A stretch of 64,000 nucleotides of DNA. Origin: Acidobacteriota bacterium. GTDB taxonomy: Bacteria; Acidobacteriota; Vicinamibacteria; Vicinamibacterales; SCN-69-37. Both the position numbers and the translations under genes were made by a program. Each line of letters opens with the position of its first letter. Positions within the stretch are counted from its first letter, which is position 1. Shown here in pieces: positions 1 to 64,000 of the stretch. Below the pieces are notes generated by a model, which was not told the origin of the DNA, did no database searches, and saw only the letters and a list, made by a program, of their open reading frames with translations. The DNA lies in assembly GCA_947467605.1 (NCBI GenBank), contig CANIII010000020.1, positions 30,406-94,405 on the forward strand, in the 5' to 3' direction.

Positions 1-103
1 CAAGGACCTGCTGCTTGAGCATGGATTGCCCGTGCGCGGCGCCGAGACCGAAGTCGCGAAGACGGACAAGACCGCGGTGAAGAAAGTGGAAGTCAAGAAG
101 TAG
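1..103 (+). CDS. C-terminal fragment of an upstream CDS (product unknown), ends ...AKTDKTAVKKVEVKK*
   Basis: Open frame from base 2 to TAG at 101-103, immediately abutting the next ATG at 104. Confidence 0.6.
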   Translation, partial: KDLLLEHGLPVRGAETEVAKTDKTAVKKVEVKK

Positions 104-970
104 ATGATTCGCTGCCGACGGTCCATCGTGCTGCCACTGTTGCTCGCGTTCGCGGGCGGCATCGGCGTGGCGCGTGCGTCGGCACAGCCGTCGGGTCCCT
201 TGATGGTGCCTCCGCCAGGCAAGGCCGCGGCAGAGCGCATTCCGCTGCTCAAAGACGTCGACATCATCCAGAAACTCGGCAACAAGATTCCGCTCGATGC
301 GGCATTCGTGGATGAGAACGGCAAGGACGTCAGGCTCGGCGATTATTTCGGCACACGTCCTGTTGTGCTGGCGCTCGTGTATTACGAGTGCCCGATGCTC
401 TGCACGCAGGTGCTCAACGGCGTGTTCAGTTCGATGGAAGCGATGCCGTTCACGACGGGCAAGGACTTCGATCTGCTCGTGATCAGTTTTGATCCGGGCG
501 AGACGCCCGCGCTGGCGCTGGAAAAGAAGAAGGCGTATTTCGAGCGGTATCGACGTCCCGGCTCCGATGCGGGTATGCACTATCTGACGGGCCGTCCGGA
601 GGCGATCAAGCTGATCACCGACGCGGTGGGCTTCAAGTACGCGTACGACTCGTCGATTGACCAGTTCGCGCATCCAGCGGCGGTCACGATCCTGACACGC
701 ACCGGCGAAGTGTCGCGGTATCTCTATGGCATCGAGTTCGCGCCAAAAGATTTGCGGCTCGCGCTCGTTGAGGCTGGTCAGGGCCATGTGGGCACGGCCG
801 TCGATCAGGCGCTGCTCTACTGCTATCACTACGATCCCGAGAGTGGAAAGTACGGGTTCGTCATCATGAACGTGGTCCGGCTCGGGGGGATTCTCACCGT
901 GGCCGCGCTCGGACTGTTCATCGTTCGGAACGTGCGAACACGCCGCCCCGAAGGGCGTGCAGAGGTCTAA
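104..970 (+). CDS. SCO1/SenC family protein (copper chaperone for cytochrome oxidase)
   Basis: ALVYYECPMLCTQVLNG (CxxxC) motif, C-terminal TM, directly upstream of coxB. Confidence 0.9.
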   Translation: MIRCRRSIVLPLLLAFAGGIGVARASAQPSGPLMVPPPGKAAAERIPLLKDVDIIQKLGNKIPLDAAFVDENGKDVRLGDYFGTRPVVLALVYYECPMLCTQVLNGVFSSMEAMPFTTGKDFDLLVISFDPGETPALALEKKKAYFERYRRPGSDAGMHYLTGRPEAIKLITDAVGFKYAYDSSIDQFAHPAAVTILTRTGEVSRYLYGIEFAPKDLRLALVEAGQGHVGTAVDQALLYCYHYDPESGKYGFVIMNVVRLGGILTVAALGLFIVRNVRTRRPEGRAEV

Positions 971-1927
971 ATGTCGAGCACTTTGCCGTTGTTCCCACCG
1001 TCCGCATCGACCGTCGCCGGGGATGTCGACGCACTCTTCTTCTTCATCCTGGCCGTGTCTGCGTTCTTCGCCGTCCTTGTGTCGGTGTTGATCCTGTATT
1101 TCACGTTCAAGTTCAAGGGCAAGCACGGTGAAGCGGGGGCGGACATTCACGGTTCGCTGACGCTCGAACTGATCTGGACCGGAATTCCCTTCGTGCTCGC
1201 AATGGTGATGTTCGTCTGGGGCGCGCAGTTGTTCTTCACGCTGGCCAAGCCGCCGGCGGATGCGATGGATGTGTTCGTCGTCGGCAAGCAGTGGATGTGG
1301 AAAGTTCAGCATCCCGAGGGCGTGCGCGAGATCAACGAACTGCACGTGCCGATCGGCCGCCCGGTGCGACTGACCCTCGGCTCCGAAGACGTCATCCACG
1401 ACTTCTACATCCCCGCGTTCCGCGTGAAGATGGACGTCGTTCCGGGCCGCCTCACCACGATGTGGTTCACGGCGACAAAGACCGGCGAGTACCACATCTT
1501 TTGTTCCCAGTATTGCGGCACGAAGCACTCCGGCATGATCGGCACCGTCGTGGCGATGCAGCCCGAAGACTACGAAGCGTGGCTGGCGGGTGGACGCTCC
1601 ACCGGTTCAGCCGTTCAGAATGGTGAGCGGCTGTTCACCGAGCTGTCCTGCATCACGTGCCACAAAGCCGATTCGTCGGGCCGCGGTCCGACGCTGGCCG
1701 GTGTCTTTGGCAGCACGGTGCAACTCAATGACGGCCGCAAAGTGCTGGCCGATGAGAACTACCTGCGCGAATCGATCATGAGTCCACAGGCCAAAGTGGT
1801 GCAGGGCTTCCAGCCGATCATGCCGACGTTCCAGGGTCTGGTCAGCGAAGAAAACCTGCTGCAGCTCATTGCGTATGTGAAGACCTTGAAGCCGGCGGAA
1901 CCCGCGTCGGCGCCAGTGAAGAAGTAG
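971..1927 (+). CDS. coxB: Cytochrome c oxidase subunit II with fused cytochrome c domain
   Basis: Two N-terminal TMs, CuA motif [15 protein letters not shown], heme motif CITCHKA. Confidence 0.95.
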
Positions 1928-1937
1928 GGCGGACGTG

Positions 1938-3572
1938 ATGAAAGAAGCAGACGTGCAACAAGAACCCAGCTATCTCGGAGCGCCGTATGGGCTGGCGTCG
2001 TGGCTCCTGACCAAGGACCACAAACGCATTGCCATCCTGTACCTGATTTCGATCACCATCTTCTTCGCCATCGGCGGTTCGTTCGCCGCGATGATTCGCG
2101 CCGAACTGGTCACGCCGCAGGGCGACTTCCTGACCGCGGATCTCTACAACAAGGTCTTCACGCTGCACGGCGTCGTGATGATTTTTTTCTTCCTGATCCC
2201 GTCGATTCCCGCCACGCTCGGCAACTTCTTCATGCCGATCATGATCGGTGCGAAGGACCTCGCGTTTCCGCGGATTAACCTGCTCAGCTGGTACATCTAC
2301 GTCGTCGGCGCCACGCTCACGCTCGCCGCGGTGATCATGGGCGGCGTTGACACCGGCTGGACGTTCTACACGCCCTACAGCTCCATCTCGTCAACGACCA
2401 ACGTCACGACCGCGGCTCTCGGCGTGTTCATCACCGGCTTCTCGTCGATTCTTACGGGCTTCAACTTCATCGTCACGGTGCACCGCATGCGCGCGCCTGG
2501 CATGACGTGGTTCCGGATGCCGCTTTTCGTGTGGGCGAACTACGCGACGAGCCTGGTCATGATTCTGGGCACGCCCGTCATCGCGATCACGGTGCTGCTG
2601 ATTGCCGCGGAACGCGCGCTGCACCTGGGTGTGTTCGATCCGCGCATCGGCGGCGACCCGGTCCTGTTCCAGCATCTGTTCTGGTTCTACTCGCACCCGG
2701 CCGTCTACATCATGATTTTGCCGGGCATGGGCGTGATCAGCGAGCTGGTCGCCAATGTGTCGCGCAAGCAGATCTTTGGTTACAGCTTCGTGGCCTTCTC
2801 GTCATTGGCGATCGCGATCATCGGCTTCCTCGTGTGGGGTCATCACATGTTCGTCACGGGCCAGTCGATTTACGCCGGCCTCGTGTTCTCGATCATCACG
2901 ATGCTCGTCGCCGTGCCATCTGCCGTAAAGACCTTTAACTGGACAGCCACGATGTACAAGGGCGCGGTCGTGTGGGATTCGCCGCTGTTCTGGGTGCTCG
3001 GCTTCATGGGCCTCTTCCTGATCGGCGGTCTCACGGGCCTCTTCCTCGGCGCGATGGGCCTCGACATCCACCTGCACGACACCTACTTCGTCGTCGCGCA
3101 CTTTCACTACATCATGGTCGGCGGCGGCGTGATGGCGTTCCTCGGCGGCCTGCACTTCTATTGGCCGAAGATGACGGGCCGAATGTATTCCGAGCCACTG
3201 GCCAAAGTCGCATCCATGCTGGTGTTCTTCGGGTTCAACCTGACGTTCTTCCCGCAGTTCATCGTCGGCTACATGGGCATGCCGCGCCGGTACCACAGCT
3301 ACCCGGCAGAGTTTCAGGTGTTCAACGTGCTGTCGACCGCCGGTGCCACGGTACTGGGCGCCGGCTACCTGATGATCCTGCTGTATCTGGTCTACTCGAT
3401 CGTCAAGGGACCGAAGGCGCCGATGAATCCATGGGGCGCCACGGGCCTCGAGTGGAAGATCCAGTCACCGCCCATCACGCATAACTTCCATGAAACGCCG
3501 GTGGTCACTGAAGAGGCTTACGACTACCTGCACGCCCCCGCGCCGACGCGCGAGGTGACCCACCATGAGTAA
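1938..3572 (+). CDS. ctaD: Cytochrome c oxidase subunit I
   Basis: [27 protein letters not shown] and [17 protein letters not shown] motifs; GTG at 1935 is an alternative start. Confidence 0.97.
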
Positions 3573-4236
3573 CTCGACGAGCCCGGTATCCGTCGCGAAG
3601 CCGCATCCCAAGCTGCAGTCGCATTTCTTTTCGATGGACCAGCAGCTCGAGGCCTCCACCCTCGGCATGTGGGTCTTCCTGGTCACCGAAGTGATGTTCT
3701 TCGGCGGCCTGTTCATGGCCTACATCGTGTACCGGCATATGTACCCGCATGCGTGGGTCGAAGCGAGCGCCGAACTCAATTGGAAGCTCGGCGGCCTCAA
3801 CACCGGCGTACTGATCTGCAGCTCGATCACGATGGCACTCGCCGTCCGCGCCGCCATGATCGGGAATCGAACGCAACAGCTCATCAACATCGCGCTCACG
3901 TCCATCCTGGGCGCCACGTTCCTCGTGGTGAAGTTCTTCGAGTACAAAGCGAAGTTCGAGCATCACCTCGTGCCCGGGCCGCACTTCGACCCGTCGCTCG
4001 AGCAGGGGATGCAGATCTTCTTCTCGCTCTACTTCGTCATGACGGGCATCCACGCCCTCCATATGGTGATCGGCCTCGGCATCATGGCCTACATCTTCAT
4101 TCAGGCGTGGAAGGGCACGTATAACGCGGAGTACTTCGCACCGGTTGAAGTGTCCGGCCTCTACTGGCACTTCGTTGACATCGTCTGGATCTTCCTTTTC
4201 CCGTTGCTCTACTTGCTCGGCGCGCACGGAGCTTAG
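3565..4236 (+). CDS. ctaE: Cytochrome c oxidase subunit III
   Basis: TMs, [10 protein letters not shown]-like C-terminus ([19 protein letters not shown]), operon context. Confidence 0.95.
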
Positions 4237-4239
4237 TCC

Positions 4240-4545
4240 ATGTCTTCAGGTCATCACGTTCCTACCATCGGCATGTGCGTCAGGGTCTGGCTGGCCCTGC
4301 TCGTGCTCACCGGTTTCACGATCTTCATCGCCAGCCAGGACCTCGGCGTGCTCAACACACCGGTGGCCCTGCTCGTGGCCATCACCAAGGCCACGCTCGT
4401 CATCGTGTTCTTCATGGGCGTGAAGTGGAATACGCCGCTCACGAAGACCGTGGCGGTCTCCGGCTTTGTGTGGCTCCTTATCCTGTTCTTCATGGGAATG
4501 AACGACTACCTGACCCGCGGATGGCTGGGAGTCGCAGGACGCTAG
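4240..4545 (+). CDS. ctaF: Cytochrome c oxidase subunit IV (caa3-type) family protein
   Basis: Small 3-TM protein at the end of the cox operon. Confidence 0.8.
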   Translation: MSSGHHVPTIGMCVRVWLALLVLTGFTIFIASQDLGVLNTPVALLVAITKATLVIVFFMGVKWNTPLTKTVAVSGFVWLLILFFMGMNDYLTRGWLGVAGR

Positions 4546-4547
4546 TT

Positions 4548-4579
4548 AAGTTGGAAGTGGAAAGTAGAAAGTGGAAAGT
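4548..4579 (+). repeat. Five AAGT heptads in exact 7-nt phase (AAGTNNR-like), intergenic
   Basis: AAGT at 4548, 4555, 4562, 4569, 4576. Confidence 0.85.
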
Positions 4580-4585
4580 CAGGTG

Positions 4586-4613
4586 GGGCGGCCGGATCGG
4601 CCGCCCTTCTTAT
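4586..4613 (+). terminator. Hairpin terminator downstream of cox operon
   Basis: GGGCGGCCG-GAT-CGGCCGCCC followed by TTCTTATTT. Confidence 0.7.
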
Positions 4614-4740
4614 TTCTCCGCTAACCGCTTGGCGCCCACCATCCGCCGATTCTCTGGGGCCACGGGTGGCTGGATTCCGTCACAGTAGCTGCATATACTA
4701 GCGCCTTCGCTTTTTGATCGCTTTTAGGTTTGAGGACGAC

Positions 4741-5970
4741 GTGGCTGAGTTGAGAGATGACCTCGCAGCGCTGCGGATCGAACGTGATCCCGTGCGAGAG
4801 ACAAATTACGGATGGATCAAGTGGGTCGTGGTGCTCGCCATCCTGGGTGGCGGCGGCTACGCGGGCTATCGGTGGTTTACACGCGAGCAACCGGTCGAGG
4901 TTGAGGTCGCCAGCGTCAGTGAGCGCGCGGCCGGCACACAGGCAGCGGTACTGAATGCATCGGGATACGTGACGGCACGCCGCCGGGCCACGATTTCGTC
5001 GAAAGTCACGGGCAAGGTCATTGAAGTGAACGTGGAAGAGGGCATGGCGGTGAAAGAAGGCCAGATCCTCGCCCGCCTCGACGACAACACCGCACGTGCG
5101 GCGCTGGCTCTGGCTGATGCGCAGCGTCTGCAGGCCGAGCGCAACGAAAAAGAGAATGAAGTGCGCCTCGCCAATGCGCGCGTGACCTTCGACCGCAAGT
5201 CGCGTCTTCGAAAAGACGGCTTCGCGACGCAGTCGGAAGTAGACGACGCCAAAGCGGATGTGGACGCGCTCGTGGCGCGCGTGGATCAGTACAAGCAGTT
5301 GGTGGAAGTGTCGGAGCGCCAGGTGGATCTCGAACAGACCAACCTCGATAACGCGGTGATCCGCGCGCCGTTCAGCGGCATCGCGATCACGAAGGATGCC
5401 CAGCCCGGCGAGATGGTGTCACCGGTCTCGGCGGGCGGCGGGTTCACACGCACAGGCATCTGCACGATTGTCGACATGCGCTCGCTCGAGATCGATGTCG
5501 ACGTCAACGAGAGCTACATCGGCCGCGTCAAGCCAGGGCAGGACGTCTCGGCCATTCTTGATGCGTATCCGGACTGGTCCATTCCCGCGCGGGTGATCAT
5601 CGCGGTGCCGACGGCAGACCGGCAGAAGGCCACCGTCATGGTCCGGATCGCGTTCAAAACCCTCGATCCGCGGATTCTGCCTGACATGGGCGTGAAAGTG
5701 ACGTTCCTGCGTGACGGCAAAGACGCGACACAGCCGGCCGTCACGCTGCGTCCGGTCACGCTCGTACCCAAGGCCGCGATCGTCACGGAAAAGAACCAGT
5801 CGTTTGCATTTGTCGTGCGCGGCACGCGGGTCGAACGCGTGGCGATCCGCGTCGGCGGCAGCGACGGCGATCGCATGGAAGTCGTGGCAGGGCTCACATC
5901 AGGCGACCGGGTGGTCGTCTCACCGGCTCCCACACTCGTGTCGGGCGCATTGGTTTCCGTTAAACAGTAA
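4741..5970 (+). CDS. Efflux periplasmic adaptor (RND/MacA-type HlyD family) subunit
   Basis: Single N-terminal TM, lipoyl/hairpin region (SSKVTGKVIEVNVEEGMAVKEGQILARLD), next to ABC ATPase/permeases; GTG start preferred over TTG 4714. Confidence 0.88.
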   Translation: MAELRDDLAALRIERDPVRETNYGWIKWVVVLAILGGGGYAGYRWFTREQPVEVEVASVSERAAGTQAAVLNASGYVTARRRATISSKVTGKVIEVNVEEGMAVKEGQILARLDDNTARAALALADAQRLQAERNEKENEVRLANARVTFDRKSRLRKDGFATQSEVDDAKADVDALVARVDQYKQLVEVSERQVDLEQTNLDNAVIRAPFSGIAITKDAQPGEMVSPVSAGGGFTRTGICTIVDMRSLEIDVDVNESYIGRVKPGQDVSAILDAYPDWSIPARVIIAVPTADRQKATVMVRIAFKTLDPRILPDMGVKVTFLRDGKDATQPAVTLRPVTLVPKAAIVTEKNQSFAFVVRGTRVERVAIRVGGSDGDRMEVVAGLTSGDRVVVSPAPTLVSGALVSVKQ

Positions 5971-5991
5971 CGCGATCAGGAGTCTTCCTCA

Positions 5992-6684
5992 ATGAGTTCG
6001 AATGCCCTCGTGAACATTGTCGACGTCCACAAGTTTTTCAAACGCGGATCCGAGCGTGTGGATGTGCTGAATGGCGTCAACCTCAGCGTGGCCAAGGGCG
6101 AGTTTCTCGCGCTGATGGGCCCGTCAGGTTCCGGCAAGACGACGCTGCTGAATCTGATGGGCGGCTTGGATTCGCCCACGAGCGGTGCGGTCGAAGTGGC
6201 GGGCGTGCGCATCGACAAGCTCGGCGGCGGTGCCCTGTCGAAGTGGCGATCGAGCAACATCGGCTTCGTCTTTCAGCTCTACAACCTGCTGCCCGTGCTG
6301 ACGGCAGAGAAGAACGTGGAACTGCCACTGCTGCTGACCAACCTCGGCGCATCAGAACGCAAGAAGCGAAGCGCCATTGCCTTGAAGCTCGTCGGCCTGG
6401 CCGAACGCGCCAAGCACCTGCCGCGGCAACTGTCCGGCGGTCAGGAGCAGCGTGTCGGCATCGCGCGCGCCATCGTCACCGACCCGACGCTGCTGCTGTG
6501 TGACGAGCCCACCGGTGATCTCGACCGCAAGGCCGGCGACGAAATTCTGGATCTGCTGCAGAGCCTGAATCGTGATCACGGCAAGACGATCGTGATGGTC
6601 ACGCACGATCCACGCGCTGCCGAACGCGCGACGCGGACGATTCATCTTGAGAAGGGCACGCTCATGTCGGAGGCGACGGCATGA
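5992..6684 (+). CDS. ABC transporter ATP-binding protein (MacB/LolD-type)
   Basis: Walker [10 protein letters not shown], signature [14 protein letters not shown], Walker [13 protein letters not shown]. Confidence 0.95.
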
Positions 6685-7829
6685 AGTATTTCTCGCTGAT
6701 TTGGCGGAGCCTGCTCCGCCGGAAGACGCGAACAGCGTTCACGCTGCTCATGATCTTCATCGCGTTCATCCTCTATGGCTTTCTGATGACCGTGCGCGGC
6801 GCATTCACACAGGGTGTGGAAGTGGCCAGCGCCGAGCGTCTGATCATGACGCACAAGGTGAGCCTGCTGCAGCTGCTGCCCATCTCGTACGAGCAGCAGA
6901 TCCGCACCACGCCCGGTGTGACCGCGGCCACACACAGCACCTGGTTTGGCGGCACGTATCAGAACAACGCCAATCAGTTTGCGGTCATGGCGGTCGATCC
7001 GACGCCGTTCATGGCGATGTTCCCGGAGTTCAAGCTGACGGCCGCGGAGCGTCAGGCCTGGCTCGCCGACCGCCAGGGCATTATCGTCGGCCGAGATACG
7101 GCCACGCGTTACAAGTGGAAGGTTGGGGATCGTGTGCCGATTCAGGCCACGATCTGGCAGCCGAAGCAGGGCGACACGTGGTTCTTCAACGTCTCGGGCA
7201 TCTACGACGGCGACAAGAATACCGACAAGACGACATTTTATTTCCGGTACGACTACCTCGATGAGAATCGGCGCGGCGCGTACGGGCAGGTCGGTTGGTA
7301 CACGATCAAGATTGCGGACCCCAACCGGTCGGCGGAAATTGGTTCGTCGATCGATGCGCAGTTCGCCAATTCGGCGGCCGAGACGAAGACGTCTCCGGAA
7401 AAGGCGTTCATGCAGGGTTTTGCGAATCAGATCGGCAACATCGGCCTGATCATGGTGGCGATTGTCAGCGTCGTGTTGCTGTTGTTGCTGCTCAATGTTG
7501 CCAACCAGATGGGTCAGTCGGTACGTGAGCGGACGAGCGAGATCGGCGTGCTGAAGACGCTCGGGTTTTCGAATCCGCTGATTCTTGTGCTTCTGCTCTC
7601 GGAGTCGGCGTTTCTGGCCATTCTCGGAGGCGGCGCGGGTCTCGGCCTCGTGTGGCTCGGCGTCCAGAGTGGCGGCTTCAACAATTCATTCCTGCCGGTC
7701 TTCATCTTTGGCACACATGATCTGCTGGTCGGGATCGCGCTCTGCCTCAGTCTCGGCTTGCTGGCGGGCATCTTCCCGGCCACATCGGCCATGCGGTTGC
7801 GCATTACTGATGCGCTCAGAAGGAACTGA
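6681..7829 (+). CDS. ABC transporter permease (FtsX/MacB-like)
   Basis: MacB_PCD plus FtsX topology, overlap with ATPase gene. Confidence 0.9.
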   Translation: MKYFSLIWRSLLRRKTRTAFTLLMIFIAFILYGFLMTVRGAFTQGVEVASAERLIMTHKVSLLQLLPISYEQQIRTTPGVTAATHSTWFGGTYQNNANQFAVMAVDPTPFMAMFPEFKLTAAERQAWLADRQGIIVGRDTATRYKWKVGDRVPIQATIWQPKQGDTWFFNVSGIYDGDKNTDKTTFYFRYDYLDENRRGAYGQVGWYTIKIADPNRSAEIGSSIDAQFANSAAETKTSPEKAFMQGFANQIGNIGLIMVAIVSVVLLLLLLNVANQMGQSVRERTSEIGVLKTLGFSNPLILVLLLSESAFLAILGGGAGLGLVWLGVQSGGFNNSFLPVFIFGTHDLLVGIALCLSLGLLAGIFPATSAMRLRITDALRRN

Positions 7830-7840
7830 GGACAGCGATC

Positions 7841-9031
7841 ATGTTCAAGTGGATTAGCCAGACCATTGCGGTCACGCTGCTCAGCATCCGCACGATCCCG
7901 AAGCGCGCGAGCTCATCGGCCGTGGCGATGGCCGGTATCGCCGGCGTCGTCATTGTCTTCATCGCCGTGTTGTCGATCGGCGAGGGGTTCAAGGCCGCGA
8001 TGACTGAGGCCGGGTCGCCGTCGCGCGCGATCGTGCTGCGCGCCGGAGCCGACTCGGAGATGTCGAGCGGTCTGTCGGGGCCGGAGACGGATCTGATCAA
8101 GCAGGCGCCGGGCGTGTTGCTCGACAGCAACCATCCGGTGGCCAGCGCGGAACTCTTCGTCATCATCGATCGCAACAAGATCACGACGGGCACGGCCGCG
8201 AACGTTCCGCTGCGCGGGATCGAGTCGACGGCGATGCAGGTGCGTGACGAAGTGAAGCTCACGGAGGGCCGGATGTTTCAGTTCGGCACCAACGAAGCTA
8301 TCGTTGGCCGCTCTGCGCTGGGCCAGTTTGCCGGCCTCGACCTCAACTCGGAAATCAAGTCAGGTCAGTTGACGTTGAAGATTGTCGGCGTGTTTGATGC
8401 AAAGGGCAGCGCCGCGGAAAGCGAGCTCTGGGCCGACACGAAGCTGATCCAGAACGTGTATCGCCGAGGCAACTCGTATCAGTCAGTGCTGGTCAAACTC
8501 GACTCGCCGGCGTCATTCGACACGTTCAAGAACGCACTGACCACAAACCCGCAGCTGAACGTGCAGGTCAAGAAGGAAACGGAGTACTACGCCGCGCAGT
8601 CCGAGACGATGACGGCGCTGATCAAGGGCATAGGCTACACGATCGCGTTTCTCATGGGCATGGGCGCTGTGTTCGGGGCGATTCTCACCATGAACACGGC
8701 CGTGTCGGCGCGCACGCGCGAGATTGCGACATTGCGTGCGCTGGGCTTCAACACCATTTCGGTACTGATTTCCGTGCTGGGCGAATCGATGGCGCTGGCG
8801 GCCCTCGGCGGGCTGGCGGGCGGCCTGTTGGGCTTCTTTGCGTTCAACGGCTACCAGACGTCGACAATGAACTTCCAGACGTTCAGCCAGATCGCGTTCG
8901 CCTTTCGCGTGACGCCATCGTTGCTGACGCAGGGCCTGACCTACGCGCTGATCATGGGCTTCATCGGCGGTGTCTTCCCGGCCATTCGTGCGGCGAGATT
9001 GCCGATTCCGTCGGCGCTGCGAGAATTGTAG
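7841..9031 (+). CDS. ABC transporter permease (FtsX/MacB-like)
   Basis: Paralogous organisation to preceding gene; VSARTREIATLRALGF motif. Confidence 0.9.
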   Translation: MFKWISQTIAVTLLSIRTIPKRASSSAVAMAGIAGVVIVFIAVLSIGEGFKAAMTEAGSPSRAIVLRAGADSEMSSGLSGPETDLIKQAPGVLLDSNHPVASAELFVIIDRNKITTGTAANVPLRGIESTAMQVRDEVKLTEGRMFQFGTNEAIVGRSALGQFAGLDLNSEIKSGQLTLKIVGVFDAKGSAAESELWADTKLIQNVYRRGNSYQSVLVKLDSPASFDTFKNALTTNPQLNVQVKKETEYYAAQSETMTALIKGIGYTIAFLMGMGAVFGAILTMNTAVSARTREIATLRALGFNTISVLISVLGESMALAALGGLAGGLLGFFAFNGYQTSTMNFQTFSQIAFAFRVTPSLLTQGLTYALIMGFIGGVFPAIRAARLPIPSALREL

Positions 9032-9035
9032 AGCG

Positions 9036-9509
9036 CTACGACAGCGAACGCAGGACCTTCATCAAGTCCTCTTGCGGCGGCTGTTGCGGGATGTCGTATT
9101 TCGCGGCCCACGCAATCTTGCCGTTTTTGTCGACCACGAAAATTGCGCGCTCGGGAATGCCATCCTCGCGCAAGACACCGTAGGCCTTGGCGACTTCACC
9201 TTTCGGATGAAAGTCGGAGAGCAGATCGAACGAGATGCCGCCGAGCGACTCGGCCCAGGCTTTCTTTGACGGGCCGGCATCGCAGCTGATGCTCAGGATA
9301 TGTGCACCCGCGGCATCGAAGTCTGCTTTGCTCTGCTCGTACGTCCGCATCTGCGTGCTGCACACCGGCGTAAACACCAGCGGGTGAAAGGCGATGACGA
9401 CGTGCTGACGACCTCGGAAATCCGAGAGCTTGACGGGCTTGCGGTCCTGGTTGGGGAGCTCAAAATCGGGCGCCACCGCGCCCACCGACAGTGGTTGAGT
9501 GTTTGCCAT
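9036..9509 (-). CDS. Peroxiredoxin (AhpC/TSA family)
   Basis: [14 protein letters not shown] peroxidatic Cys motif, thioredoxin fold pattern. Confidence 0.93.
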
Positions 9510-9540
9510 ACCGCTATGACTTGTACCACACTCATTCGAT

Positions 9541-12358
9541 GCGCTCGCGGAGCCTGACGGGCCTGTTCTTTCTGGCGGTGATCGCGCTACTTGCGATCCC
9601 GTCTTTCTCGATCTACTACACGGACTGGCTCTGGTTTAAGGAGCTGGGATACACGCAGGTCTTCCTGCAGTCGATCAACGCCCAGGGAGCGGTGTTCGTC
9701 AGCGTATTTTCGGTGGCATTCGCATTTCTCTACGGCAATCTGCGCATCGCGCAGGTCGGCCTGAAGGTTTCGAGCCTCGTCTTTGGTCACAGCGCGGATG
9801 GCCGACCCGTATCGATCGAGCGAAGCGGGCTCGCGCGGATTGCGCTGGTTGGATCCACGATCCTTTCGGCGATGTTGGCCATCTCGTCGGCCGCGGATTG
9901 GATGAGCTGGATCTCGTTCTTCCGCGCCGTCCCCTTCGGCATCACCGATCCACTGCTCGGTCGCGACGTGTCGTTCTACGTCTTCCGCCTGCCCGTGCTT
10001 GATGCCATGCGTCAACAGGCGTTGCTCGTCACGGTGCTCTCACTGGCGGGTTCGGGCTTCATCTACCTCATGAGTGGCAGCGTCACGGCGGAGCCGCGCT
10101 ACGGCATCGCGTTCTGGCCACGGCTGCGACTCGGTCAGCAGGCACGCCGGCATCTGTCCTGGCTCGTCGCGATCGGTCTGGCGCTGATGGCGTGGGGCGC
10201 ATGGCTGGATCTACCGCGCATGCTGATCACGCCGGCTTCGGGCGATACAGCCGCGGTGATGCTTGGCGCCTCGTATGCGGATGCCCACGCGATCATGCCG
10301 ATCCTGCGGCTGAAGATCGTGATCCTGTCGGCCGGCAGCCTCCTGGCGATCTGGCATGGATTGAGTTCGCAGCGTTGGCCGGTGCCGTTCGCGCTGGCGG
10401 TCTACTTCGTCACCACCATCGGCGGCTCGCTGTATGGCTCGTTCATTCAGCAGTTCGTCGTCACACCGAATGAACAGGACAAAGAGCAGCCGTATATCGT
10501 GCACAACATCGCGGCCACACGTCACGCGTACGCGCTCGACCGCGTGGACGAACGCGAGCTGACGGGCGATGCGGAGCTGCAGCCGAAGGACATCATCGCG
10601 AATGCCGAGACCATCGCGAACGTGCGACTGTGGGATCACCAGCCGCTGTTGCAGACCTTCGCGCAGATTCAGGAAATCCGCACATACTACGACTTCCTCT
10701 CGGTCGACAACGACCGCTACTGGATCAACGGCAGGCAGCGCCAGGTCATGCTCTCCGCGCGCGAGCTCAACACTGACAGCCTGCCGAACCAGTCGTGGGT
10801 CAACAACCGATTGAGCTTTACCCATGGCTACGGCCTGACGCTCGGCCCGGTGAATCAGGTGACGACCGAAGGGCTGCCGGTGCTCTTCATCCGCGATTTG
10901 CCGCCCAAGTCCACGGCAGATCTGCCGGTCACGGAACCGAGCATCTACTTCGGCGAGCAGTCGAGTAACTACGTGCTCGTCAAGACCAACACTCAGGAAT
11001 TTCACTATCCGAAGAGTACGTCGAAGGTTGGCGAAGAGAACGTGATGACGACCTACGCCGGCACAGGCGGCGTGGAGGTCGGCGGCCGTTTCCGGCGCAT
11101 GCTGCTCGCGGCGCGATTCGGCAGCATGGAGATCTTCGTCACCAACCAGTTGCGCAAGGACAGCCGGATCCTCTTTCATCGGCAAATCCTCGATCGCGTG
11201 AAACAGATCGCACCGTTTCTCGAGTACGACCGCGACCCGTACATGGTCGTCGATGGTGGCCGGCTCTTCTGGATCATCGACGCCTACACGGCAACCGCCA
11301 ACTACCCGTACTCGGCTCGCGTGATGTCCAAGTCGGGCGAGCGCATCAACTACATTCGCAACTCAGTGAAGGCCGTCGTAGACGCGTTTAACGGCACGAC
11401 GACGTTCTATTTGGCAGAGCCGACCGATCCGCTGGCGCTGACAATTGCCAATATCTTTCCGAAGCTGTTTACGCCGATGAGCGAGATGCCGGCGAGTCTC
11501 CGCCAGCACGTGCGGTATCCCGAGGACATCTTCGCAATTCAATCCGCGGTGTTCGCGACGTACCACATGACGAATCCCGGCGTCTTCTACAACAAGGAAG
11601 ATCAGTGGCAGGTGCCGGTGCTCGATGCCGGCGACCACTCCACGCAGTCAATTCAGCCGTACTACACGATCATGAAGCTACCGGGCGAGAAACACCCGGA
11701 GTTCATTCAGATGCTGCCGTTCACGCCGCGGTTGAAAGACAACCTCTCGGCCTGGATGGTCGCGCGCAGTGACGGCGATCAGTACGGCAAGCTGCGCGTG
11801 TATCAGTTCCCCAAGCAGAGCCTGATCTTCGGGCCGAGCCAGATTGAAGCGAAGATCAATCAGGACCAGCTCATCTCGCCGCAGATCACGCTGTGGAACC
11901 AACAGGGATCGACGGTGAAGTTCGGCACGCTGCTCGTGATTCCGATCGAAGAGTCGCTGCTCTACGTACGCCCGCTGTATCTGCGGTCGTCGACCGGCAA
12001 GATCCCTGAACTCAAACGCGTCATCGTGGCCTACGGCAGCCGGATCGTCATGCGCGAGACCCTGACGCGCGCGCTGGTCGAGATTTTTGGGCCGTCAATT
12101 GCGTCGGCGCTTGAACCGGATCGTCTCGAGAACTCGGCCACGTCCGTGATCGAGTCGAGCTCGAGCATGCCGGAGGCCGTGGAGACCGACATCGCGTCGG
12201 ATGCCACGCTGTCGCAACTGGCCACGGAGCTGTCGGTCGCCATCGATCGCGCGGACAAGGCGCTACGCGAGGGCGACTTCGCCAGGTACGGCGATGAGCA
12301 GAAGCTCGTGCACGAACTCGTCGCGCGGATGAAGGCGCTGAAAAAAGCCGGGAGTTAA
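9541..12358 (+). CDS. UPF0182 family membrane protein
   Basis: Multi-TM N-terminus, [22 protein letters not shown] and NPYVFY-type large soluble domain typical of UPF0182. Confidence 0.9.
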
Positions 12359-12393
12359 TTGGGAGATTTTCCCCAATTAACTCCCGGCTTTTT
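12342..12393. terminator. Perfect 22-bp-arm palindrome acting as bidirectional terminator between convergent genes
   Basis: AAAAAGCCGGGAGTTAATTGGG - AGATTTTC - CCCAATTAACTCCCGGCTTTTT, U-tracts on both strands. Confidence 0.92.
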
Positions 12394-13780
12394 CTAGTAC
12401 CCGCAAGATCGCTGCCGCCGATTTCTCGATGTCGTCGGCGGTCGTTGACCAGTTGCTCACGGCGACGCGCATGGCGACCATCCCGTGCCAGGTCGTACCG
12501 CCGAGCCAACACGTCCCCTCGTCCTGCACGCCGGCAATCACGGCCTTGGTCAGCGCATCTGCGTCGCGGCCAGGCACTTCACATCGCACCAGCACCTGAT
12601 TGAGGACGACGTCGTTGAGGATGCGGATGTGGGGATGGACCTTAAGGAGATCTGCCATCAGGGCCGCGTGGCGGCAGCAGCGATCGATGAGGTCGCCGAC
12701 GCCGGTGGTGCCGAGCGACCGCAGTGCGGCGTAGATCGGCACGGCGCGACCGCGACGTGACTCTTCAGGCACGAACTCATGTGGGTCACGTTCAACTGCG
12801 GTGGCCACGATGTAGGCCGCCGAGAGTGACATCGCGCTGCGATGCGCGTCCGGATGCGCGACGAACACGATGCCGCTGTCGTAGGGCACGTTCAGCCATT
12901 TGTGGCCGTCTGTGGCGATGGAGTCGGCGCGGCTGATGCCCGCGACCAAGTGGGCACGAGCTGGAGATGTCGCCGCCCACAGCCCGAACGCGCCATCGAC
13001 GTGCAGCCAGATCGGTCGTGAATGCACCTGGCGTGCTTGGTCGACAGCCGTCGCGATGTGATCGAGCGGATCGAACGCGCCCGTGTTGACGTTGCCGGCC
13101 TGCGCACAGACGATGGCGGGCCCGGAGGTGGCGGCAAGCGTCTCGCGAATAGTGTCGGCGCGCATCCGGCCTTGTGCATCTGCCGGCACGCGGATGGCGG
13201 TGGCGGCACCGAAGCCCAGTAGTCGCAGCGCCATGAAGATCGTGTAGTGCGATTCGTCCGATGTGATTACGGTGACAGTGGGCGCACCGGCCAGGCCCTG
13301 CGCTTCCACATCCCACCCGGCCTCACGCAGCACGTGGTGACGCGCTGCGGCCAGCGCGGTGAAGTTCGCCATCTGGCAACCCGTCACAAAACCCACCGAC
13401 ATCGTTTCCGGGAGCCCAGCGAGCGACTTCAGCCATTCGGCTGTGATGTCTTCCACAACTGATACGAGCGGCGAGAGCGCGTAGACGCCGGCGTTCTGGT
13501 CCCACGCCGAGACAAGCCAGTCCGCAGCGACGGCGGCCGGCAGACAACCACCGATCACGAAGCCGAAGTAGCGGGGACCTGAAGAGGCCACGGTGCCGCG
13601 TGTGGCGGCCGCCGCGAGGCGATCGACGATCGACTCCGGTGTCTCGCCGGTGGTGCCGAGGGCGCCTCCCAGCGTCGCTCGAAGCTCGGCACTGGTCATT
13701 GTGGCTTTCACCGGCCGATCGGCCACCTGGCTGATGTAGTTGACGGCGTGGGCCGAGGTGCGTGGGAGGAGGTCCTTCAT
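12377..13780 (-). CDS. PLP-dependent decarboxylase (group II, aromatic-L-amino-acid/glutamate decarboxylase-like)
   Basis: SIATDGHKWLNVPYDSGIVFV PLP-Lys motif; HVDGAFG motif; ATGA overlap with upstream gene stop. Confidence 0.9.
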   Translation of the reverse strand: MKDLLPRTSAHAVNYISQVADRPVKATMTSAELRATLGGALGTTGETPESIVDRLAAAATRGTVASSGPRYFGFVIGGCLPAAVAADWLVSAWDQNAGVYALSPLVSVVEDITAEWLKSLAGLPETMSVGFVTGCQMANFTALAAARHHVLREAGWDVEAQGLAGAPTVTVITSDESHYTIFMALRLLGFGAATAIRVPADAQGRMRADTIRETLAATSGPAIVCAQAGNVNTGAFDPLDHIATAVDQARQVHSRPIWLHVDGAFGLWAATSPARAHLVAGISRADSIATDGHKWLNVPYDSGIVFVAHPDAHRSAMSLSAAYIVATAVERDPHEFVPEESRRGRAVPIYAALRSLGTTGVGDLIDRCCRHAALMADLLKVHPHIRILNDVVLNQVLVRCEVPGRDADALTKAVIAGVQDEGTCWLGGTTWHGMVAMRVAVSNWSTTADDIEKSAAAILRVLEKAGS

Positions 13781-14694
13781 TTCGCGTCCTTCTTCGTCCA
13801 ATAGCGAGCGAGGCCAGACCACGAGAAGTCGAACCGCCCCGCGCGAGCGTAGGCGTCAACTTCCTCGCGACCAGCCGAGCGCACCAGTTCTTCGGTCACG
13901 CCCACCGCAAACGCCGCAGCGCGCTCTTCGTCGCTGCCGTCTGTGGCGAGCGACGCGCGGACGCGCGCACTCCAGTCGTCGGTGCGTTTCCACAGATCTT
14001 GAAAATGCACACGCGGCGCCGATTGCGGACCGAAGTGTGTGAGAAAGAGCACATCGGGATTCCAGTCGAGAATGGTCTGGGTGCTCTGACGCCAGGCGTC
14101 GAGGTCGATGTCGGGTGGCGGCGTCGGTGGCACCACGACGCGTCCACTCGATCGACACATGCCGGCGGTGTCTCCGACGAACGCAATCTTGGACGCCGGC
14201 AGAAAGTAGCTCACGTGATGCCACGCATGGCCCGGCGTCCACGCGATGTCCACATCGTGCCCCACCACAGTGGCGCGGCCGCGATCGCCGATCGTGTCGA
14301 TGTTGGCGGCCGGCACCGGCAGGATCTCGCCCCACAGTCGATCCATGTCGGCACCATAGAGCCGGGTCGCGCTGGCCAACAGCCTCGACGGATCGATCAT
14401 GTGCGCGGCACCGCGCTCGTGCACGATCACGCGCGCGGTCGGACATTCCTTGAGCAGCGTGCCCACGCTGGCCGCATGGTCGAGGTGAATGTGGGTGATC
14501 AGGATCGAGCGAATGTCAGCAGTCGAATATCCGCGCGCTCCGAGCGCCGCCCGCAACACCGGCAGTGATGTCGTCGGTCCGGGATCCACGAGCGCGACGC
14601 CATCAGCACCGTGCAAGAGACCGGTCGCGATGATGCCAGGTTGGCCGATGAAGTGGAGATCAAAGTAGTCGACGCCGGGGGCGAGAGGGGTCAT
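13777..14694 (-). CDS. MBL-fold metallo-hydrolase
   Basis: THIHLDHAAS motif, FVGDTAGM; internal ATG start (MTPLAPGVDYFDL). Confidence 0.9.
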   Translation of the reverse strand: MTPLAPGVDYFDLHFIGQPGIIATGLLHGADGVALVDPGPTTSLPVLRAALGARGYSTADIRSILITHIHLDHAASVGTLLKECPTARVIVHERGAAHMIDPSRLLASATRLYGADMDRLWGEILPVPAANIDTIGDRGRATVVGHDVDIAWTPGHAWHHVSYFLPASKIAFVGDTAGMCRSSGRVVVPPTPPPDIDLDAWRQSTQTILDWNPDVLFLTHFGPQSAPRVHFQDLWKRTDDWSARVRASLATDGSDEERAAAFAVGVTEELVRSAGREEVDAYARAGRFDFSWSGLARYWTKKDAK

Positions 14695-14736
14695 TCTGAG
14701 GGAGTATCCTAACGCGCTCCGCAGATCGAGGTCCCC

Positions 14737-15621
14737 ATGAAAGGCATTCGCAAGATCGCTGACCGTCTCATCGCGCCACCAGGCAAGAAGATCTCGCTCA
14801 AACACTTTGATCCGCGATGGACGGGCAAGTTCAAGGACGCATCACTGGCACCGGCGCTGTTGGCCGATGGCGTGCAGAGGCTCGCCAAGCTGCAAGACAC
14901 GCTCTACGCGCACGATCAGTATTCCGTGCTCGTCATCTTTCAGGCGATGGACGCCGCGGGCAAAGACGGCACGATCCGCCATGTGATGTCGGGTCTCAAC
15001 CCGCAGGGATGCCAGGTCTTCAGCTTCAAAGCGCCGTCATCCGAAGAGCGTGACCACACATATCTCTGGCGGTCGGTGAAAGCGTTGCCGGAGCGCGGCC
15101 GCATCGGCATCCACAACCGCTCGCACTACGAAGAAGTGCTGGTCGCGCGCGTGCATCCGGAGATCCTGCAGGGACAGCGGCTGCCGGCGGCCGCGACGAA
15201 CAACAAGGACATCTGGAAGCATCGATTCAAAGAGATCAACGACTTCGAACATCACCTCGTCAGAAACGGCACGATCGTCCTGAAGTTCTTCCTCAACGTG
15301 TCGAAGGCCGAGCAGAAGCGCCGCTTTCTCGAGCGCATCGAAGATCCGTCGAAGAACTGGAAGTTCTCTGCCGGCGATGTGAAAGAACGTGCGCTCTGGA
15401 AAGACTACATGCGCGCATACGAAGACGTGTTCACACATACGAGCACGAAGTGGGCACCGTGGTACATCATCCCCGCCGATAACAAGTGGTTCATGCGCTT
15501 GTCCGTGGCCGGCATCCTGTGCCGCACGCTCGAATCATTGAACCTCGAGTATCCGAAACTCGGCAAAGTACAGATGAAGGAGCTGATGGACGCACGTCAG
15601 GTCCTGATGCGCGAGAAATAG
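14737..15621 (+). CDS. Polyphosphate kinase 2 family (PPK2) protein
   Basis: FQAMDAAGKDGTIRHVMSGLNPQGC, RSHYEEVLVARVHPE, WYIIPADNKWF motifs. Confidence 0.94.
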   Translation: MKGIRKIADRLIAPPGKKISLKHFDPRWTGKFKDASLAPALLADGVQRLAKLQDTLYAHDQYSVLVIFQAMDAAGKDGTIRHVMSGLNPQGCQVFSFKAPSSEERDHTYLWRSVKALPERGRIGIHNRSHYEEVLVARVHPEILQGQRLPAAATNNKDIWKHRFKEINDFEHHLVRNGTIVLKFFLNVSKAEQKRRFLERIEDPSKNWKFSAGDVKERALWKDYMRAYEDVFTHTSTKWAPWYIIPADNKWFMRLSVAGILCRTLESLNLEYPKLGKVQMKELMDARQVLMREK

Positions 15622-15642
15622 GAGACCTAGTATCCTGTGAGC

Positions 15643-16224
15643 ATGCTGACGACACTCATTGTCTTGTCGCTGACGTTCGGCCTGCCCCTGAGTCCGGTGC
15701 AGGCACCTCAGGCTGCTGCCGTCTTCGAACAGGGCATGCCCTGGAGCGACTACGTCGCCAGCACGAAGCAGCAACACGACATCTGGGTGCGCAACGCCGG
15801 CCGCGACGTGCCCGCCGCGCTGGTCGAGCGCCTCCGCAAGGCCAGCTCAGGCCTGCGATTGCTCGCGGTCGCCGAAGACTGGTGCACCGACTCGGTCAAC
15901 AGCGTGCCCTATCTCGGCAGCCTCGCCACCAAAGCCGGCGTCGACCTCCGCATCGTCAATTCCGAAGTCGGCAAGTCGTTCATGGAGGCGCACCGCACGC
16001 CTGATGGTCGAGCCGCGACGCCGACGATTATCCTCATCAGAGACGGCAAGGAAGTAGCCGCGTGGTCCGAGCGACCGGTGTCCCTGCAGACATGGTTTCT
16101 GGAAATGGCCAACAAGATCGATTCGTCGGAACGCCAGCAGAGAAAGCTCAACTGGTATGACTGGAATCGCGGCGAAGATGCGCTGAAGGAACTCGTGGCG
16201 CTGGCAGAACAGACACAGAAGTGA
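15643..16224 (+). CDS. Thioredoxin-family protein (thioredoxin_9-like)
   Basis: Signal peptide; AEDWCTDSVNSVPYL; ATPTIILIRDGKEV; GTG 15637 is an alternative start. Confidence 0.75.
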   Translation: MLTTLIVLSLTFGLPLSPVQAPQAAAVFEQGMPWSDYVASTKQQHDIWVRNAGRDVPAALVERLRKASSGLRLLAVAEDWCTDSVNSVPYLGSLATKAGVDLRIVNSEVGKSFMEAHRTPDGRAATPTIILIRDGKEVAAWSERPVSLQTWFLEMANKIDSSERQQRKLNWYDWNRGEDALKELVALAEQTQK

Positions 16225-16538
16225 GCCACGCCGACCAACACACCGACGGTTCGGTCAAGGAACGCGTCACACCGAAGAAGCAGGAGCCGGAGCTCTACAA
16301 GGTCTTCCTGATCAACGATGACTACTCGACCATGGACTTCGTCATCGAAGTGCTCGAGACGGTCTTTCAGAAATCGCCCGCTGAGGCCTACCGCATCATG
16401 ATCCACGTGCACACGCAGGGTCAGGGACTGGCCGGCGTGTATCCATGGGAAGTGGCAGAGACGAAAGTCTCGACCGTGACGGAGATGGCGAAAGACGCGG
16501 GATTCCCGCTCCGCGCGGTCATTGAAGGCAATACGTAA
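16221..16538 (+). CDS. clpS: ATP-dependent Clp protease adaptor ClpS
   Basis: YKVFLINDDYSTMDFVIEVLETVF ... AYRIMIHVHTQGQGLAGVYPWEVAETK. Confidence 0.96.
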   Translation: MSHADQHTDGSVKERVTPKKQEPELYKVFLINDDYSTMDFVIEVLETVFQKSPAEAYRIMIHVHTQGQGLAGVYPWEVAETKVSTVTEMAKDAGFPLRAVIEGNT

Positions 16539-18017
16539 CTACTTGTAGGTCGCTTTCAGTTCGTCGATCACCGCTCGGCGCACGTCGCGCAGGTCTTCCG
16601 GATCGTGCACACCAGGATTCGTGCGAGTGAGATAGCCAAGATTGGCTTCGCCGCCTGTGAGCAGGAAGTCTGAGATGCCCACAAGGTAGCGCTTCGCAGG
16701 ATCGAGCGGCACGCCGTTGATGACCCAGCCGCTGCTGTTGCGCACCGTGCCATCACTCGTGTGCAGGAAGCCACCCGTGCCCTGATTGCCGAGCCCTTGA
16801 TCCAGCACTTTCGCGAGGAACGCCCCGTCGAATGACACGCGCACCACTTTGCCGCCGAACGGGAGGACGCGAATGATGTCGTACTCGGTAATCGGTCCCG
16901 GCGTCAGCACGTCGTCAATCCGCACCGAACCGCCGTTGAAGATGCCGACCTCGGCCTTCGCTTCATGCCGCATGGCATTGGCGATAATCTGCGTCAGCTT
17001 GCCTTCGCGATTGCGAATGGTCGTCTCTCGACCGTCGAGCGGCTCAGTCAGCGTTGCCACAGAGGCTTCCGGTGCGAACCCGTCTCGGCGAAACGCGTCG
17101 AACGCCGTCGTGGTCCACTTCTTCACCAGAGCGTCAACTGACGGCAACGCCGTGACCTGATCGTCGATGATCTGGAGTCGCGCACTGACCGTCGGCCGGG
17201 CACCCGTGGCGCCGAACGACATCGACACAATGGCGAGCGAGCGCACGTTGGCGTCGGCCTTGATGATCGGCGTGAAGTGCTCGCCGCGTCGCAGCATCCA
17301 GTTCTCATGCTCATGGCCGCCGAGAATCACGTCGATCTCCGGTACGGCAATCGCCAACTCGGCGTCGCCGGCAAGCGTGAGGTGCGTCAGCGCCACGATG
17401 GCGTCGACCTTGCCCTTGAGCTGCGCCACCGCGGACTTTGCGCTGTCGATCGGCGGCAGATACTTCACCCACGGTTTCTGATTCGCATCGGTCACGATGC
17501 CGATGACACCGATGCGCAGTGTGCGGCCCGATGCCGTCATCGGCACGATGTGCGTCGCCACGGTGTTGGCGAAGGGCTGTCCCTGTGCGTCGACGACGTT
17601 GGTGACAACGATCTTGAACTTCGACTCGATCATGCGCGCAGCGAACGCCGCCGGTGAGATGTCGAACTCGTGATTGCCAAGTGTCGCCACCTGCAGACCC
17701 GTGGCGTTCAGCACATCGACCATTTGCCTGCCGGCGAGCGCCTCGCCATTCACGCGTGCCGTGCCCAGCGCGGACGGCGAGACGTAGTCACCGCCGAGCG
17801 TCACAAGCAGTGGCGCGTTGGTCCGCTTGAGCTGCGCGATCGAGGCGGCCACGCGCGCGAGACCGCCTGACTTGCCGCCTTCGACCGCGCCAATCTCATA
17901 CACGTCATTGAAATGCGCAATCGTGATCACCGCACGTGTGGATGTCTGAGCGTTGAGGATGAGCGTCGACGTGAGTGCGAGAGACGCAAGCAGAGTGAGT
18001 CGGATCTTGAGCGTCAT
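16539..18017 (-). CDS. Bifunctional metallophosphatase/5'-nucleotidase (UshA-like)
   Basis: Signal peptide; AHFNDVYEIG, GGDYVSPS, LGNHEFD, GGHEHE motifs; C-terminal 5'-nucleotidase domain. Confidence 0.93.
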   Translation of the reverse strand: MTLKIRLTLLASLALTSTLILNAQTSTRAVITIAHFNDVYEIGAVEGGKSGGLARVAASIAQLKRTNAPLLVTLGGDYVSPSALGTARVNGEALAGRQMVDVLNATGLQVATLGNHEFDISPAAFAARMIESKFKIVVTNVVDAQGQPFANTVATHIVPMTASGRTLRIGVIGIVTDANQKPWVKYLPPIDSAKSAVAQLKGKVDAIVALTHLTLAGDAELAIAVPEIDVILGGHEHENWMLRRGEHFTPIIKADANVRSLAIVSMSFGATGARPTVSARLQIIDDQVTALPSVDALVKKWTTTAFDAFRRDGFAPEASVATLTEPLDGRETTIRNREGKLTQIIANAMRHEAKAEVGIFNGGSVRIDDVLTPGPITEYDIIRVLPFGGKVVRVSFDGAFLAKVLDQGLGNQGTGGFLHTSDGTVRNSSGWVINGVPLDPAKRYLVGISDFLLTGGEANLGYLTRTNPGVHDPEDLRDVRRAVIDELKATYK

Positions 18018-18041
18018 GCAGTCATGATTGTAATCCTGCAT

Positions 18042-18047
18042 TAGGAT
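18042..18047 (+). promoter_or_regulatory. Putative -10 (TAGGAT) for leaderless clpA transcript
   Basis: TAGGAT-GGAAGA-ATG, 6-nt spacing to start 18054, no SD. Confidence 0.5.
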
Positions 18048-18053
18048 GGAAGA

Positions 18054-20336
18054 ATGTTCTCCGCCTCACTCGAGATTGTGCTGACTGTGTCGTATCGCGA
18101 GGCCGTGTCACGGGGGCACGCCTATCTCACGCTCGAACACTTGCTCTACGCGCTCGCGCACGATCAGGAAGGCGAGCAGATTCTCACGGCCTGCGGTGCG
18201 AATCTCGCGGACCTGCGCGAGGCGTTGCAGGACTATCTCGAATCGTCGATCGAGCGCGTGAAGCGCGGCAACGAGCGCGAGCCTGAACAGACGACCGCGT
18301 TTCAGCGCGTGCTGCAAACGGCGGTCCTGCATGTGCAGAGCGCTGGCCGTCAGGAAGTGAAGTCGGGCGACATTCTCGCGGCGATCCTTCAGCAGCCGAA
18401 GTCACACGCGGCCAAGCTTCTCGACGCGCAGCACATCACGCGCCTCGACATCCTCGAATACATCTCGCACGGCGTGAGCAAACTGCCGTCGGCCGGATCC
18501 CCGGATCCTGCGGATGGTCCGGCCACAGCGGGTCGCGGCGACGAAGGCCGGGCGACGCAGAAAGATCCGCTTGCCGCCTACTGCGTGAACCTCAGCGACA
18601 AGGCGCGCGAAGGCAAGCTCGATCCACTCGTCGGCCGCGCCGCAGAACTGAAGCGCACGATCGAGGTGCTCTGCCGTCGCCGCAAGAACAATCCTGTCTT
18701 CGTCGGCGATGCCGGCGTGGGCAAGACCGCGATGGCCGAGGGCCTCGCCGCTCGGCTGATCCAGGACGACGCTCCTGAGCCGCTCAAAGACGCCGAGGTC
18801 TACTCGCTCGACACCACCGCGCTGCTCGCGGGCACACGATTCCGCGGCGACTTCGAAGAGCGTTTCAAGAGCGTGGTCAAGGCGCTTGCCGCCAAACCAA
18901 AACCGATCCTGTTCATTGACGAGATTCACTCCACGGTAGGTGCCGGCGCCACCACGGGCGGCACCATGGACCTGGCCACGTTGATCAAGCCGATCCTGAC
19001 CGCGGGCGAATTGCGCGTCATCGGCTCGACGACCTTCGACGAATACAAGCACATCGAAAAAGACCGCGCGCTTGCGCGTCGACTGCAGCGCATCGCGATC
19101 GACGAGCCGTCCATTGCCGAGGCGACGCAGATCCTCGGTGGTCTGCGCAGCCGCTATCAGGATCATCATCAAGTCACGTACACCGACGCCGCACTTGAAG
19201 CCGCGGCGAAGCTCGCGTCACGCCACCTGCGCGAGGGTCGACTGCCCGACAGCGCGATCGACGTGATCGATGAAGCCGGCGCGGTCGCGCGGCTCGCATC
19301 AACCAGCGGCGTCGTGCCCGTGGTGGATGCGGCCGAGGTCGAGGTGGTGATCGCCAAGATCGCGCGGATCCCGGAACGGCAGGCCACGGCATCAGACCGC
19401 GAGCGATTGCGCGGCCTCGAAGACTCCCTCAAGCGCGTCGTCTTTGGCCAGGAAGAGGCCGTTCGTGCCGTCGCGCAGTCGATCAAGCGGTCGCGTGCAG
19501 GCCTCGGCAGCCCCGAGCGGCCGTCTGGCTGCTTCCTGTTTACCGGGCCCACAGGCGTCGGCAAGACAGAGCTCGCCAAGCAGTTGGCGCTGCAGCTCGG
19601 CAACGAGTTCATTCGCTTCGACATGTCGGAATACATGGAGAAGCATGCGGTGGCTCGCCTCATCGGCGCGCCACCAGGCTACGTCGGCTTCGAGCAGGGT
19701 GGTCAGCTCGTCGACGCCGTCCGCACGCATCCCTACTGCGTCGTGCTCCTCGATGAGATCGAGAAGGCGCATCCCGACATCTTCAACATACTGCTCCAGG
19801 TGATGGATCACGCGACGCTCACCGACAACAGCGGACGCAAGGCGGACTTCCGCAACGCGGTGCTGATCATGACGTCCAACGCCGGCTCGCGCGAGATGAG
19901 CGCCAAGACGATGGGGTTCAAGGACAGCGCCGGCGGTAAGGCCGGCCAGTCGAAGGCGGCAATCGAGCGGATGTTCAGCCCCGAGTTCCGCAATCGTCTC
20001 GACGCCATCGTGACATTTGGCACGCTGTCACCGGCAGTGATGGAGACCATTGTCGAGAAGTTCATTCTGCAGCTCGAAGCGCAGTTGTCTGAGAAACACG
20101 TCGCGATCACGCTCACGCCTGCGGCGCGCGCGTGGCTGGCAACGAAGGGCTACGACCCGAGCTTTGGCGCTCGTCCGCTCAGCCGAGTCATCCAGCGCGA
20201 GGTGCGCGACCCGCTCACCGACGAGATCCTCTTCGGCAAGTTGGAACACGGCGGTACGGTGACGATCGACATGGTAGATGACAAGCTGACGTTTGCGTGC
20301 GAAGCCAAGGCGCCGGCGGAGGCCAGCCATGTCTGA
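18054..20336 (+). CDS. clpA: ATP-dependent Clp protease ATP-binding subunit ClpA
   Basis: ClpN domain, two AAA modules ([18 protein letters not shown]), [29 protein letters not shown]. Confidence 0.97.
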
Positions 20337-20886
20337 GATGAAAGTGAACGATCGCCGCTGGTGGGCGAAGGAACAGACCGACACAGGTGAGCCGGTCGCC
20401 GAAGAACCGAAGCTGAAGCCCGCCTACGTCGAAGAACTCGAACAGAAAGTGGCCGCGAAGGATCAGGAGATCCAGCGCCTGATCGCGTTGAATCGATCGG
20501 CGACCACGGAGTTCGACGATGCCCGCGCGCGCCTGCGAAAGGAACTCTCGAAAGACGTTGAGCGCGGCCGACGATCGATGCTTGTGTCGTTTCTCGAAGT
20601 GCTCGACAACCTCGACCGCGCACTGGAGGCCGCAGGGAACAAGGCCGATCCATTCGTTCAGGGCGTCTCGATCGTGCGCCAGCAATTCCTGTCAACGCTT
20701 GAGGGCATGGGCGTGAAGCGCGTCGATCCGATCGGCCAGACATTCGATCCGGCGATTCACGAAGCCGTGTCGAGCGTGCCATCGCCAGCAGGCACCGCGC
20801 CCAACACCGTCATCGGCGTCATTCGGCCCGGCTATGTGATGGGCGACGACGTGATTCGGCCGGCGGCGGTCGCGGTCAGCACGTAA
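20329..20886 (+). CDS. grpE: Nucleotide exchange factor GrpE
   Basis: Coiled coil followed by FDPAIHEAVSSVPS...VIGVIRPGYVMGDDVIRPAAVAVS; 8-nt overlap with clpA. Confidence 0.92.
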   Translation: MSEMKVNDRRWWAKEQTDTGEPVAEEPKLKPAYVEELEQKVAAKDQEIQRLIALNRSATTEFDDARARLRKELSKDVERGRRSMLVSFLEVLDNLDRALEAAGNKADPFVQGVSIVRQQFLSTLEGMGVKRVDPIGQTFDPAIHEAVSSVPSPAGTAPNTVIGVIRPGYVMGDDVIRPAAVAVST

Positions 20887-20903
20887 GGTTCCCCGGATCT
20901 TCC

Positions 20904-22844
<1,941 letters not shown>

Positions 22845-22889
22845 GTGGACAATTCTAAATACATTTTACCGCCCACGTATAGTGGCAAG

Positions 22890-23993
22890 ATGCGTTTTCG
22901 CGCGCGCACCGCGATTCTCATTCTCGTCGTCGCCGCCGTTGCGTCGGTGTTTTCGACGTCGATCGCCTATCAAACCGTGCGAAATGACGGCCGGATGCCG
23001 GACGCCGTTGCGCTGGCTGTGCTCAATTCTTCTTTTTGGTTCGGTTGGGCGGCGCTCGCGCTGCCGCTCACGGCGTTGTCGGCGCGCTGGCGGATTGATC
23101 GCACGCCGCGAATCGCCATTCCGCTCCACATTTTGGCGGCGCTCGCGGCTGGCGCGCTCCATGTGTGCCTGCAGACGACGACCCAGTCGGCGTTGTTTGT
23201 GAGGTCCATGTGGCTGAAGGGCGACGGCAGCGGTGTGCTGGCGGCGTTTGCGGACCGCTGGGCGGTGGCGTTTCCCGCGCAGTTGCTGCAACTGATCGAC
23301 TGGGAACTCCTGGCCGGGATGGGCGCAGTGGCGCTGGCGCACGCGGTGTTTTACTACCGTGAGATGCAGCAGCGGGCGTTGCGCGAGGCGCAGCTGGAGA
23401 CGCGGCTCGTGGAAGCGCAGCTCACGGCGCTGCAGCATCAGTTACAGCCACATTTTCTGTTTAACACGCTGCACGCCATCTCGGCGCTGATGCATCGGGA
23501 TGTGAATCTCGCGGACAAAGTGCTCGTGCGGCTCAGCGATCTGCTCCGGATCACGCTCGAATCGGGCGGCGAGAAGGAAGTGCGGCTTTCGCGCGAGCTC
23601 GACTTCATTCGGAGTTATTTGGAGATTGAGCAGACGCGGATCGGGGACCGGTTGACGATCGACATCAACATCGACGCCAACACGCTCGACCTCTGGGTGC
23701 CGACGCTGATCCTGCAACCGCTTGTGGAAAACGCCGTGAAATACGGCGTGGCGCCGCATGTGGGTCCCGGCAGAATCGAGATTGGCGCGTCGCGGCGAGC
23801 GGGGCTCCTCACATTAACGGTGTCTGACAACGGTCCGGGACCGGTGACCGTGGAGCGGGTGCGACCAGGGGGAATCGGCCTGACGAACACGCGAGGACGC
23901 CTGTTACATCACTACGGCGACCGCGGCGAACTGAAGATCGAGCGTCGCCCGGACGGGTTCACGGCGCAGATTACTTTTCCGTGCCGGAACTGA
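22890..23993 (+). CDS. LytS/AlgZ-type sensor histidine kinase
   Basis: QLQPHFLFNTLHAISALMHRD H-box, HATPase with SDNGPG and GGIGLTNTRGRL. Confidence 0.93.
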   Translation: MRFRARTAILILVVAAVASVFSTSIAYQTVRNDGRMPDAVALAVLNSSFWFGWAALALPLTALSARWRIDRTPRIAIPLHILAALAAGALHVCLQTTTQSALFVRSMWLKGDGSGVLAAFADRWAVAFPAQLLQLIDWELLAGMGAVALAHAVFYYREMQQRALREAQLETRLVEAQLTALQHQLQPHFLFNTLHAISALMHRDVNLADKVLVRLSDLLRITLESGGEKEVRLSRELDFIRSYLEIEQTRIGDRLTIDINIDANTLDLWVPTLILQPLVENAVKYGVAPHVGPGRIEIGASRRAGLLTLTVSDNGPGPVTVERVRPGGIGLTNTRGRLLHHYGDRGELKIERRPDGFTAQITFPCRN

Positions 23994-24050
23994 ACGGTCG
24001 CGGAATGCTGTTGCAGCGACAAGCGCTCCCCCGTAATGACAAAGGGAGTA
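23974..24050 (+). repeat. Left copy of imperfect direct repeat flanking the islet
   Basis: TTTTCCGTGCCGGAACTGAACGGTCGCGG...CTG...CCCCGT..GGGAGT; 15-bp identical core 23981-23995. Confidence 0.7.
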
Positions 24051-24098
24051 GCCACTTTTGAAAACCGCTGCCTGAAGTATGGCGGTCAAGCGGTCCAC

Positions 24099-24590
24099 TT
24101 ATCCGCCCGCTAGTTTCATCGCTTTTTCGATTGGCTTGCCGAACCGGGCGGTGGATGCAACTCCAGTGAGGCGCTCGGCAATTTGAACCTGGCCATCCTT
24201 CAAGCGGCGTCCAACCAGGAACGCCGGAGTTCCGTTGATTCCGAGACTCTGCGCAGCCTTGGAATCGATCATTTGAGCAGTTTGGCCGGATTGCGTGCAT
24301 GAGTTATAAGAATCCGCATCGAGCGGAAGGGATCTGGCTAGGCGATCGATCGTTAACTGACTGAGGTCTTTTTGGTGTTCGAATAGCTTGTCGTGCATCT
24401 GCCAAAAGAGTCCCTGCTTCCCTGCGCATTCGGCGGCCTTCGCAGCGGGAACCGCAAGTGGGTGTATCTCAAGCGGAAAATGCCGGAACGCGATTTGGAC
24501 CTTTCCCTGAGAGATATAGTCGCGTTCAATCCTTTCTAGCCTCGACGCGAAGAACTCCACTGCGTATTGCGAGCACTCGCGGGCTGGCAA
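24099..24590 (-). CDS. DsbA/thioredoxin_4-like protein, degenerate CxxC (C-S-Q-Y), TTG start
   Basis: FASRLERIERDYISQGKVQIAFRHFPLEIHPLA, AAECAGKQGLFWQMHDKLF, GINGTPAFLVG; overlaps upstream gene end by 65 nt. Confidence 0.75.
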   Translation of the reverse strand: MPARECSQYAVEFFASRLERIERDYISQGKVQIAFRHFPLEIHPLAVPAAKAAECAGKQGLFWQMHDKLFEHQKDLSQLTIDRLARSLPLDADSYNSCTQSGQTAQMIDSKAAQSLGINGTPAFLVGRRLKDGQVQIAERLTGVASTARFGKPIEKAMKLAGG

Positions 24591-26610
24591 ATGTGATCCC
24601 TTCAGAGAACTCGACTTGATCGACGGATGGGAACTGATTGATCACCATGACGGTTCCGCGATCTGGCGATGAGGAGGCGCGCTGAGGACCGAACGTGCTC
24701 ACGGCGACTGGGCACTGGTTAGATTTCCACCTAATGAATCCAAGAAGGAATGGCTCAGAAGGGTTGGCCAGCTCTACCTCGATCGTTGTGCCTCGCTCTA
24801 AGCCCAACGTCATTCGATCCGATGACGGAGCGAGCACGCATGTCGGTACAAACCCAGGCGCGCTTACAACAAGCCGTGCTCCAGGACTGACGCCGGCCAT
24901 CGAAAACAGGCCTGGCTCAGGATTTGGCACTACATTGGCTCCTGTAACAACCGCACTAGTCACAGGACGTCTGGCGTCGTCTTCAATCAGCAATTCCGCC
25001 CGGTTCTCTGCAAGGTTAAGAACCAATGACGTTTCCGAATGGTCCGCGGTGAAGGAGAAACCCCGTGTCTCCGACACCTTGCCCCGAAATCCGCCGTCAA
25101 CGCTGCGCTGAGATGCCTTGACGCGAAACTGCTCTAGTGCGAGACCAGGGAGGATGAGTGGCAACTTGTCGGATCGACCAAGAGTCAGGTTTGTTTGAAT
25201 CAGGGTGCCCGCCGCTGGCTTGCCGCTCAATTGAGTGAGCGTAACAGCGACATCCGATGTCCGGTCCCAGCCTGACAGATCAAGACTGAGTGTGCCCCCA
25301 ATTGCGGACCAATCGAAGTTGTTGAGACCTCGCACAAAGTGTTCGATCTTTGCCTGGCCCATGGACAATTTTTGCCCTCGACTCAGAGTAATTCTGTAGT
25401 CGCCTTCTGCGGGTAGGTGGGCGACATAGCTACCATCAGTGCCCACTAGGGCAGTGGCAACCGGCGCAGCAAATGCGTTCGAAGCGCCTTTCGAGAATTG
25501 GATGAGTTGGCCAGAAAATGGGCGGTCGTTTAGCTTGATTCGCCCTGTTACCGTTACCTCCGTCGCGGCAATATCTACCAACGTCGCGCGTTGTTGAAGG
25601 ATGTCGAAATCACGAGAAACAAACTCGGATGCTCCGCTGCCGAGAGCGATTTGATAGTGCCCGGGCTTCAGTCCCTCAATCCGCTGGTCGCATTGTCGCT
25701 CATGTGGCCTTCGAAGAATCTCGATCGTAGTGGTGTTTGGCGCTTTGCCTTCAACGCTCCTGACGCGAAGATCATCAGTCGAACCGCAGGCTGCGGCGTC
25801 CGCGAGAATTTCAACGGCCCCAACGGCTTGCACAGGCAACCCGATTATGTTGGACTTCTGATCGTCGACTTTGAACGAGCGGATGCTATTGGAGACCCCG
25901 CCATCGTATCGAAGCCGTCCCTGATAGATTCCAGGCCGGAGTCCTGGAATCGACGCGAGCCCGTTCTTGAATGCGGCCTCATAGGATGCTGTCTTTCCAG
26001 CAAACAGCTGAAGCGATCTTGGCAGGAATGGCTCGGGCCGCAGCACCACTGCGACTTCACCTCCCGGCGGGGTCGCGGGAAGTTTCCAGACTCCGGAACT
26101 GAGTTCAGCGCTTGTAACGGTAACCGGAGAGAAACCGGCAACGCTGAAGGTCATCAGGCGCTGAAGAGACTGAGACACTGACAAGTCGACAAGGCCAGAC
26201 ATCTCCAGAAGTCGTGTGGCCAGGACGACGCGATTTAGGTCCGCGCCGAGTTCCGACCACTCGACGCTCACTCGACTGGGCCAGTCCGCTGAAACCCGGA
26301 CCGTGCGGGCCGGCACTGCAGGGAGTTTTCCGGTCCGGCAAAGAGTGGAGACGGAGACATCAATCGGTTCCCAACCGACCCCATCACACCGAACGATCTG
26401 GTCGGTCGCAGCTGAGCACGAAACCTCAACGACGCCCGGTCGTGCAACCAACTCAAGATCAGGAGTACTTCGCTGTACCGAGCACTGCATTCCGTTGGGT
26501 TGTGCTATCTGACGGAGGTCTGGGCTCTGAGGCTCAGACCTCCGTGCGCCGGTCTCGATAGGAGCGAAAGCCGCGACGAAAATGAAAATGCGAAGCAGGA
26601 TCTTCAGCAT
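24526..26610 (-). CDS. Secreted carboxypeptidase-regulatory-like protein of unknown function
   Basis: Signal peptide; beta-rich repeats such as VTVTGRIKLNDRPFSGQ, TDGSYVAHLPAEGDYRITL. Confidence 0.7.
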   Translation of the reverse strand: MLKILLRIFIFVAAFAPIETGARRSEPQSPDLRQIAQPNGMQCSVQRSTPDLELVARPGVVEVSCSAATDQIVRCDGVGWEPIDVSVSTLCRTGKLPAVPARTVRVSADWPSRVSVEWSELGADLNRVVLATRLLEMSGLVDLSVSQSLQRLMTFSVAGFSPVTVTSAELSSGVWKLPATPPGGEVAVVLRPEPFLPRSLQLFAGKTASYEAAFKNGLASIPGLRPGIYQGRLRYDGGVSNSIRSFKVDDQKSNIIGLPVQAVGAVEILADAAACGSTDDLRVRSVEGKAPNTTTIEILRRPHERQCDQRIEGLKPGHYQIALGSGASEFVSRDFDILQQRATLVDIAATEVTVTGRIKLNDRPFSGQLIQFSKGASNAFAAPVATALVGTDGSYVAHLPAEGDYRITLSRGQKLSMGQAKIEHFVRGLNNFDWSAIGGTLSLDLSGWDRTSDVAVTLTQLSGKPAAGTLIQTNLTLGRSDKLPLILPGLALEQFRVKASQRSVDGGFRGKVSETRGFSFTADHSETSLVLNLAENRAELLIEDDARRPVTSAVVTGANVVPNPEPGLFSMAGVSPGARLVVSAPGFVPTCVLAPSSDRMTLGLERGTTIEVELANPSEPFLLGFIRWKSNQCPVAVSTFGPQRASSSPDRGTVMVINQFPSVDQVEFSEGITFASPRVLAIRSGVLRVEARKD

Positions 26611-26636
26611 CTTGGCTCCTGGCGTTCAATCTAGAC

Positions 26637-26996
26637 TCAGTACGGCTCGCCGCCTCCGCCCTCGTCGCCGATCCGAACACAAGAACACGTCATGTCCATT
26701 TCGCTAATACCACCGCACCAGCTTGAGTCATAGCAAGCTGAGCAGTATGCCTCCGCCGATGTGGCAACTGGAAACCCCCGGGGTCCGCACTCTGCCCGGC
26801 AAATGTCCGCGCAGTTGCTCACACAAGACTCGGAACTGCAGGGGGTGGGGCAGGTTGCCCACTCGACATAGCAAGTGTTTCCTACGACGTGGGTATAAGC
26901 CCTTACGCTGCTTGTGGGAATCATCGCGGCAACAAAGGCGAGCAAGAACATCGCTGAGTTTCGGACTCGTTTTATCACACTGGGTGCAATCGACAT
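26637..26996 (-). CDS. Small secreted cysteine-rich protein (12 Cys in mature region)
   Basis: N-terminal signal peptide then TCYVEWATCPTPCSSESCVSNCADICRAEC...YCSACYDSSWCGG...TCSC; SD-like GGAG upstream. Confidence 0.65.
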   Translation of the reverse strand: MSIAPSVIKRVRNSAMFLLAFVAAMIPTSSVRAYTHVVGNTCYVEWATCPTPCSSESCVSNCADICRAECGPRGFPVATSAEAYCSACYDSSWCGGISEMDMTCSCVRIGDEGGGGEPY

Positions 26997-27111
26997 TAGT
27001 CTCTCCTCTCACAACATCACTGACCAACGGGGCGCATTTGTGAGCCGAGTTTGGCAACATGCAAGGGCAGCTGGCAACCGCATTCACCTGTCGAAACGCA
27101 GCGATCGCCTG

Positions 27112-27549
27112 TCAGAAGGCCAGGTAGACGCTGTCTCTGATCTCGGTCACGGTGGCGCCGAGCATGTCGGAGTACACGCGGCTCAACTGGTTCTCGTCCG
27201 CGAAGCCCGCACACTCGGCGACCCACGCGAGGTGGTCACCCGCGAGCATCATGCGGTATCCGCGATACACGCGCGCCAAGCGAATCCAGTAGCGAGCATC
27301 AATGCCAGGGCCGGTGCGCAGCGCGGCGAGAAAGGCTTCGTGCGGCATGTGGCAGGCCCTGGCCAAAGCCGCCGTGTCGCGCTCGAGCGATGCCGCAACG
27401 CAATCAAGCAGATGACGCATTCGCGGATCCTGAATCGCAGGCGAAGAGTGAATCTGCTCCAACCGCGCCGCGACGGCGGACAGGTCGCGCATCCCCGTCT
27501 CCAACAGCTGCAGCTCATTCTCAAGCAGGAGCACGGTGATCGCCGACAC
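27112..27549 (-). CDS. AraC-type HTH domain protein
   Basis: C-terminal RLARVYRGYRMMLAGDHLAWVAECAGFADENQLSRVYSDMLGATVTEIR resembles AraC DNA-binding domain; GTG start at 27549 proposed (ORF extends to 27726). Confidence 0.55.
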   Translation of the reverse strand: MSAITVLLLENELQLLETGMRDLSAVAARLEQIHSSPAIQDPRMRHLLDCVAASLERDTAALARACHMPHEAFLAALRTGPGIDARYWIRLARVYRGYRMMLAGDHLAWVAECAGFADENQLSRVYSDMLGATVTEIRDSVYLAF

Positions 27550-27893
27550 GATACGCCTCCAAAAACATCTGTGCGGGTGCCAACCCAAGACCGGTGGACA
27601 GACGCTCTCAGAATTTCCCGCGCGGAGGATAGCACAGCTCGTTCTTCGCGCGCTGTGCGGCACGCTTGATGACGATGGCGCGATCGAGCGGCACGACGGC
27701 AATGCGATCGAGGCCTTCGCCAGCACGTTGATCGCTTCGATTCATGGCTGATAATCGTCCATAAAGTGGTTGATTTTCAGCCACAGGTCGTGAGGTCGTG
27801 GCATTTGGCCCGCGACTGTTCGCCGTGCCGGTTGATGCCCTCTGGCGGTGGGGCGCCCGGCCGACCTCGTCACGCACGAGAAAGCGGATCTGA

Positions 27894-27971
27894 TTTTTCT
27901 GTGCCGGAACTGAACAGTCTCGACGTCCTGAATCGACTCGTCCCCGTCTAACGACCTCGGGAGTCGAGGTC
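27894..27971 (+). repeat. Right copy of imperfect direct repeat flanking the islet
   Basis: TTTTTCTGTGCCGGAACTGAACAGTCTCG...CTG...CCCCGT..GGGAGT; 15-bp identical core 27901-27915. Confidence 0.7.
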
Positions 27972-27977
27972 CTGTCT

Positions 27978-28754
27978 ATGACGCGCATTCGCACCTTGAT
28001 CGTTGATGATGAACCGCTCGCACGTGAGCGAGTGCGGTCACTTGTGCAGGATCAACCCGGGCTCGAGGTGATTGGCGAAGCGAGCGACGGCGATCAGGCG
28101 ATTCAGGCGATCCTGCACGGAGTCGACGGCCAGCAGGCTGATCTCGTCTTCCTGGACGTGCAGATGCCGCGCCGCACGGGCTTCGAGGTGATTCAGGCCG
28201 TCGGTCCGGATCGGATGCCGGCCGTGGTGTTCTGCACAGCCTACGATCAGTACGCGCTGAAGGCCTTCGACGTCCATGCCGTCGACTACCTGCTCAAGCC
28301 GTTCGATCGCGACCGATTCGAAGGCGCCGTGGATCGCGCGCGCAAGCACCTCGACGCCGCAGACGGTGGCGCGCTGAAGACGCAGCTGATGCAGCTGGTA
28401 CGCGATTTACAACCTGCAGCCGTAGCGAAGCCGGACCGGCTCGTGGTGAAATCCGGCGGTCGCCTCTTCTTCCTGCGCACCGACGAGATCGACTGGATCG
28501 AGGCCGCCGGGAACTACGTCCGTGTGCACGTCGGCAAAGAGGCGCACTTACTGCGCGAGACGATGAACTCGATCGAAGGCCGGCTGGATCAGAAGATGTT
28601 TCTGCGCATCCACCGCTCACGCATGGTGAACATGGAGCGCGTGAAGGAACTGCACCCCTGGTTCAACGGCGACTACGCTGTGATCCTCCGCGACGGCACG
28701 AAGTTGATGCTCAGTCGCGGGTATCGGGACAAATTGCAGGAACGGCTGGGGTGA
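27978..28754 (+). CDS. LytTR-family response regulator
   Basis: Receiver domain (IVDDEPLARERV, DLVFLDVQMP, KPFDR) plus LytTR (FLRTDEIDWIEAAGNYVRVHVG). Confidence 0.94.
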   Translation: MTRIRTLIVDDEPLARERVRSLVQDQPGLEVIGEASDGDQAIQAILHGVDGQQADLVFLDVQMPRRTGFEVIQAVGPDRMPAVVFCTAYDQYALKAFDVHAVDYLLKPFDRDRFEGAVDRARKHLDAADGGALKTQLMQLVRDLQPAAVAKPDRLVVKSGGRLFFLRTDEIDWIEAAGNYVRVHVGKEAHLLRETMNSIEGRLDQKMFLRIHRSRMVNMERVKELHPWFNGDYAVILRDGTKLMLSRGYRDKLQERLG

Positions 28755-28765
28755 AGGTCGGGCAT

Positions 28766-29170
28766 TCAGGCGTCCGGCAGGAGTTCGAAGCCGGCCTGCT
28801 GAAAATGCGGATCGACCGCCACGGCGGTGGTGAGGCCCTGTTGGGTCATGAACGCAAAGCTCACGCAGTCAACCAGGCTCAGCTGGCGGCGATCCGCCTT
28901 CCAGAGGCGGGCCACACCGCGCCGGTATAAGGCGTCATCCACCCACTGCACGCGCACAGCCGGCAGCACGTCTTCGTCGAACCCGCGCGCAGCCTCCAGA
29001 CCGATGCGATGCTGCAACAACGCCATCGTCTCGACCACAACGAACGATGTTGTCCACAAGGGGCGACGGTCATGGAGCAACGTGTCGAACACCGCCGCCA
29101 CGCGTCGATGTGACGACTCCGAGCGCACGAGCCACGCGTAGAACGCTGACGTGTCGACGAATGCACTCAT
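28766..29170 (-). CDS. PIN-domain toxin (VapC-like)
   Basis: AFVDTSAFYAWL, VVETMALL, SLVDCVSFAFM acidic residues. Confidence 0.85.
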   Translation of the reverse strand: MSAFVDTSAFYAWLVRSESSHRRVAAVFDTLLHDRRPLWTTSFVVVETMALLQHRIGLEAARGFDEDVLPAVRVQWVDDALYRRGVARLWKADRRQLSLVDCVSFAFMTQQGLTTAVAVDPHFQQAGFELLPDA

Positions 29171-29418
29171 CCGCGAAACGCGTCACCGAGCGCCGCGTCG
29201 TGGTGCGTTGCCGTGGTCGTTCGTCCCTTCGGATCCACGTAGCGCCCGGCAGCGGCCGACGCCCTGGCCAGCCGCTGGTCAGGGCCGTCCGCGTGTGCGT
29301 CGAGCAACGTATCGACCGATCGCCGTATGACTTCCGATACCGAGACGCCCAGATCGCGCGCGCGCCGTTTGACGTGCCGATGCTGTGTCGGGCTCAGCTG
29401 AATCTGGAGTCTGACCAT
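29167..29418 (-). CDS. Ribbon-helix-helix antitoxin (VapB-like)
   Basis: MVRLQIQLSPTQHRHVKRRARDLGVSVSEVIRRSVDTLL; 4-nt overlap with PIN gene. Confidence 0.85.
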   Translation of the reverse strand: MVRLQIQLSPTQHRHVKRRARDLGVSVSEVIRRSVDTLLDAHADGPDQRLARASAAAGRYVDPKGRTTTATHHDAALGDAFRG

Positions 29419-29447
29419 GATGGCATCACTATACCATCATGATGGCA
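29415..29447. promoter_or_regulatory. Putative TA operator: CCATGATGG and perfect palindrome CCATCATGATGG
   Basis: CCATGATGG 29415-29423 overlaps the antitoxin start; CCATCATGATGG 29434-29445; centres about one to two helical turns apart. Confidence 0.65.
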
Positions 29448-29452
29448 ATGCC

Positions 29453-30166
29453 TTACTTGATCTTGAAAATCGCGTCCTCGAGCTTGACGTTGACTTCGAT
29501 CTTCTCGAGCTTCATCTCGTTCAACGTCATACCGGCGGCCACGGTCTTGATCGAGTACGGCATGGTCATGCCCTCCACCGTGCGGTAGTCGCCGAACTGC
29601 GTTTCAATCACGCCCGAACCAGGCACAGTCGTTGACACCTTCGTCTCGAGATACGTCACGCCATCGAGATAGACGTCCTGCGCCGGCAATGTCTTGCGGG
29701 AGATGCGCAGATGAAACGCCTTCTTGCCGTCGATCATCTCGATACCGACGAGCTCGATCGTGCTGCCCTTGGTTTTGTAGTCGATGAGCGGGCCGTCAAT
29801 GTCTGACTGGTCCTTGATCATCTCGATCTGCTCGGCCGGCATGTCCACCGGTGTCGGGCTGACCATCGGGTTGATCATCCGCGCGTTCGTGCCGTCGAAC
29901 GCCATCACCATGGTCTGCGGGCCCATCGTGATTTCCTGGCGCGACAGATTCGGACGCTTCGACATGATCGTCATCGTGACGCTCTGCCCCTGCGCCGACA
30001 TGCTGCCGGTGGAACGCAGCGTCTGAATGGCCTTCAACTTCTCGAGACCGCCCTTGGCGGCGAGGTTCTTCGCGACAACCTCGTCAACGGTTTGCGCGAA
30101 GGCAACAGATGACAGGCAGAACAACGCGGCAGTCGCCGCGACAGCAATCAGAGTCTTGCGGACCAT
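29453..30166 (-). CDS. Outer-membrane lipoprotein-sorting-like secreted protein
   Basis: Signal peptide; LolA/LppX-like beta pattern (DVYLDGVTYLETKVSTT). Confidence 0.6.
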   Translation of the reverse strand: MVRKTLIAVAATAALFCLSSVAFAQTVDEVVAKNLAAKGGLEKLKAIQTLRSTGSMSAQGQSVTMTIMSKRPNLSRQEITMGPQTMVMAFDGTNARMINPMVSPTPVDMPAEQIEMIKDQSDIDGPLIDYKTKGSTIELVGIEMIDGKKAFHLRISRKTLPAQDVYLDGVTYLETKVSTTVPGSGVIETQFGDYRTVEGMTMPYSIKTVAAGMTLNEMKLEKIEVNVKLEDAIFKIK

Positions 30167-30203
30167 TAGGTGTCTCCCACAGACAGGCAGTTTCGATATT
30201 ACC

Positions 30204-30221
30204 CCGGACCTTTAGGTCCGG
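30204..30221. repeat. Short palindromic intergenic element CCGGACCT-TT-AGGTCCGG
   Basis: 8-bp arms; related to copy at 34316-34345. Confidence 0.65.
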
Positions 30222-30230
30222 CCGTACGCC

Positions 30231-31499
30231 TTAGAAGCTAAACCCGCCGCCGACATGCACGCGCGTCCCGGCGCCTTTGCCGTGGGCGACGTCGAGGTTG
30301 AGGTGGAACACAGCCGCAGTAAAGAAGAGACCGGCGCCGTAGCCCTGTTTGAGTGTCTGGTCTTTGTAGCGCTGGCCCTTGTCGTACACGGTGCCGGCGT
30401 CGGCGAAGACGCGGATGCCGACCTTGCCGACACTGATCGGTGAGGTGATCGGCGATCGAATCTCCACAGTGCCCGCGACCAACGTGTCGCCCGCGAAGCT
30501 CGCCGTCTCAAAGCCGCGGAGATTCGACATGCCGCCGAGCAGCGACTTGAAATACAGCGGCGGCGATTTCGTTGCGTCTTCACGCGTCACACGTGCGACG
30601 AGCACCGTCTGACCGAACGTACCGAGATAACCGCTCGCATCAATCTTTGTCCGCACGAACGGATCACGCGCGGTGCCGCCGTCTGGTGTGACACGCACCT
30701 GCTCGGCGCTCGCCACAACGTAGAGGGCATTGCGCGGCAGCACAGGATCGAGCCGTGTATCAATGGTCAGATCAGCACCAATCGTCTTGATGTGATCGAT
30801 GGCCCCGCCGAAGTTCACGCGCTGCACGGACGCCGTTACGCCGAGATGCGTCTTCAGGCCAGAGACTTCCGCGCGCGCCCACGCCTGGCGCCGCGCGTCC
30901 GTCTGCACAAAGAACGGATGCTGGCTGCTCGTCAGCGCGGTGCCAATCTGAATGCGACCGTGCGAGAGATCGCGTTCCCACTCCGCACCCGCGCGACGCT
31001 CGCCACCCCACGTGAACGGAAACGACAACCGCGAACGCGTCCGCGCATTCGGCACGTATGCGATGCGCACGCCGAACCGCATGGCGTAGCCATCCTCCCG
31101 ATCGATGATCGGCATATACATGAAGTTCTTGCCAAAACTCCGCTTCACCATCCGCGCCGGCATGCTCGCCGCGCCCGGACCCGTGGGTAATTCAATCTGC
31201 ACGGGCCCTTCATTGACGATCAGCATGACCAGAATCTGTTTGGGATCGTCAATCGATGCAAACCGCTTCAAGACCTGCACATCGTCGAACTTGTCTGACG
31301 CCTTGAGTTGTTTTTCGGCGCCCGTGATCGTGTCGGCTGTGACAGGCGCACCTTTCCTGAGCCCCGACAACCGAATCACTTCGTCGTCAGTCGTCAAGTG
31401 ATTGCCGTGCACGCGAATGTCCGCGATCACTTCACCAGGGGCCGGCGCTTGCGGTGCCGCGCCGAAGAGCCACACGCACAGAACGAGGAGTGGCGTCAT
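30231..31499 (-). CDS. BamA/TamA-like (POTRA plus beta-barrel) outer membrane protein
   Basis: Signal peptide, POTRA-like DIRVHGNHLTTDDEVIRLSGLRKGAPVT, C-terminal GMSNLRGFE...VFADAGTVYDKG...RVHVGGGFSF. Confidence 0.85.
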   Translation of the reverse strand: MTPLLVLCVWLFGAAPQAPAPGEVIADIRVHGNHLTTDDEVIRLSGLRKGAPVTADTITGAEKQLKASDKFDDVQVLKRFASIDDPKQILVMLIVNEGPVQIELPTGPGAASMPARMVKRSFGKNFMYMPIIDREDGYAMRFGVRIAYVPNARTRSRLSFPFTWGGERRAGAEWERDLSHGRIQIGTALTSSQHPFFVQTDARRQAWARAEVSGLKTHLGVTASVQRVNFGGAIDHIKTIGADLTIDTRLDPVLPRNALYVVASAEQVRVTPDGGTARDPFVRTKIDASGYLGTFGQTVLVARVTREDATKSPPLYFKSLLGGMSNLRGFETASFAGDTLVAGTVEIRSPITSPISVGKVGIRVFADAGTVYDKGQRYKDQTLKQGYGAGLFFTAAVFHLNLDVAHGKGAGTRVHVGGGFSF

Positions 31500-31501
31500 C
31501 G

Positions 31502-32518
31502 CTACTTGATCCGGCTGGACGTTTCCGCCAGCTTGTAGTCGATGTAGTCGGTCGTCACGCGCAGATCGAACTGACCAATCGCCACCATCATCGAGATAAA
31601 CATGTTGATGTTCTTTGGCAGCCACACGTCCGGCACCGGATTGGCGGTGGACGACGGGACGCCGAGGAATGGCTGCCCCATCTGCATCGTGGCCTTCACG
31701 TCATTCAGCCGCACGAAGCGCGCGCCCGGCAGAAAGTCGAGATTCACGTTGTCGAAGATGTACTTCACGATCTGATTCGTCTTCGGCTCGACCCACAGCG
31801 TGACCATCGACACCTTGTTGGCCGCCGTCTCGATCGCCGCGCTCATCTGTCGGTCCTTGTCGACGCGCTCACCGCGCTGGACGCGACCGCGATTGCGGTC
31901 GGCATCTGCGGAGAACAGCTTCGCCGGGTAGTACTCGATCTTGAGCATCTCGTGGCCATCGAGCTGCTCTTTGCCGACCAGCGCGTACTTGCCTTCTTCA
32001 AATTTAAACTTCAGGAAGTAGGCAGACGACACAAACTGCGGATCGCGCGTCTGGGCAATCAGGCTGTCGACCGTGGCTGGCGCCTCGGGTTCCGGGGGGG
32101 CATCGACCGGCGCGGGCTTGCCCGCCTGGGCCGCTTTCTCACGCTCGAGTTGCCGCTTGTCTCGCTCCCGCTCGCGACGAATGTACGTGTCTTCGTACTT
32201 CTTCCGGTCCGCGTCGTTGATGGCGACGCCATTGACGTTGAGCGGACTCCGCACGAAGAAGCCGTCACGCAGAAACCAGGTGTACTCGCGCTTCTCACCC
32301 CAGACGGGGAGCTGACCCGGGCCGCGAATCTCGACCACATCTTTCTGCGTGAGGATGTATTGCTGAAGCTTCTTCCAGTTGTCGTCGCGACGCGCGAGCA
32401 CCTTCTTCATGAAGGCGTCGAGATCAGTCTGGGCGACGAGCGGCACCGGTCGAAGCGCACCGGTGGCCAGCACCAGCAGCGCGACCGCGGCGGAAAACAG
32501 AGACAGCTTGGACTTCAA
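31502..32518 (-). CDS. Secreted hypothetical protein
   Basis: Signal peptide, full ORF, stop adjacent to downstream gene start. Confidence 0.6.
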   Translation of the reverse strand: MKSKLSLFSAAVALLVLATGALRPVPLVAQTDLDAFMKKVLARRDDNWKKLQQYILTQKDVVEIRGPGQLPVWGEKREYTWFLRDGFFVRSPLNVNGVAINDADRKKYEDTYIRRERERDKRQLEREKAAQAGKPAPVDAPPEPEAPATVDSLIAQTRDPQFVSSAYFLKFKFEEGKYALVGKEQLDGHEMLKIEYYPAKLFSADADRNRGRVQRGERVDKDRQMSAAIETAANKVSMVTLWVEPKTNQIVKYIFDNVNLDFLPGARFVRLNDVKATMQMGQPFLGVPSSTANPVPDVWLPKNINMFISMMVAIGQFDLRVTTDYIDYKLAETSSRIK

Positions 32519-32600
32519 AGGACGTTCCTCCAGAGGCAGGCGAATGTATCAGACGCGATTCTGCGCGGGATAGTTGCGAGGGACCGCTATCCTTATTTCA

Positions 32601-34295
32601 GTGCATTCACTCCCGCTCCTGACCACTGTCGCCGTCGCTCTGGCCTACGCGTTGGTGGGTGGCATTCTGGCGCGGCGAGTCGGCCTGCCCACGATTGTCG
32701 GCTATCTCGTCGCCGGCGTGGCGCTGGGCCCCTTCAGCCCCGGATTCACCGGCGACAGCCAGACCATCACCGAACTGGCCGAACTGGGCGTGATCCTCCT
32801 GATGTTCGGTGTCGGGCTCCACTTCTCACTGACGGACCTGTGGCAGGTGCGCAACCTTGCCGTGCCTGGTGCACTCAGCCAGATGGCGGTGATCTCGGTC
32901 GCGGGCTATTTCATCGCCTCTGCCTGGGGATGGTCGGTAGGCGGTGCCTGGCTCTTCGGCATCGCAGCCTCGGTCGCCAGCACGGTTGTTCTGATGCGCG
33001 GGCTGATGGACGAAGGACAGCTCCATTCCCCTGCCGGCCGCGCCGCCGTCGGCTGGTCTGTCGTTGAAGACCTCGCCACTGTGGCCGTGCTCGTCATCCT
33101 GCCGGCGATTGCCGGACAGGGAGGACAGTCTGGATGGCAGCCCGTGCTCATGGCCGCGGCGAAGGCCGTGGCCTTTCTCGCCATCATGTTTCTCGCCGGC
33201 ACACGCGTGATCCCGTTCGTGCTCGATCGCGTCGCCTTTACGCGATCGCGCGAGCTGTTCGTTCTGGTCGCGCTCACACTCGCGATCGGCACCGCGCTGG
33301 CCGCCGCCGCCCTCTTCGGCGTCTCACTCGCGCTGGGCGCCTTCATCGCCGGGATCGTCGTCAGTGAATCGCCGTTCAGTCATCAGGTCAGCGCTGACCT
33401 CCTGCCATTCCGCGAAGCGTTTGCTGTGTTGTTCTTTGTCTCGGTCGGCATGCTGGTGAACCCGTCCTACCTCGCGGCTCACTGGACACAAGTGCTCGTG
33501 CTCTCCCTCTTTATCGTCGCCGGCAAGGCGCTGCTCACGGCGGTGACCGTGTTCGTGATGCCACATCCGGTGCACACCGCGCTCGTGCTCGCGGCCGGAC
33601 GCAGTCAGATTGGCGAGTTCTCGTTCATCATCGGCCAGGCCGGCCTCGGTCTTGGATGGATCTCGACTGAGCAGTACTCGCTGATTCTCGCTGGTGCAAT
33701 CGTGTCGATCACGGTGAACCCGCTGATGTTTCTGTTGATCGGTCCGTCCGAGCGTTGGCTGCGGTCATTTCCATCGTTGTGGAAAGTGCTTGATCGACAC
33801 GGCATCGCGCCGCCGTTGCCGGCATCGATGCGTGATCACGTGGTGATCGTCGGCAGTGGGCGTGTGGGCCGCCATCTGGCCGCGACGCTTGGGGAGCAGA
33901 ATGTGGCTCGGCTGGTCGTTGAGTCGAATCCCCACGTGCTCAGAAAACTGCAGGCGCTGCATGTGCCCGTGCTGTACGGCGATGCCGCCAACTCGGAAAT
34001 TCTGCAGCACGCCGCACTGCCGCATGCGCGCTCACTCGTCATCACGGTGCCGGACGACGCGTCGGCCGTGGCGATGGTGAAAGCCGCGCGTGAGCTGGCG
34101 CCGAACCTGCGAATCCTGGCGCGCGCCTCCAGCTGGCACGGCGGGCGACAACTGCTTGATGCGGGCGTGCAACACATCGTGCGACCGGAACTCGAGGGCG
34201 GCGTCGAGATGGTGCGACAGACGTTGATCGCTCTCGAGTTTGATGGCGAGGAAGCGCAGGAATTGGCGAACGCGGTTCGAGGGTCGGAAGCGTAA
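32601..34295 (+). CDS. Monovalent cation:proton antiporter-2 (KefB/YbaL-like) with TrkA-N domain
   Basis: Multi-TM antiporter region plus VVIVGSGRVGRHLAATLGEQNV Rossmann motif. Confidence 0.92.
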   Translation: MHSLPLLTTVAVALAYALVGGILARRVGLPTIVGYLVAGVALGPFSPGFTGDSQTITELAELGVILLMFGVGLHFSLTDLWQVRNLAVPGALSQMAVISVAGYFIASAWGWSVGGAWLFGIAASVASTVVLMRGLMDEGQLHSPAGRAAVGWSVVEDLATVAVLVILPAIAGQGGQSGWQPVLMAAAKAVAFLAIMFLAGTRVIPFVLDRVAFTRSRELFVLVALTLAIGTALAAAALFGVSLALGAFIAGIVVSESPFSHQVSADLLPFREAFAVLFFVSVGMLVNPSYLAAHWTQVLVLSLFIVAGKALLTAVTVFVMPHPVHTALVLAAGRSQIGEFSFIIGQAGLGLGWISTEQYSLILAGAIVSITVNPLMFLLIGPSERWLRSFPSLWKVLDRHGIAPPLPASMRDHVVIVGSGRVGRHLAATLGEQNVARLVVESNPHVLRKLQALHVPVLYGDAANSEILQHAALPHARSLVITVPDDASAVAMVKAARELAPNLRILARASSWHGGRQLLDAGVQHIVRPELEGGVEMVRQTLIALEFDGEEAQELANAVRGSEA

Positions 34296-34315
34296 CGGAG
34301 GGACTCAGGCGGGAT

Positions 34316-34345
34316 GGAGGGGCGGACCTAAAGGTCCTGCCCTCC
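34316..34345. repeat. Intergenic hairpin with GGACCT-AA-AGGTCC core
   Basis: GGAGGGGCGGACCT-AA-AGGTCCTGCCCTCC with one bulge. Confidence 0.65.
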
Positions 34346-34364
34346 GTCCAGTCAGCGGCACCTG

Positions 34365-35561
34365 TCAGCGCTTCGCCGCCCCAAACAGACTGATCAACAC
34401 ATCGCGCAGGTGCGTGCGCCAGGTTTGTGTGGCGTGGCCCTCTGGGACTTCTTTGAAGTCGACGATGTGGCCGCGGTCGGCGGCGGTGAGTTGAGCCCCA
34501 CGCGCGGCGGCGAGGTTGAGCGCGTCGTAGTGGGCCGCGATGATCGACAGATGCAGCTGTCGGCGGCCGTGCTCGGGAATCGCGTGAATGTCTGCGGCAT
34601 CCAGCGCCGGAATCAGCAGGCCGAGACGATTGAACAACGGTGAGGAGACCACCGTGTCGAGTGCGCCTCTAGCTCCGGCCGACATGCCGATGATGGCGCG
34701 CTGGTCTGCATCTTTCGTCAGGCTGTAGCGCGATGACATCCACGGCAGGAGCTCGTCGGTGACAAATGTGCGCACAGCTGAACCGCGTCGGTAGTCGTCG
34801 ACGCGCGACTTCGGGTCAACGAACACGGCCACAACGGGAGGAATCGCCTTGTGTGCGATCAACCAGTCGAGCACGCGCGGCGCCTCGCCCGTGTTCACCA
34901 TCAACGCGCCGTCGTGAAAGACGACGATTGGATAGGCGCCACCGCCGTGATAGCCGGTCGGCGTGTAGGTGATCACGCGGCGAGGGCCTCCGAGGATTCG
35001 ACTGTCGACTAACGTCTCGACAACATTGCCGGCAGGCTGAGACTGGGGATCGATGAATTCCTGCGGCGGCACGTAGCCAGGCATCACGATTTCGGATCCA
35101 GGTCCGCCCGCGCGCTGCACTTTACGGGGATTGTAGGGATCGATGCGGTAGTCGCCAGCGCCGTACGCAATCAGGTACTCGATGCGCGCGTAGGGTTCGA
35201 CCTTGGTCTCGAGCGAGTACCAATCCGTGCCCACGATGCGCGTCATCTTCCCGCTGTTGAAATCAAAGGTGCCATCGGCGCGCTCGCCCCAGCCGGTGAC
35301 GTCCGACACAATGCGCGGCACATTCTTCGCGTCGGCCTTTGCGAGAAACGTCAGCGTCGGCAGACCGCGACGAGGCTGATCGCCGACAATCGGTGACGTG
35401 CGCGTGCCCGCCTCGATCTTTCGCACAGCATCCTGCAATGAACTGGGCGCACTGGCCTTCTCCGGCGAGCTCGGCGCGCGCAGCGGCGACACGACGTATC
35501 CGATCAGGAAGAAGGCCGCCACCACAGCGCCGACGAAGACAAAGCCGCGGTAGCGCATCAC
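34365..35561 (-). CDS. Alpha/beta hydrolase, putative esterase (enterochelin-esterase-like)
   Basis: YPIVVFHDGALMVN, IIGMSAGARGALDTV nucleophile elbow, C-terminal His region. Confidence 0.85.
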   Translation of the reverse strand: MMRYRGFVFVGAVVAAFFLIGYVVSPLRAPSSPEKASAPSSLQDAVRKIEAGTRTSPIVGDQPRRGLPTLTFLAKADAKNVPRIVSDVTGWGERADGTFDFNSGKMTRIVGTDWYSLETKVEPYARIEYLIAYGAGDYRIDPYNPRKVQRAGGPGSEIVMPGYVPPQEFIDPQSQPAGNVVETLVDSRILGGPRRVITYTPTGYHGGGAYPIVVFHDGALMVNTGEAPRVLDWLIAHKAIPPVVAVFVDPKSRVDDYRRGSAVRTFVTDELLPWMSSRYSLTKDADQRAIIGMSAGARGALDTVVSSPLFNRLGLLIPALDAADIHAIPEHGRRQLHLSIIAAHYDALNLAAARGAQLTAADRGHIVDFKEVPEGHATQTWRTHLRDVLISLFGAAKR

Positions 35562-35648
35562 GTGGACATTTTACGTTCCGGGGCCCAAAAACCTTCGTTT
35601 CGGGCCCAGTAAGGTGGGAAAACCCCGAAAATGAGACAATAAGCGCTG

Positions 35649-36932
35649 ATGTTGTCCATGGTGGCCATCCTTGTGGCCTTCGGGCTGTCAGGCGCCCCTA
35701 CGCTCTCCCAGCAACCGGTTGCCGCGGATGCCGCTGTGCATTCGACAATTGGGTCCGCCGGGTTCAAAGCGGCCGCCGACGCCCTCGATCGTGACTTCGA
35801 CCGGCACGTCGCCGAGACCATTCGGCTGACGGAGATCCCGTCGCCCCCGTTTGGCGAAGCCGAGCGGGGCAAGGCGTACCTGCAACTCCTCAAAGAACAC
35901 GGCCTGACTGACGTTGAAACGGACGCCGTCGGCAATGTGATGGGTCTGCGACGAGGCACGGGTGGCGGCCCGCTCATCGCGATTGCCGCACATCTCGACA
36001 CCGTCTTCCCCGTCGGTACCAACGTGAAGGTGCGGCGTGAAGGCACGAAGCTCCACGCGCCGGACGTGGGCGACGATTCGCGATCACTCGCGGTGCTGCT
36101 CGCGATCATTCGCGCGATGGACGCCGCGAAGATTCAGACGAAGGCCGACATTCTCTTTGTCGGTGACGTCGGCGAAGAGGGCTCCGGCGATTTGCGCGGG
36201 ATGAAGCAGCTCTTCAACACCGGAAGATACAAGGGCCGCATCACCGCGTTCATCTCGGCCGACGGCACGAACCCTGGCAGCCGCATCGTGACCGGTGCGG
36301 TCGGCAGCAAACGCTATCGCGTCACGTTCACGGGCCCGGGCGGCCACAGCTACACCGACTTCGGCATTGTGAGCCCAGCCTTTGCGATGGCGAACGCGAT
36401 GACAAAGTTCGGTGCGTTGAAAGTACCGACATCACCCAAGACCACGTTCAGTGTGGGTGTCGTCGGCGGCGGCACCTCCGTGAATTCGATTCCCTTCGAA
36501 ACCTGGATGGACATCGACATGCGCTCGGAATCGCGCGTGGAACTCGACTCGATCGACGCCGCGTTCAAGGCCCTCGTCGCGGAAGCCGTCGTGGAAGAAA
36601 ATGCCGCACGCTCAACGACCAAGGGACGGATCACCGTCGACGTGAAACTCACAGGCGATCGTCCGTCAGGTCAAACGGCCGCCTCGCAATCCATCGTTCA
36701 GATCGCCGCCGCGTCCGTCCGTGCCTTTGGACTGACACCGGCGTTTTCGTTCAACAGCACCGACTCCAACATCCCCATCAGTCTGGGCATACCGGCGATC
36801 ACGCTCGACGCCGGTGGTGCGAGCGATCGCAACCACGCGCTGGACGAATGGATTGATGTGGAGAAGACGTCGAGCCTGCGCGGCATGCAGATCATGCTGG
36901 CCACGCTGCTCACACTTGCAGGGATGCAGTAA
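35649..36932 (+). CDS. M20/M25/M40 family metallopeptidase (PepT-like)
   Basis: IAAHLDTVFP, VGDVGEEGSGDLRGMK, FTGPGGHSYTDFG. Confidence 0.92.
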   Translation: MLSMVAILVAFGLSGAPTLSQQPVAADAAVHSTIGSAGFKAAADALDRDFDRHVAETIRLTEIPSPPFGEAERGKAYLQLLKEHGLTDVETDAVGNVMGLRRGTGGGPLIAIAAHLDTVFPVGTNVKVRREGTKLHAPDVGDDSRSLAVLLAIIRAMDAAKIQTKADILFVGDVGEEGSGDLRGMKQLFNTGRYKGRITAFISADGTNPGSRIVTGAVGSKRYRVTFTGPGGHSYTDFGIVSPAFAMANAMTKFGALKVPTSPKTTFSVGVVGGGTSVNSIPFETWMDIDMRSESRVELDSIDAAFKALVAEAVVEENAARSTTKGRITVDVKLTGDRPSGQTAASQSIVQIAAASVRAFGLTPAFSFNSTDSNIPISLGIPAITLDAGGASDRNHALDEWIDVEKTSSLRGMQIMLATLLTLAGMQ

Positions 36933-36934
36933 GT

Positions 36935-37294
36935 ATGTCGACGACGCTACCGCCTACCATCGCTCAGCATTTCGACGGCCGCGGCAAGGACGTGCGGGCC
37001 ACCTACGATCGCATTCTCGCCATCGCGCGAGAGTGGGGCGACGTCAAGCCCGAAGCCCGAAAGGCCTCGATCCACCTGCTCCGGGTCGCGGTATCCTTCG
37101 GGACGATTTCGCCGCGCAAGGACGTCCTCGTCCTCACGTTCAAGTCGACCTCCGACATTCGCAGCCCGCGCATCACCAAGCACGACCAGGCGGCCAGCGG
37201 ACACTGGACACTCGAAGTGCGACTGAACAACGCCAAAGAAGTGGACCACGAGCTGCAGCAGTGGCTCCGGGCCAGTTACGCGTTGGCGACCTAA
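36935..37294 (+). CDS. DUF5655-like protein
   Basis: KASIHLLRVAVSFGTISPRKDVLVLTFKS...WTLEVRLNNAKEVDHELQQWLRASYAL. Confidence 0.65.
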   Translation: MSTTLPPTIAQHFDGRGKDVRATYDRILAIAREWGDVKPEARKASIHLLRVAVSFGTISPRKDVLVLTFKSTSDIRSPRITKHDQAASGHWTLEVRLNNAKEVDHELQQWLRASYALAT

Positions 37295-38409
37295 AGCAGC
37301 AACGCTTCCACACGGTGCGCATGCACCATGTCTTCGTCATCGGACCACCTGAAGATCGTGAACCGCCCGTCCTGTGATGCCACAAGTGCGGTGGCATCGC
37401 GCTGATCGTGCACAAACTGCACCGCCGAGAGATGGCGCGTGCCGCCGAACTGTCCTGGCGCGACGATCGTATGCTCACTACCTTCGATCGGCTCGGTGAC
37501 CACAATCCGCTCCACCGACGCACTGCCTTTGCGGCGCGTGATCTTCACACCGAATGCGAGGACGTCGTAGGCGTCATTCATCACCATCGCACCATCGACC
37601 GCAGTCAGACCGGCCACACCTTCAACGGCATGACGCATGTCGTCGACCGCTTCGGACGTGGCCGCCGTGACGCCCTGTGAACGAATGAGATGGCTGAGTG
37701 CGGTGAACGGCGGATTGAGCGCATAGGTCATCGGCGTGATGACCGAGAGCAGCCATTCATCGGATCCGGACGGTGTCACGAGCAACGCGCCGCCGCGACC
37801 GTGGCTGCGCATCGAGGCGGCGAGCTGCACGAGCACGTTGATGCCGTCGGTGCCAGCAGCCGGCCCAATGGGATGGCCGAAGCCCAGCAGTGACTGCAGC
37901 ACACCGGGGCACTCGGGAATCTGGGCGGTGCGTTCGTCAACGAACTTGATGTGATCGCCCTCGAGGACGGCGACGTTGACGAACTTCCCCATCAACTGGC
38001 TGCGCTCTTTCACGACAAGCAGGCCTGACATCACGACTTCGATCACGAAGCAGTGCGGTGGCAGGTCGCGCGTCGTGCCCCAGACGCAGAGCTCGCCGTC
38101 AATGGGCCAGACGCCGAGGTGGATCCCGGGGCGCTCGACAGCCGGCGCGAGTTTGGCGAGCGCCGCTGCACTCGGCGGCAGCGCGTGCCCGAACAGCAGC
38201 GGGCCGCCCGTGTGGTCTGGCGACACGTACGCGAGCGAAATCTTCGGCGTGACGCCTTCTTCGCGACGCAGACTGGCCCAGAAGGCGGCGTCGATCAACG
38301 TCTCGATCACCGCCGCGTCCGGCGCCTTCATGCCGGACGGATAGTTGGCGAAGTGCGCTGCCATGCGCGGCGCAATTGCTCGGGCTGCTGGATATGCAGG
38401 TTCTGCCAC
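37291..38409 (-). CDS. Diadenylate-cyclase-like sensor protein (DisA_N/DACNV-type)
   Basis: DAC-like DGAMVM at 37581-37596 and GTRHLSA near 37423-37443; GTG start directly after the ATPase stop. Confidence 0.65.
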   Translation of the reverse strand: MAEPAYPAARAIAPRMAAHFANYPSGMKAPDAAVIETLIDAAFWASLRREEGVTPKISLAYVSPDHTGGPLLFGHALPPSAAALAKLAPAVERPGIHLGVWPIDGELCVWGTTRDLPPHCFVIEVVMSGLLVVKERSQLMGKFVNVAVLEGDHIKFVDERTAQIPECPGVLQSLLGFGHPIGPAAGTDGINVLVQLAASMRSHGRGGALLVTPSGSDEWLLSVITPMTYALNPPFTALSHLIRSQGVTAATSEAVDDMRHAVEGVAGLTAVDGAMVMNDAYDVLAFGVKITRRKGSASVERIVVTEPIEGSEHTIVAPGQFGGTRHLSAVQFVHDQRDATALVASQDGRFTIFRWSDDEDMVHAHRVEALLL

Positions 38410-39564
38410 TTAGAACGTCCTTCTCGCGATCCATTCACGATACAGCGAGTCGGTGAGCATGTAGCGTGGCCCATCGCGCATGACGATGTCTTCGCGCACG
38501 AGGGCGGCAATTGACGACTGCACGCTCGACGCGCCGGCGAGGCGATGGCGTTGACGCACGTCGGCTGACAAGAGCTCGCGGCCCTGCTCAAGCACGAGTG
38601 CGCGCAGCACGCCGCGCTGCGCGAGCGTGAGTCGCTGCCACTGCTCTTCGAAGACCGTCGCCTGCTGGCGCATCATGCGTGTCAGTGTGGTGTGCAGGTC
38701 TTCGAGCCCCACTGTTTTCCGGCCCGCCGCCCGAACGTCGTCCCACGTCTCGTGTGCGAGTCGTTGCACGTCGTAGGGCACGTTGTCGGCGAGGTCGACG
38801 AGCGCAGCGCCGAGGCCCGCTTCGGCGCGCAGGCCGGTCTTCGTGAATCGCGCCTCAAGCCAGGTGGCGAATTCGTCGGGGTCGATCTTCTGCAGACGCA
38901 TCACCGGACCGGCTTTGTAAAACGGCCGGCGCGAGCTGATCATGCGCTCCATCAGCGACGGCTCGGATCCGGCGAAGACGTAGCCGACGTCGCGTTGCTG
39001 CTGCACGGCGGCGCGGAGTGCCTCTTCGACAGCGTTGCCGCCATCAAACGACGCAATCGTTTGAAACTCATCGAGCGCGATGGCCATCGGTCGCTTGCGC
39101 GCCGCCGCGATCCGACCGGGCAGCGCAAAGACTTCGGCGGCGAGGCGTTCGACATCGCGCGATGACCGTACGGCCGGGAACGACAACGACACCGCCGAGG
39201 TGCCCGGGCCCGAGGCGTCGATCGTCACTTCTGGATGAAACGTGCGCATCAAGTCGGCCGCCCACTGTCGTAGCCGGCTGACCGGCGTGTCGGCGGCGAG
39301 CAGCGTCTGCGCGTAGGCCTCGAGGAAGCCAACATAGGAGCTCGAGCCGGCCACGGTCACCGACACGGTCAGGACCCGTTCCTTTGCGAGTGCGTCGAGC
39401 GTGCGCCGGATCAGCGACGACTTGCCGTAGCGGCGCGGCGAGATGAGAAACACCTTTTGGCCGGCCCGAAGGTCAGTCGTGAGGCGATGGTATTCCTCGT
39501 CGCGATCGGCAAACGCGCCGGCCGCGACAATTTCTCCGTAGACGAAAGGGTTGTCGGCTGCCAT
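38410..39564 (-). CDS. AAA/archaeal-type (MNS/STAND-like) P-loop ATPase
   Basis: FADRDEEYHRL, Walker A SPRRYGKSSLIRR, Walker B MAIALDEFQ, C-terminal winged-helix-like region. Confidence 0.85.
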   Translation of the reverse strand: MAADNPFVYGEIVAAGAFADRDEEYHRLTTDLRAGQKVFLISPRRYGKSSLIRRTLDALAKERVLTVSVTVAGSSSYVGFLEAYAQTLLAADTPVSRLRQWAADLMRTFHPEVTIDASGPGTSAVSLSFPAVRSSRDVERLAAEVFALPGRIAAARKRPMAIALDEFQTIASFDGGNAVEEALRAAVQQQRDVGYVFAGSEPSLMERMISSRRPFYKAGPVMRLQKIDPDEFATWLEARFTKTGLRAEAGLGAALVDLADNVPYDVQRLAHETWDDVRAAGRKTVGLEDLHTTLTRMMRQQATVFEEQWQRLTLAQRGVLRALVLEQGRELLSADVRQRHRLAGASSVQSSIAALVREDIVMRDGPRYMLTDSLYREWIARRTF

Positions 39565-39604
39565 TACCGTGAATGCCGTAATGATTACCCTGAATGACAT
39601 AATG
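39563..39604. repeat. Tandem 21-bp repeat (18/21 identity) at divergent promoter junction
   Basis: ATTACCGTGAATGCCGTAATG | ATTACCCTGAATGACATAATG. Confidence 0.9.
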
Positions 39605-40102
39605 GCGCAAGTGCTTCGGCAGTTCTTCGAACAGCAGTTGGCCCACGCGCTCTCCTGGGGCGCGACCGCCGGCTACACGGTCTACCTTCTCCTCGGCACG
39701 GTCCGGGGGTTCACGCTCATCCCGTCCACCACCCTGGTGCTCGCGGCCCTGCCGTTCTTTCCGCCCGGTCCCCTGCTGGCCGCCACCATCGCCGGCATCG
39801 TCATCTCATCGTCGAGTATCTACTTCTTCTCGTCAGCCCTGCGCCTTGATGAGCGGCTGGCCAAGAAGCATCCGACGCAGATCGCTCGCATCACGGATCT
39901 GATCAATCGGTACGAGTTGCCGATCATCATCGGCTGGAGCTTCTTCCCGCTCGCGCCCACGGATCTGATTTGCTACGTGTGCGGGATGCTCCGCGTCCGG
40001 TTCTGGAAGTTCCTGATCGGCGTCACGATCGGCGAGGGCGCCATCTGCGCCATCTACATCTACGGCGGGGACCAAATTCTGCGCTGGGTGGGAATTCGCT
40101 GA
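39602..40102 (+). CDS. DedA/VTT-domain membrane protein
   Basis: IPSTTLVLAALPFFPPGPLLAATIAG, GWSFFPLAPTDLICYVCGMLRVRFWKFLIGVTIGE; alternative in-frame start 39581. Confidence 0.8.
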   Translation: MAQVLRQFFEQQLAHALSWGATAGYTVYLLLGTVRGFTLIPSTTLVLAALPFFPPGPLLAATIAGIVISSSSIYFFSSALRLDERLAKKHPTQIARITDLINRYELPIIIGWSFFPLAPTDLICYVCGMLRVRFWKFLIGVTIGEGAICAIYIYGGDQILRWVGIR

Positions 40103-40209
40103 ACCACCTCGGGAATTGCCGCAGCAAGTCGATTCTGGCGCGGCCTGCCGGTCGCGTCCTGTGCTGTTCCGGATAGTCGCACCGGCACGTGTGTTGCACT
40201 CTCGGACCC

Positions 40210-40317
40210 ATGATGGGCGCGCGGACTTCGATGATGCTCTGGGCAATCGCCATCCTGATCGGCGGGGGCATCGTCATCGTGCTCGTCGCCCGATCGGAGC
40301 CGTTATGCGCCGTGTAG
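40210..40317 (+). CDS. Putative 35-aa single-TM small protein overlapping next CDS start
   Basis: MMGARTSMMLWAIAILIGGGIVIVLVARSEPLCAV*, 13-nt overlap with ATG at 40305. Confidence 0.4.
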   Translation: MMGARTSMMLWAIAILIGGGIVIVLVARSEPLCAV

Positions 40318-41198
40318 TGGCGTTGGGTGGTGCGCTCGCGTTCTTGTTCATCGTCGTGCTGATCTACGTCCGCCCCTGGTATCTCGGATGGGGTGCGACA
40401 GATGAGGAACGGCTGAGACCGCTACCGAGTGATGGCGTCCTGGCGTTTCCGGCAGCGACGCACGAAACACGAGCGATCACGATTAACGCACCTGCCGCAC
40501 GCGTGTGGCCGTGGCTGGCGCAGCTCGGCCAGGACCGTGGCGGCTTCTACAGCTTCGATGTTCTCGAGAACATCGTTGGATGCGAGATGCCAGTGGATGA
40601 TGTGCTGCGCCCGACGTTGCAGCAGTGGAACATTGGTGATCGACTCTGGATGTATCCACCCACCAAAGCTGGAGGTGCCGGATTCGCGACATTGCGAGTG
40701 TTCGAACCCGGCCGGACGATGGGGTTTGCGACCCGCCGTTTCGGCACCGCGCTCGATCAGCCGGAGGACGGTGCCTGGTCATTTGAGCTGGTGCCGGTCG
40801 ACGCATCCACCACGCGTCTGCTGGTGCGTGGTCGTGGTCTGCCCGATCGGTCACTGTGGGGCAAGGTGTTTGACAGCGGCATTTTCGACGTGGCGCACTT
40901 CGTGATGGAGAAACGCATGCTGCTCGGCATCAAGTCGTTGGCCGAGGGTCACACGCGACGACGGCTCGACAACCACGTGCTGGTGGCCTCATGGCTGGTT
41001 GTGTTCATCACGCTCATCACCGCGGTCATTGCCGGGTTTCGTCGTCGTCGGATCGCCGGAGCGGTCGGCGCATTTGTGCTCGCGGGCTTGATCTTTCAGA
41101 TCCTGACGCTGGGGCAGCCAGACATCACCGTGGCGATGATGCTGAGCGTCGTGCCGGCACTGATGCTGTGGTGGACCCGCGACATCAGTCTTGCCTGA
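40305..41198 (+). CDS. SRPBCC-like membrane protein
   Basis: N-terminal TM, START-like WPWLAQLGQDRGGFYSFDVLENIVGCEM, C-terminal TMs. Confidence 0.75.
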   Translation: MRRVVALGGALAFLFIVVLIYVRPWYLGWGATDEERLRPLPSDGVLAFPAATHETRAITINAPAARVWPWLAQLGQDRGGFYSFDVLENIVGCEMPVDDVLRPTLQQWNIGDRLWMYPPTKAGGAGFATLRVFEPGRTMGFATRRFGTALDQPEDGAWSFELVPVDASTTRLLVRGRGLPDRSLWGKVFDSGIFDVAHFVMEKRMLLGIKSLAEGHTRRRLDNHVLVASWLVVFITLITAVIAGFRRRRIAGAVGAFVLAGLIFQILTLGQPDITVAMMLSVVPALMLWWTRDISLA

Positions 41199-43617
41199 GA
41201 GCTGCGCTGGGCGGCACTGATGCCGCCCGTCGAGCCGGCCACCAGCATGCGAGTGCGGCGACTGCGATCAACAACAGCGGCACGCTGATCAGCACGGGCA
41301 GATCTTTCGCGCCGCCTCGTACGAGGTGGAGGTCCACGATGACGACGAGCAGCCAGCCGATTGATGCGCCCATCATCACCACGCGCATGCTCTCGAGCAC
41401 GATGCCGCGCACGACGCGATCGGTCGTCGCGCCGAGCGCGAGTCGCACGCTGATCTCTTTCGTGCGCTGCGAGACGGCGTAAGCCACAACGGCATAGATG
41501 CCAATGGACGCCAGCACGAGCAGCAGCGGCCCAAGCACGACAAACATCCGAGCCGGAATCTTGCGAAGCACCAGATTGCGGTCGATGTGCTCGGTCATCG
41601 TGCGCACGTTGTAGACCGGGAGTTCCGGGTCAATGCTTCGCACCGCCTCGCGAATCACCGTGGCGAGGGTGTCTTCGAGACCGGGTCGTGATCGCACGTG
41701 AATCTCGCCAGCAGAAATCGTACGGTCGCGATACGTGAAGTACAGGATTGCCGCTGGCGTTTCACCAAATGCTTCGTACGTCGTCGTGCCCACGACGCCG
41801 ACGATGGTGTAGGCGCGGTCTCGCGAGGTGATGCGTCGACCGAGGGGCTCGGTGCCCTTGAGGTACTGGCGCACGAAGACGTCATTGACCACGACCTGCC
41901 GCGGCGCTGACGGATCGTTGAGCTCAGCGAAGTCGGATCCGCTGAGCATGGGAATGCCGAGTGTCTTGAAATATCCGGGTGTGACGACGTTTGACAGGCA
42001 CTCGTCGAGACGGCCATCGGGACGCGCCGTGCCTTCCACAAGAAACGTGCGCGATGGCAGGCCGTGGATATCGAGGGGCACGCTCGATGCGATCGCGGCG
42101 GCTTCAACCACCGGTGCATCGCGCAGGCGAGTGAGCAGCCGATCGGTGAAGGTGCGAACCGCAGCCGCCTGCTCAGCGTCAGCGGTCGGTATTCGACCCG
42201 TCAGGTCATAGGCAGACAAAAGCACACCGTCCGTGCGAAAGCCCGGATTGGTGTCTTGCGTGTCGCGGAATCCTCGGTAGAAGAGGCCGGCAACTGTCAG
42301 CAGTATCAGCGCGAGGGCCACCTGCGCGCCCATGAGCAGGTTTCTCAAGCCATCGCGTGGGCTACCGCGCGTGCCGGCCCTGACCACGCGCATGGGATCG
42401 GCGTCGGCCAGCTGGGCCGCCGGCGGCGCGCCGAACAAGATGCCGGAGAGCAGGCCAAGTCCAATGGCGAACAGGAGCGTCGTCGCATCGACGTGCGTCT
42501 GAAACTTGACGGGAAAGGCGCCGGTCATCGGCACAGCGCGCAGCGCTTCGGTGCCCCACATCGCGACCAGCACACCCAGGGCTGCGCCCATGAGCGCCAG
42601 CATGAGATTCTCGATCACGATCAGGCGAACGATGCCCCAGGGCCGGGCACCAATGGCGAGTCGAATCCCGACTTCTTTCTGTCGAGCGCTGGCGCGGGCG
42701 AGGACCAGATTCGCTGTGTTGCCGCACACGGTCAGCAATAGCAGCAGCATGATCACCTGGAGAAACCAAAGCGCGCTCGCGAAGAACCGTTGTGGGCCGC
42801 GTGGTGCATCGAAGAACGGCAGCACCTCGCTCGTGAACTTCGCGTTCGTCGTGGGGTACTGCGACGCGAGGTCTCGAAACACGCTCGCCACCTCACCAAA
42901 CGCCTGTGCCTTGGTCACACCATCGCGGAGATGACCCATGATGGCGTAGCCGCGCTGGTCACGATCTGTCAGTTCGTTCGATCCGCGAAACATCACGGGC
43001 GCAATCGTGGCGGGCAGCCAGACATCGAAGCTCAGACCGAGCACCGATCCTTGGAAGTCGCGTGGCGCCACACCGACGATCGTCAGCACCTGATCATTGG
43101 CGCGTATGGTCTGCTGCAACACATCGGGAGCACCGGCATAGTGCGAATGCCAATAGTCGAAGGAGATCACCGCAACAGCTTCTCCGCCCGGGCGCGCGGT
43201 GTCGGCCGGCATCAGCAGGCGGCCGAGCGCGGGCTTCAGACCGAGCACGTCGAAGAAGTTGCCCGATACCAGCTGCGCGTAGGCACGCTCAGTGCGGCCG
43301 GCATCGCCGACATACAACGGCGCCATGCGAAACGCTGTGAGCTCGCGAAACGAACGCAGCCGATCATGCAGGTCACCATATTCCAGCCACGACGATGACG
43401 GGTAGGCGCCGGTGTCGGTAACGGCTTCTACAAAGTAGAAGGCGCGACCATTGACGACGCCGGGGATCGGGTTGAAGACAATCGTTTGAATCCACGAGAA
43501 CACCGTCGTGTTCACGCCAATGCCGATGGCCAGCGATACGACGATGACGCTGGCGAGGACGGGCATTCGAGTGATGGCCCGCCAGGCATGGCGGACGTCG
43601 CGCCACACGCTACCCAC
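41185..43617 (-). CDS. ADOP-family (acidobacterial duplicated orphan permease) ABC transporter permease
   Basis: WRDVRHAWRAITRMPVLASVIVVSLAIGIGVNTTVFSWIQTIVFNPIPGV; duplicated MacB_PCD/FtsX halves. Confidence 0.92.
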   Translation of the reverse strand: MGSVWRDVRHAWRAITRMPVLASVIVVSLAIGIGVNTTVFSWIQTIVFNPIPGVVNGRAFYFVEAVTDTGAYPSSSWLEYGDLHDRLRSFRELTAFRMAPLYVGDAGRTERAYAQLVSGNFFDVLGLKPALGRLLMPADTARPGGEAVAVISFDYWHSHYAGAPDVLQQTIRANDQVLTIVGVAPRDFQGSVLGLSFDVWLPATIAPVMFRGSNELTDRDQRGYAIMGHLRDGVTKAQAFGEVASVFRDLASQYPTTNAKFTSEVLPFFDAPRGPQRFFASALWFLQVIMLLLLLTVCGNTANLVLARASARQKEVGIRLAIGARPWGIVRLIVIENLMLALMGAALGVLVAMWGTEALRAVPMTGAFPVKFQTHVDATTLLFAIGLGLLSGILFGAPPAAQLADADPMRVVRAGTRGSPRDGLRNLLMGAQVALALILLTVAGLFYRGFRDTQDTNPGFRTDGVLLSAYDLTGRIPTADAEQAAAVRTFTDRLLTRLRDAPVVEAAAIASSVPLDIHGLPSRTFLVEGTARPDGRLDECLSNVVTPGYFKTLGIPMLSGSDFAELNDPSAPRQVVVNDVFVRQYLKGTEPLGRRITSRDRAYTIVGVVGTTTYEAFGETPAAILYFTYRDRTISAGEIHVRSRPGLEDTLATVIREAVRSIDPELPVYNVRTMTEHIDRNLVLRKIPARMFVVLGPLLLVLASIGIYAVVAYAVSQRTKEISVRLALGATTDRVVRGIVLESMRVVMMGASIGWLLVVIVDLHLVRGGAKDLPVLISVPLLLIAVAALACWWPARRAASVPPSAALRQD

Positions 43618-43747
43618 GGCCGTGCAGCTTCTTCATGCCGTCCATCCAGCTCGACGCATCGGCACCCATGAGGTGCAGGCCGAGACCGGCCAGAACGAGC
43701 ACCAAGCACACGACCAGGAACACAACGGTAGACGTCTTCATCCGCAT
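43610..43747 (-). CDS. Putative 45-aa single-TM protein upstream of and overlapping the ADOP permease gene
   Basis: MRMKTSTVVFLVVCLVLVLAGLGLHLMGADASSWMDGMKKLHGRG*; preceded by TAACCT-N6-ATG; 8-nt overlap with next gene. Confidence 0.65.
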   Translation of the reverse strand: MRMKTSTVVFLVVCLVLVLAGLGLHLMGADASSWMDGMKKLHGRG

Positions 43748-43753
43748 GGCGGC

Positions 43754-43759
43754 AGGTTA
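43754..43759 (-). promoter_or_regulatory. Putative -10 TAACCT of the small ORF/ADOP operon
   Basis: TAACCT-GCCGCC-ATG on minus strand. Confidence 0.5.
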
Positions 43760-43769
43760 CAAAGATGAA

Positions 43770-43788
43770 CCTGAACGCTCAATGAACG
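43770..43788 (-). promoter_or_regulatory. PhoP-like box A: CGTTCA-TTGAG-CGTTCAGG
   Basis: Direct repeat, 11-bp period, 10 nt upstream of -10 TAACCT. Confidence 0.6.
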
Positions 43789-43797
43789 TGGCGGCGA

Positions 43798-45192
43798 TCA
43801 GCCGTTCAGGTTGAGCACGCCTTCGCTGTCGCCGAATTGCGCGATGTCGTCAGCGCCGAGCGCATGCAACACGCCGAGCATGGCACTGGCCAGCGGTGTG
43901 CCTGCGGGTGCTTTGATGTGTCGGCCGCCCTGAATGCGACCGCCGGCGTGACCCGCGATCACGAACGGCACGCGTTTATGGTTGTGGAGATTCGAGTCGC
44001 CCATGGGTGAACCGTAGATGACGACGCTGTTGTCGAGGAGCGAACCGCCGTTCACGCCGTCCGGTGTGTCGCGCATGCGCTCAAGCAGATACGCGAGCTG
44101 ACCGACGTGAAATGCATTCATCCGCGCGAAGTCGCGGATCTTCTCGATCTTGCCGCTGTGATGCGATGTGGGATGGAAGGCTCCGCCAAAGCCGCTCTCC
44201 GGATAGACACGATTGGAGTTGTCGCGCCCCATCTTCAGGGCAAAGACGCGGGTGACATCTGAGCGCAAGGCCACCAGCTGCAGGTCAAACATCAGGCGCA
44301 CATGCTCTGTGAAGCTGTCGGGCACACCTACAGGCGCCGCCGGCAACGTGCGCGCTTCCCCGCTGGCGTTGAACGCTTCGACGGCCTGCAGTCGGCGCTC
44401 GATCTCGCGAATGTTATCGAGGTAGTCTGAGAGCCGGCGCCGATCCGCGGCACCGAGATCGCCAGTGAGACGGCCGATGGCTGTGCCTAGCCAATCGAGG
44501 ATGCTCCGATCATCCGCCTGTCGAGCGACCTGCGACTCACGCGTGCCCGTGGTGCCGAGCACGCCGAACAACTCGTCGAACACCACGCGTGGATTGCGAA
44601 TCATGGGCAGCGGTTGCGTGGGTGACGCCCAGCTGATCGAATCGGTGTACGAGCACGCGTACGGAAAGCCGCAGGCCCCGCCCTGATCGACGTCCTCGAT
44701 GCACAACTGCATGGACGGAATCGGCGACTGCCGGCCCGCGCGCGCGGCATAGATCTGGTCGAGCGACGTCGCGGCTTCAACATCGGCCCCATCCGTCAGC
44801 TTCGGATGCGCCTGCGTGAGGAATACCGCGCTCGACCGGAAGTGATCGCCGCCAATCTCGCGCGCGGTATACGGCTCAGCGCACGCCACATCCGTATTGC
44901 TGACAATCGTCAGGTGCTCGCGAAATTGAGACAGCGCGTTCAGGCTGCTCGGCGACAGATCGAAGTCGCGACCAACCGCCGCCGGCGCCCAGAGATTCTC
45001 TGCGGCACCCAATGCGGCACTGCCGGCCGCACCGTGCACCATCTCGATGCAGATCAGTCGCGACGGTGTCTTGAGCGCGCTTGCGCCAAGCGCCATGGCC
45101 GGCGTCATCGCATCGAGCACCGGGAGGGCGACGACCGCACCCAGCCCCCTCAGCACTGCGCGGCGCGAGAGCTTCTTCTTCGTGATGAACAT
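43798..45192 (-). CDS. DUF1552 domain-containing Tat-exported protein
   Basis: SRRAVLRGLGAVVALP Tat-like N-terminus, LIMHGxxGS/KIEKIRDFARMN-type DUF1552 features. Confidence 0.88.
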   Translation of the reverse strand: MFITKKKLSRRAVLRGLGAVVALPVLDAMTPAMALGASALKTPSRLICIEMVHGAAGSAALGAAENLWAPAAVGRDFDLSPSSLNALSQFREHLTIVSNTDVACAEPYTAREIGGDHFRSSAVFLTQAHPKLTDGADVEAATSLDQIYAARAGRQSPIPSMQLCIEDVDQGGACGFPYACSYTDSISWASPTQPLPMIRNPRVVFDELFGVLGTTGTRESQVARQADDRSILDWLGTAIGRLTGDLGAADRRRLSDYLDNIREIERRLQAVEAFNASGEARTLPAAPVGVPDSFTEHVRLMFDLQLVALRSDVTRVFALKMGRDNSNRVYPESGFGGAFHPTSHHSGKIEKIRDFARMNAFHVGQLAYLLERMRDTPDGVNGGSLLDNSVVIYGSPMGDSNLHNHKRVPFVIAGHAGGRIQGGRHIKAPAGTPLASAMLGVLHALGADDIAQFGDSEGVLNLNG

Positions 45193-45194
45193 CC

Positions 45195-47105
45195 TCAGTC
45201 CTTTGGCGGACGGGCTCGCCGGAACGTGTCACTCGTCACGACACCCGTGACGAACGCCGAGAAACGATTACCCTGCGGAGCTGCCGACCGGACGATGGCT
45301 CGAACGGCCGGCATGTCGCGATCGTTGAGGCGTCGGCCGAGCGCGTACGTCATGAGTTGTTGGGTGAAGTTGCGCAGCACCAGATCCTGATGCGCGAGCA
45401 GGGCCGACCGCAATCCCGCTGCGCCATCCATGCGAAGGCCGTCATACAAATCTGCTGTCGCATCGATCGCCACACCGTTGTCGGTGGCGCGCCACGCACC
45501 GGTCGCATCGAATTGCTCCAGGGCCATTCCCGGCGGATCGATGACGCGATGACATCCGCTGCACGATGGATTGCGACGATGCTCCTCGACGCGCTGTCGG
45601 GTGGAGAGCGCCACGCCGCTTTTGTCTGGTTTCACCGAGTCGTCAAGTGCGGGCACATTCGGCGGCGGCGGTGGCGGCGGTGTGCCCAGCAACACATCGA
45701 GCACCCACTTGCCACGCAGCACGGGCGACGTACGCGTGCCGAGCGACGTAAGCGTGAGAATGCTCGCCTGCCCGAGTAGACCACGACGACTCGCGGGCAT
45801 CGTGACGGCACGGAATTGATCGCCGCGCACGTTGGGGATCCCGTAGTGCCGCGCCAGTGGCTCATTGATGAACGACCGACTCGAGGTGATGAGCTCCATC
45901 ACACTGCCGTCGCGTTGGATCAAATCAGCAACGACGAGCTCGGTTTCGCGCCGCATGGCTTTGGCGAGTGCCGGCGTGAACGACGGGAACAACTGTGTGT
46001 CGACGACGTTCTTGTCGAGATCCTGAAGGCGGAGCCATTGGGCGGCGAAGCGCGTCGACAACGCCTCCGCGCGTGGGTCGGCAATCATGCGCCGCACCTG
46101 TCCGGCGAGCTGCTCCCGTGTATGCAGTGCGCCTCGACGAGCGGCAGCGATCAAGAGGTCGTCCGGCGCGCGGCTCCACAGGAAGAAGGATAGCCGCGAG
46201 GCGAGCGCCAGATCACTGAGGTCGGTTGTGCCTGCTGTCGGTTCGAGACGAAAGAGAAACTTCGGGCTGACGAGGATCGATTGCAGCGCGAGCTGAATGC
46301 CGTCGTCGAACGTGCCCCGCTCGCGACCACGCGCGTAGAACGACATCGCGTCAGCCACGTCCGCCGGCGTGGCGCTGCCTCGGTACGCGCGGTCCGTCAA
46401 CGCGCGAACGATCGTTGTCGCGCACGCCGTCTGGTCGGCGACATCGCGAGGCGAGCAGATGAACACTTTTTTGCGACTGGGCGTTGCGACGCTGCTCGTG
46501 CCGACGGCCGTGCGGCTGACAGTCGCCGCACCACGGAGGTAGGCGGTAATGAGCGTTGGCGAGACGCTCTGCACATCGGCGATGTTGTCAAAGCCGCCAC
46601 TGGCCGTATCTGGCGGAAGAATCGCCGACGGATCGATATCGACCGCAACCAGATCCTTGATCACGCGTCGGTACTCGGCACGGTTCAGACGTTGAAACGG
46701 ACGCCAAGCGGGATCATTGAGTGTGGCCGCCTTCGCGTCGGCTCGAGCCTCCAGCGCCTCAACAAACGCTCTGCGCTCCTCGAGTGCCGGCCGCTCCGCG
46801 TTGGCGGGCGGCATTTGTCCAGAACGCACCTTTCGAATCACCTTCTCCAGCAGTTCGGAACTGAGGAGCGGTGATGCCACATTGAAACCCGTCAGCACGA
46901 GCGAGCCGCTCTTGGTCTCGCGGCTGTGACACGTCGAGCAGTACTCCTCGACAAGTGCATTCTGCGCCGCATCAGACATCGCAGTCGGCGGCGGAATCGC
47001 AGGTGCGGTGGCGCTCGGCTGCTGCGCCCCCACACCTGCAACTCGGCTCGCAACGACGATGACCAGCAACGCGCCGGCCAGGCGGGCGGCGACGCGGAAC
47101 GTCAT
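45195..47105 (-). CDS. DUF1587/1592/1588/1585-type protein with cytochrome-c-like heme motifs
   Basis: YCSTCHSRETKSG, FQRLNRAEYRRVIKDLVAVDIDPSAILPPD, NPSCSGCHRVIDPPGMALEQFDATG. Confidence 0.9.
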   Translation of the reverse strand: MTFRVAARLAGALLVIVVASRVAGVGAQQPSATAPAIPPPTAMSDAAQNALVEEYCSTCHSRETKSGSLVLTGFNVASPLLSSELLEKVIRKVRSGQMPPANAERPALEERRAFVEALEARADAKAATLNDPAWRPFQRLNRAEYRRVIKDLVAVDIDPSAILPPDTASGGFDNIADVQSVSPTLITAYLRGAATVSRTAVGTSSVATPSRKKVFICSPRDVADQTACATTIVRALTDRAYRGSATPADVADAMSFYARGRERGTFDDGIQLALQSILVSPKFLFRLEPTAGTTDLSDLALASRLSFFLWSRAPDDLLIAAARRGALHTREQLAGQVRRMIADPRAEALSTRFAAQWLRLQDLDKNVVDTQLFPSFTPALAKAMRRETELVVADLIQRDGSVMELITSSRSFINEPLARHYGIPNVRGDQFRAVTMPASRRGLLGQASILTLTSLGTRTSPVLRGKWVLDVLLGTPPPPPPPNVPALDDSVKPDKSGVALSTRQRVEEHRRNPSCSGCHRVIDPPGMALEQFDATGAWRATDNGVAIDATADLYDGLRMDGAAGLRSALLAHQDLVLRNFTQQLMTYALGRRLNDRDMPAVRAIVRSAAPQGNRFSAFVTGVVTSDTFRRARPPKD

Positions 47106-47108
47106 GCG

Positions 47109-47975
47109 TTACTTCTTCACCCGCGCCAGCGTCCAGGTCATCGACCCCATCGGACTCGTGAGGTCGCCGGCAAAGGTATTGTCGGCCTTGAGCTTGCCGG
47201 AGAACTCGAGTCGCACGTCCTGTCCGGCGTTCGAGCCGGTGGCGACAAACATCAGCATGCCGTTCGCGAGCGTGCCATCAAGGGTCATGGTGCCGAGGTG
47301 ATCGGACGAAGCCGTCCCGGTCACCTTCGACCCCACCTGCTTCATGTCGAGCGCCATCTGAATCTGCGCTTCGACCACCGCCATCGTCCACTTGCCGGTC
47401 ACGTCGACGTTGGCTGACGACATCGCGGGTTCGTTTGTGACCTTGCGCTCTTTCAACCGCTCCGCAGTCCACGTGATCTTGCCGGTGCGGCCGTCGTCAA
47501 GCTTGGTGTTCATGTCTCCCGCCAACGTGCCATCGTCTTTCGTGGTGCCGACGATCGTCATGTCTGCGGTCTGCACAACCATTCCGGGCACGCCGGGCTG
47601 CTGAGGTCCCTTCACCGTCGCTGTCGCAGTTGCGGGTCCGGCACCGGCGCCGCCGTGATCCACATTCGGCCGGCCAAACGACGGGCCCTTGCCCGACAAC
47701 GTGAAGGTGCCGTTCTTGGTTTCGCCGGTCACGGGGAAATCCTTGCCCATGAAGATGAACGTGCCCTTCAGCGCGGTGCCGTCCTGCTCGAGCACCAGTG
47801 CGACGGGAATCACGTGATCGCCGATGAGTCCCATGTTCCAGGTGCCCGCCAGCGACGCGGGTTTCTGTGGCGTCTGGGCGGCAGCCACAGTCGGAATGGC
47901 CATCGCGCATCCCACAACAACCACAGCAGTACCGATCGAGCGGACCAGTGAATTGATCATGCGTAAGCTCCTCAT
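47109..47975 (-). CDS. Secreted lipocalin-like/beta-barrel repeat protein of unknown function
   Basis: Signal peptide; two related beta blocks (GTWNMGLIGDHVIPVALVLEQDGTALKGTF / GKWTMAVVEAQIQMALDMKQVGSKVTGTA). Confidence 0.65.
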   Translation of the reverse strand: MRSLRMINSLVRSIGTAVVVVGCAMAIPTVAAAQTPQKPASLAGTWNMGLIGDHVIPVALVLEQDGTALKGTFIFMGKDFPVTGETKNGTFTLSGKGPSFGRPNVDHGGAGAGPATATATVKGPQQPGVPGMVVQTADMTIVGTTKDDGTLAGDMNTKLDDGRTGKITWTAERLKERKVTNEPAMSSANVDVTGKWTMAVVEAQIQMALDMKQVGSKVTGTASSDHLGTMTLDGTLANGMLMFVATGSNAGQDVRLEFSGKLKADNTFAGDLTSPMGSMTWTLARVKK

Positions 47976-47982
47976 GTGATCG

Positions 47983-47988
47983 ACACTA
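47983..47988 (-). promoter_or_regulatory. Putative -10 TAGTGT for leaderless transcript of 47109-47975
   Basis: TAGTGT-CGATCAC-ATG. Confidence 0.5.
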
Positions 47989-47998
47989 CGGAATCGCG

Positions 47999-48017
47999 CC
48001 TGAATGCTTTGTGAATG
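47999..48017 (-). promoter_or_regulatory. PhoP-like box C: CATTCA-CAAAG-CATTCAGG
   Basis: Direct repeat, 11-bp period, 10 nt upstream of -10 TAGTGT. Confidence 0.6.
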
Positions 48018-48020
48018 GTC

Positions 48021-48039
48021 CGTTCAACTGCGGTTCAGG
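48021..48039 (+). promoter_or_regulatory. PhoP-like box B: CGTTCA-ACTGC-GGTTCAGG
   Basis: Direct repeat, 11-bp period, 9 nt upstream of -10 TATAAC (48049-48054). Confidence 0.6.
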
Positions 48040-48061
48040 TAAGTGCGCTATAACGGACACT

Positions 48062-48724
48062 GTGCGAGTGCTGGTCGTTGAGGATGAGCCGTTGTTGCTG
48101 CGCCAACTGTCGCAGGCGCTGACCGATGCCGGCTACGCGGTCGACACCGCGACTGATGGTGCAGCTGCAGATTTCCTCGGACACACCGAGTCGTACGACG
48201 CTGTGGTACTCGATCTCGGCCTTCCGAAGATGGACGGCCTCACCGTGCTGCGTCGTTGGCGCGAATCGGGCGTGACGATGCCGGTCTTGGTGGTGACGGC
48301 GAGGGGCAGCTGGCACGAGAAGGTGCAGGGCATCGACGGCGGCGCGGATGACTACGTCGCCAAGCCGTTTCAAATCGAGGAAGTACTCGCACGATTGCGC
48401 GCGCTCATTCGACGCACCAGTGGACAGATGACATCGGAGCTTGTCTGCGGTGATGTCGCGCTCAGTCCGAAGCTGGCGCGGGTGACGCTCGCCGGCGTAC
48501 CGGTGAAGCTGACGAGCCACGAGTTTCGTGTGCTGTCGTACCTCATGCACCATCGCGAACGCGTCGTGTCGCAGAGCGAGCTCACGGAGCATATCTACGC
48601 GCAGGACTTTGATCGCGACTCCAACACGGTGGAAGTATTCATCGCGCGACTCCGCAAGAAGCTTGGCTCGGATCTCATCGAGACGATCCGCGGACTCGGC
48701 TATCGCATGAAAGCGGCGAGCTGA
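48062..48724 (+). CDS. OmpR/PhoP-family response regulator
   Basis: VLVVEDEPLLLRQL, YDAVVLDLGLPKMDG, KPFQIEE, winged helix SHEFRVLSYLMHHRERVVSQSEL; GTG start after TATAAC-N7. Confidence 0.93.
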   Translation: MRVLVVEDEPLLLRQLSQALTDAGYAVDTATDGAAADFLGHTESYDAVVLDLGLPKMDGLTVLRRWRESGVTMPVLVVTARGSWHEKVQGIDGGADDYVAKPFQIEEVLARLRALIRRTSGQMTSELVCGDVALSPKLARVTLAGVPVKLTSHEFRVLSYLMHHRERVVSQSELTEHIYAQDFDRDSNTVEVFIARLRKKLGSDLIETIRGLGYRMKAAS

Positions 48725-49704
48725 TGGCGCGCTCACTCGGATCGCGGATCGCGATTGGCTCGGCGCTTTGGACAATCGGCATCGTAGCGCTGGCCGTGGC
48801 GATGGCCGCAGGCCTGATGCATGGCCCTGGCAGGCACGCGATCGTCATCCCGCTTCATTTCGGTGGCGTCGGCTTTGCCGCGGCAATTCTGCTCATGGCG
48901 GCCCTGCTGCAGTTTCGCAAGACCCTCTCACCGTTCGACGAGCTGCGCCGGCATCTCCAGGCCGTGCGCTCGGGCGCGGCAACGTCTGTCGCGGGCGAAT
49001 ATCCAACGGAAGTGCAGCCGGTTGTGAGCGACCTCAACGCGCTACTCGAGCATCAGGCCGCGGCTGTTGCCCGCGCACAATCAAAGGCCGGCGATCTGGC
49101 GCATGGCCTGAAGACGCCACTGGCCGTGCTCGCGCAGGAGGCCGATCGCGCGGACGCCGCTGGACAGCATGAACTGGCGGAGACCGTTCGTCAGCAAGTG
49201 ACGCGCATGCAGCGACAGGTCAGCTATCACCTCGCGCAAGCCCGCGCAGCCGCCTCAGGCGCCACGCTCAACGCGCGTTGCAGTGTGATGGACTCCGCTG
49301 ACGGCCTCGCTCGCACATTGCAGCGTCTCTACGCCGAACGTGGGCTCACCATCGACACCCACGTCGACCCGGCCCACATCGTGCGGGCGCAGCGCGAGGA
49401 CCTCGACGAGATGCTGGGTAACATTCTCGACAACGCCTGCAAGTGGACGCGGCAGCGCGTCGTGCTGACATCGACGCTGCATGATGGCCGCATCTCGGTC
49501 ACGGTGGATGACGACGGGCCTGGACTTGCACCGGAGTTGCGTGAAGCCGTTCTGCAACGCGGTGTTCGTGCGGATGAAGCCGCGCCCGGATCCGGGCTCG
49601 GCCTCTCGATTGTGCGGGATATTGCGGAACTCTACGGCGGATCCATCACGCTCGACGCCAGCCCACTCGGCGGTCTTCGCGCAACGCTGACGCTCGCGAC
49701 GTAA
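48724..49704 (+). CDS. PhoQ-like sensor histidine kinase
   Basis: DLAHGLKTPLAVLAQEAD H-box, NILDNACKWT, DDDGPGL, GSGLGLSIVRDIAELYGGSI. Confidence 0.93.
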   Translation: MARSLGSRIAIGSALWTIGIVALAVAMAAGLMHGPGRHAIVIPLHFGGVGFAAAILLMAALLQFRKTLSPFDELRRHLQAVRSGAATSVAGEYPTEVQPVVSDLNALLEHQAAAVARAQSKAGDLAHGLKTPLAVLAQEADRADAAGQHELAETVRQQVTRMQRQVSYHLAQARAAASGATLNARCSVMDSADGLARTLQRLYAERGLTIDTHVDPAHIVRAQREDLDEMLGNILDNACKWTRQRVVLTSTLHDGRISVTVDDDGPGLAPELREAVLQRGVRADEAAPGSGLGLSIVRDIAELYGGSITLDASPLGGLRATLTLAT

Positions 49705-49711
49705 GAACCCG

Positions 49712-50287
49712 CTACGCGCGTCCGGCGAAGTCGCGGGTTTCCGTGTGCACTTTGATCTTCTCGCCTTCTTTGATGAAGAGCGGCACACGGATTTCCATCC
49801 CGGTGTTGGTCGTGGCGGCCTTCGTCACGCTGCCGCTTGACGTATCGCCGCGAACGGCCGGCTCCGTGTAGGCAATCGTCATATCCACCAAAGGCGGAAA
49901 CTGCAGGCTGATCGGGTTGCCGTTGTACTTGTGGACCTGGATCTCGAGGTTATCGGTGAGCAGGAAGCGGTCTTCACCGGTCGTGTCTGCGGAGAGCGTG
50001 AGCGTCTCGAACGATTCCTGATCCATGAAGTGGTAGCCGTCGGCGTCTGAATACAGGAAGGTCGCGGGCACCTTGACGAGGTCGGGGTCTCCGAATTTAT
50101 CGCCGGCTTTGAACGTCCGGTCGAAGACCGCGCGGGTCAGGAGGTTCCGCATTTTGAGCCGGACCAGCGTCTGTCCACCGCGGGCCGTTGGCTTCGACAC
50201 CTCGACCTCCAGGCAGTGGTACGGCGCGTTCTCGTACTCGAAGAACATCTTGCGCTTGATCTCGATCGCTTCCAACAGGCTGGCCAT
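49712..50287 (-). CDS. efp: Elongation factor P
   Basis: MRNLLTRAVFDRTFKAGDKF, YTEPAVRGDTSSGSVTKAATTNTGMEIRVPLFIKEGEKIKVHTET. Confidence 0.93.
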   Translation of the reverse strand: MASLLEAIEIKRKMFFEYENAPYHCLEVEVSKPTARGGQTLVRLKMRNLLTRAVFDRTFKAGDKFGDPDLVKVPATFLYSDADGYHFMDQESFETLTLSADTTGEDRFLLTDNLEIQVHKYNGNPISLQFPPLVDMTIAYTEPAVRGDTSSGSVTKAATTNTGMEIRVPLFIKEGEKIKVHTETRDFAGRA

Positions 50288-50293
50288 CGGGAC

Positions 50294-50299
50294 ATTCTA
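50294..50299 (-). promoter_or_regulatory. Putative -10 TAGAAT for leaderless efp
   Basis: TAGAAT-GTCCCG-ATG. Confidence 0.5.
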
Positions 50300-50833
50300 C
50301 CGGAGGGAGCCGCTTCCAATCGAGTGCGACCGCACCATGATCAGATCCCGTTGCACATCGCGCCCTACGGTGAAGGAATGGTCGCCGACGACTTCGAAAC
50401 CGAACTTCCGGTAGAAGGCGATGGCCTTCGAGTTGTGCTCCCAGACGCCGAGCCACAGCACGTCGCAATTCGACTCAGCGGCGCGTGAGATGACGTCCTG
50501 CATCAAGGCCTGCGCGACGCCTCGGCCCTGGCATTCGCGGGCGACGTAGATCCGGCTGAGTTCCGACGGGCGCTCGGCCGTCACGCAATCGATGGACTGC
50601 GAACGCCGCCACTGCGAGAAGCCGACAAGCCGGCCATCGATTTCAGCGAACGACGTCACGAGGCCCGGATCCGCGATTTCCTTTCGCTGCAGCGCCTCCC
50701 CATACGCGTTGGCGCAGTAGAGGTCCATGTCCTCGGCCGCGGTGCCGGACGCGAACGTCGCTCTAAATGTCTGCTCGGCAAAGCGGGCCAGAAGCAGGGC
50801 GTCGCTGTCGAGTGCACGTCGAAGCGTGATCAT
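50297..50833 (-). CDS. GNAT family N-acetyltransferase
   Basis: LSRIYVARECQGRGVAQALMQDVISRA acetyl-CoA motif; start at MITLRRALDSD. Confidence 0.88.
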   Translation of the reverse strand: MITLRRALDSDALLLARFAEQTFRATFASGTAAEDMDLYCANAYGEALQRKEIADPGLVTSFAEIDGRLVGFSQWRRSQSIDCVTAERPSELSRIYVARECQGRGVAQALMQDVISRAAESNCDVLWLGVWEHNSKAIAFYRKFGFEVVGDHSFTVGRDVQRDLIMVRSHSIGSGSLR

Positions 50834-50837
50834 CCGC

Positions 50838-52736
50838 CTACTTCTTCCGCGCTCCTGCAATCGTCGTGAGGACGTCAGCGGTGCCGGCGATCCGCTCCAA
50901 ATGCGGATACTTCAGGCCGCCGTGATATTTGATCTGCACCGTCTTGTAGTAGCTGCCGTTTTCCACGATCAGCTCGATCGGCGTCGTCGCAGTCTTCGAC
51001 GCGCCCAGTGCACGTAGCAACTCGTCACCAGAGAACTTGCGGCCGTTCACGGCGATCAGTTTCATACCTTGCGAGATGCCCGCCGTGAACGCCGGCCACG
51101 TTGGCCAGGCGTCGTCGACCGTGCCGTCGGCGGCGACGTGAATGCCGAGCGAACCGTAGGCGTTTGTGCTGCCGTCAAGCGTCCACGGGTCGGTGAACAT
51201 GTTCGGCGCGTCGGTGTAGACGAGCGTGTAACCGCCGTTCGTGAACCCACCGTCGGGAATTGCCGCGGCCTTGCTCTTTAAGCGGTCCTCGAAGAACTTC
51301 TTCCAGTCGTAGGCTGCGACCGAGTTCATCGTGCGATACACCTCCTCGGCGTCGTACGCCTTGACCCACACGGTTCCGTTGTCCTTCTGGCCGTGAAAGG
51401 CTGCGCAGAAATCGTCGAGGGTCTTCGCGCCGTTCGTCAGCTTGCGAATGAGGGTGTCGGCTTCAAGCCAGATCAATGTGCCCTCGTCGTAGAAGGACGG
51501 GAGGCCGTAGGTCTGTCGGCGAACACCGGACCAACCACCGGCGGCGGTGTAGAGAAATGGCGAGGAATCCGACGCGTCCTGGAGCGGCCGCCAGGTTCGG
51601 CCGGGCGCGCTCACGGCCATGGCGTCTGCTGCGAGTTCGTCCATCCATTCCCCGGGCGAAATGAGTCCGCCACGTGCGGCCAGCAACTCACCGTAGTAGT
51701 TGGTGAGTCCCTCATAGACCCACAGCAGGTCGTCTTTCATGGGCTGCTCGTAGCCGCCCTGCACGAGTCCCACAGGTCGTCGCGCCTTGCCGTTCCAGGA
51801 GTGGAAGAACTCGTGCGGCAATAACAGACTGCTGCGCTTGGCCGCGCCGTCGTCGACAAACGTTGCTTCAGCGACGCGATCGTCGGCGCACTCATGGTGC
51901 TCCACACCGAATGAGCCGAGGTTGTCGCTGAGCGTCAGGAGCCAGTGGTACTTGCGATAGTGGCCAACGCCGCCAAAGACGGCGCGCTCTTCGACGACGA
52001 TCTTCTTGTAGATGTCGATGCGCGACTGCGGGAACTGCAGCGCCCATTCGCTGTCTGCGATGACGTCGATGACGTGCTCGCCCTGCTCGGAACCTGCCGG
52101 CCACAGCGTGATCGATCGAAAGTGCTCGCCCAACAGCACGGGGTGCTCATTGAGAGAGACCAGTGATGTCGGCGCGTATCGAATCGTGTCGCCGTCGGTG
52201 CGCACAATATCGAGCGAGCCGCCGTTCTTCCAACCGACAGGCTTCCTGAGCGAGGCTGTGACGGTGATCTTCTCAGGATCCTCGCCCATCGGATACAGGC
52301 CGACGGTGTACCAGTTGATGACGGCACATTTCGAATTCGTTGATGGCAGCGTACCGAACGCGCCGCCAGTGTAGGGCACCACGTAGTCGTACTTGGCCGT
52401 GACCTGCTTCGCACCGGCCGGCACGGTAAAACGAAACGCATTGACCTCGACCAGATCGCGACGCCACTCGAGCTCCGTCGCGTCGGCGAAGATATGCAAA
52501 CCGGTCAGGTTCGAGATGGGGCCCGACGCCATGTGCTCGCCAGGGATCCACTTCGGGTAGAACAACGTCATCGCCCCAGCACGCGCCGGCATCGCCATCG
52601 TGGCGTGCAGAATCTTCATCGGCGCATCGGTCGCATCGACATCGAGTGTCATCGCCGTCGCCGTGACCTGTGCGGACGTGGATGGACCAACCATGGCCAA
52701 GAGCGCCAGCACGCCGATTAGGGTTCGGAGTTTCAT
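50838..52736 (-). CDS. M61 family (glycyl aminopeptidase-like) metallopeptidase with PDZ
   Basis: LLLPHEFFHSWNGKARRP (HExxH-like HEFFH), WVYEGLTNYYGEL, C-terminal PDZ. Confidence 0.92.
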   Translation of the reverse strand: MKLRTLIGVLALLAMVGPSTSAQVTATAMTLDVDATDAPMKILHATMAMPARAGAMTLFYPKWIPGEHMASGPISNLTGLHIFADATELEWRRDLVEVNAFRFTVPAGAKQVTAKYDYVVPYTGGAFGTLPSTNSKCAVINWYTVGLYPMGEDPEKITVTASLRKPVGWKNGGSLDIVRTDGDTIRYAPTSLVSLNEHPVLLGEHFRSITLWPAGSEQGEHVIDVIADSEWALQFPQSRIDIYKKIVVEERAVFGGVGHYRKYHWLLTLSDNLGSFGVEHHECADDRVAEATFVDDGAAKRSSLLLPHEFFHSWNGKARRPVGLVQGGYEQPMKDDLLWVYEGLTNYYGELLAARGGLISPGEWMDELAADAMAVSAPGRTWRPLQDASDSSPFLYTAAGGWSGVRRQTYGLPSFYDEGTLIWLEADTLIRKLTNGAKTLDDFCAAFHGQKDNGTVWVKAYDAEEVYRTMNSVAAYDWKKFFEDRLKSKAAAIPDGGFTNGGYTLVYTDAPNMFTDPWTLDGSTNAYGSLGIHVAADGTVDDAWPTWPAFTAGISQGMKLIAVNGRKFSGDELLRALGASKTATTPIELIVENGSYYKTVQIKYHGGLKYPHLERIAGTADVLTTIAGARKK

Positions 52737-52759
52737 GATGCTGGAGATCCTACCAGCCC

Positions 52760-53458
52760 TCACGCCTTAAGGTAGCTCTGCCGAAGCCGCTCTGGAAACT
52801 TCTCGATCGCATAGCGCAGCATCGTGCGCGGCATCGTTCGCACATGCTGCTGGAGAAACGTTTCCTCGACAGCGCGGTCGCGGTCGCCGATTTCGCGGAG
52901 CATCCAGCCAACGGCTTTGTGGATGAGGTCGTGGTCATCCTTCAGCAGCAGCCGCGCGATGCAGAGCGTGTCGTCGAACTCGCCCTGCTTGATGTAATGG
53001 CGCGTGGCCAGGACCGCGATGCGTCGCTCCCAGACGCTGTGCGAACGCGCCAGCGACGTGAGCCGCACCCGCTCCTTCGGCGGCAAATGAGGACCGATGA
53101 TGAACTCGGCGGAGGTGTCGACCAAATCCCAGTTGTTAATGTGCTTCGTGTGTCGCAGGTAGAGCCGGAAGAGCGTCTCGCGTTGCGCGACGTCGCCGCG
53201 TGAGTACTGCCGCACCATGATCAAGAGCGCCAGCAGACGCTCTTCGTGCCACGACGAGGCGAGGAGGACCGCCACGTCTGACAGCGGAAGGTCGCGATGC
53301 TCCGCAGCGACCTTGCGGGTCACCGGCACTCGAATGCCAAGGAACTGGTCGCCCTCACCATATTCGCCTGGCCCGGTCTTGAAGTAGCGTCGTGCGACCT
53401 CAGCCTGTTTCGGATCGGCCAGATCGCGCATCTGGCGGTGGATGGATTCAGTCGTCAC
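52760..53458 (-). CDS. DNA alkylation repair protein (AlkD-like HEAT repeat)
   Basis: FLGIRVPVTRKVAAEHRDL, NNWDLVDTSAEFI, HDLIHKAVGWMLREIGDRD. Confidence 0.9.
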   Translation of the reverse strand: MTTESIHRQMRDLADPKQAEVARRYFKTGPGEYGEGDQFLGIRVPVTRKVAAEHRDLPLSDVAVLLASSWHEERLLALLIMVRQYSRGDVAQRETLFRLYLRHTKHINNWDLVDTSAEFIIGPHLPPKERVRLTSLARSHSVWERRIAVLATRHYIKQGEFDDTLCIARLLLKDDHDLIHKAVGWMLREIGDRDRAVEETFLQQHVRTMPRTMLRYAIEKFPERLRQSYLKA

Positions 53459-53474
53459 GTCTGCGGCTGGATTG

Positions 53475-53480
53475 TATGAT
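53475..53480 (+). promoter_or_regulatory. Putative -10 TATGAT for leaderless sdaA
   Basis: TATGAT-CAGCCC-ATG(53487). Confidence 0.5.
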
Positions 53481-53486
53481 CAGCCC

Positions 53487-54899
53487 ATGCCCGCCATGGT
53501 CAGCATTTTCAACGACGTCATTGGCCCCGTCATGCGCGGTGCCTCGAGCTCGCACTGCGCGGCGGCACTGAGAATCGGCCGGCTGGCCCGCGATCTGATG
53601 GGCGGCGACATCACCGACATCCTGATCGAATTCGACACGAACGGCGCGCTGCCCAATACGCATGAGAGCCAGGGCTCCGACATGGGTCTCTTTGGCGGAC
53701 TCCTCGGCTGGGACGCGGCCGACGAGCGATTGCCGAATTCGCCCGAAGCATTGAAGCGCGCGGGCACGAACGTGACGGTGAAGTACATCGACTGTCACGA
53801 TCCGCACCCGAACACGTATCGGCTCACGCTGACCAACGCGCGCGAGCAGCACACGATGATCGCGATCTCGACCGGCGGCGGCATGATCGAGGTGCTGAAC
53901 ATCGATGGCATCGGCGTGTCGCTCGACGGCGGCAGCCGCGTGGAGTTCAACGGTCACCTGCTGAACCCTGTGCTGCCCGTGCTCTCGCAGCCGGACGCCA
54001 CATTGCCCTTTCGCTCCTGCGCTGACCTGATCAAAGTCGACGCTGGCCGAGAGATTCCGCTGTGGAAGTGGGCCGTCGATTACGAGAAGGCGCGCGGCGC
54101 ACTGACTGATGATCAAGTGCTCGCGATGATGGTCGACATCGTGCGCATCTTGCGTCGATCGATCGCTCAGGGAATCGCGGGCACGACATACGCCGATCGC
54201 GTGCTCGGCCATCAATCGGGCCAGTTCGCCGAGAAAATGAAGAGCGGCGGGCTCCTGAATGGCGGCGCGCTCAACCGCGCGGTCCTCTATGTCACTGCCC
54301 TGATGGAAGTGAAAAGCTCCATGGGCGTCATCGTCGCCGCCCCAACCGCAGGTGCGTGTGCCGCACTACCGGCATCGGTGATTGCGATGGCGGAGGAACT
54401 GGGGCGCAGTGAAGAAGACATGGCCCGCGCAATGCTGGCCGCCGGCGCGATCGGTCTCTTCATCGCCGGTCCGTGGACGTTCGCCGCTGAAGTCGGCGGC
54501 TGTCAGGCTGAAGGCGGCTCCGCAGCGGCGATGGCTGCGGCCGCGCTGGTCACACTCGGCGGCGGCAACCTGACGCAAGCGACCTCTGCGGCGTCAATGG
54601 CGCTGCAGAGCATGCTCGGCCTGATCTGTGATCCGGTGGCGGCGCGCGTCGAAGTGCCCTGCCTCGGCAAGAACGTCATCGCCGCCAGCAACGCGCTCTC
54701 GTGCGCGAACATGGCGCTCGCCGGCTTCGATCAGGTGATTCCGTTCGACGAAGTCGTCGACGCCGCACGCCGCGTCGCCGATGCCATGCCACGTGAACAT
54801 CGCTGCACCGCCCTCGGCGGCCTGGCGACGACGCCAACGGCGATCAAGCTGAGTGCAGAGCTTGCGGCGCGGCTCAAGGGTCTCGCCGTCGTTCGCTAA
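53487..54899 (+). CDS. sdaA: L-serine ammonia-lyase (iron-sulfur, single chain beta-alpha)
   Basis: FNDVIGPVMRGASSSHCAAALRIG, GVIVAAPTAGACAALP, GLICDPVAARVEVPCLGKNV. Confidence 0.94.
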   Translation: MPAMVSIFNDVIGPVMRGASSSHCAAALRIGRLARDLMGGDITDILIEFDTNGALPNTHESQGSDMGLFGGLLGWDAADERLPNSPEALKRAGTNVTVKYIDCHDPHPNTYRLTLTNAREQHTMIAISTGGGMIEVLNIDGIGVSLDGGSRVEFNGHLLNPVLPVLSQPDATLPFRSCADLIKVDAGREIPLWKWAVDYEKARGALTDDQVLAMMVDIVRILRRSIAQGIAGTTYADRVLGHQSGQFAEKMKSGGLLNGGALNRAVLYVTALMEVKSSMGVIVAAPTAGACAALPASVIAMAEELGRSEEDMARAMLAAGAIGLFIAGPWTFAAEVGGCQAEGGSAAAMAAAALVTLGGGNLTQATSAASMALQSMLGLICDPVAARVEVPCLGKNVIAASNALSCANMALAGFDQVIPFDEVVDAARRVADAMPREHRCTALGGLATTPTAIKLSAELAARLKGLAVVR

Positions 54900-55363
54900 A
54901 TTTTCTTCGCCAGCTTCAGCACGATCTCAAATTCGTCTTTGGCGACGGGCTGCACGGACAGGCGGCTGCCCTTCTGGGTCACCATCATTTTCTCGAGACC
55001 CTTGGTGGACTTCAGCGTCTCGAGTGACACCGTGCCGTGGAAGTTCTTCACGAAACCGATGTCGACCATGAACCAGGTGGGCTTGGCTTTGTCGGAGTCT
55101 TCGTCGTAGTAGTGGCTCTTCTTGTTGAAGGCTGACGAGTCGGGATAGCCGGCCTTCACGATCTTCGCGAGGCCCGTCACACCCGACGGCTCGGCATTCG
55201 ATGCGTAGAACAGCACCTCGTCGCCCACCTGCATGTCGTCGCGCATATAGTTGCGCGCTTTGAAGTTGCGCACACCTTCCCAATTGGTCGAGCCGTCACG
55301 CGCCAGATCATCGATCGTGTAGGCGCTCGGCTCGCACTTCATCAACCAGTAACGCTTGGCCAT
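54896..55363 (-). CDS. EVE domain-containing protein
   Basis: YWLMKCEPSAYTIDDL, NWEGVRNFKARNYMRDDMQVGDEVLFYASNAEPSGVTGLAKIV. Confidence 0.93.
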   Translation of the reverse strand: MAKRYWLMKCEPSAYTIDDLARDGSTNWEGVRNFKARNYMRDDMQVGDEVLFYASNAEPSGVTGLAKIVKAGYPDSSAFNKKSHYYDEDSDKAKPTWFMVDIGFVKNFHGTVSLETLKSTKGLEKMMVTQKGSRLSVQPVAKDEFEIVLKLAKKI

Positions 55364-55971
55364 CAGTCTCTCCTGTAGGGCACTTCAAGAAACGCCGGCA
55401 GGTTCGCGGCATCGATGATCGCCCGGAGCCCATCACGGTCGTGGAATTCGGTCTGGTCGCGATCCACCATCACCGTGTTGGGATACATCGGCGCGAGCCT
55501 GCGAAATTCCGCGTCAATCAGGCGGAAGCGGTGCACCATCTGCTCCACATTTTCATGTGGTCGGTTGCGATGGCGAATGTGTTTTTCGATGGTGTTGGTG
55601 CTCGAGGTGAGAACAATCACGCGATCAGGATTCCACCAGTCGCCGATCGACAAGACCGCGCGCAAATCAGCGTGGTACTCAGCTGGGTATTCCGCGATAT
55701 GGGCCTCGAGCGTGATGCGCGCACCCTCGAACAAGATGACTTTGCCGGGAATGTCGTGTGTGGCTGCGTCGCGATAGTTCGCGTCGTAGAGTTCGGCGAA
55801 GTAGCGAGTCACCCCGACCGGATTGCGGCCGGCCTCGATGTCTTCGAGCACGCGCGGATCCCACACGCCCTGCTCGCCTTCGCCGTAGGCGCCGTTGTGG
55901 TACAGATCACCGAGCTGTCGAACGAGCGTGCTCTTGCCCACGCCGGGACCGCCCACAATCGCTACGCGCAT
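55363..55971 (-). CDS. P-loop NTPase / small kinase-like ATP-binding protein
   Basis: MRVAIVGGPGVGKSTLVRQLGDLY; start ATG 55971. Confidence 0.75.
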   Translation of the reverse strand: MRVAIVGGPGVGKSTLVRQLGDLYHNGAYGEGEQGVWDPRVLEDIEAGRNPVGVTRYFAELYDANYRDAATHDIPGKVILFEGARITLEAHIAEYPAEYHADLRAVLSIGDWWNPDRVIVLTSSTNTIEKHIRHRNRPHENVEQMVHRFRLIDAEFRRLAPMYPNTVMVDRDQTEFHDRDGLRAIIDAANLPAFLEVPYRRD

Positions 55972-55973
55972 GA

Positions 55974-57167
55974 CTATGAATTGTAGTGCGAGTGCGGTCG
56001 CATGTTCGGCAACCAGATCGCGAGAAGGCCGAGTGCCGGCAGGAACGCGCAGACCCGATAGACGAACGTGATGCTCGTGTGATCGGCGAGCACACCGAGT
56101 GCCGCAGCGCCGGCACCGGCCACACCGAAGGCAAAACCAAAGAACAGGCCCGAGACGAGACCGACGCGATTGGGCACGAGCTCTTGTGCGAAGACAAGAA
56201 TCGCCGAGAACGCGGACGACAGGATGAGACCGATGATGACGCTGAGCACGGTGGTCCAGAACAAATTCGCGTACGGCAGCATCATCGTGAACGGCAGGAC
56301 GCCGGCGATCGACGTGAGGATCACCGGCTTGCGGCCGAAGCGATCGCCGATCGGTCCGCCCATAAACGTGCCGGCGGCCACAGCGCCAAGAAACACGAAC
56401 AAATGCAACTGCGCGCTGTGCATCGACACGCCAAAGCGCTGAATGAGAAAGAACATGTAGTAGCTGACGAAGCTCGACGTGTAGACGTATTTTGAAAACA
56501 CGAGCACGAGCAGAATGACCATGGTGCTCGTCACGTGGGCCCGCGTCGGCGCTGCGCCAGGCGCCGGCGTCTTCACGGCCGGTCGGGGCATCCCGATCGA
56601 CCGATACCAGTTGCCGATCCGCACGAGCAGGACAATGGCCAGCAACGCCACCAGCGAAAACCACGCCACGCTGCCCTGGCCTCGCGGCAAGACGATGAAC
56701 GCTGCGAGCAAGGGGCCAAGGGACGAACCGAAGTTACCGCCCGTCTGAAACAGCGACTGCGCAAGACCATGCTTCCCGCCAGATGCGATGCGCGCAAGGC
56801 GTGATGACTCCGGGTGGAAGATGGACGATCCAATGCCCACCATCGCGGCTGCGACCAATAGCCAGGGATACGTCGCCGCCGATGACAGCAGCAACAAACC
56901 CGCCAGTGTGAAGCCCATGCCGACCGCGAGCGAATGCGGCTTCGGATGCTTGTCTGTGTAGAACCCGACGACCGGCTGCAGCAGTGACGACGTCACTTGA
57001 TTGGTGAGAGTGATCAGACCGATTTGCCAGAAGCTGAGCGCGTAGGCGCCCTTCAGCATCGGATACAGCGCAGGCAAGAGCGCCTGCAGCATGTCATTCA
57101 GCATGTGACTCACGCTGAGTCCGACGAGGATGGGCAGCACGGTCGGCTGCGGTTTGGTCAGGGTCAC
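55974..57167 (-). CDS. MFS transporter (fosmidomycin-resistance-like)
   Basis: 12-TM pattern, SHMLNDMLQALLPALYPMLKGAYALSFWQIGLITLTNQVTSSLLQP, GSSIFHPESSRLAR; GTG start overlapping upstream stop. Confidence 0.9.
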   Translation of the reverse strand: MTLTKPQPTVLPILVGLSVSHMLNDMLQALLPALYPMLKGAYALSFWQIGLITLTNQVTSSLLQPVVGFYTDKHPKPHSLAVGMGFTLAGLLLLSSAATYPWLLVAAAMVGIGSSIFHPESSRLARIASGGKHGLAQSLFQTGGNFGSSLGPLLAAFIVLPRGQGSVAWFSLVALLAIVLLVRIGNWYRSIGMPRPAVKTPAPGAAPTRAHVTSTMVILLVLVFSKYVYTSSFVSYYMFFLIQRFGVSMHSAQLHLFVFLGAVAAGTFMGGPIGDRFGRKPVILTSIAGVLPFTMMLPYANLFWTTVLSVIIGLILSSAFSAILVFAQELVPNRVGLVSGLFFGFAFGVAGAGAAALGVLADHTSITFVYRVCAFLPALGLLAIWLPNMRPHSHYNS

Positions 57168-57901
57168 GGAATCGGCGCGCCGATCAGCAGTCGATTCTTC
57201 GGCGTCACCTCGGCCGGAATCGTCTGCGTCCACACATTGTACCTGTGCGATCGCAGCCGTTCAGCGCGCATGATATCCATCGCCAGCGGGCCATCGACCC
57301 AGCCAGTCAAATTGCCAGTCCCGCCAGACTTGAGATCGTGGCAGCACGGCAACACCGCGACCCGCGCGCGCACAAACGTGGCGCGATCCAGGATCTCATC
57401 CGTCAGCCCACCACACGCATGGCACGACACCACCACATCACTCGGCTCCAGCGCCACATCGTCAATCGACGCTTCACGGAATTTCACGCGTCGATCAATG
57501 CGCGGCCAGGCGGCAGCGATCGATGCGGTCAGCTTTGCGGCCGATGGTGGGATAGCGGGATCCACGACGACGGCATACGGTGAGGTGTCGTCGAGCAGCA
57601 GCATGATGTGCGCGAGAAGGCCGTGTCCGCCAGCAAGATCAACAATGCGGCCGCCACGAAAGAGGCGGCGCACTCGTCGGGCGGTTTCCCACGCTTCGTA
57701 CAATTCCTTGCGCGGGAGACACCCCGCGTCGCAAACCGCCCGACCAATGCGATCAAAGAGCGTGTCGCCGGGAAATCTCTCGAGGTCGTGCGGGGTCAGT
57801 CTTCCCTTTGACGATGCGCTGAATGCGCCAGTCGAGAACGAGTCTCCGCTCTCCCGAAGCAGGCTTGCCGCAAGCGGTGACGTGGGCTCATGTGTCGCCA
57901 T
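57164..57901 (-). CDS. SAM-dependent methyltransferase-like protein
   Basis: GGRIVDLAGGHGLLAHIML motif I, DVVVSCHACGGLTDEIL. Confidence 0.75.
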   Translation of the reverse strand: MATHEPTSPLAASLLRESGDSFSTGAFSASSKGRLTPHDLERFPGDTLFDRIGRAVCDAGCLPRKELYEAWETARRVRRLFRGGRIVDLAGGHGLLAHIMLLLDDTSPYAVVVDPAIPPSAAKLTASIAAAWPRIDRRVKFREASIDDVALEPSDVVVSCHACGGLTDEILDRATFVRARVAVLPCCHDLKSGGTGNLTGWVDGPLAMDIMRAERLRSHRYNVWTQTIPAEVTPKNRLLIGAPIP

Positions 57902-57911
57902 ATCAACGACA

Positions 57912-59657
57912 TTATCTGATCACGAGATCCTGCACTTTTCGCTCGCCCGGCTGGATCGTCAGCGGCGCAGCCGCGCTGACCAGCGATGCGAGCAGCGCGG
58001 GATCGAACTGCTCATCCCGATCGAGGTCAGTCACTGCCGCGAGCAAGTATTCGCCGGCGGGCAGCGAGATGATGCCCGGCCCGCCGAGTGTGAACTGGCC
58101 ATTGGAGTCGGGCTTGCCGATGAGGATGCGCCGCGATCCGGTGAGCCAGTACGCTTTGTCCGTCGGAAACACGAGCACCGTGTAGTCGGTGGCCGGCGCG
58201 CCTGAGGCTTGCAGCAATCGTCCCGTCACACTCTGAGACTTGTCGCTGAACGTGACGACCACATCTTTCGGCAATGTCTCGGGCGTGAGGTCGATTGGTC
58301 GATCAGTGATGTCTTTGCCATCGGCCACGACCGATTTGAGCGACCACGTCACGGTATTCGCATTGGCGCCAAATGACGCGGGCCCATTCACGATGAAGGA
58401 ACCGGGCGGGAGTCGCTGCACGGTGAAGGCACCGGTGGCGTCACTTGCCACGGTTGTGCCACCACTGCCACCTCTCGCCATGGCCTTCAGTGATGGCTGC
58501 CATCCATTGAGCGGCGGCGCGGACGACGTGCCGTCGAACACGATGCGACCCTTGAGTGTGATCGGCGATTTCAGGACGAGTTGAATGTCCGTCTGGTTAC
58601 CGTTGACGTCGATCAACTGACTGGCAAACAGATTTCCCGCCGGACCACTTGAATCAGAGGACAAGACGTACGGCCCCGGCATCAGGCCCGCCATTTGGAA
58701 GCGGCCGTTCTCGCGCGCGATCGCGGTGGAAACAGTCTGGTACGAACTGCCGGGAGCAGACATGAGCCGCACATTCGACATCGGCGGCACCTGACCGTCA
58801 CTGGTCATCACAGTGCCGTCGATCCTTCCCATCATTCCCACATCCAGTCGAACATCTACCCCTGTGCGCTCATCTCCCGCCGCGAGCAGGATGCCGCCGG
58901 CATCGGCGGGACGCGACGTACCGGGGTAGTACGTGGGCAGGTAGCGCAACAGGGGCTGCGCCGCTTCTTGTGGCGGCACAACTCCGCGCAATGCGTTATC
59001 AACCTCGCGATCTGTCAGTTGCTTTGTACCCGTCGCGGTCGCGTTTCCTTGAAACGCCGACACGACGTATTCGCCGGGCGGCAGGCCGTAGACGCGGTAA
59101 CGACCGCGCTCGTCTGTGGTGACGCCATTGCCTGCACTAACCAACACGCGTTCGCCGTTTTGTAGCTTCCGCTGCTGCACCGCAACAGAGGCCTGCACTG
59201 GCCTGCCCAACTCGTCAGTGATCACACCGGAGATCGCCGCAGCCGGTGGAAGGCGAATGACGATGTCGCCGACCTTCTGCCCGGCAGCCAGCACGATGCC
59301 GGTCCCGGGGCGCGCCGGTCGGCGAGCACCCGCAACGGCGCCAAGGAATGGCGCCTTGCTCGCGCCAACGGTGTAGCGATCGGGCGGAAGTGCTGCGAAT
59401 GCAAACTTGCCGTTGCTGTCCGTCGACGTCACCTTCAACACACCGGTAACCATGCCGATCAACACCACGTTCGCTGTGCGCAGTGGTCGGGGTGAACCAT
59501 CGGCGCTCATCACGATGCCGCTGATCGCACCCGTACCTGCCGGCGCCGGCGCGACAGGAGCGGTCGTCGGTGCGGCGTCACGCACTTGCGCGAGGGCCTG
59601 GACCGGCGTCATCAGAGACGCGAAACACAAGACGTGAATGAAGCGCGCGCGGATCAT
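57912..59657 (-). CDS. Secreted carboxypeptidase-regulatory-like domain protein
   Basis: Signal peptide, repeated SDGSP/GRFQMAGLMPGPYVLS beta-sandwich motifs; ATGA overlap with upstream paralogue. Confidence 0.8.
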   Translation of the reverse strand: MIRARFIHVLCFASLMTPVQALAQVRDAAPTTAPVAPAPAGTGAISGIVMSADGSPRPLRTANVVLIGMVTGVLKVTSTDSNGKFAFAALPPDRYTVGASKAPFLGAVAGARRPARPGTGIVLAAGQKVGDIVIRLPPAAAISGVITDELGRPVQASVAVQQRKLQNGERVLVSAGNGVTTDERGRYRVYGLPPGEYVVSAFQGNATATGTKQLTDREVDNALRGVVPPQEAAQPLLRYLPTYYPGTSRPADAGGILLAAGDERTGVDVRLDVGMMGRIDGTVMTSDGQVPPMSNVRLMSAPGSSYQTVSTAIARENGRFQMAGLMPGPYVLSSDSSGPAGNLFASQLIDVNGNQTDIQLVLKSPITLKGRIVFDGTSSAPPLNGWQPSLKAMARGGSGGTTVASDATGAFTVQRLPPGSFIVNGPASFGANANTVTWSLKSVVADGKDITDRPIDLTPETLPKDVVVTFSDKSQSVTGRLLQASGAPATDYTVLVFPTDKAYWLTGSRRILIGKPDSNGQFTLGGPGIISLPAGEYLLAAVTDLDRDEQFDPALLASLVSAAAPLTIQPGERKVQDLVIR

Positions 59658-61495
59658 CGCTTGACCTCCACCGACTGTTTCTGGCCATCGAGCAACGTGA
59701 TGCGCGTGGCTGTTCTCGACAGCGTCTCGAGCCTCGCCGGTTCCTGCCAATCGGCGCTCTGCGCGTCAGGGACGACCGCGATGAAGTAGTCGCCTGATGG
59801 AAACGATCCGGTGAACGTGCCGTTTCGCCCCACCGGCGCGGCACGATAGCGGCGAAACGCCGCTTCAGGGTCGACCCATAGCCGCCGATCGGCGGTGAAA
59901 ATCAGCGCCGTCAGATCCTCAGCCGGTCCGGTCCGCAACACGGTGCCGTTGATCGTTGTCGGCGGGACGTCGGACAAGGTGAGGACGACGTCAGACAGGT
60001 CGGCGCGAATCTCAACTGGCAGATCGGTCATGTCAACGCCGCCGACCTCGACGGTCTTGAGCGTGAGTGAAGGCACGGGAGCGTTGAACAGAATGCGATA
60101 CCGTCCCGGCACGCACCAGGTGACTTTGAACGTCGCATCGGGATTCATGGCGGTGGCATACGCCGGTACCTGTAGTCCAGAAGGTGGATTCAACAGCAAT
60201 AGCGCAACAGTGGCTCTGCCCTGCGCTTGCAGCGGCAGCGACGTGGTCACCGGAAGACGAACAGTGCCGGAAGCGAAGCCTCCTGGCCGTAGTGGCACGG
60301 AGACACCAGTCACGTCACGGTCGCCGACGGTAAGCGGCGTGACTGCCCACAACAGCGCCTCAACGGGCGCCGGGGCTGAGGGCGGGGGCGGCACACCGCT
60401 ACGTCCAAGAAATGTCATCGCCGCGCCCGAGGGTCCGCCGCCCCGTGCGCTGGTCAACGTCGTCTGCACGCGGAGTTCGTAGTTGCCTGGCGGCACGTTC
60501 ACGAAATCGAATCGCCCGTCGGGTTGCACGAGCATTGGTGTCATCCGCATCAATGTCGCGCCCTCGTCAGACTCGCCCGCCGGCACCAATTGAATTGACG
60601 ATGCGCTGATCGGACTCGCGGAGCCGATGACGGTTCCTGAGACGTGCGCGGCGCGGGTGCTGGTGAGTGTGATGTCGACAGCCACCCTCTCGTCGCCGGG
60701 CTTCACGGTCACGCGATCGGCGCGCGCCACGGTCGCACTGTTTGGATAGAGCGTGGGCGCGAACGTACGCAGCGTGTCATCGAGACTCACGGCGTCTGCA
60801 CCGACCTTCAACGCGCGGCTCGCAATGCCCATCAACTGCATCGGCTCCGACGCCAGCGTCGTCAGTAAGGTGCCATCAAACGGCAGCGCGTCGCGTGAGC
60901 AAGCGCAGATGACGTAGTCGCCAGGTCTCAGGCCGGCCATTCGGTAGACGCCTCGGTCATCTGAAAGAGCCCGGCTCGGCGTGCTCATCGTCGATCGGCC
61001 ATTGATGAGGGATCGCCTCAATGCCAGGACCGTGACGCCAGCCATCGGCTCGCCCGCGTCGTCACGCAGCGTTCCCGAGATGGATCCGAGTTTGACGAGG
61101 CTGACTCTCGCGTTCGTGATTCGCTCACCGTCGCCGACGACAATGGGCCGAACGAAGTCGGCGGAAGCGGCGTACCCGGGCTTTGACGCGGCGATGCCGT
61201 AGCTGCCGCCTGCAATGTTCGCGAAGTAGAAGCGGCCCTGCGCATCTGTGATGACGGGCCGCGGTCGCTGGCCACCACGACCACCGCCGTTGGCAATGAA
61301 GTCAACCGTCACGCCGGCGATGCCTGAGCCCGATGACTGGTCGACGACCTGGCCCGCGAGGAAGGCCGTTGGCGCAACCGCTGGCGCCTGACTCGATGGA
61401 GCCGGCGGCGACTGCGGCACTTGCGCGCTGACCCACACTGATCCAAAGGCGAGGCATGCCGCCGCCCACAGGCCGAACAGTCGATTGGTTCCCAC
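59654..61495 (-). CDS. Secreted carboxypeptidase-regulatory-like domain protein (paralogue)
   Basis: Signal peptide, IAGVTVDFIANGG...DAQGRFYFANIAGGSYGI; similar architecture to downstream gene. Confidence 0.8.
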   Translation of the reverse strand: MGTNRLFGLWAAACLAFGSVWVSAQVPQSPPAPSSQAPAVAPTAFLAGQVVDQSSGSGIAGVTVDFIANGGGRGGQRPRPVITDAQGRFYFANIAGGSYGIAASKPGYAASADFVRPIVVGDGERITNARVSLVKLGSISGTLRDDAGEPMAGVTVLALRRSLINGRSTMSTPSRALSDDRGVYRMAGLRPGDYVICACSRDALPFDGTLLTTLASEPMQLMGIASRALKVGADAVSLDDTLRTFAPTLYPNSATVARADRVTVKPGDERVAVDITLTSTRAAHVSGTVIGSASPISASSIQLVPAGESDEGATLMRMTPMLVQPDGRFDFVNVPPGNYELRVQTTLTSARGGGPSGAAMTFLGRSGVPPPPSAPAPVEALLWAVTPLTVGDRDVTGVSVPLRPGGFASGTVRLPVTTSLPLQAQGRATVALLLLNPPSGLQVPAYATAMNPDATFKVTWCVPGRYRILFNAPVPSLTLKTVEVGGVDMTDLPVEIRADLSDVVLTLSDVPPTTINGTVLRTGPAEDLTALIFTADRRLWVDPEAAFRRYRAAPVGRNGTFTGSFPSGDYFIAVVPDAQSADWQEPARLETLSRTATRITLLDGQKQSVEVKR

Positions 61496-61527
61496 GCCGC
61501 AGAGTATGCCTCAGGTCAGATGCGTCG

Positions 61528-62364
61528 TCACCACTTCCACAACAGGGGCACCGCAGGGGTCAGCAGAGCGACATCTGCAAGCACCCGCGCGAGCATCCAA
61601 CCGGCACGGCGCTCGAGGCGATCGACCATCGCCAGCAGCACGGCGCTTGCCAGCGCACAGCCGGCGACGATGCGCGACGGACCGACACCGCCTGCGTAAG
61701 CCACCGCAGACAAGATGACGATGAGCCAGGGCAATTGCGGAATGGCCCAACTGTGCTCGACGGCGTCAATCGCGAGCGACGACTGCCCGTGCGCGAGATC
61801 GACCTCGCGCTCCCACGCGGAAATCAGCGCGCAGTTGGTGAAGCACACCAACGCGAACAGTGACGCCGACAGCGCGAGCACACCAAGACGCGTGGATGTC
61901 TCGAGAAACACGCACACGCCACCGGTGAGCAACGCCGCCACGCACAGTTCCTTCGGCGCACGCCAGGCGTTGTGTCGATGGATGAGCTGATGCGAGAGCA
62001 GGTAGAGCAACACAGGAACTGTGAGTAACAGACCGGCCGCGATGTCGTGCCAGGCGAGCACCCGAAATGCGATGGCGACATCGACGGCAAGTGCCGCTAT
62101 CCACGCAGTGGCCACAGACCATCGCCAGTGCAGGTAGAAATGGTGACCTGCCGTGCGGATGTCGGGCGGATTGAGGCGCCACCCTTCGATCCATCGGTCG
62201 GCGGCGTACGCGAGCCACACCGTGAGGGCGAGCACGACTCGCTGCGCCCAGTCGAGGTCAACCCCGGCCACGCGCGCCAGCGCCGTCTGCCAGACCAGGC
62301 TGACGGCCGGCGCGTCGAGAGAGAGAATCGTCGGCCATTGGTACCACTGCGGTCTATGGCGCAT
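61528..62364 (-). CDS. Polytopic membrane protein (UbiA-like architecture)
   Basis: Multiple TMs; LSLDAPAVSLVWQTALARV, ALTVWLAYAADRW. Confidence 0.6.
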   Translation of the reverse strand: MRHRPQWYQWPTILSLDAPAVSLVWQTALARVAGVDLDWAQRVVLALTVWLAYAADRWIEGWRLNPPDIRTAGHHFYLHWRWSVATAWIAALAVDVAIAFRVLAWHDIAAGLLLTVPVLLYLLSHQLIHRHNAWRAPKELCVAALLTGGVCVFLETSTRLGVLALSASLFALVCFTNCALISAWEREVDLAHGQSSLAIDAVEHSWAIPQLPWLIVILSAVAYAGGVGPSRIVAGCALASAVLLAMVDRLERRAGWMLARVLADVALLTPAVPLLWKW

Positions 62365-62455
62365 GCCGTATAACCCAGTGTCGCACGTGGAATTCGCGCC
62401 GCAGCGGTCGGCTCGCCTTGTGGCACAATCCGCGCATTCCTTTCTGGAGGCACTC

Positions 62456-64000
62456 ATGTCCCTCGCACTGAACGACACTCGCCGCCGTTTCATGACGCAC
62501 TTCACCGCCATCGGTCTCGGCACCACACTCGTGCCCGGCGTCCTCTGGGCACGCATGCAGGATCAGGCGGCAGAGCGTCTGACACTCGCGATGGTCAACG
62601 ACGCGCTGAAACTCGCGGGCATCGAGGCCACGGAAGCCGAGCGCACCGCGATGGTCAACAGCGCGAACCAGGCCCTCACGCGCTACGAAGCCGTGCGCGC
62701 GATGGACATTCCGAACGACGTGTCGCCGCCGTTCCACTTCAGCGCGGTCGTGCCCGGCATCGAAGTCGACAAGACAAAGAAGCCGTTCAAGCTGAGCGCT
62801 GCACCAGTCGTGAAACGACCCACGGATCTCGAAAACCTCGCCTTCTGGCCTGTGCGTCACCTCGCCGAACTCGTGCGAACGAAGAAAGTGACGTCGCTCG
62901 AACTCACCGAGATGTATCTCAAGCGCCTCCATCGCTACAACGAGAAGCTCAACAACGTCGTGACGTTTCTTGACGATGTGGGTCGCGCGCAGGCGAAGCA
63001 GGCAGACGCAGAGATTGCGGCCGGAAAATATCGCGGGCCGCTGCACGGCATTCCGTGGGGTGCGAAAGACATCATCGCGGTGAAGGGTTACAAGACCACG
63101 TGGGGCACGGCGCCGCTGAAAGATCAGGTGCTCGACTACGACGCGAGCGTGGTGGAACAGCTGCGCGAAGCCGGCGCGGTGTTGATTGCGAAGCTCACGA
63201 CCGGCGAACTCGCGCAGGGCGACAACTGGTTCGGCGGTCAGACCAAGAGCCCGTGGGATCCGGCGGTGGGCGCGAGCGGATCGTCGGCAGGTCCTTCGTC
63301 TGCAACAGCAGCAGGCTGTGTCGCGTTCGCGATCGGCACGGAGACAGCCGGATCAATCCTCAGCCCAGCGGCGCGCTGCGGCATCTCGAGCCTGCGACCC
63401 ACCTTCGGTCGCGTGAGCCGCTACGGCGTGATGGCGCTCGCGTGGACGCAGGACCGCATCGGTCCGATGTGTCGCTATGCCGAAGACTGCGCGATCGTGA
63501 TGCAGGCGATCGCCAAGCCCGACGGTCGCGACATGAGCGTGTCGGACACACCGTTCAACTGGGACGCGACGATCGACATCAAGAAGCTGCGCGTCGGCTA
63601 TATCAAGGAGTCGTTCGACGAACTGCAGAATCCGATCGCCAAAGCCAACGCGATGAAGCTGCTCGACACGCTCAAGAAGATCGGCATGGCGGATCCGATT
63701 CCAATGACGATTCCTGTGGCTGACACCAACGTCAGCGCGATTGGCATCGAGTCGGCCGCCTACTTCGATCACCTCACGCGCGCCGGCAAGATGCAGGGTG
63801 CGCGCAGAGCGTTGGCGCCGAGCGCGTGGCTGACGCCAGCAGTCGAGTTCCTGCAGCAACAGCGCGTGCGCATGATGATGATGACCAAGCTCGCTGAAGC
63901 CACCAAAGGCATCGACGTCTACATCGTCGCCTCCAACAACACCGGTGGTGCGGCGGGCAACGGCGGTCGCGCAGGCGGCGGAGCGGGTGCTCCAGGCGCC
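62456..64000 (+). CDS. Amidase-signature family protein (3' truncated by window), Tat-like signal
   Basis: TRRRFMTHF N-terminus; GPLHGIPWGAKDIIAVKGYKTTWG, GASGSSAGPSSATAAG, IGTETAGSILSPAARCGI. Confidence 0.92.
   Translation, partial: MSLALNDTRRRFMTHFTAIGLGTTLVPGVLWARMQDQAAERLTLAMVNDALKLAGIEATEAERTAMVNSANQALTRYEAVRAMDIPNDVSPPFHFSAVVPGIEVDKTKKPFKLSAAPVVKRPTDLENLAFWPVRHLAELVRTKKVTSLELTEMYLKRLHRYNEKLNNVVTFLDDVGRAQAKQADAEIAAGKYRGPLHGIPWGAKDIIAVKGYKTTWGTAPLKDQVLDYDASVVEQLREAGAVLIAKLTTGELAQGDNWFGGQTKSPWDPAVGASGSSAGPSSATAAGCVAFAIGTETAGSILSPAARCGISSLRPTFGRVSRYGVMALAWTQDRIGPMCRYAEDCAIVMQAIAKPDGRDMSVSDTPFNWDATIDIKKLRVGYIKESFDELQNPIAKANAMKLLDTLKKIGMADPIPMTIPVADTNVSAIGIESAAYFDHLTRAGKMQGARRALAPSAWLTPAVEFLQQQRVRMMMMTKLAEATKGIDVYIVASNNTGGAAGNGGRAGGGAGAPGA

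Follow-up and report, generated by a model that had tools for sequence, protein, structure and literature searches.

Gene organization of the locus

The window analysed here is a stretch of 64,000 nucleotides from an Acidobacteriota bacterium. Two genes on its minus strand encode a P-loop ATPase and, downstream of it, a 372-aa protein with a DACNV domain (Table 1). The original prediction that these two genes abut was confirmed, and the spacing at their junction is exactly zero: the TAA stop codon of the ATPase gene occupies 38412–38410, and the GTG start codon of the next gene, with AAGGA 8 nt upstream, occupies 38409–38407. The second gene is called the sensor gene below, a label that derives from Pfam's name for the DACNV domain. 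The tight junction is retained in three species of the window's genus, with an overlap of 1 nt (TGATG) in G002 and of 4 nt (TTGA) in G001. The dN/dS of the sensor gene was about 0.21 in a single pair (the window's genome compared with one other genome of the genus), and that of the ATPase gene was 0.07–0.15. Purifying selection acts on both genes.

The gene block M20–DUF5655–sensor–ATPase–VTT is retained within the genus. The DUF5655 protein (36935–37294, plus strand; E 7.6e-14) is encoded convergently with the sensor gene, whose end it overlaps by 4 nt. At the other side, an ORF for a VTT-domain protein (plus strand, TTG start at 39551) overlaps the start region of the ATPase gene on the opposite strand (window 39551–39600). 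The ATPase ATG is at 39564 and a second in-frame ATG is at 39600; the VTT ORF overlaps the ATPase start in either case, so that at least one of these starts has probably been misassigned.

Table 1. Features of the ATPase and sensor genes, with positions in the window
Feature	Position	Strand	Remarks
P-loop ATPase gene	38410..39564	-	384 aa; the sensor gene follows directly
Walker A, PRRYGKSS, residues 43-50	39415..39438	-	inspection
Walker B-like, IALDEFQ, residues 162-168	39061..39081	-	inspection
TAA/GTG junction	38407..38412	-	0 nt between genes
DACNV-DAC protein (sensor) gene	37291..38409	-	372 aa, GTG start, TAG stop (in range); ORF list
DACNV domain (PF21751), residues 28-113	38071..38328	-	Pfam; annotated probable sensor domain
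DAC-like region, about residues 197-356	37342..37821	-	sub-threshold Pfam DAC and profile search of PDB
GGALL, residues 206-210	37780..37794	-	counterpart of the GALI motif; alignment
DGA, residues 272-274	37588..37596	-	D272-G273-A274 invariant, 42/42
GTRHL, residues 323-327	37429..37443	-	RHR with last Arg replaced; alignment
SQD, residues 345-347	37369..37377	-	corresponds to SEE (contacts to phosphate and metal); invariant, 42/42

Domain structure of the sensor protein

Pfam places the 372-aa protein in the DACNV class, as predicted. PF21751 matches with 100.6 bits (E 5.6e-29), and the curated cut-off is 27 bits both for this family and for DAC (DisA_N, PF02457). DACNV was matched in each of 42 aligned family members, and the 41 relatives are 53–77% identical to the window protein. 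The protein had also been described as DAC-like at its C-terminus. The motifs are indeed C-terminal, with DGAMVM at residues 272–277 and GTRHLSA at residues 323–329, but the Pfam DACNV domain itself is N-terminal. The window protein shows no clear sign of a transmembrane segment (hydropathy peaks at 1.55), and it is likeliest a soluble, stand-alone, chromosomal protein. A literature search did not find papers naming DACNV.

The C-terminal region is likely to be homologous to DAC. The window protein reached 12.1 bits with Pfam DAC (E 0.15), which is under the cut-off, and alone it gave no single significant DAC match in PDB or Pfam. Across the family, DAC was matched at E ≤ 1 in 33 of the 42 members (best E 0.005), and it was the sole further Pfam family that matched more than one of them. 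When a mixed family profile (A5) was searched against PDB, diadenylate cyclases accounted for five of eight matches and were listed first, each at E 0.11–0.9. Profile comparison with a CdaA alignment was weak, with a probability of 4% (E 0.0093) for profile A1 and 47% (E 2e-4) for profile A5. This profile evidence favours a DAC fold for the region.

A sister clade of DACNV-DAC proteins (L107, L108, L110, L111, L112, L113, L150 and L151) keeps the full RHR. These proteins are homologous to the RHL type along almost their entire length (hhalign 99.8%, E 2.8e-28) and have the same architecture and the same SQD triplet. Unlike the RHL type, they have an intact RHR and a longer insert before DGA. 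Pfam DAC was matched in all eight (best E 2e-5), and DAC-family chains made up 13 of the 14 PDB matches of one sister C-terminus; the chain 2fb5, titled hypothetical protein in the PDB list, is the Bacillus cereus DAC protein (PMC7288161). The sister clade is separated with support 100/99 at a place where long branches meet in an unrooted tree.

It is very improbable that the C-terminal region is unrelated to DAC and that DGA and GTRH are coincidental in another fold. The lack of a significant single match for the window protein would agree with this explanation, as would two AlphaFold models of very low confidence (pLDDT 42 and 35), built with the window protein and L032 as sole input sequences. 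However, DGA and GTRH occur with SQD and GGALL in the DAC order and are invariant over dozens of genomes, the motifs are also present in the sister clade, whose best Pfam DAC match has E 2e-5, and DAC chains head the PDB match lists.

The upstream ATPase and its linkage with the sensor gene

The upstream protein was originally assigned to the STAND/archaeal-type ATPases. The Walker A and B motifs are consistent with this assignment, but all Pfam matches are under the cut-offs. The E-values were 5.5e-6 for ATPase_2, 2.1e-5 for AAA_16 and 2.8e-5 for AAA_22; ATPase_2 scored 26.8 bits against a cut-off of 33.2, and nSTAND1 scored 14.6 against 27.1. The window ATPase thus has Walker A and B in common with archaeal-type ATPases (ATPase_2, AAA_16) over the matched region, and differs from them in staying under the curated cut-offs and in having no fixed partner gene. 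Matches to it were found in 72 of 149 genomes, so the ATPase is conserved across the order in its own right.

The two genes had been proposed as a candidate signalling or conflict system. Their adjacency is confined to three genomes of one genus (G000, G001 and G002); outside this genus they are unlinked in the genomes searched, where, if both genes are present, the best ATPase and sensor matches are on separate contigs. Such pairing at the level of a genus lends little support to a conflict system. Nor did the neighbourhoods of homologues reveal a constant partner for either gene: ORF clustering around 43 sensor and about 40 ATPase loci, based on heuristic gene calls, found none, and the top clusters were the sensor and ATPase genes themselves and antisense shadow ORFs. 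The neighbours of the sensor gene depend on the lineage and include FtsH, a DEAD-box helicase, EF-P, HxlR, a PQQ dehydrogenase, a beta-galactosidase (LacZ) and transporters. The neighbours of the ATPase gene are likewise variable among lineages. The ATPase gene is conserved separately and adjoins the sensor gene as an operon neighbour in the window's genus only.

Two other lineages have an NTPase gene before the sensor. In five loci (L055, L066, L067, L068 and L075) the sensor gene is just downstream of a same-strand FtsH gene, with gaps of −59 to 117 nt, and in three others (L046, L052 and L057) it is just downstream of a same-strand DEAD-box helicase gene, with gaps of −28 to −1. These upstream NTPases were identified by Pfam on L055 and L066 (FtsH) and on L046 and L057 (DEAD-box helicase). 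A general NTPase theme upstream of the sensor, comprising FtsH, helicase and ATPase, was considered and rejected, because other lineages carry EF-P, HxlR, LacZ, transporters or PQQ dehydrogenase.

A genuine two-gene module for NTP-driven signalling or defence is improbable in our estimation, although the fact that the genes abut or overlap in three species of the genus agrees with it, as does the purifying selection on both. The ATPase is also weakly similar to the PADLOC model mad8 (E 8.5e-5), and the two genes co-occur more often than at random (odds ratio 3.0, p 0.0014) by a statistic that ignores kinship and assembly gaps. The conserved junction and the raised co-occurrence leave room for a functional link between the ATPase and the sensor. 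Against a module, no searched genome from outside the genus has the two genes side by side, and their neighbours in other lineages are ordinary genes. Both genes were found in 35 genomes, the sensor without the ATPase in 22 and the reverse in 32, many of these assemblies being incomplete. The sensor matches no PADLOC defence model, and plasmid or phage relatives of it were not found in the records searched. The long ORFs of the window are, by inspection, of housekeeping, transport and secreted-protein types.

Conserved putative nucleotide-binding motifs and the altered RHR

The DAC motifs were described in the original prediction as partly degenerate. RHR is altered to RHL as stated, but the alteration is fixed across the family. 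Residue 327 is L, V, I, F, M, S or Q in 49 aligned RHL-type sequences and Arg in none. In the same column over 57 sequences, L occurs 41 times, R eight times, V and F twice each, and M, I, S and Q once each; all eight Arg belong to sister-clade proteins. Since a residue other than Arg at this position is common to the whole family, RHL is a family hallmark and does not reflect local decay.

The other motif positions are strongly conserved. Across 42 sequences G, T, R and H of GTRHL are invariant, as are G206 and G207 of GGALL, and L209 and L210 are nearly invariant. In ATP-bound CdaA, contacts are made by the Leu of GALI, the Asp of DGA, the Gly, Thr, Arg and His of GTRH, the Ser of SEE and the main chain of its middle Glu, and the last Glu of SEE is a metal ligand (PMC7288161). 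The last Arg of RHR is absent from this list of ATP and metal contacts (PMC7288161). Nine of the ten CdaA contacts could be placed by alignment, at L209, D272, G323, T324, R325, H326, S345, Q346 and D347; the tenth, a main-chain Leu, had no placeable counterpart. Of the nine, only L209 shows any variation among the 42 sequences, and it is nearly invariant; the other eight are invariant (hypergeometric p about 2e-6, relative to the overall frequency of invariant columns). The metal-binding acid is by alignment the invariant D347, an Asp instead of the Glu of CdaA.

The window protein therefore has in common with CdaA/DacA (PF02457) the DGA, GTRH and Ser-x-acid triplet of the ATP and metal contacts. 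It differs from CdaA/DacA in its N-terminal DACNV domain, in having no evident transmembrane segment, in RHL for RHR and SQD for SEE, in a spacing from DGA to GTRH of 51 residues compared with 30 in CdaA, and in a Pfam DAC score under the cut-off. With the DACNV proteins (PF21751) it shares an N-terminal DACNV domain far over the cut-off and a DAC-like C-terminal region, and its subfamily departs from them by the missing last Arg of RHR. RHL-type DACNV-DAC proteins are widespread in bacteria but unstudied, and are likely relatives of the enzymes that make c-di-AMP.

Distribution and proposed relation to c-di-AMP

Searches with the window protein (P0001) gave matches in 63 of 149 relatives; these include fragments and sister-clade matches and are mostly full-length RHL-type proteins. 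DACNV occurs in 31 of 396 genomes of a phylum sample, and a broader contig scan with P0001 found a single locus. In one genome of the same family (G007:C1:28364-28757) the sensor gene is represented by fragments alone, one of which contains an in-gene TGA, and this state suggests loss in some lineages.

A canonical CdaA is encoded next to a folP-like gene in the window's genome, and a DAC match over the cut-off was found in 57 of 60 genomes of the group. Judging from its motifs, this CdaA probably already supplies c-di-AMP. No c-di-AMP riboswitch (RF00379) was found in the window's genome.

We favour the explanation, with a probability of about 0.6, that the sensor is a soluble, stand-alone DACNV-DAC protein that binds nucleotides, that its cyclase chemistry has been changed or lost, that it acts apart from CdaA, and that the ATPase is its neighbour only in this genus. 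The N-terminal DACNV domain would sense a cue, and the C-terminal DAC-like domain would bind ATP or a related nucleotide through the retained pocket (GGALL, DGA, GTRH and SQD). Since no member of the family has the last Arg of RHR, the RHL protein is most likely a nucleotide-binding pseudo-cyclase or receptor, or a cyclase of altered chemistry, and it would work alongside the canonical CdaA of the genome.

The main competing explanation is that the protein is an active cyclase, for diadenylate or another dinucleotide, that can dispense with the final RHR arginine, and hence a second, DACNV-regulated source of c-di-AMP. We consider this unlikely, if far from negligible. Invariant residues stand at the positions of the listed direct contacts to ATP and metal, Asp taking the place of the metal-binding Glu, and the sister clade with the identical SQD triplet has the full RHR. 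Triple mutants of RHR lose c-di-AMP synthesis (PMC3328451, PMC4568413, PMC13022847); all three residues were changed together in these mutants and the last Arg was not isolated, and mutation of this Arg alone was not found in the CdaA literature searched. The last Arg is outside the CdaA ATP contacts, and therefore its loss need not abolish activity. On the other hand, this Arg is invariant in 20 aligned CdaA sequences and in all eight sister proteins, yet seven different residues replace it in the RHL family, which suggests that the constraint has been lost. The presence of a CdaA that would already provide c-di-AMP also argues against a second source.

Within the favoured explanation of a nucleotide-binding DACNV-DAC sensor, a further possibility can be raised by analogy. 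In c-di-GMP signalling, degenerate cyclase and phosphodiesterase domains are well known as receptors (PMC7288161), and the degenerate GGDEF and EAL receptors are the analogue of a DAC receptor class. The RHL proteins may form a lineage-wide class of DAC fold in which the ATP pocket is kept and the last Arg is lost, and which serves as a receptor for ATP or a cyclic dinucleotide or makes a non-standard dinucleotide. We propose this tentatively, at somewhat less than an even chance. If it is true, these proteins would provide the parallel for c-di-AMP, as a naturally occurring DAC family in which the pocket looks intact and one loss has become fixed. The RHL family would then be a test of the role of the last Arg of RHR, with the RHR sister clade as a ready comparison. 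Among 162 genomes of the order, roughly a dozen carry near-full-length sister proteins and about 50–60 the RHL type, and the two types are sometimes co-resident in one genome.
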